NCBI GenBank assembly: GCA_000155695.1 | Contig: DS990592.1 | Coordinates: 4,660,060-4,724,059, forward strand | Direction of reading: 5' to 3' | Source of the DNA: Verrucomicrobiia bacterium DG1235 | Lineage (GTDB): Bacteria; Verrucomicrobiota; Verrucomicrobiia; Opitutales; Opitutaceae | Length of the DNA stretch: 64,000 nucleotides | Shown here: positions 1 to 64,000 of the stretch, in pieces | Layout: every line of letters begins with the position of its first letter | Position numbering within the stretch: position 1 is the stretch's first letter | Notes under the pieces: generated by a model | What the model was told of the DNA's origin: nothing | Databases searched by the model: none | Seen by the model: only the letters and a program-made list of their open reading frames with translations | Position numbers and translations under genes: made by a program

Positions 1-2004
1 GGCGAAGGAGAAGAGAAACTTGTCGCTTGGCAGGCCGAGCTCTTGTCGGTAGTCGCGGTCCGGTATTGAAAAGTCGATACAGTGGGGGACGGTGATGACG
101 GGGACCGGGGATTTGATGGAGATGGCCTCGCGAACGAAGTTGGAGGGGGTCCAGATTTCGTTGAAGTAGCGGATGTGCTGGGTCCATTCGTCCGGGAAGT
201 CGGGCAGCTCCCAGGCCCAGTAAGCGATATTGTATCGTCCTTCGCGAAAGGCTTTTCCGTGGTGGTGGTCGATATCGGGGCTTTGGGGGGCGTCGATGTG
301 GAAGATGTTTATGGGATAGGGATTTTCCGGGAAGAGTTGACCTGCGTAGGTTTGGTCGCCTTGTGAAGCGAGGCAGTTGACTTTGAGCGGCACGAAGGTG
401 TGCGGGATATCGCTGAAATCGAGTGCCTTGGCGGCGAGCCGAACCGACTCACCGATGCCGAGTTCGGCCTTGAACCATCCCACGAGGTTGATGCCGAGTT
501 GGGCGTGCTTGACGGCGTATTCGGTGTTGAGCGGGTTGGTGGCGTCTTTGGCGAAGTTGTAGACGTCTTCGTCGTTGATTCTGATGCTGTGGATCGAGAG
601 GCGCTTGTTGAGCTCCTGATCGCGGTATCTAGCGAAGTGTTTTCGAATGCGTGATGGAATTATGGATACGCCAGCGAGCTTCCTTCCGAGGTATGCCTTG
701 GTGTTGCTCTTTTCTACGCCGAGGAGCTTGATTTCGATATGGGTGCTGTCTTGGGCTCGAGCGGGAGCATTGTCGAAATCGAGGCTAAATTCTCCTGGCT
801 TGATCGGGTAGTGGGTGTTGACGGCAGCGTCGTTGACTTTGATGGCGAGTCCGAGCTTGCCTGCCGCCCATGGCACGTTCGAGTCGGCGATTTTACCGGT
901 GATGGAGATGGATGAGATTAGGGTTCCGCGAGGGAGGCTGATCGTCGCTTTTTCGCGCATCCAAACGCCTGGCCTGTCTGTCCAGTGCGTGTAGAGTCCT
1001 TCATATTCGTACCGGTCTTTGAGGGGGGATGCGTGGGCGTTGCGTTCTTCTTGCTTGATCATTTCGTCGGTCCAGTGGTCGAGTCGGGCTTTCCAGTGTC
1101 GTTCGTTTCTCTCTTGTTCGCAGTAGGCGTTGTGGAGGGCGGCGGGGGCGGGGCCTTTTTTTAGGCAGAGAAATCTTAGCAGGGCGTCTTTGAGAAGCTT
1201 GGCGTCCAGAGCTCTGGGATGGGGAATCGTTTTGGCTTCGGCGAGGTAGCGGTCTGGCCAGAGGCTGGCGGCTTGATGAGCGAGTCGCGCGCTCCATTTT
1301 CGTTGGAGGAGTCGGGAGTTACGCTCGTCGTTGTCGCTAGATTTTTTGCGAGTGGCGCTGACGTGGTGCTGGACGATGCTTCGATTAGCGACGGCTATCT
1401 TGTAGCCGTTTTTCGAGAGCCGAAAGCAAAGGTCTACGTCTTCTCCGCCATTGACGAAGGCTTCGTCGAAACCGCCGATTTCCAGGTAGAGCGAGCGTTT
1501 TATGGCGCAGCAGGCTCCGGTGACTGAATGAAATCTTGTGTAAGCAGGCTGTCCAATGAGGTTACGGTTTTCAGATTTTTTGTGAACTATGCTGCCTTTG
1601 GGAGATGTGTATGTACCTGCGTGGTCGATCTCGCCGGTGGCCACGCTTGTCTGGATATTTCCGACGAGGCCGAGCTTAGGCACTTTCTTGAAGGCAGCGA
1701 GCATGGGCTCCAGCCAGCCTGGTAAGAAGATGAGGTCGTTGTTTGCGAGGATCAGTGTTTCTCCTCGGGCGTGGACAGCTCCGATGTTGTTGGAGTGGGC
1801 GAATCCTTGGTTGGTCCGGTTTTCGATGACTCGGATGCGGTCGTTGGCGAGTTCGTTTAGGCCATGGGTCGCTTCTTCATCGCTGCCGTCGTTTACTAGA
1901 ATGATTTCGTATTCGATGGAGGACGCTGTTTGCTGCAGGGAGCTGATGCAGTCGAGGGTCAGGTCGAGGTGATTGAAAACGGGGATTATGAAGGAGACGT
2001 CCAT
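1..2004 (-). CDS. Two-domain glycosyltransferase (GT2 + GT4), C-terminus outside window
   Basis: The minus-strand frame from ATG 2004 has no stop before the window edge, so at least 668 residues are encoded and the 3' end is missing. Residues 1-235 are a GT2 (GT-A fold) domain: start MDVSFIIPVFNHLDLTLDC, VNDGSDEE near 38, the metal/nucleotide-binding NND near 89 and GGEDVDLCFR near 188. A charged helical linker follows, then a beta-rich segment around 330-430, and from about 470 a GT4-like (GT-B) domain with INLVGWFKAELGIGESVRLA, NIAYWAWELPDFPDEW and EIWTPSNFVREA. By family it would transfer sugars from nucleotide-sugar donors in the cytoplasm during synthesis of a surface glycan; the substrate is not visible. 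It lies downstream of slyX on the same strand (103-bp gap). No good ribosome binding site precedes the ATG, and the frame stays open upstream, so the exact start is less sure than the gene. Confidence 0.88.
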   Translation of the reverse strand, partial: MDVSFIIPVFNHLDLTLDCISSLQQTASSIEYEIILVNDGSDEEATHGLNELANDRIRVIENRTNQGFAHSNNIGAVHARGETLILANNDLIFLPGWLEPMLAAFKKVPKLGLVGNIQTSVATGEIDHAGTYTSPKGSIVHKKSENRNLIGQPAYTRFHSVTGACCAIKRSLYLEIGGFDEAFVNGGEDVDLCFRLSKNGYKIAVANRSIVQHHVSATRKKSSDNDERNSRLLQRKWSARLAHQAASLWPDRYLAEAKTIPHPRALDAKLLKDALLRFLCLKKGPAPAALHNAYCEQERNERHWKARLDHWTDEMIKQEERNAHASPLKDRYEYEGLYTHWTDRPGVWMREKATISLPRGTLISSISITGKIADSNVPWAAGKLGLAIKVNDAAVNTHYPIKPGEFSLDFDNAPARAQDSTHIEIKLLGVEKSNTKAYLGRKLAGVSIIPSRIRKHFARYRDQELNKRLSIHSIRINDEDVYNFAKDATNPLNTEYAVKHAQLGINLVGWFKAELGIGESVRLAAKALDFSDIPHTFVPLKVNCLASQGDQTYAGQLFPENPYPINIFHIDAPQSPDIDHHHGKAFREGRYNIAYWAWELPDFPDEWTQHIRYFNEIWTPSNFVREAISIKSPVPVITVPHCIDFSIPDRDYRQELGLPSDKFLFSFA

Positions 2005-2107
2005 CAAAAGGGCTATTTCTGGAAAGCTAGAGGTACTGATGGGCTGCGTGTCGTCAGTCGATTCGAAAAACGCGAACTGTGCATGGGCCCGTCGTGACTT
2101 TTGCTCT

Positions 2108-2314
2108 TCAATAGTGAGGCGGGCGCTCGTCTGCCGGCATTGAGGCGTTGTCGGAGTTCGTGGACGAGTCGAGGCGGGTTTCCATTTGCTCTATTTTGCG
2201 TTGAAGCTTGTCGATTTGGTTCTGCATCGCGTAGAGGACTCGGTCTTGCTCTTCGATATGCCGTTCGAGAAAAGTCTGCTTTATTTGAAGGTCTTGAATT
2301 GATAAGTCACTCAT
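2108..2314 (-). CDS. slyX: SlyX family protein
   Basis: Small (68 aa) coiled-coil protein. The start at 2314 gives MSDLSIQDLQIKQTFLERH, matching the usual SlyX length; a longer frame exists upstream but would add 47 unrelated residues. Heptad-rich helix (ERHIEEQDRVLYAMQNQIDKLQRKIEQMETRL) is followed by a polar linker and the family's characteristic C-terminal end PPHY. SlyX is widespread in Gram-negative bacteria, but its biochemical role is not established. It is transcribed away from the acidic membrane protein that starts at 2447 and towards the glycosyltransferase. Confidence 0.8.
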   Translation of the reverse strand: MSDLSIQDLQIKQTFLERHIEEQDRVLYAMQNQIDKLQRKIEQMETRLDSSTNSDNASMPADERPPHY

Positions 2315-2426
2315 AGTGAGAGGATAAGATGTGATGTAGGGGTGCTTTGTCGCGACAAAACCCTTAAACAATGCCGGGATGCGGTCGATATGTGAGTATG
2401 CGGTCCCCACTTCGTTCGACGACCGC

Positions 2427-2440
2427 TTTTTCCGGAAAAA
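2427..2440. promoter_or_regulatory. 14-bp perfect palindrome TTTTTCCGGAAAAA before start codon
   Basis: The sequence TTTTTCCGGAAAAA is its own reverse complement and sits six bases before the ATG at 2447, where a ribosome binding site would normally be. It lies in the 132-bp divergent region between slyX and the acidic protein. It could be an operator or simply an AT-rich leader; no Shine-Dalgarno sequence is visible for the downstream gene. Confidence 0.35.
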
Positions 2441-2446
2441 ACCAAA

Positions 2447-5400
2447 ATGACTCAATCGGATTCTCCAGACTTCGAGTTCGACATATCGGACTTGGAAGTA
2501 GAAGGCGATGAAGCCTCCGCTTCCAAGCAGGGAGAAACCATGTCTTCAGAGAAGGGCTCCGATCCTGTGGGTAAACCGCTACAAGTGCCAGAGGAGGAGG
2601 CACTTAAGGATAATTTTGTGGACGAAGAAAACGTTGACGATGAGGCCTTGAGTGGATTCGCAATCGATGATTTGCCGGCTGCTGCTGAAACTGACGTGAG
2701 CGCTTCCCAGTCGAGTGATTCTGAAACTGTTGAAAGTGGAAGTGCGGCTGACGGAGAGATGGAAGAGAGTTCCTCTGCTCCAGTGGAGCCCGTCAGCAGG
2801 ATTGAGAAGAAGAAGGAGCCGAAGCCCAGTCGAGCCCTCGGGGATGACGATTTGGGCGCGGATGTTTTTGCCGAAATCGATTCGGATGGGGAATCAATCA
2901 GTTTCGAGGACGTGATCGATGACTTGATGGACGAGGTTGAAGATTTTGAAGCCGGGGGCTTTGTGGAGCTCGATGAAGAAGATTCTGAGGCGGGTTCTGA
3001 GTCTGATGAGAGCGGGATTTTCAAAATGGATGATCCTGATGATTCCTTGAGCAAGTCTGTCGATTCGAACGCGGTGGAGGATGTGGAGGAAGAGCCGCGA
3101 GAGTCAGCTCCTGCCTTTCCGAGTCCGCCCGCGGATTTCGAGATTCCGGCAGATCCAGAACCAGCGGCAGATCCGGAATCGGATTCAGTGGAAGAATTGC
3201 CGATCGAGGATGCGGTCGCTCCGGATGAAGTGGAAATTGAGTCGGAGCGGGAAGAGAGCGAGGTGGTTGCGGATTCGAAGCAAGATCCGGTTGTCGACGA
3301 TGCGACCGGCGTCGCTCCTGATTTTTCGGATTTTGAGATCCCTGCGGATCCAGAGGTTCAAGTAGAACCTCAGGAAGCGTCGATTGAGGAAGAGTCTGAT
3401 GAGCCTATTGCTGAAACTGAGGGTGTTCCTGAGGATTTGCCGGAAGAGGAATCCGAGCCAGTGGAGGGACACGAAAAAGTGCTTTTCTCCGCCGAAGATG
3501 AGCCAGTGGCTTCGGAGAATGAAGCAGAGGAATCTGATGCTGTAATTGACGAGGAATCCGTGTCGGACGAAGTGGAAGACGAGGAGGACATTTCCGAGCT
3601 GGTGGCGGCTGTCGCTGATTCGGAAGATGAAATTATCTCGGACGATATCTCTTCAGAGATGGAGCCAGATGCATCTGTGGAAGAAATAAGTGAGGAAGCT
3701 TCAGCGTCCGATGGTGAAATGGCCGAGGCTACAGCGAGTGAGAATGAGCCTGTCCAGGAGGTTGAAAATGAAGTGATTTCTGATTCGGAGGAGGCGAATC
3801 CTGGATTGAGCGATGCCGATGAGGAGGAAGAGAATATTTCCGAGCTGGTAGCGGCTGCGAGTTCTGCTGAAGACGATGCCGTAGAGCAAGAGGATGGTAA
3901 GGCCACTATAGAGGATGAAGCTGAAACGTCCGATGTTGCGGACGAGGACGAATTGAATTCGGAACCTGAAGAAGAGGCGGCTGTTGCGGATCTTGATGAG
4001 GAGGCGATTTCTGGCCTAAGCGAAGTCGAAGAGGAGGAAGAGGATATTTCCGAGCTGGTGGCGGCTGCGGTAGAAGACGATTCAGAAGAGATTTCGGAAG
4101 ATGCTGCTGAGGCGATCGAAGATCAGTCGACTGAAGCGATCGAGGATGATGACGAAGAGGAGATTGTCGATTTGCCTTCGGCGGATGACCTGAAGCCGGA
4201 TGATGGTGAAGCTTCTAGCGCGGAAGAGTCGGCTATTCCCGGATTGACGGAGGTCCCTGAAGATTTGGATGAGGAAGATATTTCGGCTCTGCTTTCATCG
4301 ATGGGAGACGAGTCTGCGTCGGAGGAAAGCGAGTCAATCCTCGGTGACGCTCCCGAATTAGCGGTTATCGACGATGATGACGATGAAATCGAAGCCTCAA
4401 TCTCTGAAGACGATACTACGGAATCGACTGAAACTCTTGAAGATGAGGTAGAGTCGGCTGACTCCTCTATGCCAAGCGCTGAGGAGCTTTTGATGAAGGC
4501 GGGAGGTCTTCTCAACGCGGATGCGGAAAAGCCAGTTGATGGAGCGAGCGCTTTGCTCGACGTGCTTGATGACGATGATGAAGAGGAAATTGTCGCCATG
4601 CCGTCTCCGGAGTCCTTGATCTCTGATGCCGAAGAGGATGACGATGAGGACGTTGTGGCGATGCCTGATCCGGCGACCATGATGGCTGAGGCGTCAGAGG
4701 GAGGTGAAGCTGTCGAGGAGAGCGATTCGACTTCCGGAAACATTGCTGATCATCCAGGTGATTTGCCTCCTCCTCCGCCCGCTCCGGTGGAGATAATTGA
4801 CGATGATCCGCCGGAAGAGGACTCTCAGCCTGAGGAGCCGGTTGCGGAAGTTGCGGCTGTTCCTGAAGAGTCGCCTGACGAAGGTGAGATTCAGGATCCG
4901 TTTGCGGGAGATCTTTCTCTCGACGATTTCGATGAAAACATCGGCGAGCTAACAGATAGCGATGCGGCGGAGCTTCCGGGATCGGAAGAGTCTGAGCAAG
5001 AAGAAGCCGCTGAAAACGGAGAGGAGCAAGTTGCGGCAGCAGAGGCCAAGCCCGCAGCTGTAGCTGAAATGCCAAAGCCCAGTTTGATTTGGCGAGTGAC
5101 GCATTCGATGGCTGTCGCTGCTGGACTCGTGCTGATTGGAACGGCCAGCATTCTTGCAATTTGGAAGCAGCAGATTGTCGAGTACTACGAAGGGCGAGAT
5201 ATCGATGGTTCGGCGCTGATTCATGAAATCGAATCGATAGGCACGCATGCGTTGAGCGAGTTTGACGAGCAAGGGCTTTACCGGATGCAATGGGTGGATA
5301 GCGAGGTTCGTCGCGTATCAGAAAATGAAATACGGCTTCATGCTCTTGTCGGAGCTCAGCTTCGCGAAAACCTTTACACTCCAGTTTTGGAATCAGAGCT

Positions 5401-6220
5401 GAAGGAGAGAATGGATTACGATGAACAAGGTCTTGTCGATTCTTTGAGCTACGCTCATCGTCATTTTCCGGAAGAGATAGGCCATTATCCAGATAAGCCC
5501 TGGGATAGCTTGTATCAAATCTCTGCGGCGAAGGACGAGATCCTCTCGCTTCGAGTGACCTATGGTTTGACCCGTGAGTCGAAGGAATCTGATTGGGAGC
5601 TTTCTCGTATTAAGGTAAGTGGATACAAGGAGGAGCTCAAGTGGCCTGAGGGCGAACCGAAATACGCTTTTGGAGAGAACGCCTACGATATTGATTCCTT
5701 GGAATTCGCGAATGTGTTTTCTGAATACAAGTCAGATGCGACTGCGTATGTAGCTAAGATAGACAGACTGCGTTCAGATATCGAGGCTGGGCAAATGGCT
5801 CTGAAAATCGAGAACGATAAGCAGCGCGAGCGGGTGAAGATGGCTCTCGCGGAAGGTGCCTACTTTAGTGGAGTCGCTATCTTGGGCGAGGACGCGGTTG
5901 CGTCGCGGGACGTTCAGCTCGTTATCACGGAGGTGCGTGACGAGGGAGCTTTTGTAAAGGGAGTTGTCCGTATGGACGAGGAGTCCAGCGAGCGTTCGAA
6001 GCACTTTGTTGGAAGTCTTGATTTTGAGACGACATTGAGCGGAAAAGAGCAGGGTGTTCTTAGTTTGCGAACCGTATCGATGGATTCGGCGGAAGCGATG
6101 GCGTCTGATTCGCCGTTTTTCGAGCCGGGAAGCGTATCGCGGATGAGATTGCGGGCGGATGGATTTCGTTTGGAAGGCGATTCGCGTGATCTTTCGTTTC
6201 GCCTGACGAGAAGCTTGTAG
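2447..6220 (+). CDS. Giant acidic single-span membrane protein with repeated EExISELVAAA motifs
   Basis: A 1257-residue protein of unknown function. About 870 N-terminal residues are extremely rich in Glu, Asp, Ser and Ala and almost certainly disordered. Within them short motifs recur: EEDISELVAAV, EENISELVAAA, EEDISELVAAA and the variant EEDISALLSSM; DDDDEEEIVAMPSPESL with relatives DDEEEIVDLPSADDL and DDEDVVAMPDPATM; and two copies of DFEIPADPE. A Pro-rich stretch and one transmembrane helix (about 885-908, HSMAVAAGLVLIGTASILAIW) follow. The C-terminal 350 residues look folded, mixed alpha/beta, with a basic-acidic helix near 1115-1130, and presumably lie on the periplasmic side. No catalytic motif was recognised. 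The acidic N-terminus would then be cytoplasmic and could dock partners through the repeated motifs; this is inference. Followed after 82 bp by an unknown gene on the same strand. Confidence 0.85.
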   Translation: MTQSDSPDFEFDISDLEVEGDEASASKQGETMSSEKGSDPVGKPLQVPEEEALKDNFVDEENVDDEALSGFAIDDLPAAAETDVSASQSSDSETVESGSAADGEMEESSSAPVEPVSRIEKKKEPKPSRALGDDDLGADVFAEIDSDGESISFEDVIDDLMDEVEDFEAGGFVELDEEDSEAGSESDESGIFKMDDPDDSLSKSVDSNAVEDVEEEPRESAPAFPSPPADFEIPADPEPAADPESDSVEELPIEDAVAPDEVEIESEREESEVVADSKQDPVVDDATGVAPDFSDFEIPADPEVQVEPQEASIEEESDEPIAETEGVPEDLPEEESEPVEGHEKVLFSAEDEPVASENEAEESDAVIDEESVSDEVEDEEDISELVAAVADSEDEIISDDISSEMEPDASVEEISEEASASDGEMAEATASENEPVQEVENEVISDSEEANPGLSDADEEEENISELVAAASSAEDDAVEQEDGKATIEDEAETSDVADEDELNSEPEEEAAVADLDEEAISGLSEVEEEEEDISELVAAAVEDDSEEISEDAAEAIEDQSTEAIEDDDEEEIVDLPSADDLKPDDGEASSAEESAIPGLTEVPEDLDEEDISALLSSMGDESASEESESILGDAPELAVIDDDDDEIEASISEDDTTESTETLEDEVESADSSMPSAEELLMKAGGLLNADAEKPVDGASALLDVLDDDDEEEIVAMPSPESLISDAEEDDDEDVVAMPDPATMMAEASEGGEAVEESDSTSGNIADHPGDLPPPPPAPVEIIDDDPPEEDSQPEEPVAEVAAVPEESPDEGEIQDPFAGDLSLDDFDENIGELTDSDAAELPGSEESEQEEAAENGEEQVAAAEAKPAAVAEMPKPSLIWRVTHSMAVAAGLVLIGTASILAIWKQQIVEYYEGRDIDGSALIHEIESIGTHALSEFDEQGLYRMQWVDSEVRRVSENEIRLHALVGAQLRENLYTPVLESELKERMDYDEQGLVDSLSYAHRHFPEEIGHYPDKPWDSLYQISAAKDEILSLRVTYGLTRESKESDWELSRIKVSGYKEELKWPEGEPKYAFGENAYDIDSLEFANVFSEYKSDATAYVAKIDRLRSDIEAGQMALKIENDKQRERVKMALAEGAYFSGVAILGEDAVASRDVQLVITEVRDEGAFVKGVVRMDEESSERSKHFVGSLDFETTLSGKEQGVLSLRTVSMDSAEAMASDSPFFEPGSVSRMRLRADGFRLEGDSRDLSFRLTRSL

Positions 6221-6302
6221 GGGATCGGGGGTAATTTCTGCTGGGGCGGAAGAAGAATCGATTCGCCAAAGTGGGATTTTTGAAGAGAAGGTTTCGGTTT
6301 CT

Positions 6303-6788
6303 ATGGATGATTCAAAGCTATCTGATGTCGTTGAAGCCGCAATTCTCGCCAAGTGCGGAACGATTGTCTCGTTGACTCTCGTCTGGAAGTCCGTTGCGGA
6401 GAAGCTCAGGGCGGCAGGGGCGTCTGACAAGAGCGCCGTGACGCTGATCACCCATTTGCAAAGCCCGAGAAATCTTGAATCGCTTTTAGCTGGGCTCGCG
6501 GCGGAAGGGCGAACGGCAGACCGTTTTTTGGCTGGATTGCGAACCTTAGTGGACGAGTCAAAATTTGGCATTTCCGCTTGGCTCGAGTCTATTGAGATCG
6601 TTCAGTCGCGTTTGACGAAGGATGGTAGAGGTGCAAGTCCTTCATCGATAGTTGGATACATTCAGTGCTCTGCAGAGTTCGGTTCCGGCGTGGGGAATAC
6701 GGAGGAGCTTGCCACCTTGGTGCTGGGGATGTTGGAGCAGTATGGATTCGAGGGGCAGGAAGGGTGTGGAACAGGCGTCGATGGGTAG
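6303..6788 (+). CDS. Hypothetical protein, 161 aa
   Basis: Not recognised. A predicted soluble, mainly helical protein without signal peptide or membrane span. The reading frame is open and protein-like for about 20 codons before the ATG at 6303 (EEESIRQSGIFEEKVSVS), but no ATG, GTG or TTG is available there; a purine-rich GAAGAGAAGG lies 12-21 bases before the chosen ATG. The C-terminus is Gly-rich (FEGQEGCGTGVDG). It follows the acidic membrane protein by 82 bp on the same strand with no terminator between, so the two may be cotranscribed. Confidence 0.6.
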   Translation: MDDSKLSDVVEAAILAKCGTIVSLTLVWKSVAEKLRAAGASDKSAVTLITHLQSPRNLESLLAGLAAEGRTADRFLAGLRTLVDESKFGISAWLESIEIVQSRLTKDGRGASPSSIVGYIQCSAEFGSGVGNTEELATLVLGMLEQYGFEGQEGCGTGVDG

Positions 6789-6994
6789 GTTTTTGTAAGG
6801 GTGATTCGTTCTCGGCTCACTCGTTCACTAGGCGCTGCGAATCATGGCGCTTGTCGAATTTGCAAGGATGGTGCTGATTTTTGCTGGGTGAGTGAAGCTT
6901 GGTGATTCAGCGCTCGATGAAATGAGAAGCAGCGCCAACGGCGCGTCCTCGTCGCTGATCTTAGCTGCTGACTAACCTCAATTAATTCGCTCTC

Positions 6995-7456
6995 ATGAAA
7001 AAGCTCTCCTTTTCACGTTTCGCCCTTTCACTGACTGCCCTGATTTCTTTGGTCGCCTTGGTGACGGTCACGGAGGCTCGAGATGACTTTGGCACTTCGG
7101 TCGAAGTCGCTTTGGAGAAAAGTGAATGTGGAAGCAGCTGCGTCATGGTTTTCGCTCGGGTTGGAGAGCGTTTTCGCTACGAGTTGAAGGCTGAGGATTC
7201 GTACTCGGCGATTAGGTTCGCGTCAGGCGAAAATGCGAGCGGCGAGAAAAGCACGCTGCCAGCGGGTCTGAGTCTAGATAAGAAAGAGAACGCCTTGGTA
7301 GGCGTGCCACTGAAGGCGGGATTTCACGAGTTTGTAGTGCTGCGCACGGACAAAGGCGTGACCCGCGAAGAGGTCGTTTTGATCGATATCCAAGGGCATC
7401 CCTTTTCCTCTGGGTCAAGTGATTACGCTTCTTATTTTGCGGGTGGCCTTCGATAA
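6995..7456 (+). CDS. Secreted protein with putative Ig-like (He_PIG-type) domain
   Basis: 153 residues. An N-terminal signal peptide is clear: MKKLSFSRF followed by the hydrophobic stretch ALSLTALISLVALVTVTEA and a likely cut after TEA. The mature part contains LPAGLSLDKKENALVGVPLKAG followed by FHEFVVLRTD, the pattern of the bacterial putative-Ig (He_PIG) fold in which a small-sidechain strand precedes Gly-x-Pro and an aromatic strand. Two Cys in ECGSSC could form a disulfide. Function unknown; probably periplasmic or cell-surface. It stands alone between gaps of about 200 bp on each side. A short hairpin TGCT-CAA-AGCA followed by six T at 7466-7482 may end its transcript. Confidence 0.65.
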   Translation: MKKLSFSRFALSLTALISLVALVTVTEARDDFGTSVEVALEKSECGSSCVMVFARVGERFRYELKAEDSYSAIRFASGENASGEKSTLPAGLSLDKKENALVGVPLKAGFHEFVVLRTDKGVTREEVVLIDIQGHPFSSGSSDYASYFAGGLR

Positions 7457-7465
7457 GATCATTTT

Positions 7466-7482
7466 TGCTCAAAGCATTTTTT
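7466..7482 (+). terminator. Weak terminator-like hairpin after secreted Ig-like protein
   Basis: TGCT / AGCA stem of four base pairs with a CAA loop, followed directly by TTTTTT. It lies ten bases after the stop codon. The stem is short, so this is only a candidate. Confidence 0.3.
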
Positions 7483-7607
7483 CCTTATTGCTCGGCGCGC
7501 TTAATGCTGAAGTGAGCTGTCGATCCAAGTTATTGAGATTGTAGGGCTTATATGCATACAGTCGCATTTCTCGTTTCGTCGCTACTCAGATTTCGCTTTC
7601 GAATTTT

Positions 7608-7664
7608 AATTGTAACGCAATTATGAGTGGACAACCCCGCGATCTGTATTAATTTAATTGTTAC
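7608..7664. promoter_or_regulatory. Repeated TAATTGTWAC boxes in phoH leader
   Basis: Two near-identical decamers, TAATTGTAAC (7608-7617) and TAATTGTTAC (7655-7664), bracket the AT-rich region before the PhoH start; the first also forms a dyad TAATTG-TAACG-CAATTA (7608-7623). The second ends at the base before the ATG at 7665, where no Shine-Dalgarno sequence is present. Possibly promoter or operator elements of the ATPase gene. Confidence 0.3.
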
Positions 7665-9152
7665 ATGGGAATACCTTCCGGTTCTTCCAAATTGAAGCAT
7701 AGCAAGACTGCCGCTAGTCGAGTAAAGACGTATGTTTTGGATACAAACGTCCTGATCCACGACCCGCATTGCATCTTCAAATTTGACGATAACAATCTAG
7801 TCATCCCCATCGAAGTATTGGAGGAGCTGGATTCGATTAAGATGGAGCAGAGCTCTGAGCGTGGCAGAAACGCTAGGCGGGTCCATCGGATGTTGAGGGA
7901 GCTGCTGCCTGACTCGCGATCGATGGCGGAAGGCGTCCTTATGGATACGGGCGGGACTTTGTCAGTTGTAATTAATAAGTACATACATGACACGAGTGAA
8001 AATATCCCCGAACATATTAGACAATTTCATGCACTGCTTGATTTCGAGAAAAAGGATAACCGTATCATCGCGGCGGCGTTGTTTGTGCAGGAGAACTTGC
8101 CGCCTCCGACGATACTGGTCTCCAAAGATATCAATGTTCAGCTGAAGGCTCGGGCTGTGGGGCTTGAGGCGGAGGACTATTTGAATGACAAGGCTCCGGA
8201 GGAGCCGGAGTTTAAGTCCTATCGAAAGATTGAGGTATCGAAATATGAACTACAGCGATTCGCATCCGAGGGGGAATTTGAATTGTCCGATTTTGACGAG
8301 AACAAGCTTTTTGTGAACGACTATGTTCTGCTTGTCTCTGAGGAGGGGAAGACGATTCCGGCGCGTCACTATGGAGATGGGGTGTTGCGTAAGCTTATTA
8401 TTCCCGAGTATGTGAAGGCTCCAGGCGGAGTGCCGATTCGTCCGCGGAATTTGGAGCAGCGTTTTTTCATGGACGCGTTGTTGGATGATACGATTTCGCT
8501 TATCACGTGTTATGGAAAAGCGGGTACGGGCAAGACTTTGCTCTCCACGGTATGCGCGATTCATCAGACGGTTTCGTCATCAGATTGCAAATACGACGGT
8601 GTTTCCATCTCTCGTCCGGTGATTGGCGTGGGCAAGGAAATCGGGTTTTTGCCAGGAACGCTTGAGGAGAAGATGAATCCTTGGCTGCAGCCTTACTACG
8701 ATGCGCTTGAGGTTTTGATCCCGACCAAGGAACCCAAGGATCCTCAATTCGAGAACAAGCGCCAGCGTCGTAAGGCGAAGGACAAGGAGGACACGGCACC
8801 GGGGAAGGGGCCGCAAAAGCCTTACGAGAAGCTGCTCGAAAGCGGAATCGTGGAAATCGAGGCGCTCTGTTTTATTCGAGGGCGCTCGATTTCGCATCGT
8901 TTTTTTATTCTAGACGAGGCTCAGCAGCTGACGCCGCATGAGGTGAAGACGGTGATCACTCGAATTTCTGAGGGATCGAAGATTGTGCTGATTGGGGATC
9001 CGGCCCAGATCGACAACCCTTATGTGGACTCACGAAGCAATGGGCTGGTCTACTGCTCGAATCGCATGAAGGGGCAGGCGATCGCAGCACATGTGCAGCT
9101 GACGAAGGGAGAGCGGTCTTTGCTCGCCGAGCTCGCGGCAGACTTGCTCTGA
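7665..9152 (+). CDS. phoH: PhoH family ATPase with N-terminal PIN domain (PhoH2/YlaK-like)
   Basis: 495 residues, a PIN-PhoH fusion. The PIN domain (about 20-155) shows YVLDTNVLIHDP with the first metal-binding Asp at 26, EVLEELD near 58 and KKDNRIIAAAL near 128, as in PilT N-terminus ribonucleases. The PhoH ATPase (about 250-495) has Walker A CYGKAGTGKTL near 284, Walker B FFILDEAQQL near 414 and IGDPAQIDNPY near 444. By family, such proteins couple ATP use to RNA unwinding and cleavage in the cytoplasm. A Lys/Arg-rich insertion (about 350-385, RQRRKAKDKEDTAPGKG) interrupts the ATPase domain and may bind nucleic acid (inference). Single gene, ended by a strong hairpin shared with the convergent def gene. 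No ribosome binding site is evident. Confidence 0.92.
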   Translation: MGIPSGSSKLKHSKTAASRVKTYVLDTNVLIHDPHCIFKFDDNNLVIPIEVLEELDSIKMEQSSERGRNARRVHRMLRELLPDSRSMAEGVLMDTGGTLSVVINKYIHDTSENIPEHIRQFHALLDFEKKDNRIIAAALFVQENLPPPTILVSKDINVQLKARAVGLEAEDYLNDKAPEEPEFKSYRKIEVSKYELQRFASEGEFELSDFDENKLFVNDYVLLVSEEGKTIPARHYGDGVLRKLIIPEYVKAPGGVPIRPRNLEQRFFMDALLDDTISLITCYGKAGTGKTLLSTVCAIHQTVSSSDCKYDGVSISRPVIGVGKEIGFLPGTLEEKMNPWLQPYYDALEVLIPTKEPKDPQFENKRQRRKAKDKEDTAPGKGPQKPYEKLLESGIVEIEALCFIRGRSISHRFFILDEAQQLTPHEVKTVITRISEGSKIVLIGDPAQIDNPYVDSRSNGLVYCSNRMKGQAIAAHVQLTKGERSLLAELAADLL

Positions 9153-9176
9153 TTATCTTTGAATTTGGCCAATAAA

Positions 9177-9204
9177 GGGCGGATCTTGAGGTCCGCCTTT
9201 TTTT
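9177..9204. terminator. Bidirectional terminator between phoH and def
   Basis: Stem GGCGGA (9178-9183) / TCCGCC (9192-9197) with a short loop, followed by seven T on the plus strand and by a T-rich run (CTTTATT) on the minus strand. It sits in the 62-bp gap between the convergent genes phoH and def and can serve both. Confidence 0.8.
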
Positions 9205-9214
9205 AGGGAGAGGT

Positions 9215-9790
9215 CTACCTGGTGGCCTTTTTCAGGTTTTGCAGCGTTTTCGCTTTCAGCTGGTTAACCTGGGGTTGGATCTTCTTTAGGACGCGTTTTT
9301 TCATTCGGTCGATGAAGAGGATACCGTTCAGGTGATCTACTTCATGCTGGATGCAGCGTCCGAGTAGGCCATTGGCCTCTATGACGTGGGGATTGCCTTG
9401 AAGGTCTTGGAATTCGCACCGAATCCAATCTGTTCGTTCTACGTCGCCGCGTATTTCCGGAAAGGACAAGCAGCCTTCTTCGTAGGCGAGCTCCTTGGAT
9501 TTGATCAATTCCACCTTGGGATTGGCGATAGCCATCGGCATGAAAAGGTCGAACGGGGGCTTAGCCCCGTCCAGAGTGTAGTCGAAGTCGGGATCACAGC
9601 CGTTTAGGTCGACCACGCAAAACATCAGCGGCAGTCCGACTTGCTGAGCTGCCAGACCAATCCCCTCTGCTTCGTACATGGTATCCACCATATTTTCGAA
9701 GAGTTCGGCCAGTTCCGCGTCGAACTTCGTGACAGGTTTCCCTGTCTCATGTAGCACCTTTTCTCCATATTGAACTATTTGTAGCAGCAT
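9215..9790 (-). CDS. def: Peptide deformylase
   Basis: Removes the formyl group from the N-terminal Met of nascent proteins at the ribosome. 191 residues, usual length for type I enzymes with a slightly long C-terminal helix. All three motifs are intact: GIGLAAQQVG (about 43-52), EGCLSFP (about 103-109; Cys is a metal ligand) and QHEVDHLNG (about 146-154; two His metal ligands and catalytic Glu). The C-terminal Lys-rich tail KTLQNLKKATR is predicted helical. The gene is convergent with phoH and divergent from the membrane gene at 9865; fmt, its common neighbour, is not in the window. Confidence 0.96.
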   Translation of the reverse strand: MLLQIVQYGEKVLHETGKPVTKFDAELAELFENMVDTMYEAEGIGLAAQQVGLPLMFCVVDLNGCDPDFDYTLDGAKPPFDLFMPMAIANPKVELIKSKELAYEEGCLSFPEIRGDVERTDWIRCEFQDLQGNPHVIEANGLLGRCIQHEVDHLNGILFIDRMKKRVLKKIQPQVNQLKAKTLQNLKKATR

Positions 9791-9864
9791 TGGTCTTCGT
9801 TTTTGACCTAACCAACACTTAGGCCAAATCTAATTCAATTTCTTTCTTCTCTCCCTGATTGTCC

Positions 9865-11559
9865 ATGTCTGACCCCGTAAAGCCGTTTCGCTCTCACGCC
9901 CTTGTCGGGAGCTTGATGCTGCTTCTTGGCTTCGCGTTGATCGCTTTCGGCTGGGTGATACCTTCTCGATTCAAGTCGGTGCCCTTTGGAGTGGTGCGGG
10001 AAGCGGGGCAAGCGGGTGCAAGGGTTTCCGATCAGGCGCGTTTTTACCTGCTCGACGGAAATTATGGAGCGGCTGAACTGATGGCGAAGGGCGCGAGCCG
10101 ACTTGGCGAGAAGGAGAGCGCTCTGGTTAGCGCCCAAGTCGCGATGGAGATCGAGTCCAATGAGCAACTTGCTCTTTGGGGAGCATGGGATCCGTTTCTT
10201 GAAGCGGCGCTCAAAAACGTTCCTCTAGATGATTATTCCACCGAACCGGGCTTTTTGGGCGTTTTGCTCGCCAAGCCCTGCCGCACTGCGGTTTCGCGGC
10301 TTTTGGAAAACTCCCGCAATCCACTTGTGCAGGATTTGCTGGCAACGGGCGAATTCACGACGTACCGCCGACTTTTTCCTGTATCCAGCACTTCAGGACG
10401 ACCGCTCGAAGTGAGTTTGCTCGGTTTAGGTCTAGCAGCTCAAGGGGATCATTTGACTGATGGGCTTCGGCTGGAGTTGCGCGGCTTGATCCTCGAAGCG
10501 AAAGCTTCTGGCAGCATAGGAGCTTTGGAGGACTTCTACCTCGATGCTCTTTCTTTGATGAGGATGTTTAGTTGGGGGCAGCTCAAGGAGTTGCTTTCGC
10601 GCGCGGAATCGACTGAGGACCTGAAGCGCCTTCGTTTTCTTTTTCACCGTAAGCCGGAGCGGCAAGCTCTTGTCTATGCTATGAGCTTGGCGAGTCGCGA
10701 CCTAGCCGATTTGTTCGACTATCTGGCGACTTTTGGAGATGAAGGCTTCGACCGGCTCGAGTCCTCGCTGGCGACTGGGGTCGATGGTTACCTGCTTGCT
10801 TTGCGGGAACAGCTTCCGATCGAAATTGAAGTGATCGAGGATGTGGGTTCGTTTGTCTCAAACGTTCAAACCGCCTTGTCACCCTTCAGTTTGCGTAACC
10901 CTCAATTGTCCTTGGGAATCAAATACAGTTCGTTTTTTGTCGGTTCCTTCGTCGCGCTTTATGGCCTAAGCTTATTCGGTCGATTTTACCGAGAGACGGT
11001 GTCGCCCATGTTGGCCTTCACGCAACGCTTCTTTGGCGCGGCCGCCTCGGTGCTCGTTTTCGCTGTATTGAGCGAACCCTTTCTATCGGGAGCCGGCACC
11101 TTTGACGGCTATAATTTTACCTTTGTTCTGCCTGTTCTTGCTCAGGTCGACGGTGAACTACAGATTATTGAAACCACGCCCACTACGTCTATGGAACCAG
11201 CAACCTTATTATCCATCGCCTTTTTCTTTCTGCTTCAGGCATTGGTCTTCCTCATTTGCATGCTTAAGGTGCGCGAGATCGAGCGGCGGGACTTCGATCC
11301 GCTTGTGAAACTCAAGCTCATGGAGAATGAGGAGAACCTATTCGACGCCGGTCTATACGTTGGAATCGCCGGCACGTGTATTGCGCTCGTGATGCAGGTC
11401 ATCAATTTGGTGGAAGCCAACCTGCTCGCCGCTTATTCCTCGAATCTTTTCGGCATCCTCTGTGTGGCGATTGTGAAAATTCGCCTCGTTCGCCCTTATA
11501 AGACGAAGCTTATCATGGCGAGCGAGCAGCAGATCGTCGATCTGTCCAAGAAGTCTTAG
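9865..11559 (+). CDS. Membrane protein with MotA/TolQ/ExbB-like C-terminal channel region
   Basis: 564 residues from the ATG at 9865; a TTG two codons upstream is an alternative start. One N-terminal membrane helix (about 14-34, ALVGSLMLLLGFALIAFGWV), a long mostly helical region to about 345, then four to five membrane helices: SSFFVGSFVALYGLSLFG, FFGAAASVLVFAVLSEPF, LLSIAFFFLLQALVFLICML and the last pair GLYVGIAGTCIALVMQVI and YSSNLFGILCVAIVKI. The last pair has the spacing and small-residue pattern of MotA/TolQ/ExbB channel helices (GLxxGIxGT...A...S..L.GI). The following gene, 22 bp downstream, has a MotB/ExbD-like start, so the pair may form an ion-driven motor or transporter. This is inference from pattern; no overall family was recognised. 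Confidence 0.7.
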   Translation: MSDPVKPFRSHALVGSLMLLLGFALIAFGWVIPSRFKSVPFGVVREAGQAGARVSDQARFYLLDGNYGAAELMAKGASRLGEKESALVSAQVAMEIESNEQLALWGAWDPFLEAALKNVPLDDYSTEPGFLGVLLAKPCRTAVSRLLENSRNPLVQDLLATGEFTTYRRLFPVSSTSGRPLEVSLLGLGLAAQGDHLTDGLRLELRGLILEAKASGSIGALEDFYLDALSLMRMFSWGQLKELLSRAESTEDLKRLRFLFHRKPERQALVYAMSLASRDLADLFDYLATFGDEGFDRLESSLATGVDGYLLALREQLPIEIEVIEDVGSFVSNVQTALSPFSLRNPQLSLGIKYSSFFVGSFVALYGLSLFGRFYRETVSPMLAFTQRFFGAAASVLVFAVLSEPFLSGAGTFDGYNFTFVLPVLAQVDGELQIIETTPTTSMEPATLLSIAFFFLLQALVFLICMLKVREIERRDFDPLVKLKLMENEENLFDAGLYVGIAGTCIALVMQVINLVEANLLAAYSSNLFGILCVAIVKIRLVRPYKTKLIMASEQQIVDLSKKS

Positions 11560-11581
11560 GCTCGTCCGCACTCCGATAGAG

Positions 11582-13063
11582 ATGAACAAGACCCTACTAC
11601 TTATACTCTGCGATTTTTTGCTGCTTACCATTCTCTCCATGTGGAAAATGGAAGAGGACGCTCCCGCATCTTCGGCAGGCGCGGTAGAAGAGGATCAGGA
11701 TGTAAGCGTTTCGGCCATGGCGATGATGGAGCAGGATTTGCTCGACACGCTTACCTACTCGCTCGAGGAGGAGCAGACGGAGCGAAGCGAGCTAGCTGAA
11801 GATTTGGCCGCAAAGGCTGCGGAGCTCGCTCGTCGCGAGGAAGAGTTGGCCCAACGTCAGAATCGTATCCAGAATCTCGAGCAAAACTTGACGGAAGCGG
11901 AGAAACGCGAGCGAGAGCTCGCTGCTGCGCGAGCCGCCTTGGAGGAGGATACTAAAAATCTAGAGGCGCAGATTGCCACGACGCAGACAGAGTATCGGTC
12001 CGTTACTCAGAAGTTGGCTGAGACAGAGCAGGAAGCTCTGCAAAACCAAGCGCAGTCGCGACTCCTGCAAGAAGAGCTTGAGCAAAAGCTCGCGGAGATC
12101 GCAGCCAAGGAAAGTGCTCTCGCGAAGAAAAATCAGGAGCTTGCTGCGACTCAGCAAAAGGTTCAGGAGCTAGACGTGCAGGTGAAGATGCGCGAGCAGG
12201 AGAACACTTTTCTTCAGGAGTCGGTTTCCACTTTGAAGGGTGAAGTCGTAGCGGAGCGGGAGGAGCGTCAGCGCCTGCAGGAGCAGTCGACCGTACTCGC
12301 TCAGGGAGTGAGCGAGCTGGCAGCGAGCTCGCAGGATCTGCGTCAGGAGCTTCGTTCAAGTTTTGAGATAAACGCAAATCAGCTCTTCAGCGATTTTAAG
12401 AACAATCAGATTCAAGCTGATTTTTCGGCTGTGAAACTAACGCGTAATCGTTACGTGAAAACAGAGGATTCGACCTCTACGATACTTGTCAGCGACGGGA
12501 CGAGCTTTTACGCCTTGGCGCATATCGATAGTCTCCCCTTCGGTTTGAAGACGAATCCTTCAACCGTTCGCTCCGTCACGCTTTCGCTTAATCGAGCGGG
12601 GGCTCAGAAGAAGGCGAGTCAGGTGCAGTTTCTCGCTTTGGATCCACGCATTGTTTCGATCTCACTGACGGAAGCTGAAGCGAAACGTCTCGGAGGGAAG
12701 CCTTACTTAACCGCCATCGAACCATTTAAGTTCGCCGAAGCTGTGCTGGTTAACCGGCAAGGCGACTATTATGGCGAGGTCGAGTTCAAGCTGGATGCGA
12801 GCACTCCTGGGTTCGTGAAGATGCAGACTAAGATCTTTAGCGCGATTTTTGGAGAATTTTCGCCTTCGACCGGCGATCTCGTTTTATCGAAAACAGGCGA
12901 GCTACTGGGCGTGATGGTGAATCGTCGCTACTGCGCTTTGGTGAATAACTTTGTTCCGATCTCCACTCTGGATCTTACGCAGCAGTTGAACACTGGCGAG
13001 CTGAAGGAAACTCTGGAGGTTCTTAACGGGTCTTTGAATGGATTTCCAGGGCCGCTGCAGTAA
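11582..13063 (+). CDS. MotB/TolR-like anchored coiled-coil protein with degenerate trypsin-like tail
   Basis: 493 residues. The N-terminus MNKTLLLILCDFLLLTILSM is one membrane helix with an Asp at position 11, as in MotB, TolR and ExbD where the Asp carries the ion. After an acidic stretch, residues about 60-255 form a long coiled coil (repeated Glu/Gln/Ala/Leu heptads). The C-terminal 230 residues resemble a chymotrypsin-fold domain: SFYALAHIDSL recalls the catalytic His strand and TGDLVLSKTGELLGVMVN the strand around the active Ser, but the Ser is absent, so it is probably a binding domain. It follows the MotA/TolQ-like gene by 22 bp and is surely in the same operon. Its last 41 bases overlap the end of the convergent methyltransferase gene. 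Confidence 0.7.
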   Translation: MNKTLLLILCDFLLLTILSMWKMEEDAPASSAGAVEEDQDVSVSAMAMMEQDLLDTLTYSLEEEQTERSELAEDLAAKAAELARREEELAQRQNRIQNLEQNLTEAEKRERELAAARAALEEDTKNLEAQIATTQTEYRSVTQKLAETEQEALQNQAQSRLLQEELEQKLAEIAAKESALAKKNQELAATQQKVQELDVQVKMREQENTFLQESVSTLKGEVVAEREERQRLQEQSTVLAQGVSELAASSQDLRQELRSSFEINANQLFSDFKNNQIQADFSAVKLTRNRYVKTEDSTSTILVSDGTSFYALAHIDSLPFGLKTNPSTVRSVTLSLNRAGAQKKASQVQFLALDPRIVSISLTEAEAKRLGGKPYLTAIEPFKFAEAVLVNRQGDYYGEVEFKLDASTPGFVKMQTKIFSAIFGEFSPSTGDLVLSKTGELLGVMVNRRYCALVNNFVPISTLDLTQQLNTGELKETLEVLNGSLNGFPGPLQ

Positions 13064-13685
13064 AGGTGGGTTGTGCCTCTTTTTTGCGTAGTAATTTGCT
13101 GAATACTAAACCGCCGAGAAACTGTTTTTCTTCGATTGGTTTGAGCTGCTCGCTCCACTCGACTTGAGGTAGGTTTTGTGTTTTGAGTCCTGCAACGAGT
13201 TTGAAGGAAAGGTAGAGGAGTCGAATGGCTACGCGATGCCAGGTGTTTTGGGATTGGAAATCGGAATAAGCGATGATGCCGCCGGGCTTCAGCGCGTTTT
13301 CCAATCGCGGAAGTAGCCGCGAGATCTCGGATTGCGTGAAGCAGTCCAAGCAGAAGTGTAGTCCGATAAAATCGTAACTGTTTTTTGGGTACGAAAATTC
13401 GATCGCATTTGCGTTGATGGTTGTAAGTCTAGCAGCGTTTGGGCCCGATCGAGCTTGGGCGAGTTCAAGCATGCGTGGGCTGATGTCGATGCTGTCTAGT
13501 TTGATGCTTGGGTTTTGTTGTAGTAGCTCGGAGGAGAAACGTCCATCGCCGTCGCCGATTAGAAGTCCGAACTCGCAGGCCTTGACGTGGTCTAGGCAAG
13601 AGAAGCGTGCCGCTTGCAAGCTTCCGGCGAATGTGAGGCGTTCGAGTCTTTCGTAGGCGCCCGCTATGGTGTCGAAGCTGGGCAT
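13023..13685 (-). CDS. Class I SAM-dependent methyltransferase
   Basis: 220 residues from ATG 13685 (MPSFDTIAGAYERLERLTFAG); upstream in-frame codons belong to the preceding gene's end. Rossmann-type methyltransferase with a modified motif I LLIGDGDGRFSSELL (about 38-52), IDISPRMLELAQ carrying the acidic residue that holds the SAM ribose, and LENALKPGGIIAYSDF as motif VI. The FDxIAxxYE start resembles UbiE/COQ5 and related small-molecule methyltransferases. The start overlaps the stop of the UbiA-like membrane gene by one base (TAATG), so translation is coupled; a prenylated or quinone-like substrate is therefore possible (inference). Its 3' end overlaps the convergent coiled-coil gene by 41 bp. 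Confidence 0.8.
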   Translation of the reverse strand: MPSFDTIAGAYERLERLTFAGSLQAARFSCLDHVKACEFGLLIGDGDGRFSSELLQQNPSIKLDSIDISPRMLELAQARSGPNAARLTTINANAIEFSYPKNSYDFIGLHFCLDCFTQSEISRLLPRLENALKPGGIIAYSDFQSQNTWHRVAIRLLYLSFKLVAGLKTQNLPQVEWSEQLKPIEEKQFLGGLVFSKLLRKKEAQPTFTAAALEIHSKTR

Positions 13686-14461
13686 TAGGTTAAGAGAATA
13701 ACTAGGAGGGGGCTTAGTAGGCAAATGTCGGCTAGGGTCCGACGGGGTTGGTTAGGGACGCGAATCCGTAGAACGTTTAGAGAAACGATCCCAACGAGGG
13801 CAATTACCGCTGCCGCTCCGACTAGCTTCATGGGTGTCCAGAAAACAATTACGGAGATTAGTGCGGATCCTATGGCGAGGAGGTGGGCCAGTCTGCCAGA
13901 GCGAGGTTCGGATTCGCGGGTCCAGGCTCTAATGAATAGACAATTGCTGGCGAAGAGTAGCCAGATAGCGACTAGGCAGAGCAGTGTGCTGGTTTGCGAA
14001 ATAGATTCTGCGGGAAGGAATAGAGTCGCGCTGGCCATGATGAGGAATGCGGTGAGCAGCGATTTCAGCAAGGGGTAGCCGGGAATGTGTCGGCATCGTT
14101 GGGCGAAGAACGTGTAGGCAAGGGAAGCTGCCATCAGCGCGAAACCGCGGGTGAGCTCGCCAGCGGTGAGCTTACTGAAAGCGAGGATCACGTCGGCTAA
14201 AAGGACAGGTATCCAGATAATTTGTACGAATCTACTGTGACGCGCTAGGAATTGATGTTGTTCGCTGCGAGGGCGGTTGCTCTTCCGGTTGTCGAACCAG
14301 CGATCGGCCGCGTATCCAAGCCATACGGACATGAAGACGATGAGGTAGTGATACCAAGATAGATCATTTTCGGACTCGCGGGAGAACAGAGCCTGCCAGG
14401 CGACGGCAACGAGGGGAGCATCGAGCGATAGAAAGGTGAGCCATTTGATTCGGGAGAGCAT
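13685..14461 (-). CDS. UbiA-like polytopic membrane protein
   Basis: 258 residues from ATG 14461 (MLSRIKWLTFLSLDAPLVAVAW); the frame is open further upstream but codes for Pro/Ser/Lys-rich non-protein-like sequence. About seven to eight membrane helices are visible, for example YHYLIVFMSVWLGYAADRW, GFALMAASLAYTFFA, LLCLVAIWLLFASNCLFI and LVGAAAVIALVGIVSL. The first loop has AADRWFDNRK, which recalls the Asp-rich NDxxD prenyl-diphosphate motif of the UbiA superfamily but is not a full match. Translationally coupled to the methyltransferase downstream. A prenyltransferase role is possible but not proven. Confidence 0.65.
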   Translation of the reverse strand: MLSRIKWLTFLSLDAPLVAVAWQALFSRESENDLSWYHYLIVFMSVWLGYAADRWFDNRKSNRPRSEQHQFLARHSRFVQIIWIPVLLADVILAFSKLTAGELTRGFALMAASLAYTFFAQRCRHIPGYPLLKSLLTAFLIMASATLFLPAESISQTSTLLCLVAIWLLFASNCLFIRAWTRESEPRSGRLAHLLAIGSALISVIVFWTPMKLVGAAAVIALVGIVSLNVLRIRVPNQPRRTLADICLLSPLLVILLT

Positions 14462-14577
14462 GTTCGCTTGGGCATCAAAGTGAAAACGCCGCCCGTGGCG
14501 AACGCTATTCGTGAGGTCGCAGTCATTGGAGGGTGGGTCGCGTTTTCCGTTGGCAATTTTTTTTGGGTGGATCAGGT

Positions 14578-15807
14578 ATGGGGGCAATGTTTGCTGGAGA
14601 GAAGAGTGGCGTGAAGCGTTTGCCGGATGTGCTGGTGGTGTTGACGACGCAGTGGCGGGCGTCGGCGCTTGGCTTCTCGGGGGATCCGAATGCGAGGACG
14701 CCTTGTTTGGATGCGTTGGCTTCGGATTCGCTTTGGGTGAAGCAGGCGGTGACGCCGCATCCTTTTGGTGTTTTTGCTCGAGCTGCGTTTTTGACGGGTA
14801 CGCGTTCGCCCGCGAATGGAGTGCGGGACTATTATGATCCATTGCCAGCGGATGCTCGCACTTTGGCTCATGTTTTTGGCGAGGCTGGATACGAGACCGC
14901 GTTTTTCGGAAAGTGGCAGCTTTTCGAGCGGGATCCGGATGCTCCAGTGGTGGGTGAGGCTCATGCGCGGGTGAATGTTCCGGAGGAGCGCCGCGGCGGA
15001 TTTGGACATTGGGAGGGGTTTGAGTCGGGCTTTTTGCTTAATGACCCGCTTTTGCATGGAACGGGACTGCCAGAGCCGACTCGGTTTGAAGGGTACCAGA
15101 GCGAGGTGCTAGTCGATCGGTTTTTGGGTTTTCGGGAGAAGCGAGACTCTCGGCGGCCGCTCTTCGCTGTTTTGAGCTTGGATGCGCCGCATCCGCCCTA
15201 CGCAGCACCTGCGTCTGGAGTCGAGGCGGGTGAGCCGGAGTCTATTCGGCTTCAGGTCGGCACGACGCGCGAGCCTGTGGAACGTTCAACCGCTCGCAGG
15301 GAGTTGGCGGGGTACTACGCCCATATCGAGGCCACGGATCGGGCGATCGGTCGTTTGCTCAAAGCGGAGAAGGCAAGGGAGGGCTGGGGTGAATGTCTTT
15401 TCGCTTTCACATCCGCGCATGGGGATATGCACGGGCTCGATGGGAAATTTCGCAAGGGCTGGCCGGATGAGGGAGCGGTTCGGGTGCCGATGCTGATAAA
15501 GGGCGTTCGGTCGGGTGTGGACGAGAATTTGCTGATGAGCCTTACGGATCTAGGGCCCACTTTGCTTGGGCTGGCTGGAGTCTCCGGTCGTCTGGGGCGC
15601 GATGGTTTGGATCTTTCTTCGGTGCTGAAGGGCCAGGCGACGGGACCGGCTCAGCAGGAGATTTCGATGCCATGCGTACCACCATTTGCGAAGCAATGTC
15701 CTTTTGAATGGACGGCGAATCGGGTGGCGGAGCGAACGGAAGTGTTCCCCGATTCGGGCGAAATTTACACGATTGAACACGCTGGAAATTGGGATTTCGA
15801 AGCCTAG
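14578..15807 (+). CDS. Sulfatase-fold protein lacking most catalytic residues
   Basis: 409 residues from ATG 14578; a GTG at 14533 would add 15 residues but its GGAGG abuts the codon. The alkaline-phosphatase/sulfatase fold is clear: LPDVLVVLTTQWRASALG, TPCLDALA, ARAAFLTG, FFGKWQLF, DAPHPPY, HGDMHGLDGKFRKGW, VRVPMLIKG and TDLGPTLLGLAG. However the metal Asp pair after VVL is TT; the CxPSR modification site reads GVFAR, without Cys or Ser; GKWHL is GKWQL; and the DHG metal site is AHG. Only the Arg, Lys and one His remain. It is therefore probably a pseudoenzyme that binds rather than hydrolyses. No signal peptide, so likely cytoplasmic, unlike many sulfatases. Divergent from the UbiA-like gene. 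Confidence 0.8.
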   Translation: MGAMFAGEKSGVKRLPDVLVVLTTQWRASALGFSGDPNARTPCLDALASDSLWVKQAVTPHPFGVFARAAFLTGTRSPANGVRDYYDPLPADARTLAHVFGEAGYETAFFGKWQLFERDPDAPVVGEAHARVNVPEERRGGFGHWEGFESGFLLNDPLLHGTGLPEPTRFEGYQSEVLVDRFLGFREKRDSRRPLFAVLSLDAPHPPYAAPASGVEAGEPESIRLQVGTTREPVERSTARRELAGYYAHIEATDRAIGRLLKAEKAREGWGECLFAFTSAHGDMHGLDGKFRKGWPDEGAVRVPMLIKGVRSGVDENLLMSLTDLGPTLLGLAGVSGRLGRDGLDLSSVLKGQATGPAQQEISMPCVPPFAKQCPFEWTANRVAERTEVFPDSGEIYTIEHAGNWDFEA

Positions 15808-15904
15808 GCAAAATCTGCCTTCGACTGTTTTATCGCGAGCTTTAGATTTTTTTTGCTATTTTAAGTCGTTGATTTCTAGGAGGTAGGAAGGTCTACAGGG
15901 ACTC

Positions 15905-15922
15905 CGGGCATAGGCTTTGCTT
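15905..15922 (+). promoter_or_regulatory. Sigma-54 (-24/-12) promoter of flgB operon
   Basis: CGGGCA-TAGGCT-TTGCTT: GG at 15907-15908 and GC at 15919-15920 are separated by exactly ten bases, as required by RpoN; the TGGCA box has G for the first T. The expected start of transcription is about 15932, one base before the flgB ATG at 15933, so the transcript would be leaderless. Confidence 0.7.
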
Positions 15923-15932
15923 AGTGCGAGGC

Positions 15933-16313
15933 ATGATAGATGATCTCATGCAGCGCGAAATTACGTCTTAGCCAAAAAGCTGTTGGACGTGTCTCACGCC
16001 CAAGCAAAACGCGTTCGCCAGTAATTTGGCCAATGTGGAGACGCCCGGCTACAAACGCATTGATATCGAGACGGACTTCGAGGCCAAGCTTCGCCAAGTG
16101 GCTAAGTCGAATGACGTGTCGGGAATTCAGGATCTTCAATTCCGCACGGTGACGGACCTCGGTTCGCCGAGTGTGCGACCTGATGGTAACAACGTACAGA
16201 TAGACCAGGAAATGCTGAATATGCAGAAGAACGCGGTTCAGTACGAATTTCTCGCGAACTACACCTCCAACTCGCTCTCACGCCTGAAGACGGCGATCTC
16301 GGGACGAATTTAA
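15933..16313 (+). pseudogene. flgB: FlgB, proximal rod protein, with two compensating frameshifts
   Basis: FlgB builds the cell-proximal rod of the flagellum. The start ATG 15933 gives MIDDLMQRE, then the frame meets a stop at 15969. If one A is restored at the AAA of 15958-15960, it continues as NYVLAKKLLDVSHAQ; if one base is then dropped near 15999-16003, it continues as QNAFASNLANVETPGYKRI, the FlgB/FlgC family signature, and runs to the stop at 16313. The net shift is zero and the repaired product is about 126 residues, normal for FlgB. As written no complete FlgB can be made; internal initiation would lose the N-terminal D0 helix. Two A-rich single-base errors in the assembly explain this best, true mutation is possible. 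First gene of the cluster, directly behind a sigma-54 promoter. Confidence 0.85.
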
Positions 16314-16344
16314 TCGAAACGTATTTAATAGATAGGACCGAGCT

Positions 16345-16776
16345 ATGAATTTAATGCCAGGAATCGAGACGACTTCATCTGCCCTGCAGGCAGAGAAGCT
16401 TCGTATGGACATCATCGGGCAGAATATTGCCAACGCTCACACGACTCGCGGTCCGGACGGCATGCCATACCAACGGCAGACCGTTCAGTTTGAAGCGAAG
16501 TTGATGGAACTCGGTCGCGACCAGAATGGGAAGATGCAGACCGCTCAGGGCGTGAATGTCCGTGACGTGGTGACCGACGAGACGAATGGCCCGCTTGTCT
16601 TCAATCCTGGTCATCCCGATGCGGACGAGAAGGGCATGGTCCAGCTGCCAAACGTAAACCTTACCCATGAGATGGTGGATCTGATTTCCGCCTCCCGTTC
16701 CTACGAGGCCAATCTTCAGGTGGTCCGCACTTCGAAGCAAATGGCTCAGCAAGCCCTCCGAATCGGACAGCGATAG
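16345..16776 (+). CDS. flgC: FlgC, proximal rod protein
   Basis: 143 residues, normal length. Rod subunit stacked next to FlgB, exported through the flagellar type III gate. N-terminal heptad helix MNLMPGIETTSSALQAEKLR, the signature IIGQNIANAHTTRGPDG and the C-terminal D0 helix MVDLISASRSYEANLQVV are all present. Follows flgB by 31 bp, before fliE. Confidence 0.95.
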   Translation: MNLMPGIETTSSALQAEKLRMDIIGQNIANAHTTRGPDGMPYQRQTVQFEAKLMELGRDQNGKMQTAQGVNVRDVVTDETNGPLVFNPGHPDADEKGMVQLPNVNLTHEMVDLISASRSYEANLQVVRTSKQMAQQALRIGQR

Positions 16777-16824
16777 TTCCACTTTTTAATTCCTAATTTC
16801 CTCCACCGTTAGCGCCACAAGCAC

Positions 16825-17169
16825 ATGATCGATTCTGTATCCAATTTAGCCGCGCAGCAGCTTTTCAAGCAAAACCAGCTAGAGCATACCAAGTTGCGGA
16901 GCGTCGAGTTCCCCAATCAGGCTGAAGGGCTGAGCAAGCCAACTGAGACCAAATCCTTCGACAGCATTGTTGGCAAATTTGTCGGTGAAGTGGACGCCAA
17001 GCACAAGGTCGCAGTGGCTGAGACGAATAAGATGCTCCTCGGTGAGACGGACAATGTTCACCAATCCATGATTGCCATGCAGGAGGCAGGAGTCGCCTTC
17101 AACATGATGGTCGAAGTCCGCAATAAACTCGTTCAGTCCTATCAGGAGCTGATGAAGATGCCAGTGTAG
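16825..17169 (+). CDS. fliE: FliE, MS ring-rod junction protein
   Basis: 114 residues. FliE links the FliF ring to the rod and is exported early. The C-terminal half carries the family core: VHQSMIAMQEAGVAFNMMVEVRNKLVQSYQELMKM, a helix that copies rod D0 packing. The first 40 residues are variable. Placed between flgC and fliF as in many flgBC-fliEFGHIJ operons. Confidence 0.93.
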   Translation: MIDSVSNLAAQQLFKQNQLEHTKLRSVEFPNQAEGLSKPTETKSFDSIVGKFVGEVDAKHKVAVAETNKMLLGETDNVHQSMIAMQEAGVAFNMMVEVRNKLVQSYQELMKMPV

Positions 17170-17201
17170 TTAATACGCGAATACGATAAATAAGAACTAC
17201 A

Positions 17202-18779
17202 ATGGGAAATCAATTTAAGGAAATTTGGCAATCTCTGGGAGCGAACCAGCGGATCTCGCTGATTCTCGCCTCAGGACTCGTGGTTCTCGCCATGATCGGC
17301 ATGATGATCTGGGCTGCTCAGCCCGACATGCAGCTTCTTTACGGAAAGCTATCTGCGGAAGAAGCGGGCAAGATCGTCGCGAAGCTAGAGCAAAAGGGTG
17401 TGGCTTTCGAAACGGGATCCGGCGGTAATTCGATTTACGTAGAGGCTTCGCAGGTTCACCGCATTCGCATGGAGCTCGCCACAGAGGGAATTCCGGCTGG
17501 TGGCAGCGGACCGGGCTTCGAGCTTTTTGACGAAGGAAGCTTTGGCATCAGCGATTTCGTGCAGCGTACCAATTTTCTCCGAGCGGTACAGGGGGAGCTG
17601 GCTCGTACGATTTCTCAGTTTGATGGAGTTGAATCCGCTCGCGTGATGGTGGTGATGCCGGAGAACCGTCTCCTCGCTTCTCGTGAAGGCCAGGATCGTC
17701 CGACGGCCTCTGTCTTCGTTGACGGCGGAGGGCTTTCTACGGGGACTGTTAATTCTATCCGTCACCTCGTGGCCAACGCGATCCAGCGACTCAGCATCAA
17801 TGATGTTGTGGTTGTCGATAGTATGGGAACTGTATTGAGCGAGGAACTACGCAGCGACGGTATTGGCAGTGGCATCAGTAATGATGTGATCAAATACCGC
17901 AAATCGCTCGAAAATTATTTTACTGGTAAAGTTCAGTCGATGCTTGATCGAGTTCTAGGGCCGAACCAATCGGAAGTCCGAGTCGCGGTAGATATCGAAA
18001 CCGCATCTGTGCAGACCACTGAAAAAACTTTTGATCCTGAAAGCCAAGTAGCTCGCTCCACCGTTTCTGACGAGGATTCGCAAGTTGAGCGCGAAACCAG
18101 TGGCGAGGGAGCAGGGGCGACGGGCGTGAGCTCGAACACTCCGGCAGCGGGCGGAGCAGGGCAGACAGCTTTTTCTACGCTCAAGGAACGTGAGGATAAG
18201 AACAAGACCCGCACCGAGAATTTCGAAATCAATGAGCGCATCGTAAGCAGCGTGCAAAATCCAGGCTCGATCAAACGCCTAACCGCTTCGCTTCTCGTGG
18301 CTAAGCGGATGGAGGACGTTCGCGGGCAAATGAATTTTGTAGATCGCACGCCCGAGCAGCTTGAAGAGTTGAGCGACATCGTGGTGACGGCGCTTGGCAT
18401 TCAGCTAGCCCCAGGGCAAACGGCGGCGGATTTCGTAACGGTCAAGGAAATGGCGTTCGCGGTGGACCCCTTTGAGAATCACGGCGAGCTGCTGAAGGAG
18501 GACGCTACGATCCAGCGTTACATCGAGCTCGGTAAGAACGGAATTGGCGCAGTGCTAGGCATTGGCGTGATCATCTTCTTCATGCAGATGCTCAAGCGCT
18601 ACAAGCCTGAGAAAATGTCCATCGAGGTGCTTCAGCCAGACCAAATGCTCCAGACTCGCAAGATGGAGGACACCAGTGTGGTGACTCCGGAGATGCTCAA
18701 TGAATTAATACGCCAGAAGCCGGCAAATATCGGCGTGTCTCTGCGCGATTGGATAGGTGACGAAGTTTCTAAGAAATAG
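17202..18779 (+). CDS. fliF: FliF, flagellar MS ring protein
   Basis: 525 residues. Forms the inner-membrane MS ring that carries the C ring and export gate. Two membrane helices are visible (about 20-42, RISLILASGLVVLAMIGMMIWA; about 447-465, IGAVLGIGVIIFFMQML). Between them lie the YscJ-like ring-building domains (LLYGKLSAEEAGKIVAKLEQKG; GIPAGGSGPGFELFDEGSFG; ARVMVVMPENRLL) and a Gly/Ala/Thr-rich loop near 305-325. The cytoplasmic C-terminus VVTPEMLNELIRQKPANIG and SLRDWIGDE is the FliG-binding tail. fliG follows after two bases. Confidence 0.97.
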   Translation: MGNQFKEIWQSLGANQRISLILASGLVVLAMIGMMIWAAQPDMQLLYGKLSAEEAGKIVAKLEQKGVAFETGSGGNSIYVEASQVHRIRMELATEGIPAGGSGPGFELFDEGSFGISDFVQRTNFLRAVQGELARTISQFDGVESARVMVVMPENRLLASREGQDRPTASVFVDGGGLSTGTVNSIRHLVANAIQRLSINDVVVVDSMGTVLSEELRSDGIGSGISNDVIKYRKSLENYFTGKVQSMLDRVLGPNQSEVRVAVDIETASVQTTEKTFDPESQVARSTVSDEDSQVERETSGEGAGATGVSSNTPAAGGAGQTAFSTLKEREDKNKTRTENFEINERIVSSVQNPGSIKRLTASLLVAKRMEDVRGQMNFVDRTPEQLEELSDIVVTALGIQLAPGQTAADFVTVKEMAFAVDPFENHGELLKEDATIQRYIELGKNGIGAVLGIGVIIFFMQMLKRYKPEKMSIEVLQPDQMLQTRKMEDTSVVTPEMLNELIRQKPANIGVSLRDWIGDEVSKK

Positions 18780-18781
18780 CC

Positions 18782-19789
18782 ATGCCTGCCGATTATAAAA
18801 ACCTTTCGCGCGTGCAGCGCCTCGCCACCTTTCTGGTGGTGATTGGTCCTGAAGCCGCGGCTCACGTTCTCAAGGAATTTGATGACGAAGCCATTGAGGT
18901 TATCTGTAAGGAGATGACCAATATCGCCTCGATCGAGGAGGATATGCAGAAGGCGGCAGTCGAGGAATTCTCCAGCTTCATTCTGTCTAGCTACGGGTCT
19001 TTGCTCGGTGGACCGCTTTATACGCGCCGCGCTCTCGAGATCGCAAAGGGAGACTTTAAGGCTACGAGCATTCTCGAGCGTATCGCCCCGACGAGTAATT
19101 CCGCGGAGGTGATCAAGGAAATCGAGCAGATGGAGCCGCGCCAGATTTTCAACATGATCAAGACCGAGCAGGCACAGACCATCGCTTTCGTGCTCTCGTA
19201 TCTCGAGCGAGACAAGGCCGGTCCGATTCTTGGCATGTTTAATCACGAGGTTCGCGAGGAAGTAATCGAGCGTCTCGGCATCATGGAGCCGACCTCGCTC
19301 GAGCTGATCAACAAGGTCGCGAACTCGCTCTCTAAGAATTTGGATACAAAGCAGAAAACGACGCTCAACAAGAGCGGCGGCATTCGCATGGTGGCGGATC
19401 TCCTCAACACGTTGGAGAAGGAAGACAGCAAGGCTCTTCTCGCCAACATCGAGGAGCGCAATCCTGCTCTCGGCGCGGAGATCCGCAAGAAGATGTTCAG
19501 CTTCGAAGATCTGTCCCGCCTCGAGTTGCCGGACTTGCAGCGCATCATGCGCGAAGTGGATTCGGGCGATCTTATCGTGGCCCTCAAGTCCGCGACCGAT
19601 GCCCTGCGGGAAGCGGTTATGTCGGCGGTCTCGAAGCGCGCTGCGGAAACCTTGAAGGAAGAGCTCGAAATGATGGGTCCGGTCAAGCTGACCGAAGTCG
19701 AAGCAGCTCAGGAACGCGTGATCCAAGTGGTGCGCAGACTCGAAGAACAGGAGGAGATCAGTCTCGATGGTGGCGGCCAAACAGTCTAA
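18782..19789 (+). CDS. fliG: FliG, flagellar motor switch protein
   Basis: 335 residues, full family length. Rotor protein that binds FliF (N domain), FliM (middle, EHPQ-like site) and the stator (C domain). Seen: VQRLATFLVVIGPEAAAHVL at the start, PRQIFNMIKTEQAQTIAFVLS, the middle ARM region, and the C-terminal charged helix around LSRLELPDLQRIMREVDSGD with Arg/Asp/Glu residues that touch MotA. Overlaps fliH by 23 bp, implying coupled translation. Confidence 0.97.
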   Translation: MPADYKNLSRVQRLATFLVVIGPEAAAHVLKEFDDEAIEVICKEMTNIASIEEDMQKAAVEEFSSFILSSYGSLLGGPLYTRRALEIAKGDFKATSILERIAPTSNSAEVIKEIEQMEPRQIFNMIKTEQAQTIAFVLSYLERDKAGPILGMFNHEVREEVIERLGIMEPTSLELINKVANSLSKNLDTKQKTTLNKSGGIRMVADLLNTLEKEDSKALLANIEERNPALGAEIRKKMFSFEDLSRLELPDLQRIMREVDSGDLIVALKSATDALREAVMSAVSKRAAETLKEELEMMGPVKLTEVEAAQERVIQVVRRLEEQEEISLDGGGQTV

Positions 19790-20363
19790 GCGGAATCAGC
19801 TGGTTCTCGAGCATCGTCTCGTATCCCTCGACATCGCCTATGATGGAGCGTCGCGCGTGGGCAGTTCCGCTCATAAGGCGGAGGTCGATGCGTCCTACAA
19901 GTCTGGATACGAGGATGCGAGCTCTCAATACAATCAGCAGATTCTCGATTTCCGTTCTGAAATCAACGACTTGCGCGAGGGTACCTTTTCCCAACTCGAG
20001 AGTAAATTCGGCAACCTCGTTTCGGAGGCCCGCGAAGCTCTTATGACTTTGACCTATGAGTGCGTTACGCAAACGCTTGGCGGCTTCGAAATGCAGGCGG
20101 AAGCGGTCGAAAAGATCGTGGAATCAGTCGTGAAAGAAGCCGGTCTGGACGACGAGCGTATGGAAGTTCGGCTACATTCCGCTGACATAGCTTTGCTCGA
20201 GGACATTGATTCCGACCTACGGAGCAAGCACCCGGGTCTTGAATTCGTAAGCGACGATTTGTTGCGTCGTGGAGATTGCATCCTTGCGAGTCGTTTCGGA
20301 AAAATCGACGGAACGATTGATAACAAACTTTCAAAGCTTCGGGAGAGCATACGCCCATCATGA
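19767..20363 (+). CDS. fliH: FliH, export ATPase regulator
   Basis: 198 residues. FliH binds and restrains the FliI ATPase and links it to the C ring. The N-terminal third is poorly conserved; a long helix follows (KSGYEDASSQYNQQILDFRSEINDL), then the V-ATPase subunit E-like C-terminal domain (VTQTLGGFEMQAEAVEKIVESVV, VRLHSADIALLED, LRRGDCILASRFGKIDGTIDNKL). Starts inside fliG and ends in a 4-base ATGA overlap with fliI. Confidence 0.9.
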   Translation: MVAAKQSKRNQLVLEHRLVSLDIAYDGASRVGSSAHKAEVDASYKSGYEDASSQYNQQILDFRSEINDLREGTFSQLESKFGNLVSEAREALMTLTYECVTQTLGGFEMQAEAVEKIVESVVKEAGLDDERMEVRLHSADIALLEDIDSDLRSKHPGLEFVSDDLLRRGDCILASRFGKIDGTIDNKLSKLRESIRPS

Positions 20364-21682
20364 ACCGCATGCTTCCAGATTGGGCATCCGATATCGGAAT
20401 GCGTGTTGGGGCTTTGGATACGCTTAGCCATCTTGGTAAGGTCGCTCAGGTAACCGGTTTGATTATCGAGTCGGAGGGCCCGCAGGCCAGCCTTGGGGAA
20501 GTCTGCGAGATCAGCTCGCCAGGCACTTCCGTCAAGGTGTTCGCCGAAGTTGTCGGTTTTCGCGAGCAACGCATTTTGCTAATGCCCCTGGGCGATGTCG
20601 CTGGCGTGCACCCCGGTTGCGACGTGAAGCTCAGTTCCGGTTTCAATAAGATTCCTTCCGGCAATGAAGTATTAGGGCGCGTCGTTGATGGAATGGGTCG
20701 GCCTATCGATGGCATTGGTCCGATGCATTATCAGGATCCGGGCTCGATGACGGGCAAGGTTCCAAATCCACTTTTGCGTAAGAGAATCACCGTGCCGTTC
20801 AACACGGGCGTGAAGGCGATCGATCTTTTTTCTCCGGTTGGGGAAGGACAACGTATGGGCGTCTTCGCCGGATCTGGCGTGGGTAAGTCGACGCTGCTCG
20901 GCATGCTCGCTCGCGGTTCGAATGCGGATGTAAACGTGATTGCTCTCGTGGGGGAAAGAGGGCGCGAGCTTCGGGAATTCATCGAGAAGGACCTCGGTCC
21001 GGAAGGCATGGCTCGCACCGTAGTGGTGGTGGCAACTTCTGACCAGTCTGCTCCGATGCGTTTGCGGGCGGCCAATATGGCTACTAGCATCGCGGAGAAT
21101 TTCAGAGACTCTGGAAAGCGGGTTCTCTTCCTCATGGATTCTGTGACGCGTTTTGCCATGGCCCAGCGTGAAATCGGACTTGCCGTGGGAGAGCCTCCTG
21201 CCAGTCGCGGCTACACGCCATCTGTCTTTTCGACCTTGCCTCGTCTGCTCGAGCGTTCGGGTAATTCGGATAAGGGCACGATCACAGCGTTTTACACGGT
21301 GTTGGTGGAAGGGGATGACTTGAACGAGCCGATCGCCGATGCGGTGCGTGGTATTCTCGACGGGCACATAGTGCTTTCTCGTCAGCTAGCTACCGCAAAT
21401 CATTTTCCAGCCATCGATGTTCTTGAGAGCATCAGTCGACTGCGTAACGATATTTCAACCGAGGAGGAGCTCGCGACGGCGGGGCTCGCTCGCGACTATT
21501 TGGCCTTGTATCGAAAAAACGAGGACATCGTGAACCTGGGCGCTTATGTTCGTGGGGCGAATCAGAAAATCGACGCCGCCATCATCGCGAACGAGCGCGT
21601 CATGAACTACTTGAAACAGAGCTATACCGAGTGCGTTCCGCGCGAGGAATGCTATCAAAAACTTGCTGAACTTATCAGATGA
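20360..21682 (+). CDS. fliI: FliI, flagellar export ATPase
   Basis: 440 residues, F1-beta-like ATPase that feeds substrates to the export gate. Walker A GSGVGKST near 171-178, GERGRELREF near 200, Walker B VLFLMDSVTRFAMAQREI near 254 and the family motif EPPASRGYTPSVFSTLPRLLERSG. N-terminal beta-barrel present. ATGA overlaps join it to fliH before and fliJ after. Confidence 0.97.
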   Translation: MNRMLPDWASDIGMRVGALDTLSHLGKVAQVTGLIIESEGPQASLGEVCEISSPGTSVKVFAEVVGFREQRILLMPLGDVAGVHPGCDVKLSSGFNKIPSGNEVLGRVVDGMGRPIDGIGPMHYQDPGSMTGKVPNPLLRKRITVPFNTGVKAIDLFSPVGEGQRMGVFAGSGVGKSTLLGMLARGSNADVNVIALVGERGRELREFIEKDLGPEGMARTVVVVATSDQSAPMRLRAANMATSIAENFRDSGKRVLFLMDSVTRFAMAQREIGLAVGEPPASRGYTPSVFSTLPRLLERSGNSDKGTITAFYTVLVEGDDLNEPIADAVRGILDGHIVLSRQLATANHFPAIDVLESISRLRNDISTEEELATAGLARDYLALYRKNEDIVNLGAYVRGANQKIDAAIIANERVMNYLKQSYTECVPREECYQKLAELIR

Positions 21683-22119
21683 AAAAATTTAGCTTCAGCC
21701 TAGAGTCCCTCTTAACACTCCGAGACTGGGAGGAGCAGAACGCCCGAATGGCATTGACGGAAGTCAATAACCAGATCGAGGGCATCAAGCAGCAGATCGA
21801 TAATTTGGAAGCGTCTGTTGCGGGTACATATAGCTCTTGGGATGGCGAAAGCGGTCGTCGGTTTTCGCCGATGGATCGAGTCGGACTGGCTGCGCAGGTA
21901 GCGGATTTACAGCGCCAGACAGAGCAAGCGCGCCAGGCGATGCAAGGCGCCGAAAACCGTCGCGCGAAGGCGATGCAGTCCCTGCAGAATGCCTCGCGTA
22001 ATCGAAAAGTGGTTACGAACCTTAAAGAGAAGCGGCTTCAAGCGTACAACGCGGAGCTTTTGAAGCAGGAAGCAAATGAAATTGAAGATATATTCAATGG
22101 GCGGAGGAGCGCTCGCTAG
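21679..22119 (+). CDS. fliJ: FliJ, flagellar export chaperone / ATPase stalk
   Basis: 146 residues, an all-helical coiled coil: MKKFSFSLESLLTLRDWEEQNA at the start is typical of FliJ, then two long antiparallel helices rich in Gln, Glu, Arg. FliJ sits in the FliI ring like the gamma subunit of F1 and contacts FlhA. Overlaps fliI by four bases. Confidence 0.88.
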   Translation: MKKFSFSLESLLTLRDWEEQNARMALTEVNNQIEGIKQQIDNLEASVAGTYSSWDGESGRRFSPMDRVGLAAQVADLQRQTEQARQAMQGAENRRAKAMQSLQNASRNRKVVTNLKEKRLQAYNAELLKQEANEIEDIFNGRRSAR

Positions 22120-22124
22120 TAGCT

Positions 22125-22745
22125 ATGCAGATGTTATCTAAACCTTTGGTCATCGCCCTCATCGCTCTCTTGTTGATGTTGGGAACTCAGTTTGTCGCAC
22201 TGAAGCTCTACTGGTCGGAACTTTTTCCAGAGCCGAGCGCGCAAGCTCTCGTCGTCCAGCGCGAGGAGCCCGAGCCCTTTCAGTGGGGCTTTGCCTCAGA
22301 CTATATCAATCAGCTCGAATCGGAATTGCACAGCCGGATAGCCGCCTTGGACGCACGAGAGGAAGAGCTGGCTGCCTATGAGGCTCGTCTAGGGGCGGAT
22401 CGCGCTGAGATCGAGGAAATCAAGACTCAGGTCGAGCTGATGCGCGAGCATTTGCTGGAAGGCGTGGTTAAGCTCGAATCGGATGAAACTGAAAACCTCA
22501 AGCGCCTTGCGAAGACTTATGCGACGCTAACGCCAGACGCTACGGTCAATATTTTTCGCGAGCTCGAGGATGCGACTGTCGTTAAGATTCTGTTTTTCAT
22601 GAAGGCAGATACCGTGGGAGCTATTCTTCAAGAAATGGCGACTGCGAATGGCGGCGTAGCGGAGCAAGTGCGTCGAGCTGCTAAGATCTCGGACATGCTC
22701 AGACTTTTTACGGACAATACAAAAGATAATCTCCAACAAACTTAA
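22125..22745 (+). CDS. MotE-like protein with MgtE N-terminal-type domain
   Basis: 206 residues. One N-terminal membrane helix (about 7-27, VIALIALLLMLGTQFVALKLYW), a coiled coil (about 60-115) and a C-terminal helical repeat region LAKTYATLTPDATVNIFREL followed by VVKILFFMKADTVGAILQEM that matches the MgtE-N/MotE (COG3334) pattern. In other bacteria such proteins sit between fliJ and fliK and act as chaperones or stator partners in the periplasm. Here it has exactly that place, five bases after fliJ and two bases before fliK. Confidence 0.78.
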   Translation: MQMLSKPLVIALIALLLMLGTQFVALKLYWSELFPEPSAQALVVQREEPEPFQWGFASDYINQLESELHSRIAALDAREEELAAYEARLGADRAEIEEIKTQVELMREHLLEGVVKLESDETENLKRLAKTYATLTPDATVNIFRELEDATVVKILFFMKADTVGAILQEMATANGGVAEQVRRAAKISDMLRLFTDNTKDNLQQT

Positions 22746-22747
22746 TC

Positions 22748-25114
22748 ATGCCAATAGAGCCCACCAGCGTATCGAATTCACCGGTACGCGAAGTTGAAAA
22801 GTCGTCGTCGAACACTAGTTCATGGACGGCGATGCAAGGAAGCTCTACCGGAGGCAAGGATCGCCCCCTCGACAGCATTTGGGAGAAAGCCATCAACGGC
22901 GCCCAAAAGCTTTTTGGCTTGGATTCCTCCAAGCCCACGACGCCCGACGAAACGAGCGAGACGGATGATCACGCGGAAGAGCGCGCGCCGAAGGGTAACA
23001 GTGCCGTATTTGATACGGTGCCTGGTTTTGGCAGCCGCGGCTTCGGCCGTTTCGGAGCTTCAGCCTTTGGAGGCAACACTTTTGGTTCAGTTGCCACGTC
23101 GCGGTCTGTGCCGGACAGCCAGACTAGCCATTACGACCAGAGCTCAGCTAGCTTCACGGAGAAGGCTGAGTATGTCGCGAAGGAGCGTGCTCCTGTTGAA
23201 GCGAATCCTCGCGAAAACCAGACCGTAGCGAAGGAAAAAATCGTGTCGGAAGATCCGCTCGATGAAGAGAAGACCGTCGAGGAGAAACCGGTTTCGAAAC
23301 CTGCTGCGAGAGCAGCGCAGAAGGGCGTGGCCACTCAAGCCCAGGTGCCGGTGCCAGTATCGGCAATTACAAGCGCGGAGTCGATTACAGCTGCTGCCCA
23401 ACCGGCCACTCCGATAGTACCAACAGCAAGCTCCCAGCAGCTTAGTAGTGAGACGGAGAGCTCGAAGCCGCTTACCGGAAATTCGCAATCAATTCAAACT
23501 GTGCCACCTGTAGCCTCCAGTGATCAGAAAGTGAATACGACGGTGGCAAATGGAAGTGAAGCGACCAAGCAGTCGAACGTGCCAACTCAAGGGGGCGCCA
23601 ACGCGGCGACGAACCCCAACGTTCAGCCAGCTGCTCAAGCAACTAATGTGAAGGGGGCTGCTCATGCGAATGGTTCTCAGGCTGATAAAACCAATGCAGG
23701 ACAAGCGAACCAGGTTGCTGTACCGAATCAAAGTATCGCAAAATCTGATACGCCAGTAGCGACCACTCAAAGTGGTATCCAATCGAAGGCTGAGGGCGAA
23801 ACAGCTGTACGCGAGAACGGTAGTTCGAAGGAAACTCTAGGGTTTGATGTAGCGAAAGCGAAGGAGGCGGTTTCGGAGGGACTCGCTCGTGCGTCGACAG
23901 CAAGCAAGCCTGCAGCTAGCCCGGTCAATCAATCGAGCGTCAATCCGTCGCCAGTCCAGCAATCGATGACAGCTGAAAACCGCGAAGGCGTAGCAAAGCC
24001 ACTCGCAGGAGAAGCGTCCACCGCGAGGACCTCGGAAATGCCCGGCGGGGAAGCTAAGGACTTAAGCTCGGGTGAAGTCGCCAAGCGCGAGCCTATTACC
24101 TCAGCTCAATCGCGAGCTGCTGCGGTCAAAACAGCAACGGCAGATTCGAGCGCGATCGCCCGCGCCAATTCCGCTGGGTTAGAGAATGCGTCGTCGGATG
24201 CCAAAGGCGCGTCGAATCAAGTTTCCAATAGCGCTGCTGCGACTCAGTCCGCTCGCGAGTCAGCATCCGGTGTCGCCGCTCGTATTCAAACTCCAGTGAC
24301 ACAAGGCAAGGGTCAGAATACCGGTCAGGCAACTGGAACTCAGACCGGATTGAGCGGAGTTACCGCAGGTCAGGGCTTAGCCTCCAACGCGATGGCTCGC
24401 GGAGCTCAGCAAGGCGGAGCTCAGAATCAGGACAGTGGAGACCCTGCTTCAAGCAAGGATTTTTCAGCCGCCTTAAAGCAAACGACTGGAGCGAAGGGAG
24501 CTGAGAAACCCTCCGCAGATGGGGCGCAGTCCTTTGATGCGAAAGTTGATGCGGCGACGTCTAATCGCCGATCGGAAGCCGCTAGCAAGGCTCGACAGAC
24601 CTCTTACGTGAGCAAGACCGCCGATGAGGTAAAGGAAGTCGTCGCGACATTGACAAAGAGTATTGATCGTTTGGTGACAAACAAGGCGGGCGCCATGAAT
24701 TTGAAGATTAACTTCGAAGGAGGGGGCAGCTTGAGCCTCCGCGTTTCAATGGATGGAGGACAAGTTTCCACCTCGATGCAGACGGATGTGGTCGGACTCG
24801 AAGGAGCGATCAAGGCGAATTGGACCGAATTGGCTAGTGACTGGAATCAAAAAGGGGTGAAGCTGAATACGCCTCAATTCCAGAATTCGGAGACAGCGAA
24901 AGGGTCATTTGACGATTTGAACGAGTTTGCCTCTAAGCAGGACCGCCAGGCAGACGCCAGAAATGGCGAGGGACGCGGTCAGAGCTCGAACGGAAGATCT
25001 GCCACAAGCAGAGGCTTCTCGAATGGTTCGCCCGATGGTGTGGAAGCCGAGACGGTTTCTTCGAATTCCAGCGACGAGGTCGTCTCCGACAAGGAGCTTA
25101 AGACTTACGCCTAA
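22748..25114 (+). CDS. fliK: FliK, hook-length control protein
   Basis: 788 residues, long for FliK. The first 620 residues are low-complexity (Ala, Ser, Thr, Gln, Asn, Lys, Gly), as expected of the secreted molecular ruler. The folded Flg_hook-type C-terminal domain (about 622-720) includes EVVATLTKSIDRL, AMNLKINFEGGGSLSLRVSM and ALKANW-like helix EGAIKANWTELASDWNQKGV; it would switch FlhB from hook to filament substrates. A Ser/Gly-rich tail follows. The ruler length suggests a long hook, but that is inference. Last gene before a hairpin terminator. Confidence 0.85.
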   Translation: MPIEPTSVSNSPVREVEKSSSNTSSWTAMQGSSTGGKDRPLDSIWEKAINGAQKLFGLDSSKPTTPDETSETDDHAEERAPKGNSAVFDTVPGFGSRGFGRFGASAFGGNTFGSVATSRSVPDSQTSHYDQSSASFTEKAEYVAKERAPVEANPRENQTVAKEKIVSEDPLDEEKTVEEKPVSKPAARAAQKGVATQAQVPVPVSAITSAESITAAAQPATPIVPTASSQQLSSETESSKPLTGNSQSIQTVPPVASSDQKVNTTVANGSEATKQSNVPTQGGANAATNPNVQPAAQATNVKGAAHANGSQADKTNAGQANQVAVPNQSIAKSDTPVATTQSGIQSKAEGETAVRENGSSKETLGFDVAKAKEAVSEGLARASTASKPAASPVNQSSVNPSPVQQSMTAENREGVAKPLAGEASTARTSEMPGGEAKDLSSGEVAKREPITSAQSRAAAVKTATADSSAIARANSAGLENASSDAKGASNQVSNSAAATQSARESASGVAARIQTPVTQGKGQNTGQATGTQTGLSGVTAGQGLASNAMARGAQQGGAQNQDSGDPASSKDFSAALKQTTGAKGAEKPSADGAQSFDAKVDAATSNRRSEAASKARQTSYVSKTADEVKEVVATLTKSIDRLVTNKAGAMNLKINFEGGGSLSLRVSMDGGQVSTSMQTDVVGLEGAIKANWTELASDWNQKGVKLNTPQFQNSETAKGSFDDLNEFASKQDRQADARNGEGRGQSSNGRSATSRGFSNGSPDGVEAETVSSNSSDEVVSDKELKTYA

Positions 25115-25157
25115 AGAGAGAATATTTTCGAACACGCGTACATTGTTCGAGACTGGA

Positions 25158-25194
25158 ACGGGGACCCTGCATGGGGTCTCCGTTTCTTCGTTTT
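25158..25194 (+). terminator. Rho-independent terminator after fliK
   Basis: ACGGGGACCC (25158-25167) pairs with GGGGTCTCCGT (25173-25183) with one G-T wobble and a TGCA-type loop, followed by TTTCTTCGTTTT. It closes the flgB-fliK transcript before the flgD promoter. Confidence 0.75.
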
Positions 25195-25359
25195 AGGGTA
25201 GGGAGTAACGGGTCAGCAGCTTCGAGTATTTGGTTGCGGGTGAACCTTTGCCTCCCCGAGCTCGGCACATCTTGCCCAGTGATGCGGGGAAGGAAGCTTT
25301 GAATAAAAATGAATTTTTAAGTAGATGGTTATCAATGTTTTAAGTTTATTATTCTAGGT

Positions 25360-25377
25360 TTGGCATCGCTGTTGCTT
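25360..25377 (+). promoter_or_regulatory. Sigma-54 promoter of flgD operon
   Basis: TTGGCATCGCTGTTGCTT: GG at 25362-25363 and GC at 25374-25375 with ten bases between, TTGGCA and TTGC boxes intact. Expected start near 25387, 54 bases before the flgD ATG. Confidence 0.85.
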
Positions 25378-25440
25378 AGAGAGGGGTAGTCAGAAACGTA
25401 CGCGAACAACAAGAACCTCCATACCGACCAAACTCTCACT

Positions 25441-26058
25441 ATGCCAACTGATGCAATAGGCAGCACGACTCAAACCCTCGAAAATGTGACGACCACAAAT
25501 TCGGCGTCTTCGGGGCAGGATAGAATCGAGCAAAAGGCCCTCGGCCAGGATGAATTCTTTAAGCTACTTACGACTCAGCTCGCTTCGCAGGATCCTCTCG
25601 AACCAATGGAGGACACCGCATTTATCGCCCAAATGGCGAGTTTCAGTGAGCTGGAGATGACGTCTAATCTGACCAAGAGTTTCGATAACTTTAACAGCAC
25701 CCAACAATTCGCTTCCGCTCACGGTTATATAGGGAAGACAGTAAGTCTCTCGAGTGGCGAAGTGGGAGAAGTGACATCTGTAGAGCGCCAGAATGGGCAG
25801 ACGCTTGTATTCCTTGATGGAAGCAACACGGATGGACGCGATATCGGTACGATATACAGAGTGGAGTCGACCGATAGCCCGGCGATCAGCTCCTCCCGGC
25901 AAGTAGCGAATACGACAGATGAATCCGAGACGACTGAGGAAGTAGAAGAGCAAAGCTCCAGCGCGGTCGCGAAACAGTCTGTCGGATCACAATCAACCGA
26001 TGGAAGCGCTGAAGACGGCGATTCGGAAGGTATCGACGCTCCGGCTCGCAGGACCTAG
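25441..26058 (+). CDS. flgD: FlgD, hook cap protein
   Basis: 205 residues. Scaffold that caps the growing hook. The conserved N-terminal segment is complete: LGQDEFFKLLTTQLASQDPLEPMEDTAFIAQ and MASFSELEMTSNL. A small beta region follows (GYIGKTVSLSSGEVGEVTSVE, TIYRVES), then a Ser/Glu-rich tail of about 50 residues in place of the Tudor/Ig-like repeats of longer FlgD proteins. First gene behind the second sigma-54 promoter. Confidence 0.92.
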   Translation: MPTDAIGSTTQTLENVTTTNSASSGQDRIEQKALGQDEFFKLLTTQLASQDPLEPMEDTAFIAQMASFSELEMTSNLTKSFDNFNSTQQFASAHGYIGKTVSLSSGEVGEVTSVERQNGQTLVFLDGSNTDGRDIGTIYRVESTDSPAISSSRQVANTTDESETTEEVEEQSSSAVAKQSVGSQSTDGSAEDGDSEGIDAPARRT

Positions 26059-26123
26059 TTCGCAGATCCATTTCCTTTATAGTAATTTCCAACCAAAAAC
26101 CTTTTATAAAATACTAAATCATC

Positions 26124-27656
26124 ATGGCATTCGGAGCACTCAGTAGCGGAATTAGCGCCCTTAACAGTTTCTCAAAGGGCATGGAAGTCATCGGTAATAA
26201 CATCGCGAATGTTAATACAGTTTCCTTTAAGTCTTCACGTATCAAGTATTCGGAGACGTTTAATCAGGTCCTCAAGCAATCAGCCCCATCTCCATCGAGC
26301 GGAGATCGTTCCAATGTTCAGGCGTCTCAAGTCGGTCTGGGTGTGCAAGTCGAAGGTATTGTGGGTCAGTTCCACCAGGGCGGTTTGTCATCCACGAATC
26401 AGCTGACTGACTTGGCGATATCCGGCGAGGGTTTCTTTCTTGTTGAAGATCCAAAAAATGCTACCTCTCAGTTTGCTACTCGCGGTGGTGATTTTCGTAT
26501 CGATGACAGAGGATTTCTCGTAACGAGTGGCGGTATGCGCGTCCAAGGTCTGACGGGTGGATCAATCGGTTTCGAAGTGGATGTGGGTGAAGACGGCAAG
26601 TGGCAATTTGTTCCGAACGAAGACACTCAAAATGGTACGATCGCTCCGGAATCTTACGGTGATATACGTTTGGACTACGATAAGGGTGACGCCGAAGTTG
26701 TGAATTCCAAGCACACGAGTGGAACTTTAGCTCGTAACTCCGTGATGTTCACCAATGACTTGGTTGGACGCGATGCTAGTGGCAATGCCGTTTTGGGAAG
26801 TATCCCAACTCCAGATGGTAACGGCGTTATCGATACCGACTCAGTCGTTTATGGAGACGCTAGTAATCCGCACCGTGTTGGATCTTTCGTTTTTTCGACA
26901 AATTCCGATGGTGATGCCACTGGAGTGGAAGGCGTGACTGGATGGCATGCCTTTATGGAAGAAGCTGTCGCAAATTTGAAGACGCTACGAAATGTCAGTA
27001 ATGAAGGTAGTCTTACAGGCGTTGTGACTGATGCAGAGATCGAACAGGCAGTAAGTAGTGATTTCTTTTATGCGATGTTTGGAGCTGATATAGATGCAGC
27101 AGCAAACATCAATATGGATGGCACTGCCGTACAGCAATTGATGATCGGTAATGGTGATTTAACCTGGAATAATACAATCGACGAGCAGGCAACTGTAACT
27201 GCTATAATGGAAAGCTTTCCGGGCTCTTTGACCGAAGCTGAATCTCTGATTAGTGCGGTGCGAGCTGATAAGACTCCTGAGCTGAGTCGATTCTCCATCG
27301 ATGATCAGGGTAGTATCGTCTATTTCTTGAATAATGGTGATAGTTTTGAGCGCGGTCAGATTCAGTTGATAGATTTTAATGACAAGACGGCTCTGATTCG
27401 CGAAGGTCAGAATTTATATAGTAGTTTTGGTGCCGCTGGTGTTAAGGAATCTCAGAATGGAAATATAGACGGCCTTCAGGTTGCCGGAACAAATGGTCTG
27501 GGATCTATACAGCAAGGAGCTCTTGAGCTTTCGAATGTGGATCTCACCAACGAATTTGCCAATATGATAACCACACAGCGTGGTTTTCAGGCGGGATCCC
27601 GTATCATTACGGTATCCGATGACATTCTTCAGGAAGTCGTAAACCTGAAGCGATAA
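26124..27656 (+). CDS. flgE: FlgE, flagellar hook protein
   Basis: 510 residues. Hook subunit. N-terminal MAFGALSSGISALNSFSKGM, GNNIANVNTVSFKSSR and C-terminal NVDLTNEFANMITTQRGFQAGSR form the D0/D1 helices; DLAISGEGFFLVED is the conserved hook beta motif. The middle (about 150-400) is a variable outer domain. A repetitive AACCAACTAACTAACC/TAGTAAG stretch without genes separates it from fliL. Confidence 0.96.
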   Translation: MAFGALSSGISALNSFSKGMEVIGNNIANVNTVSFKSSRIKYSETFNQVLKQSAPSPSSGDRSNVQASQVGLGVQVEGIVGQFHQGGLSSTNQLTDLAISGEGFFLVEDPKNATSQFATRGGDFRIDDRGFLVTSGGMRVQGLTGGSIGFEVDVGEDGKWQFVPNEDTQNGTIAPESYGDIRLDYDKGDAEVVNSKHTSGTLARNSVMFTNDLVGRDASGNAVLGSIPTPDGNGVIDTDSVVYGDASNPHRVGSFVFSTNSDGDATGVEGVTGWHAFMEEAVANLKTLRNVSNEGSLTGVVTDAEIEQAVSSDFFYAMFGADIDAAANINMDGTAVQQLMIGNGDLTWNNTIDEQATVTAIMESFPGSLTEAESLISAVRADKTPELSRFSIDDQGSIVYFLNNGDSFERGQIQLIDFNDKTALIREGQNLYSSFGAAGVKESQNGNIDGLQVAGTNGLGSIQQGALELSNVDLTNEFANMITTQRGFQAGSRIITVSDDILQEVVNLKR

Positions 27657-27714
27657 ACCAACCAACTAACTAACCTAGTAGTAAGTAGTAACTAACCCCC
27701 AAAGACTGAATAGA

Positions 27715-28242
27715 ATGGCAGAAGAACAAGCAGCTTCAGAAGCTCCTAAACAGTCCGCGAAGGGTGGAGGAGGTAGCGGGATGATTCCCGCCCTCCTCGT
27801 CATCGTGCTCATGCCGGTGATCTCATTCGCGATGTTTAAATTTATGATTATTCCGATGATCAAAGCCGAGCTCCCCGAGCATGGGGAAGAGGCGCAGATC
27901 ACTGCGGAGGATCTAGAGATCACCTACGACGAGTCGGGCACCGAGTACAGCGTTGTGTTTGAGCCAGTGGTGGCGAATGTGAAGGGTACGAGTCAGACGC
28001 GTTTCATCCAGGCGATCTTCACTGTCTACGGAACGCACCCGGATTTTGAATCATTGGTAGAGGGCAAGAAGGATCGTCTTCGCGATCATGCTGATAGTAT
28101 ATTGGGCAATCTGACCTTGGCTGATCTGGAGCGTCGCGAGATGAAAAACATCGTTCGCAACCAGTTGCGAGAAGGCTTTAATCATAAGATCGGTAAGCCG
28201 ATCGTTGAGGACATCTCATTCTCCCAATTCGTAGTTCAATAG
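27715..28242 (+). CDS. fliL: FliL, stator-associated membrane protein
   Basis: 175 residues. Single membrane helix (about 22-46, MIPALLVIVLMPVISFAMFKFM) after a Gly/Ala/Lys-rich cytoplasmic stub, then the periplasmic stomatin-like domain (FEPVVANVKGTSQTRFIQAIF, LRDHADSILGNLTLADLERREM). FliL rings surround the MotAB stator in other species. Precedes fliM by ten bases. Confidence 0.9.
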   Translation: MAEEQAASEAPKQSAKGGGGSGMIPALLVIVLMPVISFAMFKFMIIPMIKAELPEHGEEAQITAEDLEITYDESGTEYSVVFEPVVANVKGTSQTRFIQAIFTVYGTHPDFESLVEGKKDRLRDHADSILGNLTLADLERREMKNIVRNQLREGFNHKIGKPIVEDISFSQFVVQ

Positions 28243-28252
28243 GCGAATCCAA

Positions 28253-29269
28253 ATGGCTGACGATCCTACAGAAGGCGAACTGCTAAACCAAACCGACATC
28301 GATGCTCTTATCCAAGAGGCGATGGAGGAGCCGGAGGAGATTATATATGATCCTGAAGGCAACAAGGTTAAGACCCCGAAAGGGACACGCATCGAACCTT
28401 ATGATTTTCGCAATCCGATCTTTCTTACGGAGGTTGAGCTGCGAAGGGTTCGAATTCGTCACGAGGAGTTTATTCGTTATCTAGCGGCTCGTCTTTCAAT
28501 CTTTTTGCGTTTGGAGTATTCTCTGAAGATGTCGCGTCTATCGACGCTGACTTATAGCAAGTTTACTGAGACAATCCCGAATCCCGCCCATGTAGTACTC
28601 TTCAAAATCGAGCAGCTCTTTGGGGTAGGTGTAATTGATATCAATCCGCGCCTCGCTCTCACTATGGTGGATCGCATGCTCGGCGGCAAGGGGCACTCTG
28701 TACAAGGGGAGCGCTACCTCACGGAGATCGAAACCAATCTCGTCGACGACGTAGTCGGCATTGTATTGGAAGAGTGGTGTCGCCAGTGGAAAAGCGAGCA
28801 GGAGCTGGATACAACTATCATTGGGCACGAGAGCAACGGTCGCTTTTTGGAGACGTCTCCGGCGGATGCGATCATGTTGGTGCTGTCAATGGAAGCGGGA
28901 GTGGGTGACTGTTCGGAGACCATTCAGATCGGACTTCCGTATTATACGCTCGAGCCAATCATTAAGCGGATGCACGAAGCTAAGGAAAAAGACCTTGGCA
29001 TGGATCTCACTCAGGCGGAGAGCAGTTGGCAGTCGAGCTTCAATCAAATAGACATTCCAGTTCAGGCTGAATGGGATGGGCAGACGCTTACCACAAAAGA
29101 AGTTATGAACCTGCGACCGGGAGATGTTATTCGCTTTCCCAAGACGGTGTTGAAGGACACGCGTGTAAGACTTTCTAATTCAATAAAATTTACTGGAGAA
29201 GTCGGCCTCGAGAATGATCGAGTCGCCGTGAAACTTGATAAAAAGCTAGAAGAGGAATCGCCTGAATAA
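28253..29269 (+). CDS. fliM: FliM, flagellar motor switch protein
   Basis: 338 residues. C-ring protein that binds phospho-CheY at its N-terminus: NQTDIDALIQEAMEE resembles the EIDALL-type CheY site. The middle domain has the GGxG-type signature VDRMLGGKGHSVQGER, and the C-terminus the SpoA-like domain (IPVQAEWDGQTLTTKEVMNLRPGDVI). Its stop overlaps the fliN start (TAATG). Confidence 0.96.
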   Translation: MADDPTEGELLNQTDIDALIQEAMEEPEEIIYDPEGNKVKTPKGTRIEPYDFRNPIFLTEVELRRVRIRHEEFIRYLAARLSIFLRLEYSLKMSRLSTLTYSKFTETIPNPAHVVLFKIEQLFGVGVIDINPRLALTMVDRMLGGKGHSVQGERYLTEIETNLVDDVVGIVLEEWCRQWKSEQELDTTIIGHESNGRFLETSPADAIMLVLSMEAGVGDCSETIQIGLPYYTLEPIIKRMHEAKEKDLGMDLTQAESSWQSSFNQIDIPVQAEWDGQTLTTKEVMNLRPGDVIRFPKTVLKDTRVRLSNSIKFTGEVGLENDRVAVKLDKKLEEESPE

Positions 29270-29523
29270 TGAACATGCTAGAAGAAACAAAAGACCTAGG
29301 CCTCTTGATGGACGTGCGCGTGAAGCTCACCGTCCAGCTTGGATCTTGCCGTATGCCGATGCGCGAAGTTATGGAGCTCGTGCCAGGATCTGTTATACAG
29401 CTTAACCAAGAAGCGAAGGACCCGGTAGGTCTCTACATTAATGACAAGCTCATCGCCTATGGCGAGGTAGTAGTCGTAGAGGATAATTTCGGAATCAAGA
29501 TCACCGAGATGGCAAACGGCTAG
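29269..29523 (+). CDS. fliN: FliN, flagellar motor switch protein
   Basis: 84 residues, the minimal SpoA domain: VRVKLTVQLGSCRMPMREVM, LVPGSVIQLNQEAKDPVGLYIND, IAYGEVVVVEDNFGIKITEM. Forms the base of the C ring with FliM. One-base overlap with fliM; followed by a strong terminator. Confidence 0.95.
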   Translation: MNMLEETKDLGLLMDVRVKLTVQLGSCRMPMREVMELVPGSVIQLNQEAKDPVGLYINDKLIAYGEVVVVEDNFGIKITEMANG

Positions 29524-29572
29524 CGAACGGCTCCCGCTGGCGAGACATATTTGATACGCAACTGAAATGTTT

Positions 29573-29613
29573 AAGAAGCCGCGCCCTTGTGAAGAGGGGC
29601 GCGGCTTCTTTGT
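29573..29613 (+). terminator. Strong terminator after fliN
   Basis: Perfect 14-bp GC-rich stem (29573-29586 AAGAAGCCGCGCCC with 29597-29610) and a ten-base loop; the descending arm ends in TTCTTTG. Ends the flgD-fliN operon and, being symmetric with a run of A before the stem, could act on both strands. Confidence 0.88.
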
Positions 29614-29760
29614 GCCCATTGCTCCCATTGCGGCGACCTCCGCAAAGGCCACGGCAAAATCGTTTCGCCACGGATTCTCCAGAACCCTTTTTTTTCGCCA
29701 CCCGCCAAGATTGGCGCAAGAGCGCAAAAGCCTCTTCGAAACGAGGGCGGCGGGGAGTAA

Positions 29761-29800
29761 GGCGCAATCCAATGTCTAACGTTAGACATTGGATTGCGCC
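29761..29800. repeat. 40-bp perfect palindrome
   Basis: Two 20-bp arms, GGCGCAATCCAATGTCTAAC and its exact reverse complement, meet without a spacer. No T run follows, so it is not a standard terminator. It could extrude as a cruciform or bind a dimeric protein. It lies between the flgD-fliN terminator and the fliO promoter, about 155 bp before the -24 box. Confidence 0.9.
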
Positions 29801-29877
29801 GAAAGGTGAGGCGGCCGGTTGTGGTGGTGTTCGGGGAGGTCTGATTTTCGACTAGGAAAATACTGCCTATACGGATA

Positions 29878-29887
29878 ATTCCGGAAT
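29878..29887. promoter_or_regulatory. ATTCCGGAAT palindrome upstream of fliO promoter
   Basis: Ten-base perfect palindrome about 68 bases before the -24 element of the fliO promoter, a distance suited to an enhancer site for an RpoN activator. No equivalent was seen at the other three sigma-54 promoters, so the role is speculative. Confidence 0.25.
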
Positions 29888-29952
29888 AACTTAAATGTTT
29901 TTTGAGATTTTATAGCGTTTGCTATCAGGGACTTAGGTTTGTGTTGGTTTCT

Positions 29953-29970
29953 TTGGCACCTCGGTTGCTA
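29953..29970 (+). promoter_or_regulatory. Sigma-54 promoter of fliO operon
   Basis: TTGGCACCTCGGTTGCTA: full TTGGCAC box with GG at 29955-29956 and GC at 29967-29968, ten bases between. The best match to the RpoN consensus in the window. Expected start near 29980, 21 bases before the fliO ATG. Confidence 0.9.
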
Positions 29971-30000
29971 AGACATGAGCGCACCAACCACTAACCACCT

Positions 30001-30489
30001 ATGTCCGTCCGTTCCACAATTGTCGCGTTCATCACATTCGCGACGCTAACACTTTGCCAAACCTCCCTCGCTGTAGATTCGGATCAGTTGATTGATCCGT
30101 CTCGGACCGTCGTTGAGGATTCGGAAGAAAAGTCTTCCGACGCGATGCAGGGCCTGTTTTCGGGCGAGGCTACCTCTTCCGGGGCGCTTATCACTTTCGT
30201 TGGCTATGCCGTCATCATCGGAGCTTTGGCGGTCGTCGTCTGGTATCTCTTTAAGCGGGGACTTATTCGAAAGCCTTTCGCTAAGGGGGAGGGCAAACTG
30301 AAGGTTGCCGAGACGCGTATGCTCGGAAATCGCCAGTTCATTTCTGTAATCGAATACGAGGATCAGAAGATCCTGATCGGAGTAGGGCCTGGCAAAATCG
30401 ACTACCTTACGACGCTGCGAAGCTATTCGAATGAATTTCCGCAAGTAGATGCTCCTATCGAGCAAACGGGCCAAGGAGGACACGCGTGA
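30001..30489 (+). CDS. fliO: FliO, export gate assembly protein
   Basis: 162 residues. Signal-like N-terminus (MSVRSTIVAFITFATLTLCQTSLA), a short periplasmic acidic part, one membrane helix (about 62-84, LITFVGYAVIIGALAVVVWYLF) and the FliO/FliZ-type cytoplasmic domain (KLKVAETRMLGNRQFISVIEY, ILIGVGPGKIDYLTTL). FliO helps FliP assemble. GTGA overlap with fliP. Confidence 0.88.
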   Translation: MSVRSTIVAFITFATLTLCQTSLAVDSDQLIDPSRTVVEDSEEKSSDAMQGLFSGEATSSGALITFVGYAVIIGALAVVVWYLFKRGLIRKPFAKGEGKLKVAETRMLGNRQFISVIEYEDQKILIGVGPGKIDYLTTLRSYSNEFPQVDAPIEQTGQGGHA

Positions 30490-31259
30490 AGAAGAGCCTA
30501 TCCATTTTCTGGATACTCGCTATAGCGCTCTTTTGCGTGAGCGCAGCATCGGCCCAGACTGCGGCTCCGGATCCGGCTGGTTCTCCTGGACTGCAACTGA
30601 GCGTGAATATGGGCGGTGAAGACGGTCAGCAGGATGTGGGAGCAGCGATTCAAGTGCTGCTGTTGATGACCTTGCTGACTTTGGGCCCATCGATTGTGGT
30701 GCTCATGACGAGCTTCACTCGCATCATCATCGTGCTTGGGTTTGTCCGCACGGCAATTGGAGTTCACCAAGCGCCCTCGAATCAGATCATTGTTGGCCTG
30801 TCCTTGATCATCACTTTCTTCATAATGCAGCCGGTTCTCTCGAACGTGAACGACAACGCGCTGCAGCCGCTCATGGCAAAGGAGATCACCACAGCTCAAG
30901 CCTTCGAGGCAGGTTCCGGTCCGCTGCGCGAGTTCATGCTTAATCAGACGCGCTTGCAGGACATAGAGTTCTTTTTGGATCTTTCGAATTACGGACCGAC
31001 CACCGCTTCCGAGTTGCCGATGCGCGTTGTGGTACCGGCATTTGTGATGAGCGAAATTCGTACCGCTTTCAAGATGGGCTTCTTGATCTTCTTGCCCTTC
31101 ATCATGGTCGACTTCCTCGTTGGCACCACGCTTATGGCGATGGGTATGATGATGATGCCGCCAGTGGTAATTTCACTTCCGTTTAAGCTTCTGCTCTTCG
31201 TCCTCGTGGACGGATGGACGCTTGTAATCAAATCCTTGGTACAAAGTTTCAACATATGA
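30486..31259 (+). CDS. fliP: FliP, export gate protein
   Basis: 257 residues from a GTG that overlaps the fliO stop. Cleavable signal peptide (about 1-24), then four membrane helices. Family signatures: LTLGPSIVVLMTSFTRIIIVLGFVR, QAPSNQIIVGLSLIITFF, FKMGFLIFLPFIMVDFLVG and MMMMPPVVISLPFKLLLFVLVDGW. Core of the FliPQR pore. ATGA overlap with fliQ. Confidence 0.97.
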   Translation: MKKSLSIFWILAIALFCVSAASAQTAAPDPAGSPGLQLSVNMGGEDGQQDVGAAIQVLLLMTLLTLGPSIVVLMTSFTRIIIVLGFVRTAIGVHQAPSNQIIVGLSLIITFFIMQPVLSNVNDNALQPLMAKEITTAQAFEAGSGPLREFMLNQTRLQDIEFFLDLSNYGPTTASELPMRVVVPAFVMSEIRTAFKMGFLIFLPFIMVDFLVGTTLMAMGMMMMPPVVISLPFKLLLFVLVDGWTLVIKSLVQSFNI

Positions 31260-31525
31260 ATCTCGAGACCGCTATCGAACTCTTCCGTCAGGCTGTGACC
31301 AACGCTCTCATGTTGGTTAGCCCGATCCTAATCACGACGATTGTCGTCGGTTTGGTGATCAGTCTCATCCAGTCGGTGACCAGTATTCAGGAGCAAACAC
31401 TGTCGTTTGCGCCTAAGCTCTTTGCGGTGGGCGGTGTCCTAATCGTCGGCTCTTCGTGGCTATTGAAGACGCTCATGGGCTTCACTATCGAGGTGTATCA
31501 AAAGATTCCGGAGATCGCGTTTTAG
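31256..31525 (+). CDS. fliQ: FliQ, export gate protein
   Basis: 89 residues, two membrane helices. The start ATG 31256 (MNLETAIELFRQAV) overlaps the fliP stop; a longer frame upstream lies inside fliP. Contains ILITTIVVGLVISLIQSVTSIQEQTLSFAPK, the family core. Four to five copies wrap the FliP pore. Confidence 0.96.
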   Translation: MNLETAIELFRQAVTNALMLVSPILITTIVVGLVISLIQSVTSIQEQTLSFAPKLFAVGGVLIVGSSWLLKTLMGFTIEVYQKIPEIAF

Positions 31526-31555
31526 TTGCTTTAGAGAACTGAGCGTATCCAAAAG

Positions 31556-32326
31556 ATGTTTACTCTAGAAGACATAACCCTGTTTTTGCTGATCCTGACG
31601 CGTGTGCTCGGGCTTTTCTTGGCAGCGCCTGTCTTCTCCCACAAGTCGATTCCGGTGATCGCTAAAGTCACCCTGGCGGCGGCCTTTGCCATGATGGTCT
31701 TCCCGATGGTGGATCATGAGGTGGCGAATCCAGCTTCGATCTGGTCGTTGACGCTTTGGTTCGCGAAAGAGCTCACGGTTGGCCTGATGATGGGCATCGC
31801 GATTCGCATGGTTTTCTTTGTATTGGATTTCGCATCACACGTGATCACAGTTGAGATTGGTCTTCAGCCTGGCCCCGCTTTCGATCCCGGCAGCTCCTCT
31901 AGCCAAGGCAATCCTTTGGGCACGATCATCTACTTTCTAGGTCTCATGCTGCTGTTGTCCGGTAGCGAGTACAATATGCTTAGGGCCTTCATGCGGAGCT
32001 TCGAAATAGCCCCGATCGGTTTCTTTGGACTGAATTCCTTCGCTGCGGATTTTATCATTCTTAAAACGGCGGACATTTTCAGAATCGGCATTCTGATGGG
32101 GGCTCCCATCGTGGCGGTCAATTTTCTGGTGAATCTCGTATTCGCCACGCTCGGCAAGGTCGTGCCGAAGCTGAACGTATTCATTCTCAGCTTCTCCGCT
32201 CGTATCTTCCTTGGCACTACAGTGCTGACTTTAACGGTTGGTCTACTCGCTCACTACGCGATGGCCTATATCGAAGAAACTCCAGAAATGATGCTTCGCT
32301 TCATTTTCTTCAGACCTCAAGCGTAG
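31556..32326 (+). CDS. fliR: FliR, export gate protein
   Basis: 256 residues, about six membrane helices. RVLGLFLAAPVFSHKSIPVIAK, LTVGLMMGIAIRMVFFVLDFASHVI and PKLNVFILSFSARIFLG are family blocks. Completes the FliPQR pore; flhB follows after three bases. Confidence 0.95.
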   Translation: MFTLEDITLFLLILTRVLGLFLAAPVFSHKSIPVIAKVTLAAAFAMMVFPMVDHEVANPASIWSLTLWFAKELTVGLMMGIAIRMVFFVLDFASHVITVEIGLQPGPAFDPGSSSSQGNPLGTIIYFLGLMLLLSGSEYNMLRAFMRSFEIAPIGFFGLNSFAADFIILKTADIFRIGILMGAPIVAVNFLVNLVFATLGKVVPKLNVFILSFSARIFLGTTVLTLTVGLLAHYAMAYIEETPEMMLRFIFFRPQA

Positions 32327-32329
32327 ACG

Positions 32330-33439
32330 ATGGCCGATACCGATCAAGATTCGAAGACCGAAAAGCCAACTGCTAAGCGTTTGACCGACGAGCAGGAAAA
32401 AGGAAATTTTCCTCAGGCTCAGGAAGTTGGGGTTACCTTTACTTTGTTGGCTGGACTGCTCGTAGTTATGTTTTCAGGACAGACGATTGCTAGTAACGCC
32501 TTTAGCTTTTCGTCCTCGATTCTCGGAAACCTTAGCTCGATTGATCTTTCGACGAATAACATAAGCTATTTCTTTAACGAAGTGATTGTTGTCCTCGGCC
32601 GTCTCGCAGCTCCTTTTATGCTGGCCGGGATGGTTTCAGGCATTATTGCCGGCGGGTTGCAGACGCGTTTTCGCTTCACCCCCAAGGCGCTCGGCATCAA
32701 GTTCAATAAGCTTAACCCGATCAACGGCGCGAAGCAGCTTGTGTCCAAGGACGTGTTTGTCCGCTTTGGGATCGACCTTCTCAAGATGGGAGCAATGGGC
32801 CTGATACTGTGGGTCGCTATGCGGAAGATCATCAAGGATCCGATTTTCTATGCTCCTATCGACATCGTGCACGTCGGTATGTTCATCACGGATACGCTTG
32901 TTTATGTGTTCATTCGTCTGACGATCGCGGTCGGTCTCATCGCGATCATCAGCTATTTGTGGCAGAGCAAGAAGACGATGGACAAGATGAAGATGACCAA
33001 GGAAGAGGTAAAGCAGGAGCGTAAGGACCAGGATATGAGCCCTGAGATCCGCAAGGCTCGTATGCAGATGGCGATGCGCCTTATGCAGGGTCAGATGTTG
33101 GACGAGGTGGCTACCGCTGACGTTGTAGTGACAAATCCAACACACTACGCAGTCGCTCTGAAGTACGAGCGTGGCGTCGATTCGGCTCCAATGGTTTTGG
33201 CAAAGGGCGAGAATGCCTTCGCTCAACGCATCAAGGAGGTTGCGGCGGAGCATGGCGTACCGGTGGTCGAGAACAAGATGGTTGCTCGCATGCTTTACAA
33301 GGTGGCTCAGGTGGGAGCTGCGATTCCCATGGAGATGTTTCAGTCCGTGGCCGAGATCCTGGCCTTCGTCTACAAGACGCACCGCTACTATTTCTACAAA
33401 CTCAAAGGCCGTAGAGCCGCACTCAAGTCCGATAAGTAA
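32330..33439 (+). CDS. flhB: FlhB, export specificity switch protein
   Basis: 369 residues. Four membrane helices in the first 215 residues, then the cytoplasmic domain. The self-cleavage site NPTH is intact within VVVTNPTHYAVALKY (about 268-282). Starts with DSKTEKPTAKRLTDEQEKGN, the usual FlhB/YscU beginning. Cleavage lets FliK switch export from hook to filament. One-base overlap with flhA. Confidence 0.97.
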   Translation: MADTDQDSKTEKPTAKRLTDEQEKGNFPQAQEVGVTFTLLAGLLVVMFSGQTIASNAFSFSSSILGNLSSIDLSTNNISYFFNEVIVVLGRLAAPFMLAGMVSGIIAGGLQTRFRFTPKALGIKFNKLNPINGAKQLVSKDVFVRFGIDLLKMGAMGLILWVAMRKIIKDPIFYAPIDIVHVGMFITDTLVYVFIRLTIAVGLIAIISYLWQSKKTMDKMKMTKEEVKQERKDQDMSPEIRKARMQMAMRLMQGQMLDEVATADVVVTNPTHYAVALKYERGVDSAPMVLAKGENAFAQRIKEVAAEHGVPVVENKMVARMLYKVAQVGAAIPMEMFQSVAEILAFVYKTHRYYFYKLKGRRAALKSDK

Positions 33440-35664
33440 TGAGCGACTCGCAACAAGCTGTAAATTTTGGCAAGGCCTTTACCTTCTTAAAAAGAGGGGA
33501 TACCGCACTGGTAGCCTGCTTGTTTGGAACGGTGCTTTTGCTGGTGCTGCCGTTGCCGCCGCTGCTTTTGGATATGCTTTTGGCAGCCAGCGTGGGAGCG
33601 TCCTTGCTGATTCTTTTGATCATCGTCTACGTCAAGGAGCCATCCGAGTTTTCGGGATTCCCGACGGTGTTGCTTGGTGTCACGCTTTTTAGGCTAGGAC
33701 TGAACGTTGCGTCCACGCGTCTCATCCTTCTCGACGGCTATGCCGGTAGCGTCATCGAGTCCTTTGGCTCCTTTGTAGTGAGAAACAACTACTTGGTGGG
33801 CACGGTAATCTTCCTGATTTTGGTGGCGATTAACTTCATCGTTATCACCAAGGGCGCGGGTCGTATTGCGGAGGTTGCCGCGCGTTTCACTTTGGACGCG
33901 ATGCCCGGTAAGCAGATGGCGATCGATGCGGAGCTCAATGCTGGCATCATCGACGAGGTCAAGGCGACCAAGCGCCGCGAGAAGGTGCAGAAGGAGGCTG
34001 ACTTCTACGGTTCGATGGATGGCGCGAGCAAGTTCGTCCGAGGGGATGCCACGGCCGGTATTCTCATTACCGCGATCAATGTGCTCGGCGGTATCGCCAT
34101 CGGCATGTGGCAGCAGGGCATGAGTTTTCAGGAAGCGTTGCAGACTTTTACGCTTCTCTCGATCGGAGACGGTCTGGTTTCCCAGATCCCAGCTTTGATC
34201 ATCTCGCTTGCGGCCGGTCTTCTTGTCACTCGCACCTCGGGCGAGGGTGAAGACCTAGGAGCGCAAATCGGTGGCCAAGTGGCTGCCTATCCTAAGGCGC
34301 TCGGCGTGCTTTCCGGCATGCTGGCTCTCTTTGGGATCATTCCAGGAATGCCATTTATCCCTTTCTTCGCTTTATCGATCGCTGTCGGCATTGTCGCTAT
34401 CGCGGTCAATCGCGTGCACAACAAGAAGGCGGCGGAAGACAAGGTTAAGGAAATAGAGCAAGAAGCAAAGTCGCGCCAAGGAGCGTCGCAGGGTGGATCG
34501 GAAGATGACTCTGGGTCGAAGCACCTGCCGGCTGAATTTGAAAAACTAATAGAAGTAGACGTGTTTGCCTTAGAAATCGGATTTAACTTACTGACGCTCG
34601 CGGACAAGGCCCAAGGGGGCGATTTGCTTGAGCGTGTCACTGGAGTGCGCAAGACGCTCGCTCGCGAGCTCGGCATCGTGGTCCCGCCTATTGCCGTGCG
34701 CGACAACATGGAGCTCGACGGTCAGGAGTACCGTTTCCTTTTGCACAATAAGGAAGTTGCTCGAGGACAGGTGATGCCGAATCGCTGGATGGCGATGAAC
34801 GTATCCGGCAGCGAGACGGAGCTCAATGGCATCCCAACCAAGGAGCCGGTCTTCGGGATCGACGCGGTCTGGATCGACGAGGACGAGAAGAAGAGCGCCG
34901 AAATCAATGGTTACTCGGTGGTCGATTCCGCGTCTGTTTTGATCACTCATCTTTCGGAGGCTCTCAAGACGAATGCTCACCATTTGCTCAGTCGTCAGGA
35001 CGTGCAGAAGCTTGTCGACCATGTGGCCGAGTCTCATCCGGCGCTTGTTCAGGAGCTTATGCCGGATCTCGTATCCATAGGAACGATACATAGGGTTTTC
35101 CAAAATCTACTTAAGGAAGGCGTAGCTATTCGTAACCTGACCTTGATCCTAGAGGGCATTGGAGACTTTGCTCCAATTTCTAAGAATCCAGACGATTTAT
35201 CCGAGTACGTTCGCCGTCGCACTGGGGAGTTTTTCGTTTCGGAATACGAGTCTGAGAAGGGCGTTTTGAAGGCGATTACTATGGATCCGCGCCTTGAGCA
35301 GGTACTGGCCTCTAAGGTCCAACGCACAAATACGGATTACACACTTTCCTTAGACCCGCAGCTCGCGCAGTACCTACTCCGAGAGCTAGCCATAAAGGCT
35401 AATGACCAGATAGAAAATGGTTTATTACCTATTCTTGTAACCGCAGCTGAAATACGCTTGCCCTTCAAGAGATTCTTCGAACCTTCGCTGCCCAAGCTCA
35501 ACATCTTGAGTTACCAGGAGCTCCCGTCTAGCACCGAGATTATGAATCACGCCATCATACTGTTCCCGGATTTTGCTCAGAGGGACATGCAGACGCAGGC
35601 CCAGGCAAATGGCGCTACAAATGCCGCTCAAAACGCCCCGATGGCAGCCAGTTTCCAAAACTAG
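33439..35664 (+). CDS. flhA: FlhA, export gate protein
   Basis: 741 residues. Eight membrane helices in the first 330 residues with the FHIPEP region (TKGAGRIAEVAARFTLDAMPGKQMAIDAELNAG), a charged linker near 340-360, and the cytoplasmic nonamer-forming domain that binds chaperone-substrate pairs. The last 30 residues are Gln/Ala/Asn-rich. Translationally coupled to flhB. Confidence 0.97.
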   Translation: MSDSQQAVNFGKAFTFLKRGDTALVACLFGTVLLLVLPLPPLLLDMLLAASVGASLLILLIIVYVKEPSEFSGFPTVLLGVTLFRLGLNVASTRLILLDGYAGSVIESFGSFVVRNNYLVGTVIFLILVAINFIVITKGAGRIAEVAARFTLDAMPGKQMAIDAELNAGIIDEVKATKRREKVQKEADFYGSMDGASKFVRGDATAGILITAINVLGGIAIGMWQQGMSFQEALQTFTLLSIGDGLVSQIPALIISLAAGLLVTRTSGEGEDLGAQIGGQVAAYPKALGVLSGMLALFGIIPGMPFIPFFALSIAVGIVAIAVNRVHNKKAAEDKVKEIEQEAKSRQGASQGGSEDDSGSKHLPAEFEKLIEVDVFALEIGFNLLTLADKAQGGDLLERVTGVRKTLARELGIVVPPIAVRDNMELDGQEYRFLLHNKEVARGQVMPNRWMAMNVSGSETELNGIPTKEPVFGIDAVWIDEDEKKSAEINGYSVVDSASVLITHLSEALKTNAHHLLSRQDVQKLVDHVAESHPALVQELMPDLVSIGTIHRVFQNLLKEGVAIRNLTLILEGIGDFAPISKNPDDLSEYVRRRTGEFFVSEYESEKGVLKAITMDPRLEQVLASKVQRTNTDYTLSLDPQLAQYLLRELAIKANDQIENGLLPILVTAAEIRLPFKRFFEPSLPKLNILSYQELPSSTEIMNHAIILFPDFAQRDMQTQAQANGATNAAQNAPMAASFQN

Positions 35665-35683
35665 TTAACCGAGCCACTTTTTC

Positions 35684-36994
35684 ATGAGCCAAGACCCTAT
35701 TCCAGCAGGCACCCAGATAAAACTCCTCGTCAACACTGCGAGCGAGGCGGTTAACGTGATCCGCGAGAAGTATGGCGAGCTCGCTCGCGTGCTCTCTGTC
35801 AAGCAGGTGGAAGCGGGCGGCCTGAAGCGACTGGTCAGCAAGCCGCGCCTAGAGGTAATCGTAGAGATTCCCGCAGCGGCGAAAGAGTCTGCTCCCAAGC
35901 CTCGGGCGGAAGCTCCCGCTGTGGCTCAAGCTCCAGTATCGGATGTTCAAAAGATGGATACGAAAGAATCCTCGAAATCGGCGCCGCTCAATCAGAGCCC
36001 GATCGGGGATCTGTATTCAAAATCTCAAGCGTCTGAGGACTCTGGCAACTATTTTTCCCAGTTTGAAGATGAGACGCCTGCCGCGAAGGAAGAGCAGGAA
36101 TCGGCTAAGCAAGCATCGTCTTCGGAGGCTCAGCTCGGCACGGCAGCCAATCCTGTGAAGCGCGGCACGCTGGAGGCGGTGACGCGAGCGATATCGATGT
36201 TAGAGTCGGTAGGCTTTGATCGGTCTTTGATTGAGCGGGTGCGCTCGGAGGTAGATTTTAAGGATATCGGCTCTTTACCGACGATGGACTTGTACGCGAA
36301 GATTTGCGATTGGCTGCGTAGTCGTTTTCCGCATACCGATAAGCCTCAGTTGAGAAACCGTCGGGCATTCATTGGTTGTAGTGGCGTGGGCAAGACATCT
36401 GCCTTGTGCAAAATGCTCTCGTCGGACGTTTTCATAAAGGGACTGGCCCCAACGGTGCTCAAGGTTGATTCAGAACTCCCTAATCCAAGCGATGGCTTGG
36501 AAGTCTTTTGCGAGATCATGGGAGTGGGCCTGGCGCGCTCGGCGAGCGAGGTGGAGGAAATTAGTGATGAACGGCCTTTGCTTGTGGATATGCCCGGCTA
36601 TTCGCTCGGAGACGAGGGCTCGCTCGAAGCGTGCCGCGAGACGCTAGACACGCTAGGCATCGAGGAGAGAATTATCGTGGTGAATGCTGCCTACGAGGCG
36701 GAACTGATTGCCGACATGCTTGCCGCCGGCGAATCGATCGGCGCGAACAAGGTAGTGTTTACCCACTTGGAGGAGACCCGGAAAGCCGGGAAGCTTTGGA
36801 AGTTTTTGTTAAATCGACGGATGGAGCCTTTGTTCTTCAGTGAAGGCCCGAATCCAGCTGGTGAATACACGATGGAAACCTACAGCTATCTGCTTGAGCG
36901 CTCCTTCCCGAACGGGAGAGAGCTTGCTGCCGCCTCGAAGAGGGGGAATCGGAGAGCGTCAAGCGCGACAAGGGAGGCGTCTGTTAGATCGTGA
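35684..36994 (+). CDS. flhF: FlhF, SRP-type GTPase for flagellar placement
   Basis: 436 residues. N-terminal conserved stretch TQIKLLVNTASEAVNVIREKYGELARVLSVK, a disordered Ala/Ser/Glu linker (about 65-160), an N-domain helix bundle and the GTPase. P-loop IGCSGVGKTSALCK near 229, LLVDMPGYSL (G3-like) near 300 and VFTHLEETRKAGK (G4-like THLEE) near 362. FlhF sets the site and number of flagella in other bacteria, usually with FlhG; here the next gene is a small membrane protein, not flhG. Confidence 0.92.
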   Translation: MSQDPIPAGTQIKLLVNTASEAVNVIREKYGELARVLSVKQVEAGGLKRLVSKPRLEVIVEIPAAAKESAPKPRAEAPAVAQAPVSDVQKMDTKESSKSAPLNQSPIGDLYSKSQASEDSGNYFSQFEDETPAAKEEQESAKQASSSEAQLGTAANPVKRGTLEAVTRAISMLESVGFDRSLIERVRSEVDFKDIGSLPTMDLYAKICDWLRSRFPHTDKPQLRNRRAFIGCSGVGKTSALCKMLSSDVFIKGLAPTVLKVDSELPNPSDGLEVFCEIMGVGLARSASEVEEISDERPLLVDMPGYSLGDEGSLEACRETLDTLGIEERIIVVNAAYEAELIADMLAAGESIGANKVVFTHLEETRKAGKLWKFLLNRRMEPLFFSEGPNPAGEYTMETYSYLLERSFPNGRELAAASKRGNRRASSATREASVRS

Positions 36995-37263
36995 TGTACG
37001 CCATGCTAATGGGAGGTTTACTCGGCTTCGCGTCGATTTTTCTAATCGGCCTGGCGGTCGGAAAAGAGCCATTGAGCGCGCTTTCTCAAGCGAGCGTGGG
37101 CAGCTTTCTTTGCGGACTGCTTTTCCTGTGGGTCGGACAAATTTGGATAAGGAATGTTAGGCAAATGCTCATGGAGAAGCGTCAAGCCGCTATCGCTGCG
37201 ATGGCGGAGGCTGAGGAAAGAAAACAGCATGACGCTAAAGAGCGCGGATCAAAACCCGTATAA
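36991..37263 (+). CDS. Small two-helix membrane protein between flhF and fliA
   Basis: 90 residues from a GTG overlapping the flhF stop (GTGA); the ATG at 36994 is an equally possible start. Two membrane helices (about 5-24 GGLLGFASIFLIGLAVG; about 36-54 GSFLCGLLFLWVGQIWI) and a Lys/Glu/Ala-rich helical cytoplasmic tail. Not recognised. Its place, where flhG often stands, and its tight coupling suggest a role in flagellar placement or FlhF membrane targeting (inference). Confidence 0.75.
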   Translation: MMYAMLMGGLLGFASIFLIGLAVGKEPLSALSQASVGSFLCGLLFLWVGQIWIRNVRQMLMEKRQAAIAAMAEAEERKQHDAKERGSKPV

Positions 37264-37277
37264 ATACCCAACCAACT

Positions 37278-38087
37278 ATGAATGATATTAACGTGAAGGA
37301 GAGGAAGGACAGTTCAAAGGGAAAGAAAGCGCAGGCGGCGAAGGCCTACGGCGTGGATGAATCCTCGAAGCCACCCGTCCAGCAAGCCGAACTTTTTGAG
37401 ACGTACATGCCTCTTGTGCGCTCGATTGTTGCCAGAATTAAAATCAACCTGCCTCCGCACATCGACGAGCAGGATCTGCACAGTGTTGGCATCACTGGTC
37501 TGATCGCGGCGCTTAAGAAGTACGATCCTGCGCAGAAGAAATCCTTTGGCTCCTATGCTGCGATGCGTATCCGCGGTTCCATCCTCGACGAGCTGCGTCG
37601 CATGGACTGGATGCCTCGCAATGCCCGAACGAATTTTAAGAAGCTTCGCGCCACGATCGAGGAAGTTGAACAACGCCTTGGACGACCTGCGACGGAAGAG
37701 GAGATCCGGGCCGAGCTCGGCCTCAACCGCAAGGAGTACGACCAGCTGATGGCGGAAACCCGCCCTGTGAGCTTTCTGCCTCTAGACAACGCCGCTGCGG
37801 GCGGAGACGATGGGGAAGGGGCGGACTTGTACGAAGTCATTCCGGACGACAACGTTGTCCCCGTCACCTCCAAGATGGAGAAGGACGAGGTGACGCGTCT
37901 GGTGGCGGAGCGGATCAACCAGCTTCCTGAAACGCCGCGCAAGGTGTTGGCGATGTATTACTTCCAGGACATGCGTCTCGCGGAAATCGCGGAGGTGTTT
38001 GGCCTTACCGAGTCTCGCATTTGCCAGATTCACTCGCAGGCGATCATAAGCTTGAGAAGCTATATCACGAGCGTGATGCATAAGTAA
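37278..38087 (+). CDS. fliA: FliA, sigma-28 factor
   Basis: 269 residues. Flagellar sigma factor for late genes. Region 2 (LVRSIVARIKINLPPHIDEQDLHSVGITGL, FGSYAAMRIRGSILDELRRMDW) and region 4 (LPETPRKVLAMYYFQDMRLAEIAEVFGLTESRICQIHSQAI) are complete. An extra acidic loop (DDGEGADLYEVIPDD) lies before region 4. A sigma-28 promoter follows directly, before motA. FlgM, its usual inhibitor, is not in the window. Confidence 0.96.
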   Translation: MNDINVKERKDSSKGKKAQAAKAYGVDESSKPPVQQAELFETYMPLVRSIVARIKINLPPHIDEQDLHSVGITGLIAALKKYDPAQKKSFGSYAAMRIRGSILDELRRMDWMPRNARTNFKKLRATIEEVEQRLGRPATEEEIRAELGLNRKEYDQLMAETRPVSFLPLDNAAAGGDDGEGADLYEVIPDDNVVPVTSKMEKDEVTRLVAERINQLPETPRKVLAMYYFQDMRLAEIAEVFGLTESRICQIHSQAIISLRSYITSVMHK

Positions 38088-38105
38088 TTTTCTCCACGTT
38101 CTGGG

Positions 38106-38132
38106 TAAAGTTCTCCCTTCGCGGACCGATAG
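38106..38132 (+). promoter_or_regulatory. Sigma-28 (FliA) promoter of motA
   Basis: TAAAGTTC (38106-38113), eleven-base spacer, ACCGATAG (38125-38132): close to the consensus TAAAGTTT-N11-GCCGATAA, with mismatches only at the outer positions. Start expected near 38139, just before the ribosome binding site AGGAGAG and the motA ATG at 38148. Confidence 0.8.
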
Positions 38133-38147
38133 GAGAGACCAGCAGCT

Positions 38148-39008
38148 ATGTTTGTAATTATTGGATCACTAATCGTTTTGGGAGCGACCGTCGGGGCCTT
38201 TATCTGGTCCGGTGGCAGCTTGATATTGCTGTGGCACCCACCCGAGATTTTGGCGATTGGCGGCATCAGTCTTGGGGTAGCGGTGATTTGCGCCCCTAAG
38301 GATGTCTTGATCCACACGGTCCACGCGATTTTGGGAGCCTTGAAAGGCGCTGGTCCGAGCAAGGACGACTATCTCGATCTTATGAAGGTGATGTACGAGC
38401 TCTTCATGCTCGGCCGCCGCAATGGTCTGCTCGCCCTCGACGAGCACGTGAGTTCTCCCGAATCGAGCTCGATCTTTCAAAACTATCCCAGCTTTCTGGC
38501 GGACAAGGACAAGGTCACCTTTCTCTGCTCCGCTTTAAGACCGATCATTGACGGCAAGATCAAGCCCGACCAGCTCGAGCCCTTGCTCAAGGCTGAGATC
38601 GACGCCAAGAAGCATGCGGCTCACGGGCCGATCAACGTCTTGCACCTCTTGGGTGACTCGCTTCCTGGTATCGGAATCGTGGCGGCGGTTATGGGTATTA
38701 TCCTGACCATGAGCGTATTGGACCAGGGAGTTATGGTGATTGGCGGCAAGATTTCCGCGGCGCTCTCCGGTACCTTTCTCGGAATTTTCGTGGCCTACGG
38801 ATTCATCAATCCGCTGTGTAACGTGATCGAGTTCGGAAACGAGGCTGAGGAGACCTACTACATTTGCATGTCTCGCTCGATCGGAGCCTTTGCTCGCGGC
38901 CTCGCTCCTATCATGGCGGTTGAGCTCGCTCGTCGCAGTCTCGAGGCGAGCATGGTGCCGAGCGCGGATGATTTGGAAAACATCCTGAAGTCCTCCACCG
39001 GAGGCTGA
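38148..39008 (+). CDS. motA: MotA, stator channel protein
   Basis: 286 residues, four membrane helices. Opens with FVIIGSLIVLGATVGAFIW, has the cytoplasmic loop carrying the charges that touch FliG, and helices 3-4 GDSLPGIGIVAAVMGIILTMS and ISAALSGTFLGIFVAYGFINP with the conserved Pro and Ala/Gly pattern. Together with MotB it drives rotation by ion flow; proton or sodium use cannot be told from sequence alone. Nine bases before motB. Confidence 0.96.
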   Translation: MFVIIGSLIVLGATVGAFIWSGGSLILLWHPPEILAIGGISLGVAVICAPKDVLIHTVHAILGALKGAGPSKDDYLDLMKVMYELFMLGRRNGLLALDEHVSSPESSSIFQNYPSFLADKDKVTFLCSALRPIIDGKIKPDQLEPLLKAEIDAKKHAAHGPINVLHLLGDSLPGIGIVAAVMGIILTMSVLDQGVMVIGGKISAALSGTFLGIFVAYGFINPLCNVIEFGNEAEETYYICMSRSIGAFARGLAPIMAVELARRSLEASMVPSADDLENILKSSTGG

Positions 39009-39017
39009 TCCTAGGCG

Positions 39018-39800
39018 ATGAAGCAATTGGGGACACACCACGGCGGAGCTTGGAAGGTCGCGTACGCGGATTTCGTGACGGCGATGATGGCTCTCTTTAT
39101 GGTACTCTGGCTGACCTCTCAGGACGAGAGTCTCAAGCGGGACCTCGCCAAGTATTTTCAGGATCCCTACAATACGCCGATGGACAATTCCATGGGCGTT
39201 ATCGAAAGCCCGACGGAAGGCCAGCCTTCTAGCGCCAATGGGCAAGCCAAGGGCAAGGCCGAGATATCGGACTTCAAGGTGCTCTACGAAATGGCCCAGG
39301 AGTTCATGCGCCTGCTCAACATCGACAGCGCGAATCCCGATCAGAAGCCGGTCGATCTCGACGTGACGAGCGACGGGCTCCGCGTGACCTTGTACGATCG
39401 GGACGCTCATCCCTTTTTCGTTGAGAACAGCGCGGACTACACGCCTTGGGGCTCGTTCGTGATTGAGACGCTCGCCTGGCTCGTGCAACGACACAATTTT
39501 ATGGTTCGAGTGGATGGATACGTCTCGGAGGGCTTTGAAGGCGACGGCTGGGAGTACACCGCATGGGAGTTGTCCAGCGATCGCGCGAATTCGACCCGAA
39601 GGCTCCTGGAGCGCTACGGCGTGCGAAGGGGACAGTTTAAGTCCGTCACCTCGCACGGCAATATGGAGCCACTTCCTTTCATGCACCCGACGGCGGAGGC
39701 GAATGATCGCGTCTCGATAAGCCTTGTCTTGTCAGAGGTGTTTAACATTCTCGATGAACGCGCTTCGGAGGGGAATCCTCCAGTGGCGCCGACTCAGTAA
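39018..39800 (+). CDS. motB: MotB, stator anchor protein
   Basis: 260 residues. Membrane helix WKVAYADFVTAMMALFMVLWL with the ion-carrying Asp at 18, a plug/linker, and the OmpA-like peptidoglycan-binding domain (MVRVDGYVSEGFE, LSSDRANSTRRLLERYGV, SVTSHGN, NDRVSISLVL). Overlaps the next small gene by one base (TAATG). Confidence 0.95.
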   Translation: MKQLGTHHGGAWKVAYADFVTAMMALFMVLWLTSQDESLKRDLAKYFQDPYNTPMDNSMGVIESPTEGQPSSANGQAKGKAEISDFKVLYEMAQEFMRLLNIDSANPDQKPVDLDVTSDGLRVTLYDRDAHPFFVENSADYTPWGSFVIETLAWLVQRHNFMVRVDGYVSEGFEGDGWEYTAWELSSDRANSTRRLLERYGVRRGQFKSVTSHGNMEPLPFMHPTAEANDRVSISLVLSEVFNILDERASEGNPPVAPTQ

Positions 39801-40054
39801 TGGACAGTTATCTTTCAGGTAGAGAACAAGTTGGGGAATCCAAGAAGAACAAGATCCCGATGCAGCTTGGCCCTTCGCAAAAGGGCCTCGGTGACTTGGC
39901 TTTGCCGCCCTCCGAGGATGCGGAGGAGAAGGAAGTCTGCGGAGAGGGTGGAAGCAAGGTGGCCTACGTCACGGAAGAGGGGCGCGTGACCAAGATCGTC
40001 GTCACCTGCAATTGCGGCCAGGTCACCGAGATCGATTGCAAATACGAGGAGTGA
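39800..40054 (+). CDS. Small Cys-containing protein coupled to motB
   Basis: 84 residues, not recognised. The N-terminal half is polar and likely disordered (MDSYLSGREQVGESKKNKIP). The C-terminal half has four Cys: EVCGEGG, then TCNCGQVTEIDCKYEE, which could bind zinc or another metal. No signal peptide, so cytoplasmic. Its start overlaps the motB stop, so it is translated with the stator genes; a role with the motor or as regulator is possible but unproven. Confidence 0.75.
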   Translation: MDSYLSGREQVGESKKNKIPMQLGPSQKGLGDLALPPSEDAEEKEVCGEGGSKVAYVTEEGRVTKIVVTCNCGQVTEIDCKYEE

Positions 40055-40145
40055 TCCCTGCGCAAGCTGCCTCCTAGGTGAGGGAAAAAATTGCCGTTTA
40101 ATTTAGCTGATCTCGTAATTCATTGACTGACAGCTAATTGTGAAT

Positions 40146-40163
40146 CTGGCATGTGGGTTGCTT
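40146..40163 (+). promoter_or_regulatory. Sigma-54 promoter of flgF operon
   Basis: CTGGCATGTGGGTTGCTT: GG at 40148-40149, GC at 40160-40161, ten bases between. Expected start near 40173, only four bases before the flgF ATG at 40177, so the mRNA is essentially leaderless. It serves the flgF-flagellin block. Confidence 0.8.
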
Positions 40164-40176
40164 TGTAGGCACCCAA

Positions 40177-40929
40177 ATGCTGAACGGAGTCTATCAAAAT
40201 GCAGCGGCCATGACGGGCCTTGAGAACTGGAACAATTCGATTGCCCAGAACATCGCCCAGTCGTCCACGCCCGGCTACAAGAAGGCGATGCTTTCCTTCG
40301 AAGGGGTGGAAGCGGGCTCAGTTGGCATTAAGAATTCTTTCGGCAACACGCTGCAGCACGCCAGCATCCAGACCAAGGGCGTTGGGGCGGTAGATTTTTC
40401 CAGTGGCTCGATCGTTACTACAAACGGCGAATTTGACTTCGCTCTCGAGGGTGACGGCTTTTTCGAGCTCAGGGCGGATGACGGACAATTGGTCTACACC
40501 CGTGACGGTCAGTTCAAGATGAATGACCAGGGCGAGCTCGTGAGCAAGCAAGGCTTTCACGTGATGTCGGATACGCGAAACATCATTCAGTTGATCCCGG
40601 ATGGAGGGCGTCTTCAGGCGGCCAATGACGGCACGCTGCGTCAAGGCGGACAGAAGGTCGCCGAGATGAGCATTCGTGGAGTCGAGAATCCGGAATACAT
40701 GATCCGCTCCAATGGCGGCTTTATCCTCGGTCCGAATAATGAAGAGGCAGCTCGCCACATCGAAGCTCCTTTCGTTCGTCACGGCTCTCTCGAGCAGAGC
40801 AACGTCTCCGCTACTACTGAGATGATCAATCTCATCAATGTTTCCCGCTCCTTTCAAATCAACCAGAGAGTGATCCAGCAGCATGATGACGTCCTCGGCA
40901 AAGCGATTCAAACGCTCGGAGGCCGCTAG
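40177..40929 (+). CDS. flgF: FlgF, rod protein
   Basis: 250 residues from ATG 40177 (MLNGVYQNAAAMTGLENWNN), which lines up with the MLxGLYxAASGM start of FlgF/FlgG; a GTG at 40153 is in frame but lies inside the sigma-54 promoter. Contains SIAQNIAQSSTPGYKKA, FALEGDGFFELR, YTRDGQFKMNDQGELV and the C-terminal ATTEMINLINVSRSFQINQ. Proximal rod component. Precedes flgG. Confidence 0.93.
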   Translation: MLNGVYQNAAAMTGLENWNNSIAQNIAQSSTPGYKKAMLSFEGVEAGSVGIKNSFGNTLQHASIQTKGVGAVDFSSGSIVTTNGEFDFALEGDGFFELRADDGQLVYTRDGQFKMNDQGELVSKQGFHVMSDTRNIIQLIPDGGRLQAANDGTLRQGGQKVAEMSIRGVENPEYMIRSNGGFILGPNNEEAARHIEAPFVRHGSLEQSNVSATTEMINLINVSRSFQINQRVIQQHDDVLGKAIQTLGGR

Positions 40930-40978
40930 TAGCCAAATCCTCAATACGACTTTTTCAGAACAACCCACCTAACGAACT

Positions 40979-41761
40979 ATGAGCATCTCACTTTACTCGG
41001 CAGCGAGCGGCATGGAGGCCCAGCAGACAAATCTCAATGTCATCTCCAACAACATTGCCAACGTGAGCACGACCGGCTTCAAGAAGAGCAAGGTCGAGTT
41101 TCAGGACATGTTCTACCAGGTGCCGAAGTCAGTCGGCGCGGACTCCGGAGGCAACATCCTCCCGACTGGTATTCAGGTTGGTACTGGCACGCAGGTCGTG
41201 TCCACGTCCAAGGTTTTCACTCAAGGTCAGGTCTCTCAGACCGGTGAGCAGCTCGACGTCGCCATCGTGGGAGACGGATTCTTTCGCGTTACCGGTCCAG
41301 ATAACGAAACGCTCTACACACGTGACGGAGCTTTCAAGGTGGGGCCTACGGGAGAGGTGACGAACAGCCAAGGCATGACGGCGATCGACTTCGCCGCTCC
41401 GCCCGCTGGTACTACCAAGGTCGTGATCAATGACACGGGAGGGGTTACCTATCTCGCGGATGACAGCGACGTGCTGGGTCGAGGCCAATTGCAGACAGCT
41501 CGCTTCCGCAACTCCTCCGGTTTGCTTGCTCTTGGCGGAAATCTCTTTCGTGAAACCGACGCCAGTGGAGCTCCTACGGTAGGAAATCCTGGAGCGGATG
41601 GTTCTGGCACGCTTCAACAAGGTTACCTCGAAACCTCTAACGTGAACATTGTCGAAGAGATGGTGAACATGATTCTCGCCCAGCGAGCCTACGAAATTAA
41701 TTCAAAGTCCATCCAGACTTCGGACTCCATGATGCAGCAAGTCGCCCAGCTCAAGCGCTAG
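40979..41761 (+). CDS. flgG: FlgG, distal rod protein
   Basis: 260 residues, the family's usual length. SLYSAASGMEAQQTNLNVISNNIANVSTTGFKK, FQDMFYQVPKSVG, VAIVGDGFFRV and the C-terminal LETSNVNIVEEMVNMILAQRAYEINSK are all typical. Forms the distal drive shaft inside the P and L rings encoded just downstream. Confidence 0.97.
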   Translation: MSISLYSAASGMEAQQTNLNVISNNIANVSTTGFKKSKVEFQDMFYQVPKSVGADSGGNILPTGIQVGTGTQVVSTSKVFTQGQVSQTGEQLDVAIVGDGFFRVTGPDNETLYTRDGAFKVGPTGEVTNSQGMTAIDFAAPPAGTTKVVINDTGGVTYLADDSDVLGRGQLQTARFRNSSGLLALGGNLFRETDASGAPTVGNPGADGSGTLQQGYLETSNVNIVEEMVNMILAQRAYEINSKSIQTSDSMMQQVAQLKR

Positions 41762-41763
41762 TC

Positions 41764-42622
41764 ATGAAATTTTCGATACTTCTACGCCTCACCATCGGAC
41801 TCGGCATCGCCGTATTTATTTTCGCGTCCGCTCTTCGCGCTTCGCTCGAAGACATTCTCGCTCCTTTGCCGATGGCGGAAGTTGCCGCTGTATCCAAGCC
41901 AAGCTTACGTACGCTCGAATCGGTCGTCGCGGTTAGCCCCATCGTTAAGTCGCCGCCGGTTGAAGTGGAGGAGGAGTACGCAGCGGATTCGATCCTCGCA
42001 TCGGACGTGCACGAAGCGGTGGTGGCTGCGATGCAGGAAAGCCTTCGCCCTGCGGGAGACCTTACGCTCGTGCCCTTGCGAGACTTGCCGGACCTTTCGT
42101 CTTATTCGCATCCGTTCGCGGTGAACTTGATCACGGTGCCAGGTCGTCTTTCGCGTGGAAATGTCCTACTGAGATTTCAGGTGGAGAACGAGGAAGGCAT
42201 CCTAGGCGAGTGGAGTGTTCCGTTTCGCGTACACCTTTTTAGCGAAGTTTGGTATCCGCGGGCGCACCTTCGTCGTGGAGATCTCGCGACGCCGTCGGAT
42301 TTCGATATTCGCCAAGTCGATTTGCTTGCCGAGCCTGACGCAGTGCCGGCAGGCTCTCGAGAGCCTGCTTCGCCACGAGTACAGCAGGGATATTACACCA
42401 GGCAGACCGCTTAACTGGAAGGATCTTATGGAGCGGGCGCTCGTTCGCAAAGGCGACGTAGTAGAGGTCTCCGCCGTCAACGGACTTCTAGCTATCACTA
42501 TGCGCGCCATCGCTCGTCAGGACGGCACGGATGGCGATTTGATTCTCCTTAGAAATATTGATTCAGCCAAAGAATTCTCTGCCCGAGTGATCGGGGAGAA
42601 TAGGGTAGAAGTCATATTCTAG
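41764..42622 (+). pseudogene. flgA: FlgA, P-ring chaperone, with one frameshift
   Basis: FlgA is the periplasmic chaperone for FlgI. The first frame (41764-42414) gives a signal-like N-terminus MKFSILLRLTIGLGIAVFIFASALRA, a variable part and the start of the SAF-like domain (WYPRAHLRRGDLATPSDFDIRQ, DLLAEPDAVPAG) and then unrelated residues to a stop. The second frame, ending at 42622, continues the family: HEYSRDITPGRPLNWKDLMERALVRKGD and SARVIGENRVEVIF. One surplus base in about 42340-42365 joins them; repaired length is about 285 residues. As written the product would be cut in the middle of the conserved domain. An assembly error or a real mutation are both possible; flgB in the same cluster is also shifted. 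Two bases after flgG. Confidence 0.85.
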
Positions 42623-42643
42623 AAATATTCAACGACACTTATA

Positions 42644-43246
42644 ATGCGTATACATCTTTTCATTACACTTGCTCTACTCCTCGCGGCGAACCTGCCGGCG
42701 AAGTCCCTTTGGAATTCGAAGAAGAACAACGAGGCGGGCATGTTCGCGGATCGCACTGCGGCTCGTGTCGGCGACATTCTGATGATCGAGGTCAGCGAAG
42801 AGACGATTGTGAATCGTTCTTCTGCTAAGACCTCTTCGACGGACTCGAATGTAGGTCATGGATTTGATTCGCTCGTTCTACCTGATATTTTGGATTCGGA
42901 CACGGTCCTGCCTAGTATTGATATTTCACCTACTGAAAGCTTCAATGGTAGTGGATCGATTAGCGACGCGAACATTATGGAGTCGAAAATTTCGGTGATG
43001 GTTGTCGACGTAAAGCCGAACGGAAATCTCGTCATCGAGGGAGCCAGAAAAGTCATGTCTTCGGGTGAAGCTCAGTACCTTGTCGTTCGCGGTATTGTGC
43101 GCGGAGATGACGTGGATGCCAACAATACCGTCTTGTCTGCCAATGTTCTCAATGCCGCAGTTGAGCTCTTCAGCGAAGGCGATCTCAAAAACGCACAGAC
43201 CAAGGGCTGGGTTCAGCGTCTGGTCGACGTGACCAATATCCTCTAG
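42644..43246 (+). CDS. flgH: FlgH, L-ring protein, without lipobox Cys
   Basis: 200 residues. Outer-membrane L ring. Signal peptide MRIHLFITLALLLAANLPAKS; then MFADRTAARVGDILMIEVSEET, the conserved FlgH block, and C-terminal ANNTVLSANVLNAAVELFSEGDLKNAQTKGW. Most FlgH proteins are lipoproteins with a Cys after the signal peptide and a linker of about 40 residues; here there is no Cys in the N-terminal region and almost no linker, so anchoring must differ. Follows flgA, precedes flgI. Confidence 0.92.
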   Translation: MRIHLFITLALLLAANLPAKSLWNSKKNNEAGMFADRTAARVGDILMIEVSEETIVNRSSAKTSSTDSNVGHGFDSLVLPDILDSDTVLPSIDISPTESFNGSGSISDANIMESKISVMVVDVKPNGNLVIEGARKVMSSGEAQYLVVRGIVRGDDVDANNTVLSANVLNAAVELFSEGDLKNAQTKGWVQRLVDVTNIL

Positions 43247-43278
43247 TCGTAAGACAGCACCCAATTCCTATTTCTACA

Positions 43279-44376
43279 GTGAAACTCCTAGCGCGCATCA
43301 TCCTACTTTTCGCCGTATCCGCATCTGCGGTACAGGCTGCTAGAGTCAAGGACCTCGTATCCGTCGAAGGCGGACGAGACAATCAGTTGGTCGGATACGG
43401 TCTAGTTGTCGGACTTGCGGGAGACGGCGACAGCTCATCGCCGATGACGATCAACGCGGTTGCGAATTCACTGCGTCGTTTCGGGCTCACCGTTGATGCG
43501 GAAGAGATCAAGTCCGAGAATGTGGCCGCTGTAATGATTACTGCGGACATCCCTCCTTTCGCTCGCGAAGGGACTCGTATCGACGTAACGGTTTCATCGA
43601 TTGGAGACGCTGAAAGCCTGCAAGGCGGAGTGCTTCTTCAAACCCCTCTTATGGGTGCGGACGAGGCAGTGTACGCAGTTGCTCAGGGTCAAATCGCAGT
43701 CGGTGGCTACATCGGCGGCGGAGGCGGAGCAGGGGGCGCGACCGTTCAGAAGAATCACCCGACTGTTGGTTCGATATCCAATGGAGCCATCGTGGAGCGC
43801 GAGATTGAGATGGAGGTTGGCAAGGGCGGATTCGTGAAGCTGATCCTTCGCAACCCGGATTATAACACCGCTTCGAAACTCGCCGAAGGGATCAACGTAA
43901 TATTCCCATCAAGCACGATCGCTCTCGATGCGGCGGCGGTGCAGATCACTATCCCAGAAATCTACCTCGGTAGGGAAGTCGATTTCATCTCCTCTGTTGG
44001 CGGAATTTCGATCGAGCCCGACACGCCGGCCCGTATTATTATCAACGAGCGCACCGGCACGATCGTCGCGACAGCAGGCGTACGCGTCTCGACCGTCGCG
44101 GTCAGCCATGGCTCGCTCAGTTTGACCATCGCTCGTTCGCAAAACATTTCCCAGCCGGGACCCTTTTCTCAAACAGGGGAGACTGCAGTGGCCGAAGGCA
44201 CGGAGTTGGAAGTGGTCGAGGAGCTTGGAGCTTTTCATATCATTCCCGACTACCCGACGATTCAGCAGGTGACCAACGCGCTTAACGCGATGGGCGTGTC
44301 GACCCGTGAGATGATGTCCATTCTTCAGGCCATGAAGAGCGCTGGGGCTCTGCAGGCGGAACTCGTAATTAAGTAG
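43279..44376 (+). CDS. flgI: FlgI, P-ring protein
   Basis: 365 residues from a GTG start. Signal peptide MKLLARIILLFAVSASAVQAA. Family blocks: ARVKDLVSVEGGRDNQLVGYGLVVGLAGDGD, MITADIPPFAREGTRIDVTVSSIGDAESLQGG, PARIIINERTGTIVATAGVRVS and the C-terminal LNAMGVSTREMMSILQAMKSAGALQAELVIK. Periplasmic ring around the rod; needs FlgA, whose gene is shifted in this sequence. Confidence 0.97.
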   Translation: MKLLARIILLFAVSASAVQAARVKDLVSVEGGRDNQLVGYGLVVGLAGDGDSSSPMTINAVANSLRRFGLTVDAEEIKSENVAAVMITADIPPFAREGTRIDVTVSSIGDAESLQGGVLLQTPLMGADEAVYAVAQGQIAVGGYIGGGGGAGGATVQKNHPTVGSISNGAIVEREIEMEVGKGGFVKLILRNPDYNTASKLAEGINVIFPSSTIALDAAAVQITIPEIYLGREVDFISSVGGISIEPDTPARIIINERTGTIVATAGVRVSTVAVSHGSLSLTIARSQNISQPGPFSQTGETAVAEGTELEVVEELGAFHIIPDYPTIQQVTNALNAMGVSTREMMSILQAMKSAGALQAELVIK

Positions 44377-44411
44377 TCACTACACTTTTAAGCTTTAACT
44401 GATACAACTAG

Positions 44412-44750
44412 ATGGAAGTCACAAGTACAGCGATGTCAGGCCTAACCGGCCAATCCTGGAAAGAGCAAATGCTCGCCGGTGACGCCTCGCGTAAGGAACA
44501 AGTCGATCAACTCGCGGGCGAGTTCGAGGGCGTGCTCCTGCGCCAGTTTTTGGACGAAGCCCTGAAGCCTATGGATCCGGAAAATGGATACTTTGGCTCG
44601 GAGATATCGCCCATGTACGAACATTTAATCAAGGACTCGTTGGCCTCTAGCATTACGGAGGCAGGGTCGCTCGGATTCTCCTCGGTGCTGCAGGTTCAGC
44701 TGTTTCCCGATAATCTAAACGAAGGAGAGGGAGCATCATCCCATGAGTAA
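44412..44750 (+). CDS. flgJ: FlgJ-type rod-binding protein (no muramidase domain)
   Basis: 112 residues, only the N-terminal rod-cap domain of FlgJ: LAGEFEGVLLRQFLDEALKPM, YFGSEISPMYEHLIKDSLASSI. The peptidoglycan-hydrolase half found in gammaproteobacteria is absent, as in many other phyla, so another enzyme must open the wall. Overlaps flgN by eight bases. Confidence 0.88.
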   Translation: MEVTSTAMSGLTGQSWKEQMLAGDASRKEQVDQLAGEFEGVLLRQFLDEALKPMDPENGYFGSEISPMYEHLIKDSLASSITEAGSLGFSSVLQVQLFPDNLNEGEGASSHE

Positions 44751-45252
44751 TATTTTTGCAGAAAAAGACTGGGACCCGTTGGTCGATCTGCTGCGCAACG
44801 AAGTGCAGGAGTATGGAGGACTCTACAACTTGCTCGAACGTCAGCAGGAGGAGATTTTCAAGCGCGACCCTCAATTGGTACTCGATACGAACGCGGAAAT
44901 CGAAGGCTACATGTCCGATATGGGCGGTTTGCGTAATCGCCGCGAAGCGTTTGTACGCGAAATGGCTCGCGAGTGTGGAGCCGACGAAGATCAGCCGCTT
45001 TCCAAGCTGCTCGCTCACTTTCCCGACTTTATGCGTCCGATGCTACAAGCATTGGTTGATGAGATTAACCACATGATTCGCCGTACCCGCCACAAGGCGC
45101 GTCAGAATTTCATGCTCCTCTCTCGTACGATGGAGATTAACCACGAGACGATGCAGGCTCTGCAGCCAGGGAACTTCAACAAGACTTACACGAAGAAAGG
45201 GCGCGTTGGAGTGAAGACTCAGATGCCGTCGCGCTACCAAGCGTTCGTGTAG
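44743..45252 (+). CDS. flgN: FlgN-type chaperone
   Basis: 169 residues, all-helical. LVDLLRNEVQEYGGLYNLLERQQEEIFKRDPQLVLDTNAEIEGY is the FlgN pattern; the C-terminus ends in a basic tail. In the family it escorts the junction proteins FlgK and FlgL, whose genes follow directly. Eight-base overlap with flgJ. Confidence 0.82.
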   Translation: MSNIFAEKDWDPLVDLLRNEVQEYGGLYNLLERQQEEIFKRDPQLVLDTNAEIEGYMSDMGGLRNRREAFVREMARECGADEDQPLSKLLAHFPDFMRPMLQALVDEINHMIRRTRHKARQNFMLLSRTMEINHETMQALQPGNFNKTYTKKGRVGVKTQMPSRYQAFV

Positions 45253-45294
45253 TCTGCCCGCGGCTCGAATTTAAAATTTGGATACCCACACCAC

Positions 45295-46755
45295 ATGTCC
45301 AGCAGCAATATTTTCGGCGACCTCGCCAACGCTACTAAAGCCCTAAGCGCTCATCGCTTCGGGGTGACGACTGCGGGCAACAACTTGGCGAACGTCAACA
45401 ATCCCGACTACGCTCGTCAGCGCGTGCTGATCGGTGAGGAGGGGATGATCCAGACTATCGCCGGTCCGCAGGGCATGGGTGTCGAAGTCGTCGGTTTCCA
45501 GCATATGCGAGACGCGGTTCTCGATCGCGAAGTTCTCCGCGAGACGAGTCTCAATGCTTCTCTTACGGCGCAGCAAGCAGCGCTTGGAAAGGCCGAGTCG
45601 AGTCTTGGCCAGGAGATCAATCGTTCTGGCGATTCGCCTTTTATCGATGGCGCGACTGCAGATGGCGGCGGCTCTGGCGGCATCGCGGAAACGCTCAACA
45701 ATTTCTTCAACGCCTTCCATTCGCTTTCCGCCAATCCAGGTTCGGACGCGGAAAAGGAGTCTCTTTTGCAGAAGGCTGAGATCCTTACCGAGAAGCTCAA
45801 TGTGACATCGGAGCGTTTCTCGGATCTTCGCGAGGCATTGACTCTTGAGGTTGAAACCGATCTCGATTCTGCGAACCAGATGATCGAGGAGATCGCTACT
45901 TTGAACGCCGAGATTGCGAGAGCGGAATCAAGTCACGCTGGCCAAGCCCTCAGTCTTCGCGATCAGCGGCAAGCCGTTCTGAGAGATCTCTCAGAGATCA
46001 TGCAGATCAAGACTGAGAACATTGACGATAGCGCTGGCCAGATTCGGGTTTACATTCCTACCATAGGCGGAGACAGCCCGCAGCTCGACCTTGTGAGCCG
46101 TGGCCGTTTTCAGACGGTTGACCTCGATGATTCCGGCGTGAATCCAGTCTTTACGGTTGGCGAGGATGCGATTCAGATCGATGTGCGCGGCGGCAGCGTG
46201 CACGGAGCCTTGAAATCTAGGGATGGCGCCATCGCCGAGTATCAGAGAGGTTTAGACGATCTCGCGAAGGAGCTGGTGACTCAGGTCAACGGCCTCTACA
46301 ATTCCGGGGTCTCTCCTAACGATACGAATTTCTTTTCTGATACTAGTGACCCCAGCGAGTTTACCGCTGCAGGCATTACGCTAGCCTCCGACCTCACGGC
46401 CTCGACGCTTCGTACTTCCAACGCTTCTACGGACCTCGGCGATAACAGTCTCACGCTCGCGATCGCGGAGCTCGACGACACGAATCAAGCCGCTCTTGGA
46501 AACCGCAACTTCGGGACCTTCTATCGCTCGATCGTCACCGATCTTGGCGAGAACGTGGCGGCGGTCGATTCTCGACTCGAGGATGAGAACATTGTTTTCG
46601 AACTGCTCAAGCAACAGCAGGACGCGGTGTCCGGCGTTTCCATCGACGAGGAAATGACTGACATGATGAAATTCCAGCGAGCCTTCCAAGCAACGGGCAA
46701 GCTTATCCAAACCATCGACGAGATGCTCGATGTGATTGTGAATCGACTTATTTAA
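45295..46755 (+). CDS. flgK: FlgK, hook-filament junction protein 1
   Basis: 486 residues. N-terminal IFGDLANATKALSAHRFGVTTAGNNLANVNNPDYARQR, the HAP1 middle (LAKELVTQVNGLYNSGVSP) and C-terminal EEMTDMMKFQRAFQATGKLIQTIDEMLDVIVNRL. First joint protein between hook and filament. Preceded by an AT-rich gap of 42 bp without a recognisable promoter. Confidence 0.95.
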   Translation: MSSSNIFGDLANATKALSAHRFGVTTAGNNLANVNNPDYARQRVLIGEEGMIQTIAGPQGMGVEVVGFQHMRDAVLDREVLRETSLNASLTAQQAALGKAESSLGQEINRSGDSPFIDGATADGGGSGGIAETLNNFFNAFHSLSANPGSDAEKESLLQKAEILTEKLNVTSERFSDLREALTLEVETDLDSANQMIEEIATLNAEIARAESSHAGQALSLRDQRQAVLRDLSEIMQIKTENIDDSAGQIRVYIPTIGGDSPQLDLVSRGRFQTVDLDDSGVNPVFTVGEDAIQIDVRGGSVHGALKSRDGAIAEYQRGLDDLAKELVTQVNGLYNSGVSPNDTNFFSDTSDPSEFTAAGITLASDLTASTLRTSNASTDLGDNSLTLAIAELDDTNQAALGNRNFGTFYRSIVTDLGENVAAVDSRLEDENIVFELLKQQQDAVSGVSIDEEMTDMMKFQRAFQATGKLIQTIDEMLDVIVNRLI

Positions 46756-46797
46756 TCCAAATCCTGAATACGCGCTAATCTCCGTTTTCCCACAAAA

Positions 46798-47709
46798 ATG
46801 AGAGTCACCAACAACACATTCCCCGATACCCTTCTCAGCCACCTTCAGCGTGTCACGAAGGACATGAACATGCTCAACGAGCAGGTGGCTACCGGGCAGC
46901 GCATTTCCAAGGTTTCCGAAGACTCCGCCTCCGCGAATCGCATCCTCGACATGCAGGAGGAGAAGCACCGCATCACTCAGTTTTCTAAGAATGCGGCCCG
47001 CGCTCAGAACATCAACAATACCACGATCTCTCAGCTCCAGAATTTCATCCAGATCTCCGATCGCGTAGGGGAGCTCGCCACCTTGGCCGACGGTCTTAAG
47101 GGAGCAGACGGTATGCGAGCCTATGCGGAGGAAGTCGACGAGCTCATCAAGCACGCGATGCAAAGCGCCAACGCGAAGTTCAATGGAGAGTACATTTTTG
47201 GCGGCGTCGATTCCGGGACTGAGCCCTTCGTGGCCAACACGGACGCGGACGGGAAGATCATCGCCGCCCCAGGAGGCGCCGTGACTTATGAAGGCGCTGC
47301 GACCGGACCTGAATTTCACCTATCCGAAACAGGAAAGATCAAGCCCTTCACCGATGGGGCGACCAACCAGCAGCTCGGCGATTTCATCAACCGCATGGTT
47401 GAGCTTCGAGATGCTCTTGAGACTGGAGACTCGGCAGCGGTGACTTCCACTATGCGCACGGATCTGGAGGAGTCGGAGGACGAAATGATCTTCGCCCTCA
47501 GTCGTCAGGGCTCCGTGCAAATGCGCATCGAATTTGATCTTTCACTCAATAAGCAACGCTTCACCGACCTCGAGGAAAACATATCTGCAGAGGCTGATGT
47601 GGACATTGCGCAAACTGTGGTTAGGCTAACACAAGTGCAGAACGCGTATCAGGCCTCGCTGAAGAGCGCCGGCCAGGTGCTCAACCAATCATTGCTCGAC
47701 TATATATAA
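46798..47709 (+). CDS. flgL: FlgL, hook-filament junction protein 3
   Basis: 303 residues, flagellin-like. MRVTNNTFPDTLLSHLQRV, NEQVATGQRISKVSEDSASANRILDMQEE at the N-terminus and DIAQTVVRLTQVQNAYQASLKSAGQVLNQSLLDYI at the C-terminus. Connects FlgK to flagellin. Confidence 0.95.
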   Translation: MRVTNNTFPDTLLSHLQRVTKDMNMLNEQVATGQRISKVSEDSASANRILDMQEEKHRITQFSKNAARAQNINNTTISQLQNFIQISDRVGELATLADGLKGADGMRAYAEEVDELIKHAMQSANAKFNGEYIFGGVDSGTEPFVANTDADGKIIAAPGGAVTYEGAATGPEFHLSETGKIKPFTDGATNQQLGDFINRMVELRDALETGDSAAVTSTMRTDLEESEDEMIFALSRQGSVQMRIEFDLSLNKQRFTDLEENISAEADVDIAQTVVRLTQVQNAYQASLKSAGQVLNQSLLDYI

Positions 47710-47752
47710 AATAGTTCACGACGCCTAACACCTTATTTAGACCACACTATTC

Positions 47753-48208
47753 ATGAAAGTCGCACCAGATTCCCAGGCAGAAAAACAGGTTTGGATCAAG
47801 CCCATGGAGTTCGAGCTCCCGGGAGGCTTGATCGGTTTGGAGGACGCTACTCGCTTCGAGTTGCTGATCAACGAAGAGGAGGAGCCCTTCATGTGGATCC
47901 GCGCCGTCGAGCGTCACGAGCTTGGATTCGTGGTGATCGAGCCATCGGCTATTCTCAACGACTACGATGTAGAGATAGCCGACGATGATGCCAAGGGTCT
48001 TGAGATTCAGGGAGCCGACGACGCGATCGTGCTCAACATCGTCACGCTCAAAGACGACGATATCGAGTCCGCCACGGTAAATCTGATCGGACCTATAGTG
48101 CTCAACCGCCGCACCCTCAAGGGCAAGCAGGTGATCGCCGCAAACTACATGAAGTTTTCCGCTCGGCACCCCTTGCTGGCTGAGAGCGCCGTGGCAACCA
48201 ACTCGTAA
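47753..48208 (+). CDS. fliW: FliW, CsrA antagonist
   Basis: 151 residues. Beta-barrel protein that binds CsrA or flagellin in a partner switch. Seen: FELPGGLIGLEDATRFELLIN, PFMWIRAVERHELGFVVIEP, VLNIVTLKDDDIESATVNLIGPIVLNRRTLKGKQVI. Directly followed by csrA and flagellin, the classical order. Confidence 0.93.
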   Translation: MKVAPDSQAEKQVWIKPMEFELPGGLIGLEDATRFELLINEEEEPFMWIRAVERHELGFVVIEPSAILNDYDVEIADDDAKGLEIQGADDAIVLNIVTLKDDDIESATVNLIGPIVLNRRTLKGKQVIAANYMKFSARHPLLAESAVATNS

Positions 48209-48235
48209 CGAGCAGCCCCAAGGAAGGACTCCGAC

Positions 48236-48541
48236 ATGCTAATACTTTCCCGCAAAGTGAATGAGGCGATCGTCATCGCCGAAAACATCGAGATCAAAAT
48301 TACCCGTATCGACGGGGACACCGTGAAGATCGGCATCGACGCCCCAAGGTCGATACCGATCGTCCGAAAAGAGCTCTTCGAAGAAATGCAAAAGGCCAAT
48401 AAGGAGGCCATCGCGACGCCCGTCGCAGTGGCAGCAGGCGGTATCCCCGCTAAGCCTAAGCTATCTGGCTTGGCTAAAAGCCTTGCCTCTAAGAAGCAGT
48501 CAAAACAAACGGCCGGCACCTCGCCTAACCAAGGCGCATGA
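48236..48541 (+). CDS. csrA: CsrA, translational regulator with extended tail
   Basis: 101 residues. The first 60 form a standard Csr[44 protein letters not shown]. The remaining 40 ([28 protein letters not shown]...) are a basic Ala/Lys/Ser tail not found in the short E. coli protein. CsrA binds GGA motifs at ribosome binding sites; the flagellin leader just downstream has such a site. Its own ribosome site AAGGAAGGA may allow autocontrol (inference). Confidence 0.93.
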
Positions 48542-48580
48542 AGCGTCCGCGAGAGGTCAGCCACTCACAACAAGTAACCT

Positions 48581-48592
48581 AAAGGAAGAGGT
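48581..48592 (+). promoter_or_regulatory. Flagellin ribosome binding site / probable CsrA site
   Basis: AAAGGAAGAGGT overlaps the Shine-Dalgarno region 7-18 bases before the flagellin ATG and contains the GGA core CsrA needs. With fliW and csrA directly upstream this is the expected point of CsrA repression. A sister box GAGAGGTC lies about 35 bases upstream. Confidence 0.6.
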
Positions 48593-48598
48593 CGTAAC

Positions 48599-49492
48599 AT
48601 GGTTATCAATACAAACTCCAACGCTGTAGAAGCTGCTAGCAGTCTGCAGAGAAGCTCTATGCAGCTCAGTCGCAGCCTTGCTCGATTGAGCTCTGGCTCT
48701 AAGATTATAAATCCGTCCGACGATGCTGCCGGACTCGCTGTATCCGAAAAGCTAGAGGCCCAGAACTCTCGTATTCGCGCGGCAAAGGTAAATGCTCAAA
48801 ACGCTGTTTCGCTTGTACAAACCGCGGACGGATTTCTGTCTACGATGAGCACGGTTTTGAATCGAATGAGTGAGCTGTCGATGCTCGCGAAAGATGTTAC
48901 AAAGAACCCGGATGATATAGCATTATACGGCACGGAGTTTGATCAGCTTAAGGATCAATTGCGCGATATTATCGGCAATGGTCCAAACGGCACCAATAGC
49001 GCGCCGAACTGGAATATATCCGGGTCCGAGCCCACTGGATCGTTCAATGGCATTAGTCTTTTCGGGGCTCGCCCAGACCTTAAGGCAGTCGTCGGAGCGA
49101 ACGGAGATCAGACCATGAATATCGGCCAGGTGAATCTGCGCGAAATCGGTGGAGCTCTCTCGGACTTGCTCTGGGATAACTCGGTCGACAGTGGTCAGGC
49201 GGATATCAGTGTCGATTCTTCGACAGCAATGGATACGCTTATAGAGGCGGTTCAGCAGGTGGCCGATAATCGGGCGACTTTGGGCGCGGTGCAGTCGCGT
49301 CTCGAGATTGTGGATGCGCAGCTTCAAGTGCAGAGCGAGAACCTCACGGCGGCTAACTCTCGTATTCGAGATGTGGATGTTGCGGAGGAGTCAACTCGAC
49401 TCGCCAAGTATCAAATTCTCGTTCAATCCGGTACTGCCATGCTCTCTCAAGCGAATTCGCTGCCGGAATCGGTTTTGCGTCTTCTCAACTAA
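48599..49492 (+). CDS. fliC: Flagellin
   Basis: 297 residues, a short flagellin. N-terminal D0/D1: MVINTNSNAVEAASSLQRSS, SRSLARLSSGSKIINPSDDAAGLAVSEKL, AQNAVSLVQTADGFLSTMS. C-terminal: AVQSRLEIVDAQLQVQSENLTAANSRIRDVDVAEE and STRLAKYQILVQSGTAMLSQANSLPESVLRLL. The outer variable part is only about 60 residues. No sigma-28 promoter was seen before it, so it may rely on readthrough from csrA. No hairpin terminator follows. Confidence 0.96.
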   Translation: MVINTNSNAVEAASSLQRSSMQLSRSLARLSSGSKIINPSDDAAGLAVSEKLEAQNSRIRAAKVNAQNAVSLVQTADGFLSTMSTVLNRMSELSMLAKDVTKNPDDIALYGTEFDQLKDQLRDIIGNGPNGTNSAPNWNISGSEPTGSFNGISLFGARPDLKAVVGANGDQTMNIGQVNLREIGGALSDLLWDNSVDSGQADISVDSSTAMDTLIEAVQQVADNRATLGAVQSRLEIVDAQLQVQSENLTAANSRIRDVDVAEESTRLAKYQILVQSGTAMLSQANSLPESVLRLLN

Positions 49493-49532
49493 GAGAGATC
49501 GTTGCCTCAAAAACTTTAAAAACAATTTCCCC

Positions 49533-50024
49533 ATGATTTCAGCAGTAGATCAGTATCTCAATACCCTCCTCACTTTTGTGCCTCGGAATCGGGCGAATCG
49601 CTTTACCAAGGACTACATCGCTCTCATTCACGTGCCGGCGACTGGTCCTGAAAAAGTGTATTCGCTGGTCTTGGACGAAGCTAAGCCGCTCATCACTGTA
49701 GCGGCCTACAAAAGCGCTGTTTGGGAGGTCATAGGAGACTTCGAAGAAGAGAATGCGGGCAAGCCGGAGCTCGACGCCCTGCAAGCGGAGGTCGAAGCGG
49801 ACCATCCGGCGCTCGGCTATCTCAAAAGCCGTACGTTAAAAGGCTGTAAGAACTACAGCGACGGACGAGCCGGCCTCGACTACTATCTTATGCTTTGGCA
49901 GAGAGATGGAGAGACTGGAGTAGTGGAATGCTATGAGCCTTACTCGCGAGATGACTATTCCTGGTCTACCGTGATTGGCGCGATGCAAGTTCTTTCTAGT
50001 CAATTTGAATACGCTATTAGGTAG
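49533..50024 (+). CDS. Hypothetical protein behind flagellin, 163 aa
   Basis: Not recognised. Start ATG 49533 (MISAVDQYLNTLLTFVPRN); the frame is open further up but lies within the flagellin gene. Soluble, mixed alpha/beta, acidic, without signal peptide; aromatic C-terminal half (LDYYLMLWQRDGETGVVECYEPYSRDDYSW). No terminator separates it from flagellin, so it may be cotranscribed; it precedes another unknown gene by 11 bp. Could be a filament-related chaperone or regulator, but nothing in the sequence proves this. Confidence 0.7.
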   Translation: MISAVDQYLNTLLTFVPRNRANRFTKDYIALIHVPATGPEKVYSLVLDEAKPLITVAAYKSAVWEVIGDFEEENAGKPELDALQAEVEADHPALGYLKSRTLKGCKNYSDGRAGLDYYLMLWQRDGETGVVECYEPYSRDDYSWSTVIGAMQVLSSQFEYAIR

Positions 50025-50035
50025 GAGAATCAACC

Positions 50036-50251
50036 ATGCCGACTAAACCATCATTCAAAACGACGCTACAACACAAGCGATTCCTCGGAGTCCGCTTCGC
50101 TACCTGCAATACCTATGGTCGCCTTTATCTTAACGATGACGGAGACGCGTATGTGGGTCGTTGCCCGAAGTGCTTCACGCCCTTCACGGTGCGGGTAGGC
50201 GAAGGCGGTACGGAAAGTCGTATGTTTATTGCGAACTGCGGAAGTCACTAA
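50036..50251 (+). CDS. Small CxxC protein, 71 aa
   Basis: Not recognised. Mostly beta-type sequence: KRFLGVRFATCNTYGRLYLNDDGDAYVGRCPKCFTPFTVRVGEGG. The CPKC pair with the two other Cys (ATC, ANC) could form a zinc ribbon. The pattern (small protein, glycine-rich strands, CPKC) is compatible with a nucleic-acid or protein-binding module. Ribosome site AGGAG five bases before the ATG. It stands between two unknown genes, 11 and 5 bp away. Confidence 0.65.
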   Translation: MPTKPSFKTTLQHKRFLGVRFATCNTYGRLYLNDDGDAYVGRCPKCFTPFTVRVGEGGTESRMFIANCGSH

Positions 50252-50256
50252 ATCGA

Positions 50257-50904
50257 GTGCAAATCCTGATCGCAGGACTCGTGGCAGCAGCTCTTTTGCT
50301 TCTGCTTCCGCGCTTTCTTGGGCGGCGCCAAGAGCGCATGCTCAAAGAGTACGAAGTGCTGGAGAAGCGCTTCGGTCTGACGCGTCGCGTATCCAAAAGC
50401 CGTTGGGGAAAGGGGATTGGCGAGCGCTACTCGTTGTTTGGAGAGAACAGAGGGTATCCGCTTTCTCTTTACAGTCACTTTGTTGGGAAGGGCAGGGAGA
50501 AGAGAGTCTGGACTTCATTGACGCTCGAAGTCTTGTTCGTCGAAGATCTTGAGTTGTGTGTAGAGTTTTCCGCGACTGATTCGGTATCCCGTTTTACTTT
50601 GAATGAAGCGCTGGAGCGTTTGCCTGTATTGGAAGGCGTAGAATTGCGCTGCAGTGAGGTGGAGTTCGCTTCGATCGTTTTACAGGAGCCGATCGCTGCT
50701 CGACTCAGATCGCTTGCTCGCCAGCCAACTTGCGGAGCGATACGCTTGAACAAGGGCTTTCTCGAATACCGCGAAGCAGGAACAATGGACGAGGAGTCGC
50801 AACGCATTCGCTTTCAGGAGGCGATCCTTCTCTTGGCGGCCTTAGCCGATGCCCTTTCGGTTTATTTTAGCGAGAGAAAGAAGAGCGAGGCTGCTGCCTT
50901 ATAA
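50257..50904 (+). CDS. Membrane-anchored hypothetical protein, 215 aa
   Basis: Starts at GTG 50257 (MQILIAGLVAAALLLLLPRFL), five bases after the previous stop; earlier in-frame codons lie within that gene. One N-terminal membrane helix, then a basic region (LGRRQERMLKEYEVLEKRFGL) and a cytoplasmic or periplasmic alpha/beta domain of about 170 residues. Not recognised. Its end is only five bases from the convergent patB gene and no terminator is visible between. Confidence 0.7.
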   Translation: MQILIAGLVAAALLLLLPRFLGRRQERMLKEYEVLEKRFGLTRRVSKSRWGKGIGERYSLFGENRGYPLSLYSHFVGKGREKRVWTSLTLEVLFVEDLELCVEFSATDSVSRFTLNEALERLPVLEGVELRCSEVEFASIVLQEPIAARLRSLARQPTCGAIRLNKGFLEYREAGTMDEESQRIRFQEAILLLAALADALSVYFSERKKSEAAAL

Positions 50905-50909
50905 AGGCG

Positions 50910-52064
50910 CTACCTCAGCGCTTCTACGCCTGCTTTGAGTCTGCGTAGGCCTTCTTCGAGGGTAACGCGGGGGCAGCCGAAGTTTAGCCGGACGTGCTGC
51001 TTGCTGTCGAAGAACGCTCCGTCGCTTAGGCCGATGCCGTGGCTTTCGAAATGGGATACGGGATCTTGTAGCTCGAATTTGGATACGTCCATCCAGCTCA
51101 GATAAGTCGCTTCGTGCTGGTAGATTCCTATCTCTGGGGTTTCGCGTTTGACGAAGTCGTGGATAAGGTCGCGGTTTTTCGCTAGGTAGGCCTGAAGCTC
51201 GTCTCGCCAGTCGCCGGCGTAGCGGTAGGCGGCTTCGCAAGCGGTGTAGCCGAGGTTGTTTACCTCTGCCATGATTCCGCGGGTCGCGGCTACGAATTGG
51301 CGGCGGAGATCTTCGTCGGGGAAGATGGCTATGGAGCAGCCGAGTCCTGCGAGATTGTAGGTCTTGCTCGGGGCGATGAAGGTGAAGACTCGCTTAGCCG
51401 CTTCGGGCGATACGGAGGCGAGGGGGATGTGCTGGCGTCCGTCGAGCGTGAGTTCGCAGTGGATCTCGTCGGAACAGCAGATCAAGTCGTGCCGCTCGCA
51501 GAAATCGATGACCTTGAGCAGCTCTTCGCGTTCGAAGACGCGGGCGCAGGGGTTGTGCGGATTGCAGAATAGGAAGAGTTTAGTGTCGGGTCTGACCGCT
51601 GCCTCGAGGGCGTCCCAGTCGATGACGTAGCGATCGCCGTCGATGGCCATGGGGGCTTTTACGACGGGGCGTTTCTGGAATTTGGGGCCGAAGATGAATG
51701 GCGGATAGATGGGGGTGGTCGTCAGCACGCTATCGTTCGTTTCGCAGAAGGCGCGGCTGGCGATGTTTAGGCCAACAACCAGTCCGGGAAGCCAGACGAG
51801 CCAGTCCGGGTTGACCTTCCAGGAGTATTCGCGCTCGAGCATTTCGACGGTGGCTTCGGTGCAGGATGGCTCGGGGCGGGCGTATCCAAAAATGCCATGG
51901 TCTATGCGCTCGTGCAAGGCGTCGAGCACGACTTCGGGGGCGTGGAAGTCCATGTCTGCGACCCACATGGGGAGGATATCCTTGCCCTCGTATTTCTGCC
52001 ATTTCTGGCTGTCGGTTTCGGTGCGGTCGTAGACGGTGTCGAAGATGGATGGCTCGCTGCTCAT
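50910..52064 (-). CDS. patB: PatB/MalY family C-S lyase (PLP aminotransferase fold)
   Basis: 384 residues, fold type I PLP enzyme. By family it cleaves cystathionine or other S-conjugates to thiol, pyruvate and ammonia. Start MSSEPSIFDTVYDRTETDSQKW, LPMWVADMDFHAPEVV, GYARP, LFCNPHNPCARVF (the NPHNP motif), CSDEIHCEL with the PLP Asp, and the Schiff-base Lys in APSKTYNLAGLGCS near 232. Arg RLNFGCPR at the end binds the substrate carboxylate. A single minus-strand gene with the Rsm22-like gene 108 bp upstream on the same strand. Confidence 0.92.
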   Translation of the reverse strand: MSSEPSIFDTVYDRTETDSQKWQKYEGKDILPMWVADMDFHAPEVVLDALHERIDHGIFGYARPEPSCTEATVEMLEREYSWKVNPDWLVWLPGLVVGLNIASRAFCETNDSVLTTTPIYPPFIFGPKFQKRPVVKAPMAIDGDRYVIDWDALEAAVRPDTKLFLFCNPHNPCARVFEREELLKVIDFCERHDLICCSDEIHCELTLDGRQHIPLASVSPEAAKRVFTFIAPSKTYNLAGLGCSIAIFPDEDLRRQFVAATRGIMAEVNNLGYTACEAAYRYAGDWRDELQAYLAKNRDLIHDFVKRETPEIGIYQHEATYLSWMDVSKFELQDPVSHFESHGIGLSDGAFFDSKQHVRLNFGCPRVTLEEGLRRLKAGVEALR

Positions 52065-52172
52065 GTTGAAAAGGAGGGAGGCGAAAGGGCTCGTTGTTGT
52101 AAATGGGAAAGTGAGTGGCGCTGGGCTGGGTGAACCGTGTTTTTCGGTAGGATGCGGTTTGTGTCTTGTACT

Positions 52173-53186
52173 TTATAAAGGACGGCCGGATTTGAGGCGG
52201 GCGGTGGGGTCTTCAATTTCGGTCCACTGGAAGAGGGTTGAGGCGGGTCCTTTTTTGAGGGCTTTCCAGAGCTGCTTGTCGTCGCGTTTCTGGAGCTCGA
52301 GATCGCGAATGCCGGCGGAGTCGCAGGAGAGCAGGCGCGTGTAGCCTTTGAATTGTCGGGGGCGGCCGATGAGGCGCGACGCGGCGGAAGGATGAATTGT
52401 GAATTGTGAAGGATGAGGCGGGGAGAGGGTTTTGTTTTGCACGGCGAGGAAGCTATAGGGGAGGCTGCGAAGATCGATCTCCATCAACTGGGCGAAGCGG
52501 GCCCAGAAGCTTTCGGTGAAGGCTTCGACGGGGGGCTTGCCGAAGAAGTGGCACCAATGGCGTCCGTTTTCGACGGTGAGCATGGGGCAGGCTTCGCATT
52601 GAGTGCAGGGGGCGGCGATGTGGAAGTCGGTGCGCAGCGTTTCGCGCAGGGCGATAAGCTTGCGGCTGGCGGAGTAGTCGCCCGGCTCGACGACGAGGAT
52701 CTGGGCGGCGGAGCTGATTTGTTTGGCGAGGGCGTCTTGCGTGTCCTGGCTGAGCTCGGTGAGGGCGTGGGAGACGAGGACGAGGGTGTCGGTGTCTGCG
52801 GTGGATGGGGCGGCGGCGATCTCTACTTTGAGATTTGGGTAGGCGTCGCGGATGGTTTTTTTGGCGAAGCGACAGGCGGCGAGGGAGTGGTCCCAGAGGA
52901 GGACTTCGTCGATGGCGTCGGGGCCGAAATGGGCGAGGACGCGGAGGGTGGCGATGCCGGACCCGCAGCCCCAGTCGAGGATGCGGCGCGCCTGTAGCTG
53001 GAAGCCGGCTTGGTTGGCTTCGGCGAGGGCGTTGTCCCACTTCCAGCCGATGCGGGCTGCGAAGGTGTGGTGGTAGTGGGCGAGGTCTTCCTCGCTCTGC
53101 CAGTAGACGCCGGCAGGTTTTGCGGTGTCGAGGAAGCGGTTGCGGAGGCGTTCGAGGGTGTCCCAGTTGATGTCGATTTCTTGCAT
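52173..53186 (-). CDS. Rsm22-like methyltransferase, small ribosomal subunit type
   Basis: 337 residues. SAM motif I RILDWGCGSGIATLRVL near 68-84 and acidic LLWDHSLAACRFAKK. The Cys cluster PCTQCEACPML with WCHFF (about 192-215) is the iron-sulfur/zinc signature of the Rsm22 family (mitochondrial ribosome assembly and bacterial relatives). Followed by KPPVEAFTESFWARFAQ. Likely acts on rRNA or ribosome assembly in the cytoplasm; the exact target is not visible. Transcribed ahead of patB. Confidence 0.82.
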   Translation of the reverse strand: MQEIDINWDTLERLRNRFLDTAKPAGVYWQSEEDLAHYHHTFAARIGWKWDNALAEANQAGFQLQARRILDWGCGSGIATLRVLAHFGPDAIDEVLLWDHSLAACRFAKKTIRDAYPNLKVEIAAAPSTADTDTLVLVSHALTELSQDTQDALAKQISSAAQILVVEPGDYSASRKLIALRETLRTDFHIAAPCTQCEACPMLTVENGRHWCHFFGKPPVEAFTESFWARFAQLMEIDLRSLPYSFLAVQNKTLSPPHPSQFTIHPSAASRLIGRPRQFKGYTRLLSCDSAGIRDLELQKRDDKQLWKALKKGPASTLFQWTEIEDPTARLKSGRPL

Positions 53187-53686
53187 GCTAAAAGAGGGGG
53201 AGAAAGGTGTTGGGCAGTTGAGGCCTTGTCCAGCGCGGGTTTGGCGATGTTGTTTGCTGCGCGTTTCGCGAAAGAGAAGGCAGGCGCGGCGGGGATTTCT
53301 CTGGCCTTGTCGTTTTGGTGTAGGAAATCGGCGATCCGAGTTTGATCTTCTCTAAGGAGTCGTAGGGGATGCAATTGGTGCCCCTTAGGAAATATTCGGC
53401 GACGAAGCTTCTTCGCATATTCGAAATGGCTTGGAACGGGGTCTAGGCGAATCTGGGGTGAGTATGCTTTGGACGAAAATAAAAAATTCTAATAGGGCAG
53501 CGTTATTGTAGGTAGGTTTCGATGAATTGATCCGTACACGAGCGATAGGGTACGTAGTTAGAACTAGATGAATCGGGAATGCCTAGGGACAAAGAGAAAT
53601 TCTTCCTAGAAACTAGCCTATAGCAATAGGGAGGGATGTTCCTTTTTTCGCTTGGTCAAATCTGAAGTGGGTTTGGATACGATTCC
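53187..53686. other. Intergenic stretch before structured leader
   Basis: Part of the 609-bp gap between the Rsm22-like gene and the secreted protein at 53796. Short frames exist but none has protein-like composition. Small dyads such as CCTAT-AGCA-ATAGG (about 53610-53625) are seen. Nothing else is recognised. Confidence 0.5.
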
Positions 53687-53795
53687 CCATGTGTCGGGAT
53701 TTTCGAAAATCCGATGGGAAGTAAAACGAGAATGAAAGCCGTGGCCTCCATCAAGAGGCCCTATTTTCACGACGTTCCCAAGGTAGCAAAAAGCT
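53687..53795 (+). ncRNA. Structured 5' leader, candidate cis-regulatory RNA
   Basis: Two predicted stem-loops end just before the start codon. Stem 1: CCCA (53687 region) with TGGG (about 53714-53717) enclosing TCGG(G)ATTT / AAATCCGA; its core GGATTTTCGAAAATCC (53697-53712) is a perfect palindrome. Stem 2: TGAAA (53733-53737) with TTTCA (53765-53769) enclosing GGCCTC-CATCAA-GAGGCC (53743-53760). Then CCCAAGGTAGC and AAAAAGCT lead to the ATG at 53796. It does not match a riboswitch class I can name. A leader that controls translation of the secreted protein is the simplest reading. Confidence 0.45.
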
Positions 53796-55907
53796 ATGAA
53801 TTTACCGCACGACAGAATGAAAATATTACTTTTAAATTATTTGGCGAGGAGTGGAAATCGTGTTGCTAGGAGAGGTTTGGCAGCGGCCGCTCGGTGCTGG
53901 CGCAAAGTGGCGCTGTGGGGAGCGATCAGTCTTACAAGTGTCTCGTTTTCCGAAGAGGTTCATCTGGCTTGGATTGACGAGTCAGCGATTGAGCAGGGGT
54001 TCGAGATCGAGAGATCGGTAGATGGAGGCGAGTTCGTGCAGCTGGGTGAAACCGTTGCAAATGAAACAACTTTTATAGATAGGGATGTGCAGTCCGGTTC
54101 GCGTTACGATTATCGTTTGAGGGCGTTTAACCCATTCGGGTATTCAGATTATACGGACGTTGTTTCCACTTTTGTCAGCTCGGATGGAAATGGGCAAGGA
54201 ACGCAGGTCGTATTGACGACTTCCCAAATCGGAGGGCTTCCCAGCGAGGCCACTACTTTTTACGATGAAGATATCAATATGTATCTGATGACGGCGAGTG
54301 GTTTAGGCTACGAGACCCACAAGGACGAAATACGTTTTTCTTATGTGCCGGTTGGCGAGGATTTTTCTCTTACTGCTCAGGTGCACTATTTTAAAGGTGA
54401 TGATGACTTTGCTCGGGTAGGGTTGATGCTGCGCGAGGGATTGGCTGACGACGCGAGGCATGCGTCGGTAGTTGTAAACGAGATGGGCAGTTATGAATCC
54501 TTAGTGCGTTCGGCGCGAGGTGAAGAGGTCGCTCTGAAGATTGGAGAGTCAGTAGGGGATCAGGCTTTTCTCCGCATTCAAGGAAGCGGCGGAACGGTGT
54601 CGCTCTTCTATTCGCACGACGCTTTGGATTGGGAACTCATCGAGAACGTAGACTTCCAGGTGAACGGCGAAGCGCTGCTGGGCTTGGCAATCGGCTCGCA
54701 GCAGATCAGCCAGGTCTCGGGAGCTTTGGTGGAAATTCTAGAATCGAACGTCGATGGGTTTGTCGGCACGTTGCAGCATCCTGACTTGTTTGATCACACG
54801 AATGAAGGTCAGCTGGTTTCCGGGCTGTTGAGCGATCTCGAAGAGGCTCTCGCTGGGGCGTCGCTTGTGCAATGGCCTGATGCGGAGCCAATTGAAGATA
54901 GTATTGATAATGGGGATTTCGAAGCGGGCATGACCGACTGGAGATTCTACACCAATGGATCTGGCAGAGCTAGCATCGTAAGCGACGGCTCCGATAGCGC
55001 CATGCAGATTAATCTTTATTCAAGAGGGTCGAATATTCAACTCTATCAAAATGAGGTATCGCTAGAGCCGAATACCGAGTATACCTTGAGCTTCGATGCG
55101 TATTCGAATACTGGACATGATGTGCGAGTCAGTTTGGCAAAGCACAGCACTCCTTATACAAACTATGGTATTAATAAGGATCGAGTTGACCTGACTACGG
55201 AATGGCAAACGAATACTATCACATTCACTACGAGAAACTTTGGTTCTTCTGTGAGTAATGGTCGACTGTACTTTTGGCTCGCGGATGATGCTCGCCCAGG
55301 AGATCGCTACATGATTGATAATGTACGATTGGTAAAGGCGGGAGCCGAAGCGCCGGTAGATGTCGACCATGGTTTCGAGCTGGAGTCGGAACCAGGGTAT
55401 AGCCTGCCGCTTGAGCTTGATCAGGATCCAGTCGAGGAGGAGCTTGTCAGCGCTATTGATAACGGTGGTTTCGAAACGGATATATCAGATTGGACTTTCT
55501 ATACGAATGGACGAGGAAGCGCTGATCTCAGTAAGCCTGGCTATGGTCAGAGCGAGAGCGCGGTTCTCGTTAAGATTGATAAGGTAGGATCCAATATACA
55601 ATTATATCAAAATGATATATCACTCCTTCCTAATACTTCCTACCGTTTGAGCTTTGCAGCTTACTCGAATGTCGGGCGCGATATGAGCGTATCGCTCTTC
55701 AGGCAAAGCGGAGCTTATGTTAACTATGGCCTAAGCAACGTGAAAGTGGACTTGGGCACGGATTGGGAGGTCTTCACTATCGAGTTCACGACTGGAAATT
55801 TTGACCAAGCAGTTGATGACGGTCGCCTTATCTTCTGGTTCGCAGACCGAATCTGGGGAGGCGAGCGCTACTACATCGATGAGGTTAAGTTGACTGAGTT
55901 GCCTTGA
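53796..55907 (+). CDS. Secreted FN3 / DUF1349-like / duplicated CBM-like protein
   Basis: 703 residues. ATG 53796 or 53817 may start it; a basic N-terminus and hydrophobic VALWGAISLTSVSFSEE resemble a long signal peptide. FN3 domain about 48-132 (HLAWIDESAIEQGFEIERS, SRYDYRLRAFNPFGYSDYT). A lectin-like segment about 150-310 (FSYVPVGEDFSLTAQV, FARVGLMLREG, YSHDALDWELIE) resembles DUF1349. Then two copies of a CBM4/9-like beta-sandwich (about 365-520 and 550-703): each with FE(A/T)xxxDWxFYTNG, SNIQLYQN(E/D)(V/I)SL.PNT, and a closing YxIDxVxL. No catalytic domain, so it probably binds polysaccharide outside the cell. Ends before a clear terminator; preceded by a structured leader. Confidence 0.8.
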   Translation: MNLPHDRMKILLLNYLARSGNRVARRGLAAAARCWRKVALWGAISLTSVSFSEEVHLAWIDESAIEQGFEIERSVDGGEFVQLGETVANETTFIDRDVQSGSRYDYRLRAFNPFGYSDYTDVVSTFVSSDGNGQGTQVVLTTSQIGGLPSEATTFYDEDINMYLMTASGLGYETHKDEIRFSYVPVGEDFSLTAQVHYFKGDDDFARVGLMLREGLADDARHASVVVNEMGSYESLVRSARGEEVALKIGESVGDQAFLRIQGSGGTVSLFYSHDALDWELIENVDFQVNGEALLGLAIGSQQISQVSGALVEILESNVDGFVGTLQHPDLFDHTNEGQLVSGLLSDLEEALAGASLVQWPDAEPIEDSIDNGDFEAGMTDWRFYTNGSGRASIVSDGSDSAMQINLYSRGSNIQLYQNEVSLEPNTEYTLSFDAYSNTGHDVRVSLAKHSTPYTNYGINKDRVDLTTEWQTNTITFTTRNFGSSVSNGRLYFWLADDARPGDRYMIDNVRLVKAGAEAPVDVDHGFELESEPGYSLPLELDQDPVEEELVSAIDNGGFETDISDWTFYTNGRGSADLSKPGYGQSESAVLVKIDKVGSNIQLYQNDISLLPNTSYRLSFAAYSNVGRDMSVSLFRQSGAYVNYGLSNVKVDLGTDWEVFTIEFTTGNFDQAVDDGRLIFWFADRIWGGERYYIDEVKLTELP

Positions 55908-55976
55908 AGCGGAGGGCATCGTTAATGGCAGTTGCTTTGGCTTGATCGCTCGCGGGTCGGGAGCGATTGAAGAGGC

Positions 55977-56011
55977 AGAAGGTCGGCGGTTTGCTGGCCT
56001 TCTTTCTTTTT
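55977..56011 (+). terminator. Rho-independent terminator after secreted CBM-like protein
   Basis: AGAAGGTCGGC (55977-55987) pairs with GCTGGCCTTCT (55993-56003), two G-T wobbles, five-base loop, followed by TTCTTTTT. Confidence 0.8.
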
Positions 56012-56083
56012 GGAAGGGAGCGAGGGCTATCTGCGGGATGAGGCTTGTCTTGAGGGCTTGGGCTGTCTGAATCGGCCGTTTCA

Positions 56084-57820
56084 ATGAAAACGATTTGGAG
56101 AGTTTCGACGTACTTGTTTCGCTACAAGTGGATGTTTTGGGGAACGATCGCCTTGGCGATTGGCAGCACGCTGTTCTACTTGGTGGTTCCAAAGGTGGCC
56201 GGTTTCATCGTGAACAAGCTGGTAGGGCAGGAGAGTTTGGATGGTTATTGGCCGTTGGTAGCGATTTTGGTCGGCTGTTTCGCGATGCGCGAGCTGCTCA
56301 ACTCTCTTCGGATTCGGCTGAATAACGTGCTCGAGCAGAAGGTCTTGATCGATCTGCGCCTCGATCTGCACACCAAGCTGCTGGACTTGCCGGTGCGCTA
56401 TTTCGACAGTCGCAAATCGGGGGATATCGCATCGCGGGTGATCGAGGACGTGCAGAATGTGGAGCGGGTGATTCTCGATGGAACGGAGCAGGGGAGCACA
56501 GCCTTGCTGACGCTTTTCGGGGTTTGCGGGATGATGTTCTATTCGGAGCCTCGATTAGCGACGCTGATGATTCTGCCTATTCCGGTGATGGTTCTGCTCT
56601 CGCGGCTGCATTTCAAGACGCAGAGCGTGAACTGGCGAAAGGTGCGCAAGGCGTCTGGAGAGCTTAGCTCGCTGTTGATCGAGGACATTCAGGGAAATCG
56701 CCTCATCAACTCCTTCGCTCTCAAGGATCGGGAAAAGGGCCGCTTTTCGGATAAGGCGCATGAACTGCGGAAGTACACGCTCCGCGGGATGTTTCGCTGG
56801 TCTTTGCAAGGACCGCTCAATGGCTTCATCGTCAGTCTCGGGACGGTGGCGGTAATCGGGTATGGCGGATATCTGACTTTCTCGGAGCCAGAAACGTTCA
56901 AGACCGGAGATTTGGTGGAGTATTTGCTTTTCTGTTACATGCTTTACGCGCCGCTTACCTTGTTTTCTTCCTTGAACAATATGTTCGCGACCGGCAAGGC
57001 TTCGGCGGAGCGCGTGTTTGATTTGTTGGATTATCCGATTGATATCAAGGATCCGGATACGGCGAAGCCCTTTCCGGCGTCTCCGCTTGAGATTTGTTTC
57101 AATGCGGTGGATTTCAACTATTCGGAGCGGTCGAACTTGTTGAGCGATTTTTCTTTGATCATGCCAGCTGGAAAAGTAACGGCTTTGGTCGGCCATACGG
57201 GGGCGGGCAAGTCGACGGTGGCGAATCTGCTGCAGCGCTACTATGACGTGAGCGAGGGATCGGTGACGATCAATGGGGTAGACGTGCGGGAGCTGACGCT
57301 ACAGTCGCTGCGTTCTAATATTGGCATGGTGGCGCAGGACCCGTTTCTTTTCGACGGGTCGATTCGCGATAACCTTCAGCTGGCCCGGGAAGGGGCGAGT
57401 GACGAGGAGCTGAGACAGGCCTTGGAAGGAGCGTGCGCGTGGGAATTTGTATCCAAACTGCCTGACGGAATGGACACCTTGATAGGCGAGCGCGGCATTC
57501 GGCTTAGTATGGGCGAAAAGCAACGGCTGACGATTGCTCGCGTGATTCTAAGAAATCCACCGCTGGTGATTTTGGATGAAGCAACTTCGGCCGTGGATAC
57601 GCTGACGGAAGCTAAGATACAGGCAGCAGTGGACAATCTGGTGAAGGAGCGGACGACGCTCGTGATCGCTCATCGGCTATCAACGGTTTTGAAGGCGGAC
57701 AAGATTGTGGTGCTAGATCAAGGCCGTATCATTGAAACGGGCACGCATGACGAGCTGATTCACATTGACGGGCATTACGCGAACCTGTGGAAAGTGCAGA
57801 CTGATTTGATTGGGGACTAG
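56084..57820 (+). CDS. ABC exporter half-transporter (MsbA/multidrug type)
   Basis: 578 residues, fused membrane and ATPase domains, works as a homodimer in the inner membrane. Six membrane helices in the first 310 residues (for example MFWGTIALAIGSTLFYLVV, VEYLLFCYMLYAPLTLFSSL). ATPase: Walker A VGHTGAGKST near 369, signature RLSMGEKQRL near 474 instead of the usual LSGGQ, Walker B PPLVILDEATSAVD near 494 and the H-loop VIAHRLST near 528. Substrate unknown: lipid, drug or peptide. Starts at ATG 56084 without a clear ribosome site; alone between a terminator and the TonB receptor gene. Confidence 0.92.
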   Translation: MKTIWRVSTYLFRYKWMFWGTIALAIGSTLFYLVVPKVAGFIVNKLVGQESLDGYWPLVAILVGCFAMRELLNSLRIRLNNVLEQKVLIDLRLDLHTKLLDLPVRYFDSRKSGDIASRVIEDVQNVERVILDGTEQGSTALLTLFGVCGMMFYSEPRLATLMILPIPVMVLLSRLHFKTQSVNWRKVRKASGELSSLLIEDIQGNRLINSFALKDREKGRFSDKAHELRKYTLRGMFRWSLQGPLNGFIVSLGTVAVIGYGGYLTFSEPETFKTGDLVEYLLFCYMLYAPLTLFSSLNNMFATGKASAERVFDLLDYPIDIKDPDTAKPFPASPLEICFNAVDFNYSERSNLLSDFSLIMPAGKVTALVGHTGAGKSTVANLLQRYYDVSEGSVTINGVDVRELTLQSLRSNIGMVAQDPFLFDGSIRDNLQLAREGASDEELRQALEGACAWEFVSKLPDGMDTLIGERGIRLSMGEKQRLTIARVILRNPPLVILDEATSAVDTLTEAKIQAAVDNLVKERTTLVIAHRLSTVLKADKIVVLDQGRIIETGTHDELIHIDGHYANLWKVQTDLIGD

Positions 57821-57870
57821 ATTTAGGTGAATTGAAGGGAGTTGTTTTTTTATTAGGATTGGTGAAATGT

Positions 57871-57890
57871 AGTATAAAATACTGTTTTTT
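57871..57890 (+). terminator. Possible weak terminator after ABC exporter
   Basis: AGTAT-AAA-ATACT followed by GTTTTTT, 50 bases past the stop. The stem has only five base pairs and is AT-rich, so this is a weak candidate. Confidence 0.3.
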
Positions 57891-58098
57891 ATAGTTTGGC
57901 TTATTTGGAGCGTTTTATCTGGTTGGAAGGCAGGTGTTTGTAGATCGTTCCTTTGAAGAAGGGACTTGGGTTTCATGGAATGGGCGATCATTTGATGGGG
58001 AGGATGGTAGCGGGCATTTCTTGGTTTTGCGGTTTTGCGAAAAGTGGTTAGCTTTCTGAAGTTACTCTGCTGGGAGCTTGTTTGAGTTCGTTCGAGAA

Positions 58099-61000
58099 AT
58101 GTCCGGTTTACTGCAGCCTGAATCGTTTGAGCGCCGATTGGTACTTACCTTGCGGCGTTTAAGCAGTGTAGTGGGATTCGGACTACTGTTTGGAACCAGG
58201 ATTTTCGCTCAAGAGTCGGGGGAGGATCGGGAGGTGTATGAACTGTCTCCGTTCGTCGTCGATGCGAGTGAAGATGATCGGTATTGGTCGTCGAATTCAG
58301 TTTCAGGCACCAGTCTGAATACGCGAATTCAGGATTTGCCAATGTCGATTGAAGTAATAAACGGACAGTTTATCGAGGACTTGGGGGCGACAAACCTTGA
58401 GGAGGCCCTGGCCTATTCTTCGGGGATCTTTCAGAGTGATTTGAGTGACGAGATCAGGACTTTGGGGGCGAATCGGTACGGAAGCGCCGACGTGTCGCCT
58501 TCGTCTCTGGGAGGGGTGAACGGTCACTATGACAAGGCTTTGGTCATTCGCGGATTTAATGTGCCTTTTCAGAATAGGGATGGGTTTCGCTATGGAGGTT
58601 TGGTAGCTCAATACGGAACGATACTTGGGGGTATTTCGGATGCTTCGAATATTGATCGTTTGGAGGTTGTGCGGGGTCCGAATTCGCTGCTTTATGGTGT
58701 GGGCGTATTGTCGGGTATCGTGAACGTAATACCGAAGCGGCCCTTGTCGGCGCAGTCGCGAGAGTTTTCGGTAGGAGTGGGCAGCGAGGGTTACTGGAGA
58801 ACAACGATTGGCGCAACGGGTCCCTTGTCGAAAGACTTGTGGGGTGGGCGTTTGAACTATCGTTTCGGGGCGACGCTAGAGAATGGCGATCATTGGACGG
58901 ATTGGCGGAGCAAGGATCTCGAGTATTATGTTGGGCAATTGGAATGGTACACTGATCGGGTATCGTTCCTTGTCGAAGGCCAGTTTGCCGATCAAGTGGA
59001 GTGGGGTATCGGGGACCAGCATATTCATGACGATGTGACGGGAGCGTATGACAAGGGGTACCGAAACGAGTACGGTGAGCAAGTTAACTGGACGAAGAGT
59101 CTAGGAGGATTGTCGGAAAGTTTTCGTATCACCGGACCGGATACGTATCACTCGAGAAGGGAAGGGAATCTGCTGGCAAATTTGGATTTCACGCCGATTG
59201 ACGATTTGACGATCTCGGTGGGGGCTTTTCTGACAGGCTCCGACGAGGAGACCTTTGATGTGAATGTTTCTACGATTGTGAACAGTGGGGATGACTATTT
59301 TGATGAGTTTGATTTGGCGCCATTGGTTCAAAGAGGCGAGAATACAGCGACGGAGGACTGGGGGAAGATTCAAGCTTGGTCGGATGCTGTGGTTACGATT
59401 CGCTCTAACGACCACCTCAAGGTTTTGCAGAAAGAATGGGACCCTCGTGACATAAGGGATTTTCGAACGGTGAGGTACTGGTGGGAGAAGCGTCCTGAGT
59501 CTACAGATACGGAGCAGTACCGGATTCGGTTGAGCTACGATTTCGAGTCTAGACTGTGGGGAGATTCGATGGCGAAGCACCGTTTTTTAGTAGGGCGGCA
59601 CGATATCAAGGATGACGTAGATGTGGTGGTTGGCGATGCTGAGATTGACTGGCAGTACGCGATTGGGAAAGAGCTCGCGGATAGTGATCCTCTGCATTTT
59701 AGGTCGATCGATGACCATAGCGTCTTTCGTTATCAGGGTGAGCAGTTGTCTATTCCCGGTCGTGAATTTCGCAATGTAGAGATGTGGTTCACGGGTCACT
59801 ACGCCCTTTATCAAGGTCAGTTGCTTGATGATAAGCTTGGTTTGGTTTTTGGAGCGCGTCGTGATCGATACCAGGCTCGCGATCGACTCTATGACCGGTT
59901 CGATGATGAGGCTTATTATGGGGATAGTTACACGGGACAGAATACTGCGGTCGCGCCAGATGCATGGACAGGAGTGGTTGAGAATCCCGGTAATGAAACC
60001 TTTGGATTCTATCCCGCTATAGAAGGAGTAAGTGAGTATATCCCGCATCCCGATCGGGCCGAGAAAACGACAACGAAGATGTTCGCGGTTGACTACGAGC
60101 TCCGCGAAGGCCTCTCACTCTACGCTTTGAGCTCCGAGGGACTGATGCCCAATACGGGAGTTCGGGATGGTAACTTGGAGGGATTTCCTTCGGAAAAGAG
60201 CACGAGCGAGGAGGTAGGTGTAAAGTTCGATTTGATGGAGGGAAAGTTGTCGGGATCTGTATCCACTTATCGGATAGAGCGTGAGAATGCGTTGTGGGAT
60301 TTCTATTTTGCTCCCGCTCCGGCGAGGTGGGTGGGAGGGGTTGTGCATCCAACGGATGAACTGGCGGCAGGCGAAGGTTATGATCCCAGCTTGGTGCTTA
60401 GTGGAACGTTGCCGGCATCGTATGGAGGGTCGGTGTACTTCTATCCAGAAGGAGTGGAGCTTGGTGAAGTGGCTCGCGATGTTTTTGACGACGAGGGAAA
60501 TTTGGTAGGGTCAGTTTCGGAGTATCCAGACGGACTATTGGCTGTAGGTTATGGGGTAGGCGGACCTCCGAACCCGTTCAACTTCGCATTCTATGACTAT
60601 AACAAGTTGGATTTGCCAGCTATAGATAAATACGGAAACGAAATAGGTCACACCTGGCGTTACTTTCTTGAGAAGGCGTTTGCGGATGGAGGGCGAGCTG
60701 AGCGGGCGTTTACGGGAGAGTTTGGATCTGAGAACTTTTATCCTGTTCACTATTTTAGAATTCCGAATCAGGACTATTTGATGAATCCCAGTGACAGGCT
60801 GGGCGCGATCGTTTCTTACACTGACGAGGCTAAAGGAGTCGATATGCAGCTAGTGTATTCGCCTTCGCGTAGGCTGCAATTGGTTTTCAATTACGCGCAT
60901 ACGGAGAGAGAGGCGATTACACCGTTCCTAATGGCTGAAGCGAACGATCCAGATACGGGAGAAGCGTTGGGAAGTGAATACGATGTTTGGGTATTTCGAT

Positions 61001-61527
61001 TTGGGCGGGAGGCTTTCGGGCTAGAGGAGCATGATGTCGATGGGGACGGGGTGGTCGATCAGGTGACCAAGAACGGTCAGCCTGTGTCGATGGGTGATGT
61101 CAGCCCGAATGATTCGATCGCTGGTCTGCAGGGGGTCAGCCTTTATACCGGTTCGGAAGATTCGGCTTCACTTTGGGCTAATTACGATTTTTTGGAAGGT
61201 AGATTGAGGGGGTTGAATTCGAGTTTTGGATTGATCTATACCGGACCCGCTGAGACATCGATACCGATTGGCGGTATTGCGGTGGGTGAAAACTCGTTTG
61301 GCACACCAGCAACGGAAGAGCGGTACCGGATAGATTTAGGACTTGGGTACCGGTGGAAATTTTCTGAAGCGGACTTAAAGCTTCAGCTAAATGTTTATAA
61401 TATGTTGGATGATCGAAAAGGGCAGTCGATTGTTTATTACAGAAATGGAGAAGAAGGGGTTCAGAGACGAACTGATGTGTATTATAGTCGGAGAAGTTTG
61501 CGTTTAACTTTAAGTGCGCGTTTCTAG
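58099..61527 (+). CDS. TonB-dependent outer-membrane receptor
   Basis: 1142 residues from ATG 58099; a TTG at 58078 directly after GGGAG is an alternative start. Signal region VGFGLLFGTRIFAQES. The start of the mature part, YELSPFVVDASEDDRYW, is typical of Opitutia receptors. Plug domain about 75-230: DLPMSIEVINGQFIEDLG, ALVIRGFNVPF, IDRLEVVRGPNSLLYGVGVLSGIVNVIPKRP. A long beta-barrel follows with many extracellular loops and ends in the C-terminal aromatic SLRLTLSARF. Would import a siderophore, saccharide or similar with TonB energy; the substrate is unknown, but sugar-rich neighbours (CBM-like protein, sulfatase-like protein) make polysaccharide a possibility. Followed by a terminator. Confidence 0.92.
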   Translation: MSGLLQPESFERRLVLTLRRLSSVVGFGLLFGTRIFAQESGEDREVYELSPFVVDASEDDRYWSSNSVSGTSLNTRIQDLPMSIEVINGQFIEDLGATNLEEALAYSSGIFQSDLSDEIRTLGANRYGSADVSPSSLGGVNGHYDKALVIRGFNVPFQNRDGFRYGGLVAQYGTILGGISDASNIDRLEVVRGPNSLLYGVGVLSGIVNVIPKRPLSAQSREFSVGVGSEGYWRTTIGATGPLSKDLWGGRLNYRFGATLENGDHWTDWRSKDLEYYVGQLEWYTDRVSFLVEGQFADQVEWGIGDQHIHDDVTGAYDKGYRNEYGEQVNWTKSLGGLSESFRITGPDTYHSRREGNLLANLDFTPIDDLTISVGAFLTGSDEETFDVNVSTIVNSGDDYFDEFDLAPLVQRGENTATEDWGKIQAWSDAVVTIRSNDHLKVLQKEWDPRDIRDFRTVRYWWEKRPESTDTEQYRIRLSYDFESRLWGDSMAKHRFLVGRHDIKDDVDVVVGDAEIDWQYAIGKELADSDPLHFRSIDDHSVFRYQGEQLSIPGREFRNVEMWFTGHYALYQGQLLDDKLGLVFGARRDRYQARDRLYDRFDDEAYYGDSYTGQNTAVAPDAWTGVVENPGNETFGFYPAIEGVSEYIPHPDRAEKTTTKMFAVDYELREGLSLYALSSEGLMPNTGVRDGNLEGFPSEKSTSEEVGVKFDLMEGKLSGSVSTYRIERENALWDFYFAPAPARWVGGVVHPTDELAAGEGYDPSLVLSGTLPASYGGSVYFYPEGVELGEVARDVFDDEGNLVGSVSEYPDGLLAVGYGVGGPPNPFNFAFYDYNKLDLPAIDKYGNEIGHTWRYFLEKAFADGGRAERAFTGEFGSENFYPVHYFRIPNQDYLMNPSDRLGAIVSYTDEAKGVDMQLVYSPSRRLQLVFNYAHTEREAITPFLMAEANDPDTGEALGSEYDVWVFRFGREAFGLEEHDVDGDGVVDQVTKNGQPVSMGDVSPNDSIAGLQGVSLYTGSEDSASLWANYDFLEGRLRGLNSSFGLIYTGPAETSIPIGGIAVGENSFGTPATEERYRIDLGLGYRWKFSEADLKLQLNVYNMLDDRKGQSIVYYRNGEEGVQRRTDVYYSRRSLRLTLSARF

Positions 61528-61554
61528 GGGACTGTGTAGTGTGGTCTAGAAGAG

Positions 61555-61577
61555 TCCGCGTTTATGCGGGATCTTTT
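61555..61577 (+). terminator. Terminator after TonB receptor
   Basis: CCGC (61556-61559) pairs with GCGG (61566-61569), loop GTTTAT, then GATCTTTTT. It lies in the 193-bp gap to the convergent FG-GAP gene. Confidence 0.6.
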
Positions 61578-61720
61578 TAAAAAGACGAAGCTAGGGAAGC
61601 AAAGCTTAGGCCGAGGCTCAGCTGAGACTGTCAGTGGCAGCCCCGACCAATGAATTTCTGTTGATTGATGTTTATAGATATTGGAGGGATCGTTGCGTGA
61701 TTGTGCTGTCAGTGTTCAGG

Positions 61721-64000
61721 CTAGATTTTGTTCAAAAACAGGATCCATACCGATCCTTTGGCGTTGCCACCGTCGTCAGCTGAAGAAGCTCCTACTGCAT
61801 ATTCTGGGACCCCGTCTCCATTCAAATCCGAGACGGTTGACACCGAGGTGCCAAAGAGGTCCTCATCCATTAACATTCCTCCAAAACCACCAGTGCTGGT
61901 GGTGACTTTCTGCTCGGAAGCAACGGTTCCGTTTGGATTCAAGAACAAGGTCCAGATTGCGCCGCGCATGTGCCCGCCACCGGGGTCGCCTCGAACTCCG
62001 ACAACGATTTCCGGCGTACCGTCCCCGTTCAGATCCGCCACTCCATCGACTCCAAACCCGAACAGCGAGTTGGATCCGACAAGCGGTCCAGTAAATCCAC
62101 CCTCGAAAGCGGATATTTTACTTTGATCCTTAACGGTTCCGTCCGGATTCATGTATAGAATCCAAAGCGCTCCGAAATTTTCGCCGGCATCGTCGTCATA
62201 CGCAGCACTAACGATTAATTCATCAACGCCGTCGCCATTCAAATCATCAAGGCGAGCTAGGGCCGAGCCGAATTGATCTTCGTTGTCCAAAGCACCGTTA
62301 AAGCCTCCGGAAAGTGAAGATATTTTCTGATAATCCTTCACAGTACCATCGGCGTTAAGATTGAGAATCCAGACCGCGCCTTTATTGGAACCTCCGTCAT
62401 CGTCATGCCAAGATCCCACGGCGATATCTGTAACTCCGTCGCCGTCAAGATCTCCAATATTGGCTACGGCACTGCCGAATTGATCGTCATTCAAGAGTGG
62501 GGCCGTAAAGCCGCCACGAGTTTGGGATATCTTCTGGTGGTTGCCTACCGTGCCGTCGCTGTTTAGGAAAAGAATCCAGACTGCGCCGCGATCGTTCCCA
62601 CCGTCGTTATCCCCATAGTTGCCGACCGCGAGATCCGGAATCCCGTCTCCGTTCAGGTCTCCGATACCGCACAGAGCAGATCCAAACAAAGCGTTAGTGT
62701 TGAGATCGCCCGTGAATTCTCCCTGTGTGTCCGAAATTTTTTGCTCCGCGGCGACCGTTCCGTCCTCGTTCATAAACAGAATCCAAACGGCACCGGTATT
62801 GAATCCTCCGTCGTCGTCGAAAGTGCCCACTGCTAGGTCAGTGACGCCATCACCATTCACGTCACCCAAGTCGTCGACTTCAAAACCAAAAAGATCGACT
62901 AAATTGAGCAAACCTCCGAAGCCCCCTTCCGTTTGGGAAATCTTCTGTTCGTAGGCAACGGTTCCATCTGATAGCTTCATCAGGGCCTCTACGCCCCCCT
63001 TCTTCACCAGAGCGATCTTGTCGAGGCTGTACGAACCGCGTAGGCCGGAGTGGTCCTTGAAGCCGAACGACAGCGTTGTGCGTTCCGACGTGAAGAACGA
63101 CGGCGGGGTTTCGAACTCGATGCAGTAGATTCGCCAATTTGTGCCCACCTCGACGGAGTATTCCTCCAGTCCGAAACTGAATGGAACGTATGGCACTTCC
63201 GCGATCACTCCTCCAGGAGCGGTCACATCCAGCAGGATCTCGTCGTTCTTCGCGCGGTTGGACCGGGCGAAGAAGGAGAGGAGATACTTCGTTTCTGGTT
63301 CCAGAACTACATTCCCCTGCCACAGGCTCGCCTTCATCGGCGTGAGCGGGAAGTGCGCTCTACCGCAGCTGTCGCCCTCCATTGGCTCAAGCGCGCTGGC
63401 GTAGGCTCGTAGCTGCTCGCTATTCCAGCGGAACATGCCTTCCTCGAAGCCTCCGTTGCGAACTAAGTTGACCCCGTTTATAGGCTCCACCGGAGTGGTT
63501 ACGCGACGTACAACCGAGGCTTCGGATACGCGCCCGATCCCGTCGACCGCCACGACCGTGTACTCGTAGGTTTGGTCAAGGCTCAGACCGTAGTCTACGT
63601 GCTTCGTCGAAGTGGTGGTTCCGATTTGAACGCCATCCTTAAAGACGATGTAGCTCAATTCGCCCGGATCGCTTGCCGGCGCTTTCCACGAGAGGCAAAC
63701 CACCGATTCGCTGCAAAGACTCTTCGTCAGCGATACAGGTGGATCGAGAGCACCCACATTCGCCGGTTCGACCTGCGTCAGCACAATTGAATCGAATTCA
63801 TAGCACTGCGCCGTTCGATCATCTGGGCCTATCGCGATGTGAATAAACCCCTTGTACAAGGGCATTCCGAAATCTGGCGTAGTAAAGTATAAATCGTATT
63901 TTTCCCACACCGCGCTCAGGTCGATCGCTTTCTTGTCAACGCCTTGATGCAAGGTCACCTCTATATCGCCGCCCATTGTGGATCTCGCTATGAGCGACAA
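61721..64000 (-). CDS. Secreted FG-GAP repeat protein, N-terminus outside window
   Basis: The frame runs from the right window edge to the stop at 61721 (at least 759 codons); the 5' end, including any signal peptide, is missing. In order: the end of a beta domain (about 1-75), an FN3 domain (about 80-172), a CBM4/9-like domain (about 176-335, NLVRNGGFEEGMFRW, YLLSFFARSN) and six tandem FG-GAP repeats (about 345-759). Each repeat has DLNGDGxxDLAVG-type calcium loops and KGAVWILFLNxDGTV, about 70 residues long. Integrin-alpha-like beta-propeller, extracellular, likely calcium-dependent adhesion or binding. The closing repeat ends in VWILFLNKI, with no PEP-CTERM or type IX sorting signal visible. 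Confidence 0.85.
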   Translation of the reverse strand: MSLIARSTMGGDIEVTLHQGVDKKAIDLSAVWEKYDLYFTTPDFGMPLYKGFIHIAIGPDDRTAQCYEFDSIVLTQVEPANVGALDPPVSLTKSLCSESVVCLSWKAPASDPGELSYIVFKDGVQIGTTTSTKHVDYGLSLDQTYEYTVVAVDGIGRVSEASVVRRVTTPVEPINGVNLVRNGGFEEGMFRWNSEQLRAYASALEPMEGDSCGRAHFPLTPMKASLWQGNVVLEPETKYLLSFFARSNRAKNDEILLDVTAPGGVIAEVPYVPFSFGLEEYSVEVGTNWRIYCIEFETPPSFFTSERTTLSFGFKDHSGLRGSYSLDKIALVKKGGVEALMKLSDGTVAYEQKISQTEGGFGGLLNLVDLFGFEVDDLGDVNGDGVTDLAVGTFDDDGGFNTGAVWILFMNEDGTVAAEQKISDTQGEFTGDLNTNALFGSALCGIGDLNGDGIPDLAVGNYGDNDGGNDRGAVWILFLNSDGTVGNHQKISQTRGGFTAPLLNDDQFGSAVANIGDLDGDGVTDIAVGSWHDDDGGSNKGAVWILNLNADGTVKDYQKISSLSGGFNGALDNEDQFGSALARLDDLNGDGVDELIVSAAYDDDAGENFGALWILYMNPDGTVKDQSKISAFEGGFTGPLVGSNSLFGFGVDGVADLNGDGTPEIVVGVRGDPGGGHMRGAIWTLFLNPNGTVASEQKVTTSTGGFGGMLMDEDLFGTSVSTVSDLNGDGVPEYAVGASSADDGGNAKGSVWILFLNKI

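Follow-up and report, generated by a model that had tools for sequence, protein, structure and literature searches.

The locus lies in a window of 64,000 nucleotides from Verrucomicrobiia bacterium DG1235 (contig DS990592.1) and contains two adjacent genes, here called A and B, whose features are compiled in Table 1. The positions, reading frames and 22-bp spacing given in a sequence-only reading of this DNA were correct on recheck, and ATG 9865 was preferred as the start of A over the less likely TTG 9859 from the ORF finder. The surrounding ORFs in the window are PhoH-, def- and methyltransferase-like. The pair was confirmed as a new unit of two genes that is separate from the flagellar operon, with the refinement that flagellar genes of the same window follow only about 3 kb downstream; a regular MotAB is encoded at 38148-39800.

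Table 1. Features of the A/B locus (positions within the window; aa, residues of the respective protein).
Feature	Position	Strand	Description	Basis
Gene A	9865..11559	+	564-aa membrane protein, alpha-solenoid domain and putative channel core	ORF/translation, AlphaFold2 pLDDT 86.7, 65-sequence alignment
A membrane helix 1 (aa 8-31)	9886..9957	+		AlphaFold2 model helix; hydrophobic sequence
A alpha-solenoid-like domain (aa 41-344)	9985..10896	+	TPR-like start (aa 52-104); periplasmic by charge pattern	Model helices
A membrane helices 2, 3 (aa 346-371, 381-403)	10900..11073	+		AlphaFold2 model
A putative channel core (aa 441-564)	11185..11556	+	Three helices; most conserved part of A family
A pore motif GIAGT (aa 500-504)	11362..11376	+	ExbB GLFGT	Alignment with ExbB in same register
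A pore motif AYSSNLFGI (aa 523-531)	11431..11457	+	ExbB ALITTxxGL, MotA ALSGTFLGI	Invariance and pattern counts
Gene B	11582..13063	+	493-aa single-pass protein, coiled-coil stalk and pseudo-protease domain	ORF/translation, AlphaFold2 pLDDT 82.1, alignments
B N-terminal membrane helix (aa 3-24)	11588..11653	+		AlphaFold2 model, locus comparison
B Asp11	11612..11614	+	Invariant acid in membrane helix	150/150 loci across phylum
B coiled-coil stalk (aa 49-258)	11726..12355	+	Helices 49-205, 221-258	Model; heptad periodicity
B trypsin/HtrA-fold domain (beta domain aa 262-487)	12365..13042	+	No conserved catalytic Ser	Foldseek, VIA

The pairing of A and B and its deep conservation are established. 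Of 152 loci, 150 have B as the gene immediately after A, most commonly with a -4 overlap, and a 151st (L062) has B behind a small inserted gene. Our survey covered Verrucomicrobiota genomes, plus plasmids and viral contigs: A is present in 74 of the 132 genomes of the order and in 126 of the 388 genomes of the phylum, about a third of the sample, and no relatives of A or B were found in the plasmids or in the viral contigs. The pair is single copy, and the distances of A and B co-vary (r=0.96, mirror comparison); vertical inheritance is the best reading. The gene order, which the sequence-only reading had proposed to compare across Opitutia, is kept both there and in other classes of the phylum. 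In these other classes, A is often reduced to a core of about 180 aa, which always lies beside B. As A shrinks to its core while B stays complete, the core together with B represents the conserved minimal unit, a putative channel plus stalk.

The domain layout and the invariant residues of A are equally established. What had been described as a long helical region is indeed helical and could be refined to an alpha-solenoid-like domain that is placed outside the membrane by its charge pattern; residues 52-104 gave weak VIA matches to helical-repeat proteins (Z 5-7), and the domain is absent from most families of the other classes. The closing helices in the AlphaFold2 model are three (445-474, 495-512, and 520-563), and this core aligns with the stand-alone A proteins of about 180 aa from other classes, which contain four hydrophobic segments or membrane helices. 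Judged by its charge pattern, the core has both termini and the loop between TM2 and TM3 on the cytoplasmic side, which is also the arrangement of MotA. A pore motif of the MotA/TolQ/ExbB type (GIxGT...SxxFGI), expected at the end of A, is present as GIAGT and AYSSNLFGI, with the family pattern GxxGT...AxxSTxxGI, and G503, T504, A523, Y524, F529, G530, and I531 are invariant in the 65-sequence alignment. TolQ and ExbB possess two conserved pore Thr residues near the essential Asp of TolR or ExbD (PMC12215075). In the A protein of this genome, Asn527 takes the place of the second pore Thr, and the conserved Pro comes some two turns further along than in ExbB.

The single membrane helix of B with an Asp11 resembling that of MotB/ExbD was confirmed, and the neighboring Phe12 is kept in 147 of 150 loci. 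The stalk helices comprise 195 residues, close to the roughly 200 that had been proposed, and their hydrophobic period is exactly 3.5 residues (p<0.0005), the stalk being a coiled coil of the two-stranded type. With both predicted helices fully extended, it would measure about 29 nm, enough for crossing a periplasm. The tip has a protease-like fold, as Foldseek (E 1.7e-6, prob 1.00) and VIA-align (Z 10.8-12.4, 150-183 residues, rmsd 3.4-4.8) both matched it to proteases of the HtrA/DegS type, and sequence similarity to HtrA/DegS (S1C) was not detectable by PDB profile search or Pfam. By hand alignment, the position of the catalytic Ser is Thr430 here (segment SPSTGDLV) and mostly Arg or Lys in relatives, and that of the catalytic His is not conserved, in agreement with the earlier assignment of a chymotrypsin-like C-domain that lacks the active Ser. 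No Pfam match to an OmpA-like (MotB) or ExbD/TolR periplasmic domain was found in B, the tip of which is a trypsin fold.

None of the curated Pfam, NCBIfam, and PADLOC models recognized A or B beyond coiled-coil or noise matches, and matches of the SMC/JetC/LmuB type were regarded as coiled-coil artefacts. When PF01618 was searched against the own genome, 19 genes were above the cut-off and A was not among the matches at E<=1; the best of 25 A cores reached E=0.021, short of the family cut-off. The pore pattern, which was chosen after comparison and allowed Thr, Ser, or Asn at the second position, occurred in 97/102 A proteins, 43/44 ExbB proteins, and 1/1588 other ORFs. With hhalign, the A core was placed on TM2-TM3 of ExbB in the correct register with a score of 25.3 and a probability of 6%, compared with a maximum of 20.3 in 60 block-shuffles and 15.6-18.4 for reversed controls; with a smaller alignment, one 10-column-shuffled control scored 32.5 and thus above the real 23.8, and the probabilities were 4-6% overall. 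The ExbB profile gave 8.9 for the best A cores and 4.3 for the best other ORF in those loci, and it ranked A cores among multi-TM ORFs with an AUC of 0.67 (reversed profile 0.50), the reciprocal ranking reaching 0.76. Foldseek had no match for the whole A model; that ExbB/MotA chains were not listed by Foldseek or VIA proves nothing, because the helical N-domain of A dominates such a search. A PDB sequence search with profiles returned nothing for A, coiled coils alone for B, and nothing for the tip. While the reciprocal ranking and the reversed-profile controls favor a homology of A to ExbB/MotA, this remote homology is suggestive and not significant. Of the proposed membership of A in the MotA/ExbB group, the pore motif stood, whereas profile homology stayed below significance. 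The sequence-only reading was to be abandoned if neither a MotA/ExbB match nor a conserved pairing could be found; the profile searches came close to showing no such match, and the pairing is clearly conserved.

A system-by-system comparison supported the claim that this layout is unlike MotAB, TolQR, ExbBD, and ZorAB. With ExbBD/TolQR, the pair has in common the adjacent genes, a polytopic A whose pore helices carry GxxGT and AxxxTxxGL, the order of the A core helices and their inside/outside pattern, and an N-terminal B helix with an invariant Asp. It differs in that A does not match PF01618 and has a loop of about 25 aa in place of the larger cytoplasmic domain, and in that B carries a coiled coil of about 200 residues and an HtrA-like tip, but no ExbD/TolR domain. 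A four-helix A core with both termini inside and a B Asp in an ADF-like motif (CDF) are also found in MotAB/PomAB; in contrast to these, A is without the torque-generating cytoplasmic domain, B is without the OmpA-like peptidoglycan-binding domain, and the pair is not tied to flagella. In ZorAB, too, a pair of the ion-driven type carries a long helical part, but in Zorya this tail sits on the MotA-like subunit, whereas here it is on the Asp-bearing subunit B. GldLM/PorLM is a two-gene unit as well, with an inner subunit that has a long periplasmic shaft. GldL has two TM helices, and the key acid is its Glu49 (PMC8986121). This combination of two TM helices and a conserved Glu was not found in A, the core of which has four hydrophobic segments; the membrane acid is in B, and the shaft of B is a coiled coil and not a series of four folded domains.

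On this basis, A and B are probably the subunits of an inner-membrane complex, an ion-conducting channel with a stalk, whose mode of action resembles that of MotAB, ExbBD, and TolQR. Several A cores would ring a B dimer, for which we infer a 5:2 assembly, and ions would flow past Asp11 of B, which would be located at the pore, and past the GxxGT/AxxS-T pore residues of A. Protonation cycles could then rotate the B helices against A or exert a pull on them, and the coiled coil would transmit this rotation or proton-driven pulling force to the terminal pseudo-protease domain. The tip might bind, and not cut, a partner located near the outer membrane, be it a protein or the wall, and the alpha-solenoid present in Opitutales and some other families may be an added adaptor or anchor.

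Several other readings were considered. The pair could do no mechanical work and instead act as a gated channel or as a sensor of the envelope, in which the stalk and pseudo-protease tip respond to stretch, to the wall, or to misfolded protein by opening or closing a path for ions through A. Peptide binding is within the reach of pseudo-protease folds, and in one family of another class the third gene of the operon, directly behind B in 9/9 loci, encodes a Ser/Thr kinase with a fused FGE-sulfatase domain, which fits signalling; this gene is, however, absent elsewhere (0/11 other loci read with flanks), and the combination of pore and Asp is in other respects typical of energised motors, so that we regard a sensor as unlikely. 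An HtrA-like quality-control factor for which A is an anchor and nothing more would suit the clear HtrA fold with its double beta-barrel, but it is very improbable given the absence of a nucleophile at the Ser position in nearly all relatives, the variable His position, and the fact that conservation peaks in the A core and in the membrane helix of B and not in the tip.

Three further readings were tested and fit worse than the channel/stalk complex. MreC combines a TM helix, a coiled coil, and protease-like beta-barrels, and a non-conducting scaffold of the MreC-MreD type would have the same general layout, with B beside a small polytopic partner encoded by the adjacent gene. We consider it improbable, as the genome carries a separate MreC, the MreC stalk is much shorter, hhalign found no profile similarity (A core to MreD, score 12.4 and probability 0.16%, versus 25.3 for ExbB; B domain to MreC, probability 0.57%), and the MreC N-termini examined are without a mid-helix Asp, which B has in 150/150 loci. 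Anti-phage defence in the manner of Zorya would be in line with the long tail. ZorAB is a 5:2 complex (PMC11890865). There is very little to recommend a defence role, since PADLOC assigned no family to A and only coiled-coil noise to B (ZorA2, E=1.3), no ZorC/ZorD-like neighbors were seen, no relative occurs in the viral contigs or plasmids, and the single-copy pair is vertically co-inherited. A role in the flagellum encoded 3 kb downstream, as its regulator or as an accessory stator, is suggested by the proximity in the window and by an FlgB-like gene in the flank of A/B in seven relatives, yet the window already has a regular MotAB, and a comparison of listings revealed that 36 of the 65 carriers of the pair are without FliF. 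The distribution thus already contradicts such a flagellar role, which is barely credible.

We found no such pair described in the literature searched, and A/B is best read as an uncharacterised, apparently unnamed channel/stalk family that is conserved across classes of one phylum. The chances appear evenly balanced that it is a family of its own among ion-driven envelope machines, present in several Verrucomicrobiota classes and forming a branch beside MotAB, ExbBD/TolQR, AglRQS, GldLM, and ZorAB, in which a MotA-like channel of about 180 aa, among the smallest and with hardly any cytoplasmic part, drives a homodimeric rod with a pseudo-HtrA tip and which is kinase-coupled in one lineage. 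To our knowledge, very few membrane machines of two subunits run on ions; those that do drive flagella, the uptake of nutrients, constriction of the outer membrane, gliding, type IX secretion, and defence against phages. Asp11 of B offers a clean, testable residue. If A/B conducts ions, it would point to a process in the envelope of Verrucomicrobiota that is energised and that the papers searched do not describe, and the stripped-down A would show the indispensable part of such channels.

Genes A and B, the former a candidate channel protein of MotA/TolQ/ExbB type and the latter a stalk protein with an Asp at position 11, adjoin as a two-gene unit as suggested by the sequence-only reading, with a gap of 22 bp and both reading frames intact. 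At the search sensitivity used, the 5.8 Mb genome holds a single A and a single B, and the nearest named relatives found for A are from Pelagicoccus (77 and 74% identity). At 2447-6220, the window also encodes a protein of 1257 aa whose N-terminal two thirds are repetitive and extremely acidic; it further has one membrane helix and a C-terminal part that looks folded. In 11 Opitutales loci, related ORFs form a cluster upstream of A.

Gene pair and neighborhood in the window
Feature	Position	Strand	Remark
Gene A	9865-11559	+	564 aa, intact
Gene B	11582-13063	+	493 aa, intact
PhoH-like gene	7665-9152	+	flanks pair; putative name, from sequence
Flagellar genes	from about 16 kb	+	beyond B; putative names, from sequence
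Peptide-deformylase-like gene, methyltransferase-like gene	either side of pair	-	putative names, from sequence
Flagellar MotA and MotB, ordinary type	38148-39800		internal comparison for A/B

The gene order proved to be conserved, with B directly 3' of A in 150 of 152 loci with an A core (median distance 3; a 4-base overlap is commonest). At one exception (L062), a small unrelated gene at about 3150-3700 separates A and B, and at the other (L071), a different gene follows A and the locus ends before B is reached. Asp11 is present in all 150 B proteins and Phe12 in 147; the locus scan preferred starts placing Asp at position 11 while allowing others, none of which was found. As A and B distances correlate with r=0.96 (57 loci), the two genes travel together. 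A relatives in genome contigs (41 loci) all came from Opitutia or unclassified Verrucomicrobia records. A is present in 74 of 132 Opitutales genomes and, phylum-wide, in 126 of 388, and the carriers among the genomes listed belong to Opitutales or to other classes, none to Verrucomicrobiia outside Opitutales. No relatives were found on the plasmids searched or, with one pattern only, on viral contigs. The pair is real and deeply conserved, and apparently without description in the literature and family libraries searched.

The membrane helix of B begins at residue 3-4 and has Asp11 as its sole conserved acid. The stalk is indeed a coiled coil, with a hydrophobic period of exactly 3.5 (p<0.0005) and 36% charged residues; its predicted structure shows one helix of 157 residues and another of 38, joined by a hinge of low confidence; fully extended, the helices would span about 29 nm (at 1.5 A per residue). 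Foldseek assigns an HtrA/trypsin fold to the C-terminal 220 residues (E 1.7e-6, prob 1.00), and all 50 rows listed by VIA were chymotrypsin-fold proteases or protease-like domains (Z up to 12.4); sequence similarity to the matched HtrA/trypsin-fold proteins was not found. When the HtrA motif GNSGGPL was aligned by hand with SPSTGDLV, the Ser position fell on Thr430 in the window protein and mostly on Arg, Lys or others in relatives, which agrees with the suggested chymotrypsin-like tip without active Ser. His314 is replaced in several Opitutales families and in other classes. The B family as a whole was excluded from the classical serine proteases.

In 65 A proteins, the invariant columns cluster in the last 80 residues (N488, E489, L492, F493, D494, G496, L497, Y498, G500, G503, T504, L520, A523, Y524, F529, G530, I531, A535, K538, and R543). 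The spacing of the two pore-type motifs matches ExbB/TolQ/MotA, the corresponding motifs being GIGIVAAVMG and ALSGTFLGI in the window MotA and GLLGTV and ALITTxxGL in ExbB from this genome. The equivalent Thr residues of E. coli ExbB/TolQ form a polar ring beside the essential Asp of ExbD/TolR (PMC12215075). The suspected MotA/TolQ/ExbB likeness held for motifs, spacing, and register, but a PF01618 profile search did not call A (single members of the A family reach E=0.021), and profile-profile comparison of the A core, its last ~120 residues, with ExbB gave a probability of only 4-6%. This alignment lands exactly on both pore motifs and scored 25.3, compared to at most 20.3 for block-shuffled controls (n=60) and 15.6-18.4 for reversed profiles; in a smaller comparison, 1 of 40 shuffles outscored the real alignment. 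The ExbB profile, but not its reversed form, tended to put A cores at the top among the ORFs of their own loci, and the reciprocal ranking also holds (AUC 0.76); as these rankings use related sequences, their p-values are optimistic. Shared descent of A and ExbB/MotA is likely, though unproven, and A was not filed under PF01618. Above its cut-off, PF01618 recognizes 19 genes in this genome; in several operons (L073, L074, L076, and L077), two ExbB-type genes of unequal length, about 460 aa (with a long extension at the N terminus) and about 170-200 aa, precede an ExbD-type gene.

Several families from other classes have an A of only about 180 aa, made up of an N-terminal helix, a short loop, and the part aligning with the last ~120 residues of window A. 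The neighboring B (485-629 aa in the loci read) starts identically to window B (MNRSILIVICDFLV...), usually has a longer coiled coil, and shares the end motif GDxVxTxxGxFxGVMV. Channel core and B are therefore the conserved unit, to which the alpha-solenoid of A (~300 residues in the predicted structure), which Opitutales share with a small number of further families (f45, f91, f56), is an addition. The K+R versus D+E balance of the stand-alone cores (2.9/0.1 ahead of helix 1, 3.3/4.0 for the segment joining helices 1 and 2, 4.1/3.2 for that joining helices 2 and 3, and 3.6/2.5 for the tail) suggests that both termini and the 2-3 loop lie inside. MotA has the same topology, with N and C termini and 2-3 loop inside.

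Flagella are not required for the pair, as 36 of 65 A carriers lack FliF in a comparison of two genome listings. Opitutales genomes of 0.8-1.3 Mb (e.g., G005, G006, G025, and G029), possibly of symbionts, encode a short YscJ/FliF-type protein (270-347 aa) that by length resembles SctJ of type III secretion; these genomes gave no A match.

The architecture of the pair is similar to that of MreC-MreD, but profile similarity is absent (0.57% for the B domain, 0.16% for the A core) and the genome carries a separate MreC. An assignment to Zorya is opposed by the finding that no defence-system model matches A or B. The best rival is a sensor-type channel, because in a family of another class (f41) the operon includes a gene of about 770-890 aa that joins a Ser/Thr kinase with an FGE-sulfatase (SUMF1-like) domain and lies directly 3' of B in 9 of 9 loci (L115-L119 and L130-L133). 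Such a gene follows B in 0 of 11 loci of other families, and Opitutales have no conserved third gene beside the pair.

By analogy to 5:2 machines (PMC9389320), we infer that A cores would ring a B dimer, that ions would pass Asp11 of B, and that the ensuing movement would run up the B stalk to an envelope-located binding domain and its putative partner. A and B most likely represent a new family of channel/stalk complexes that would be driven by ions and work in a MotAB/ExbBD-like manner.
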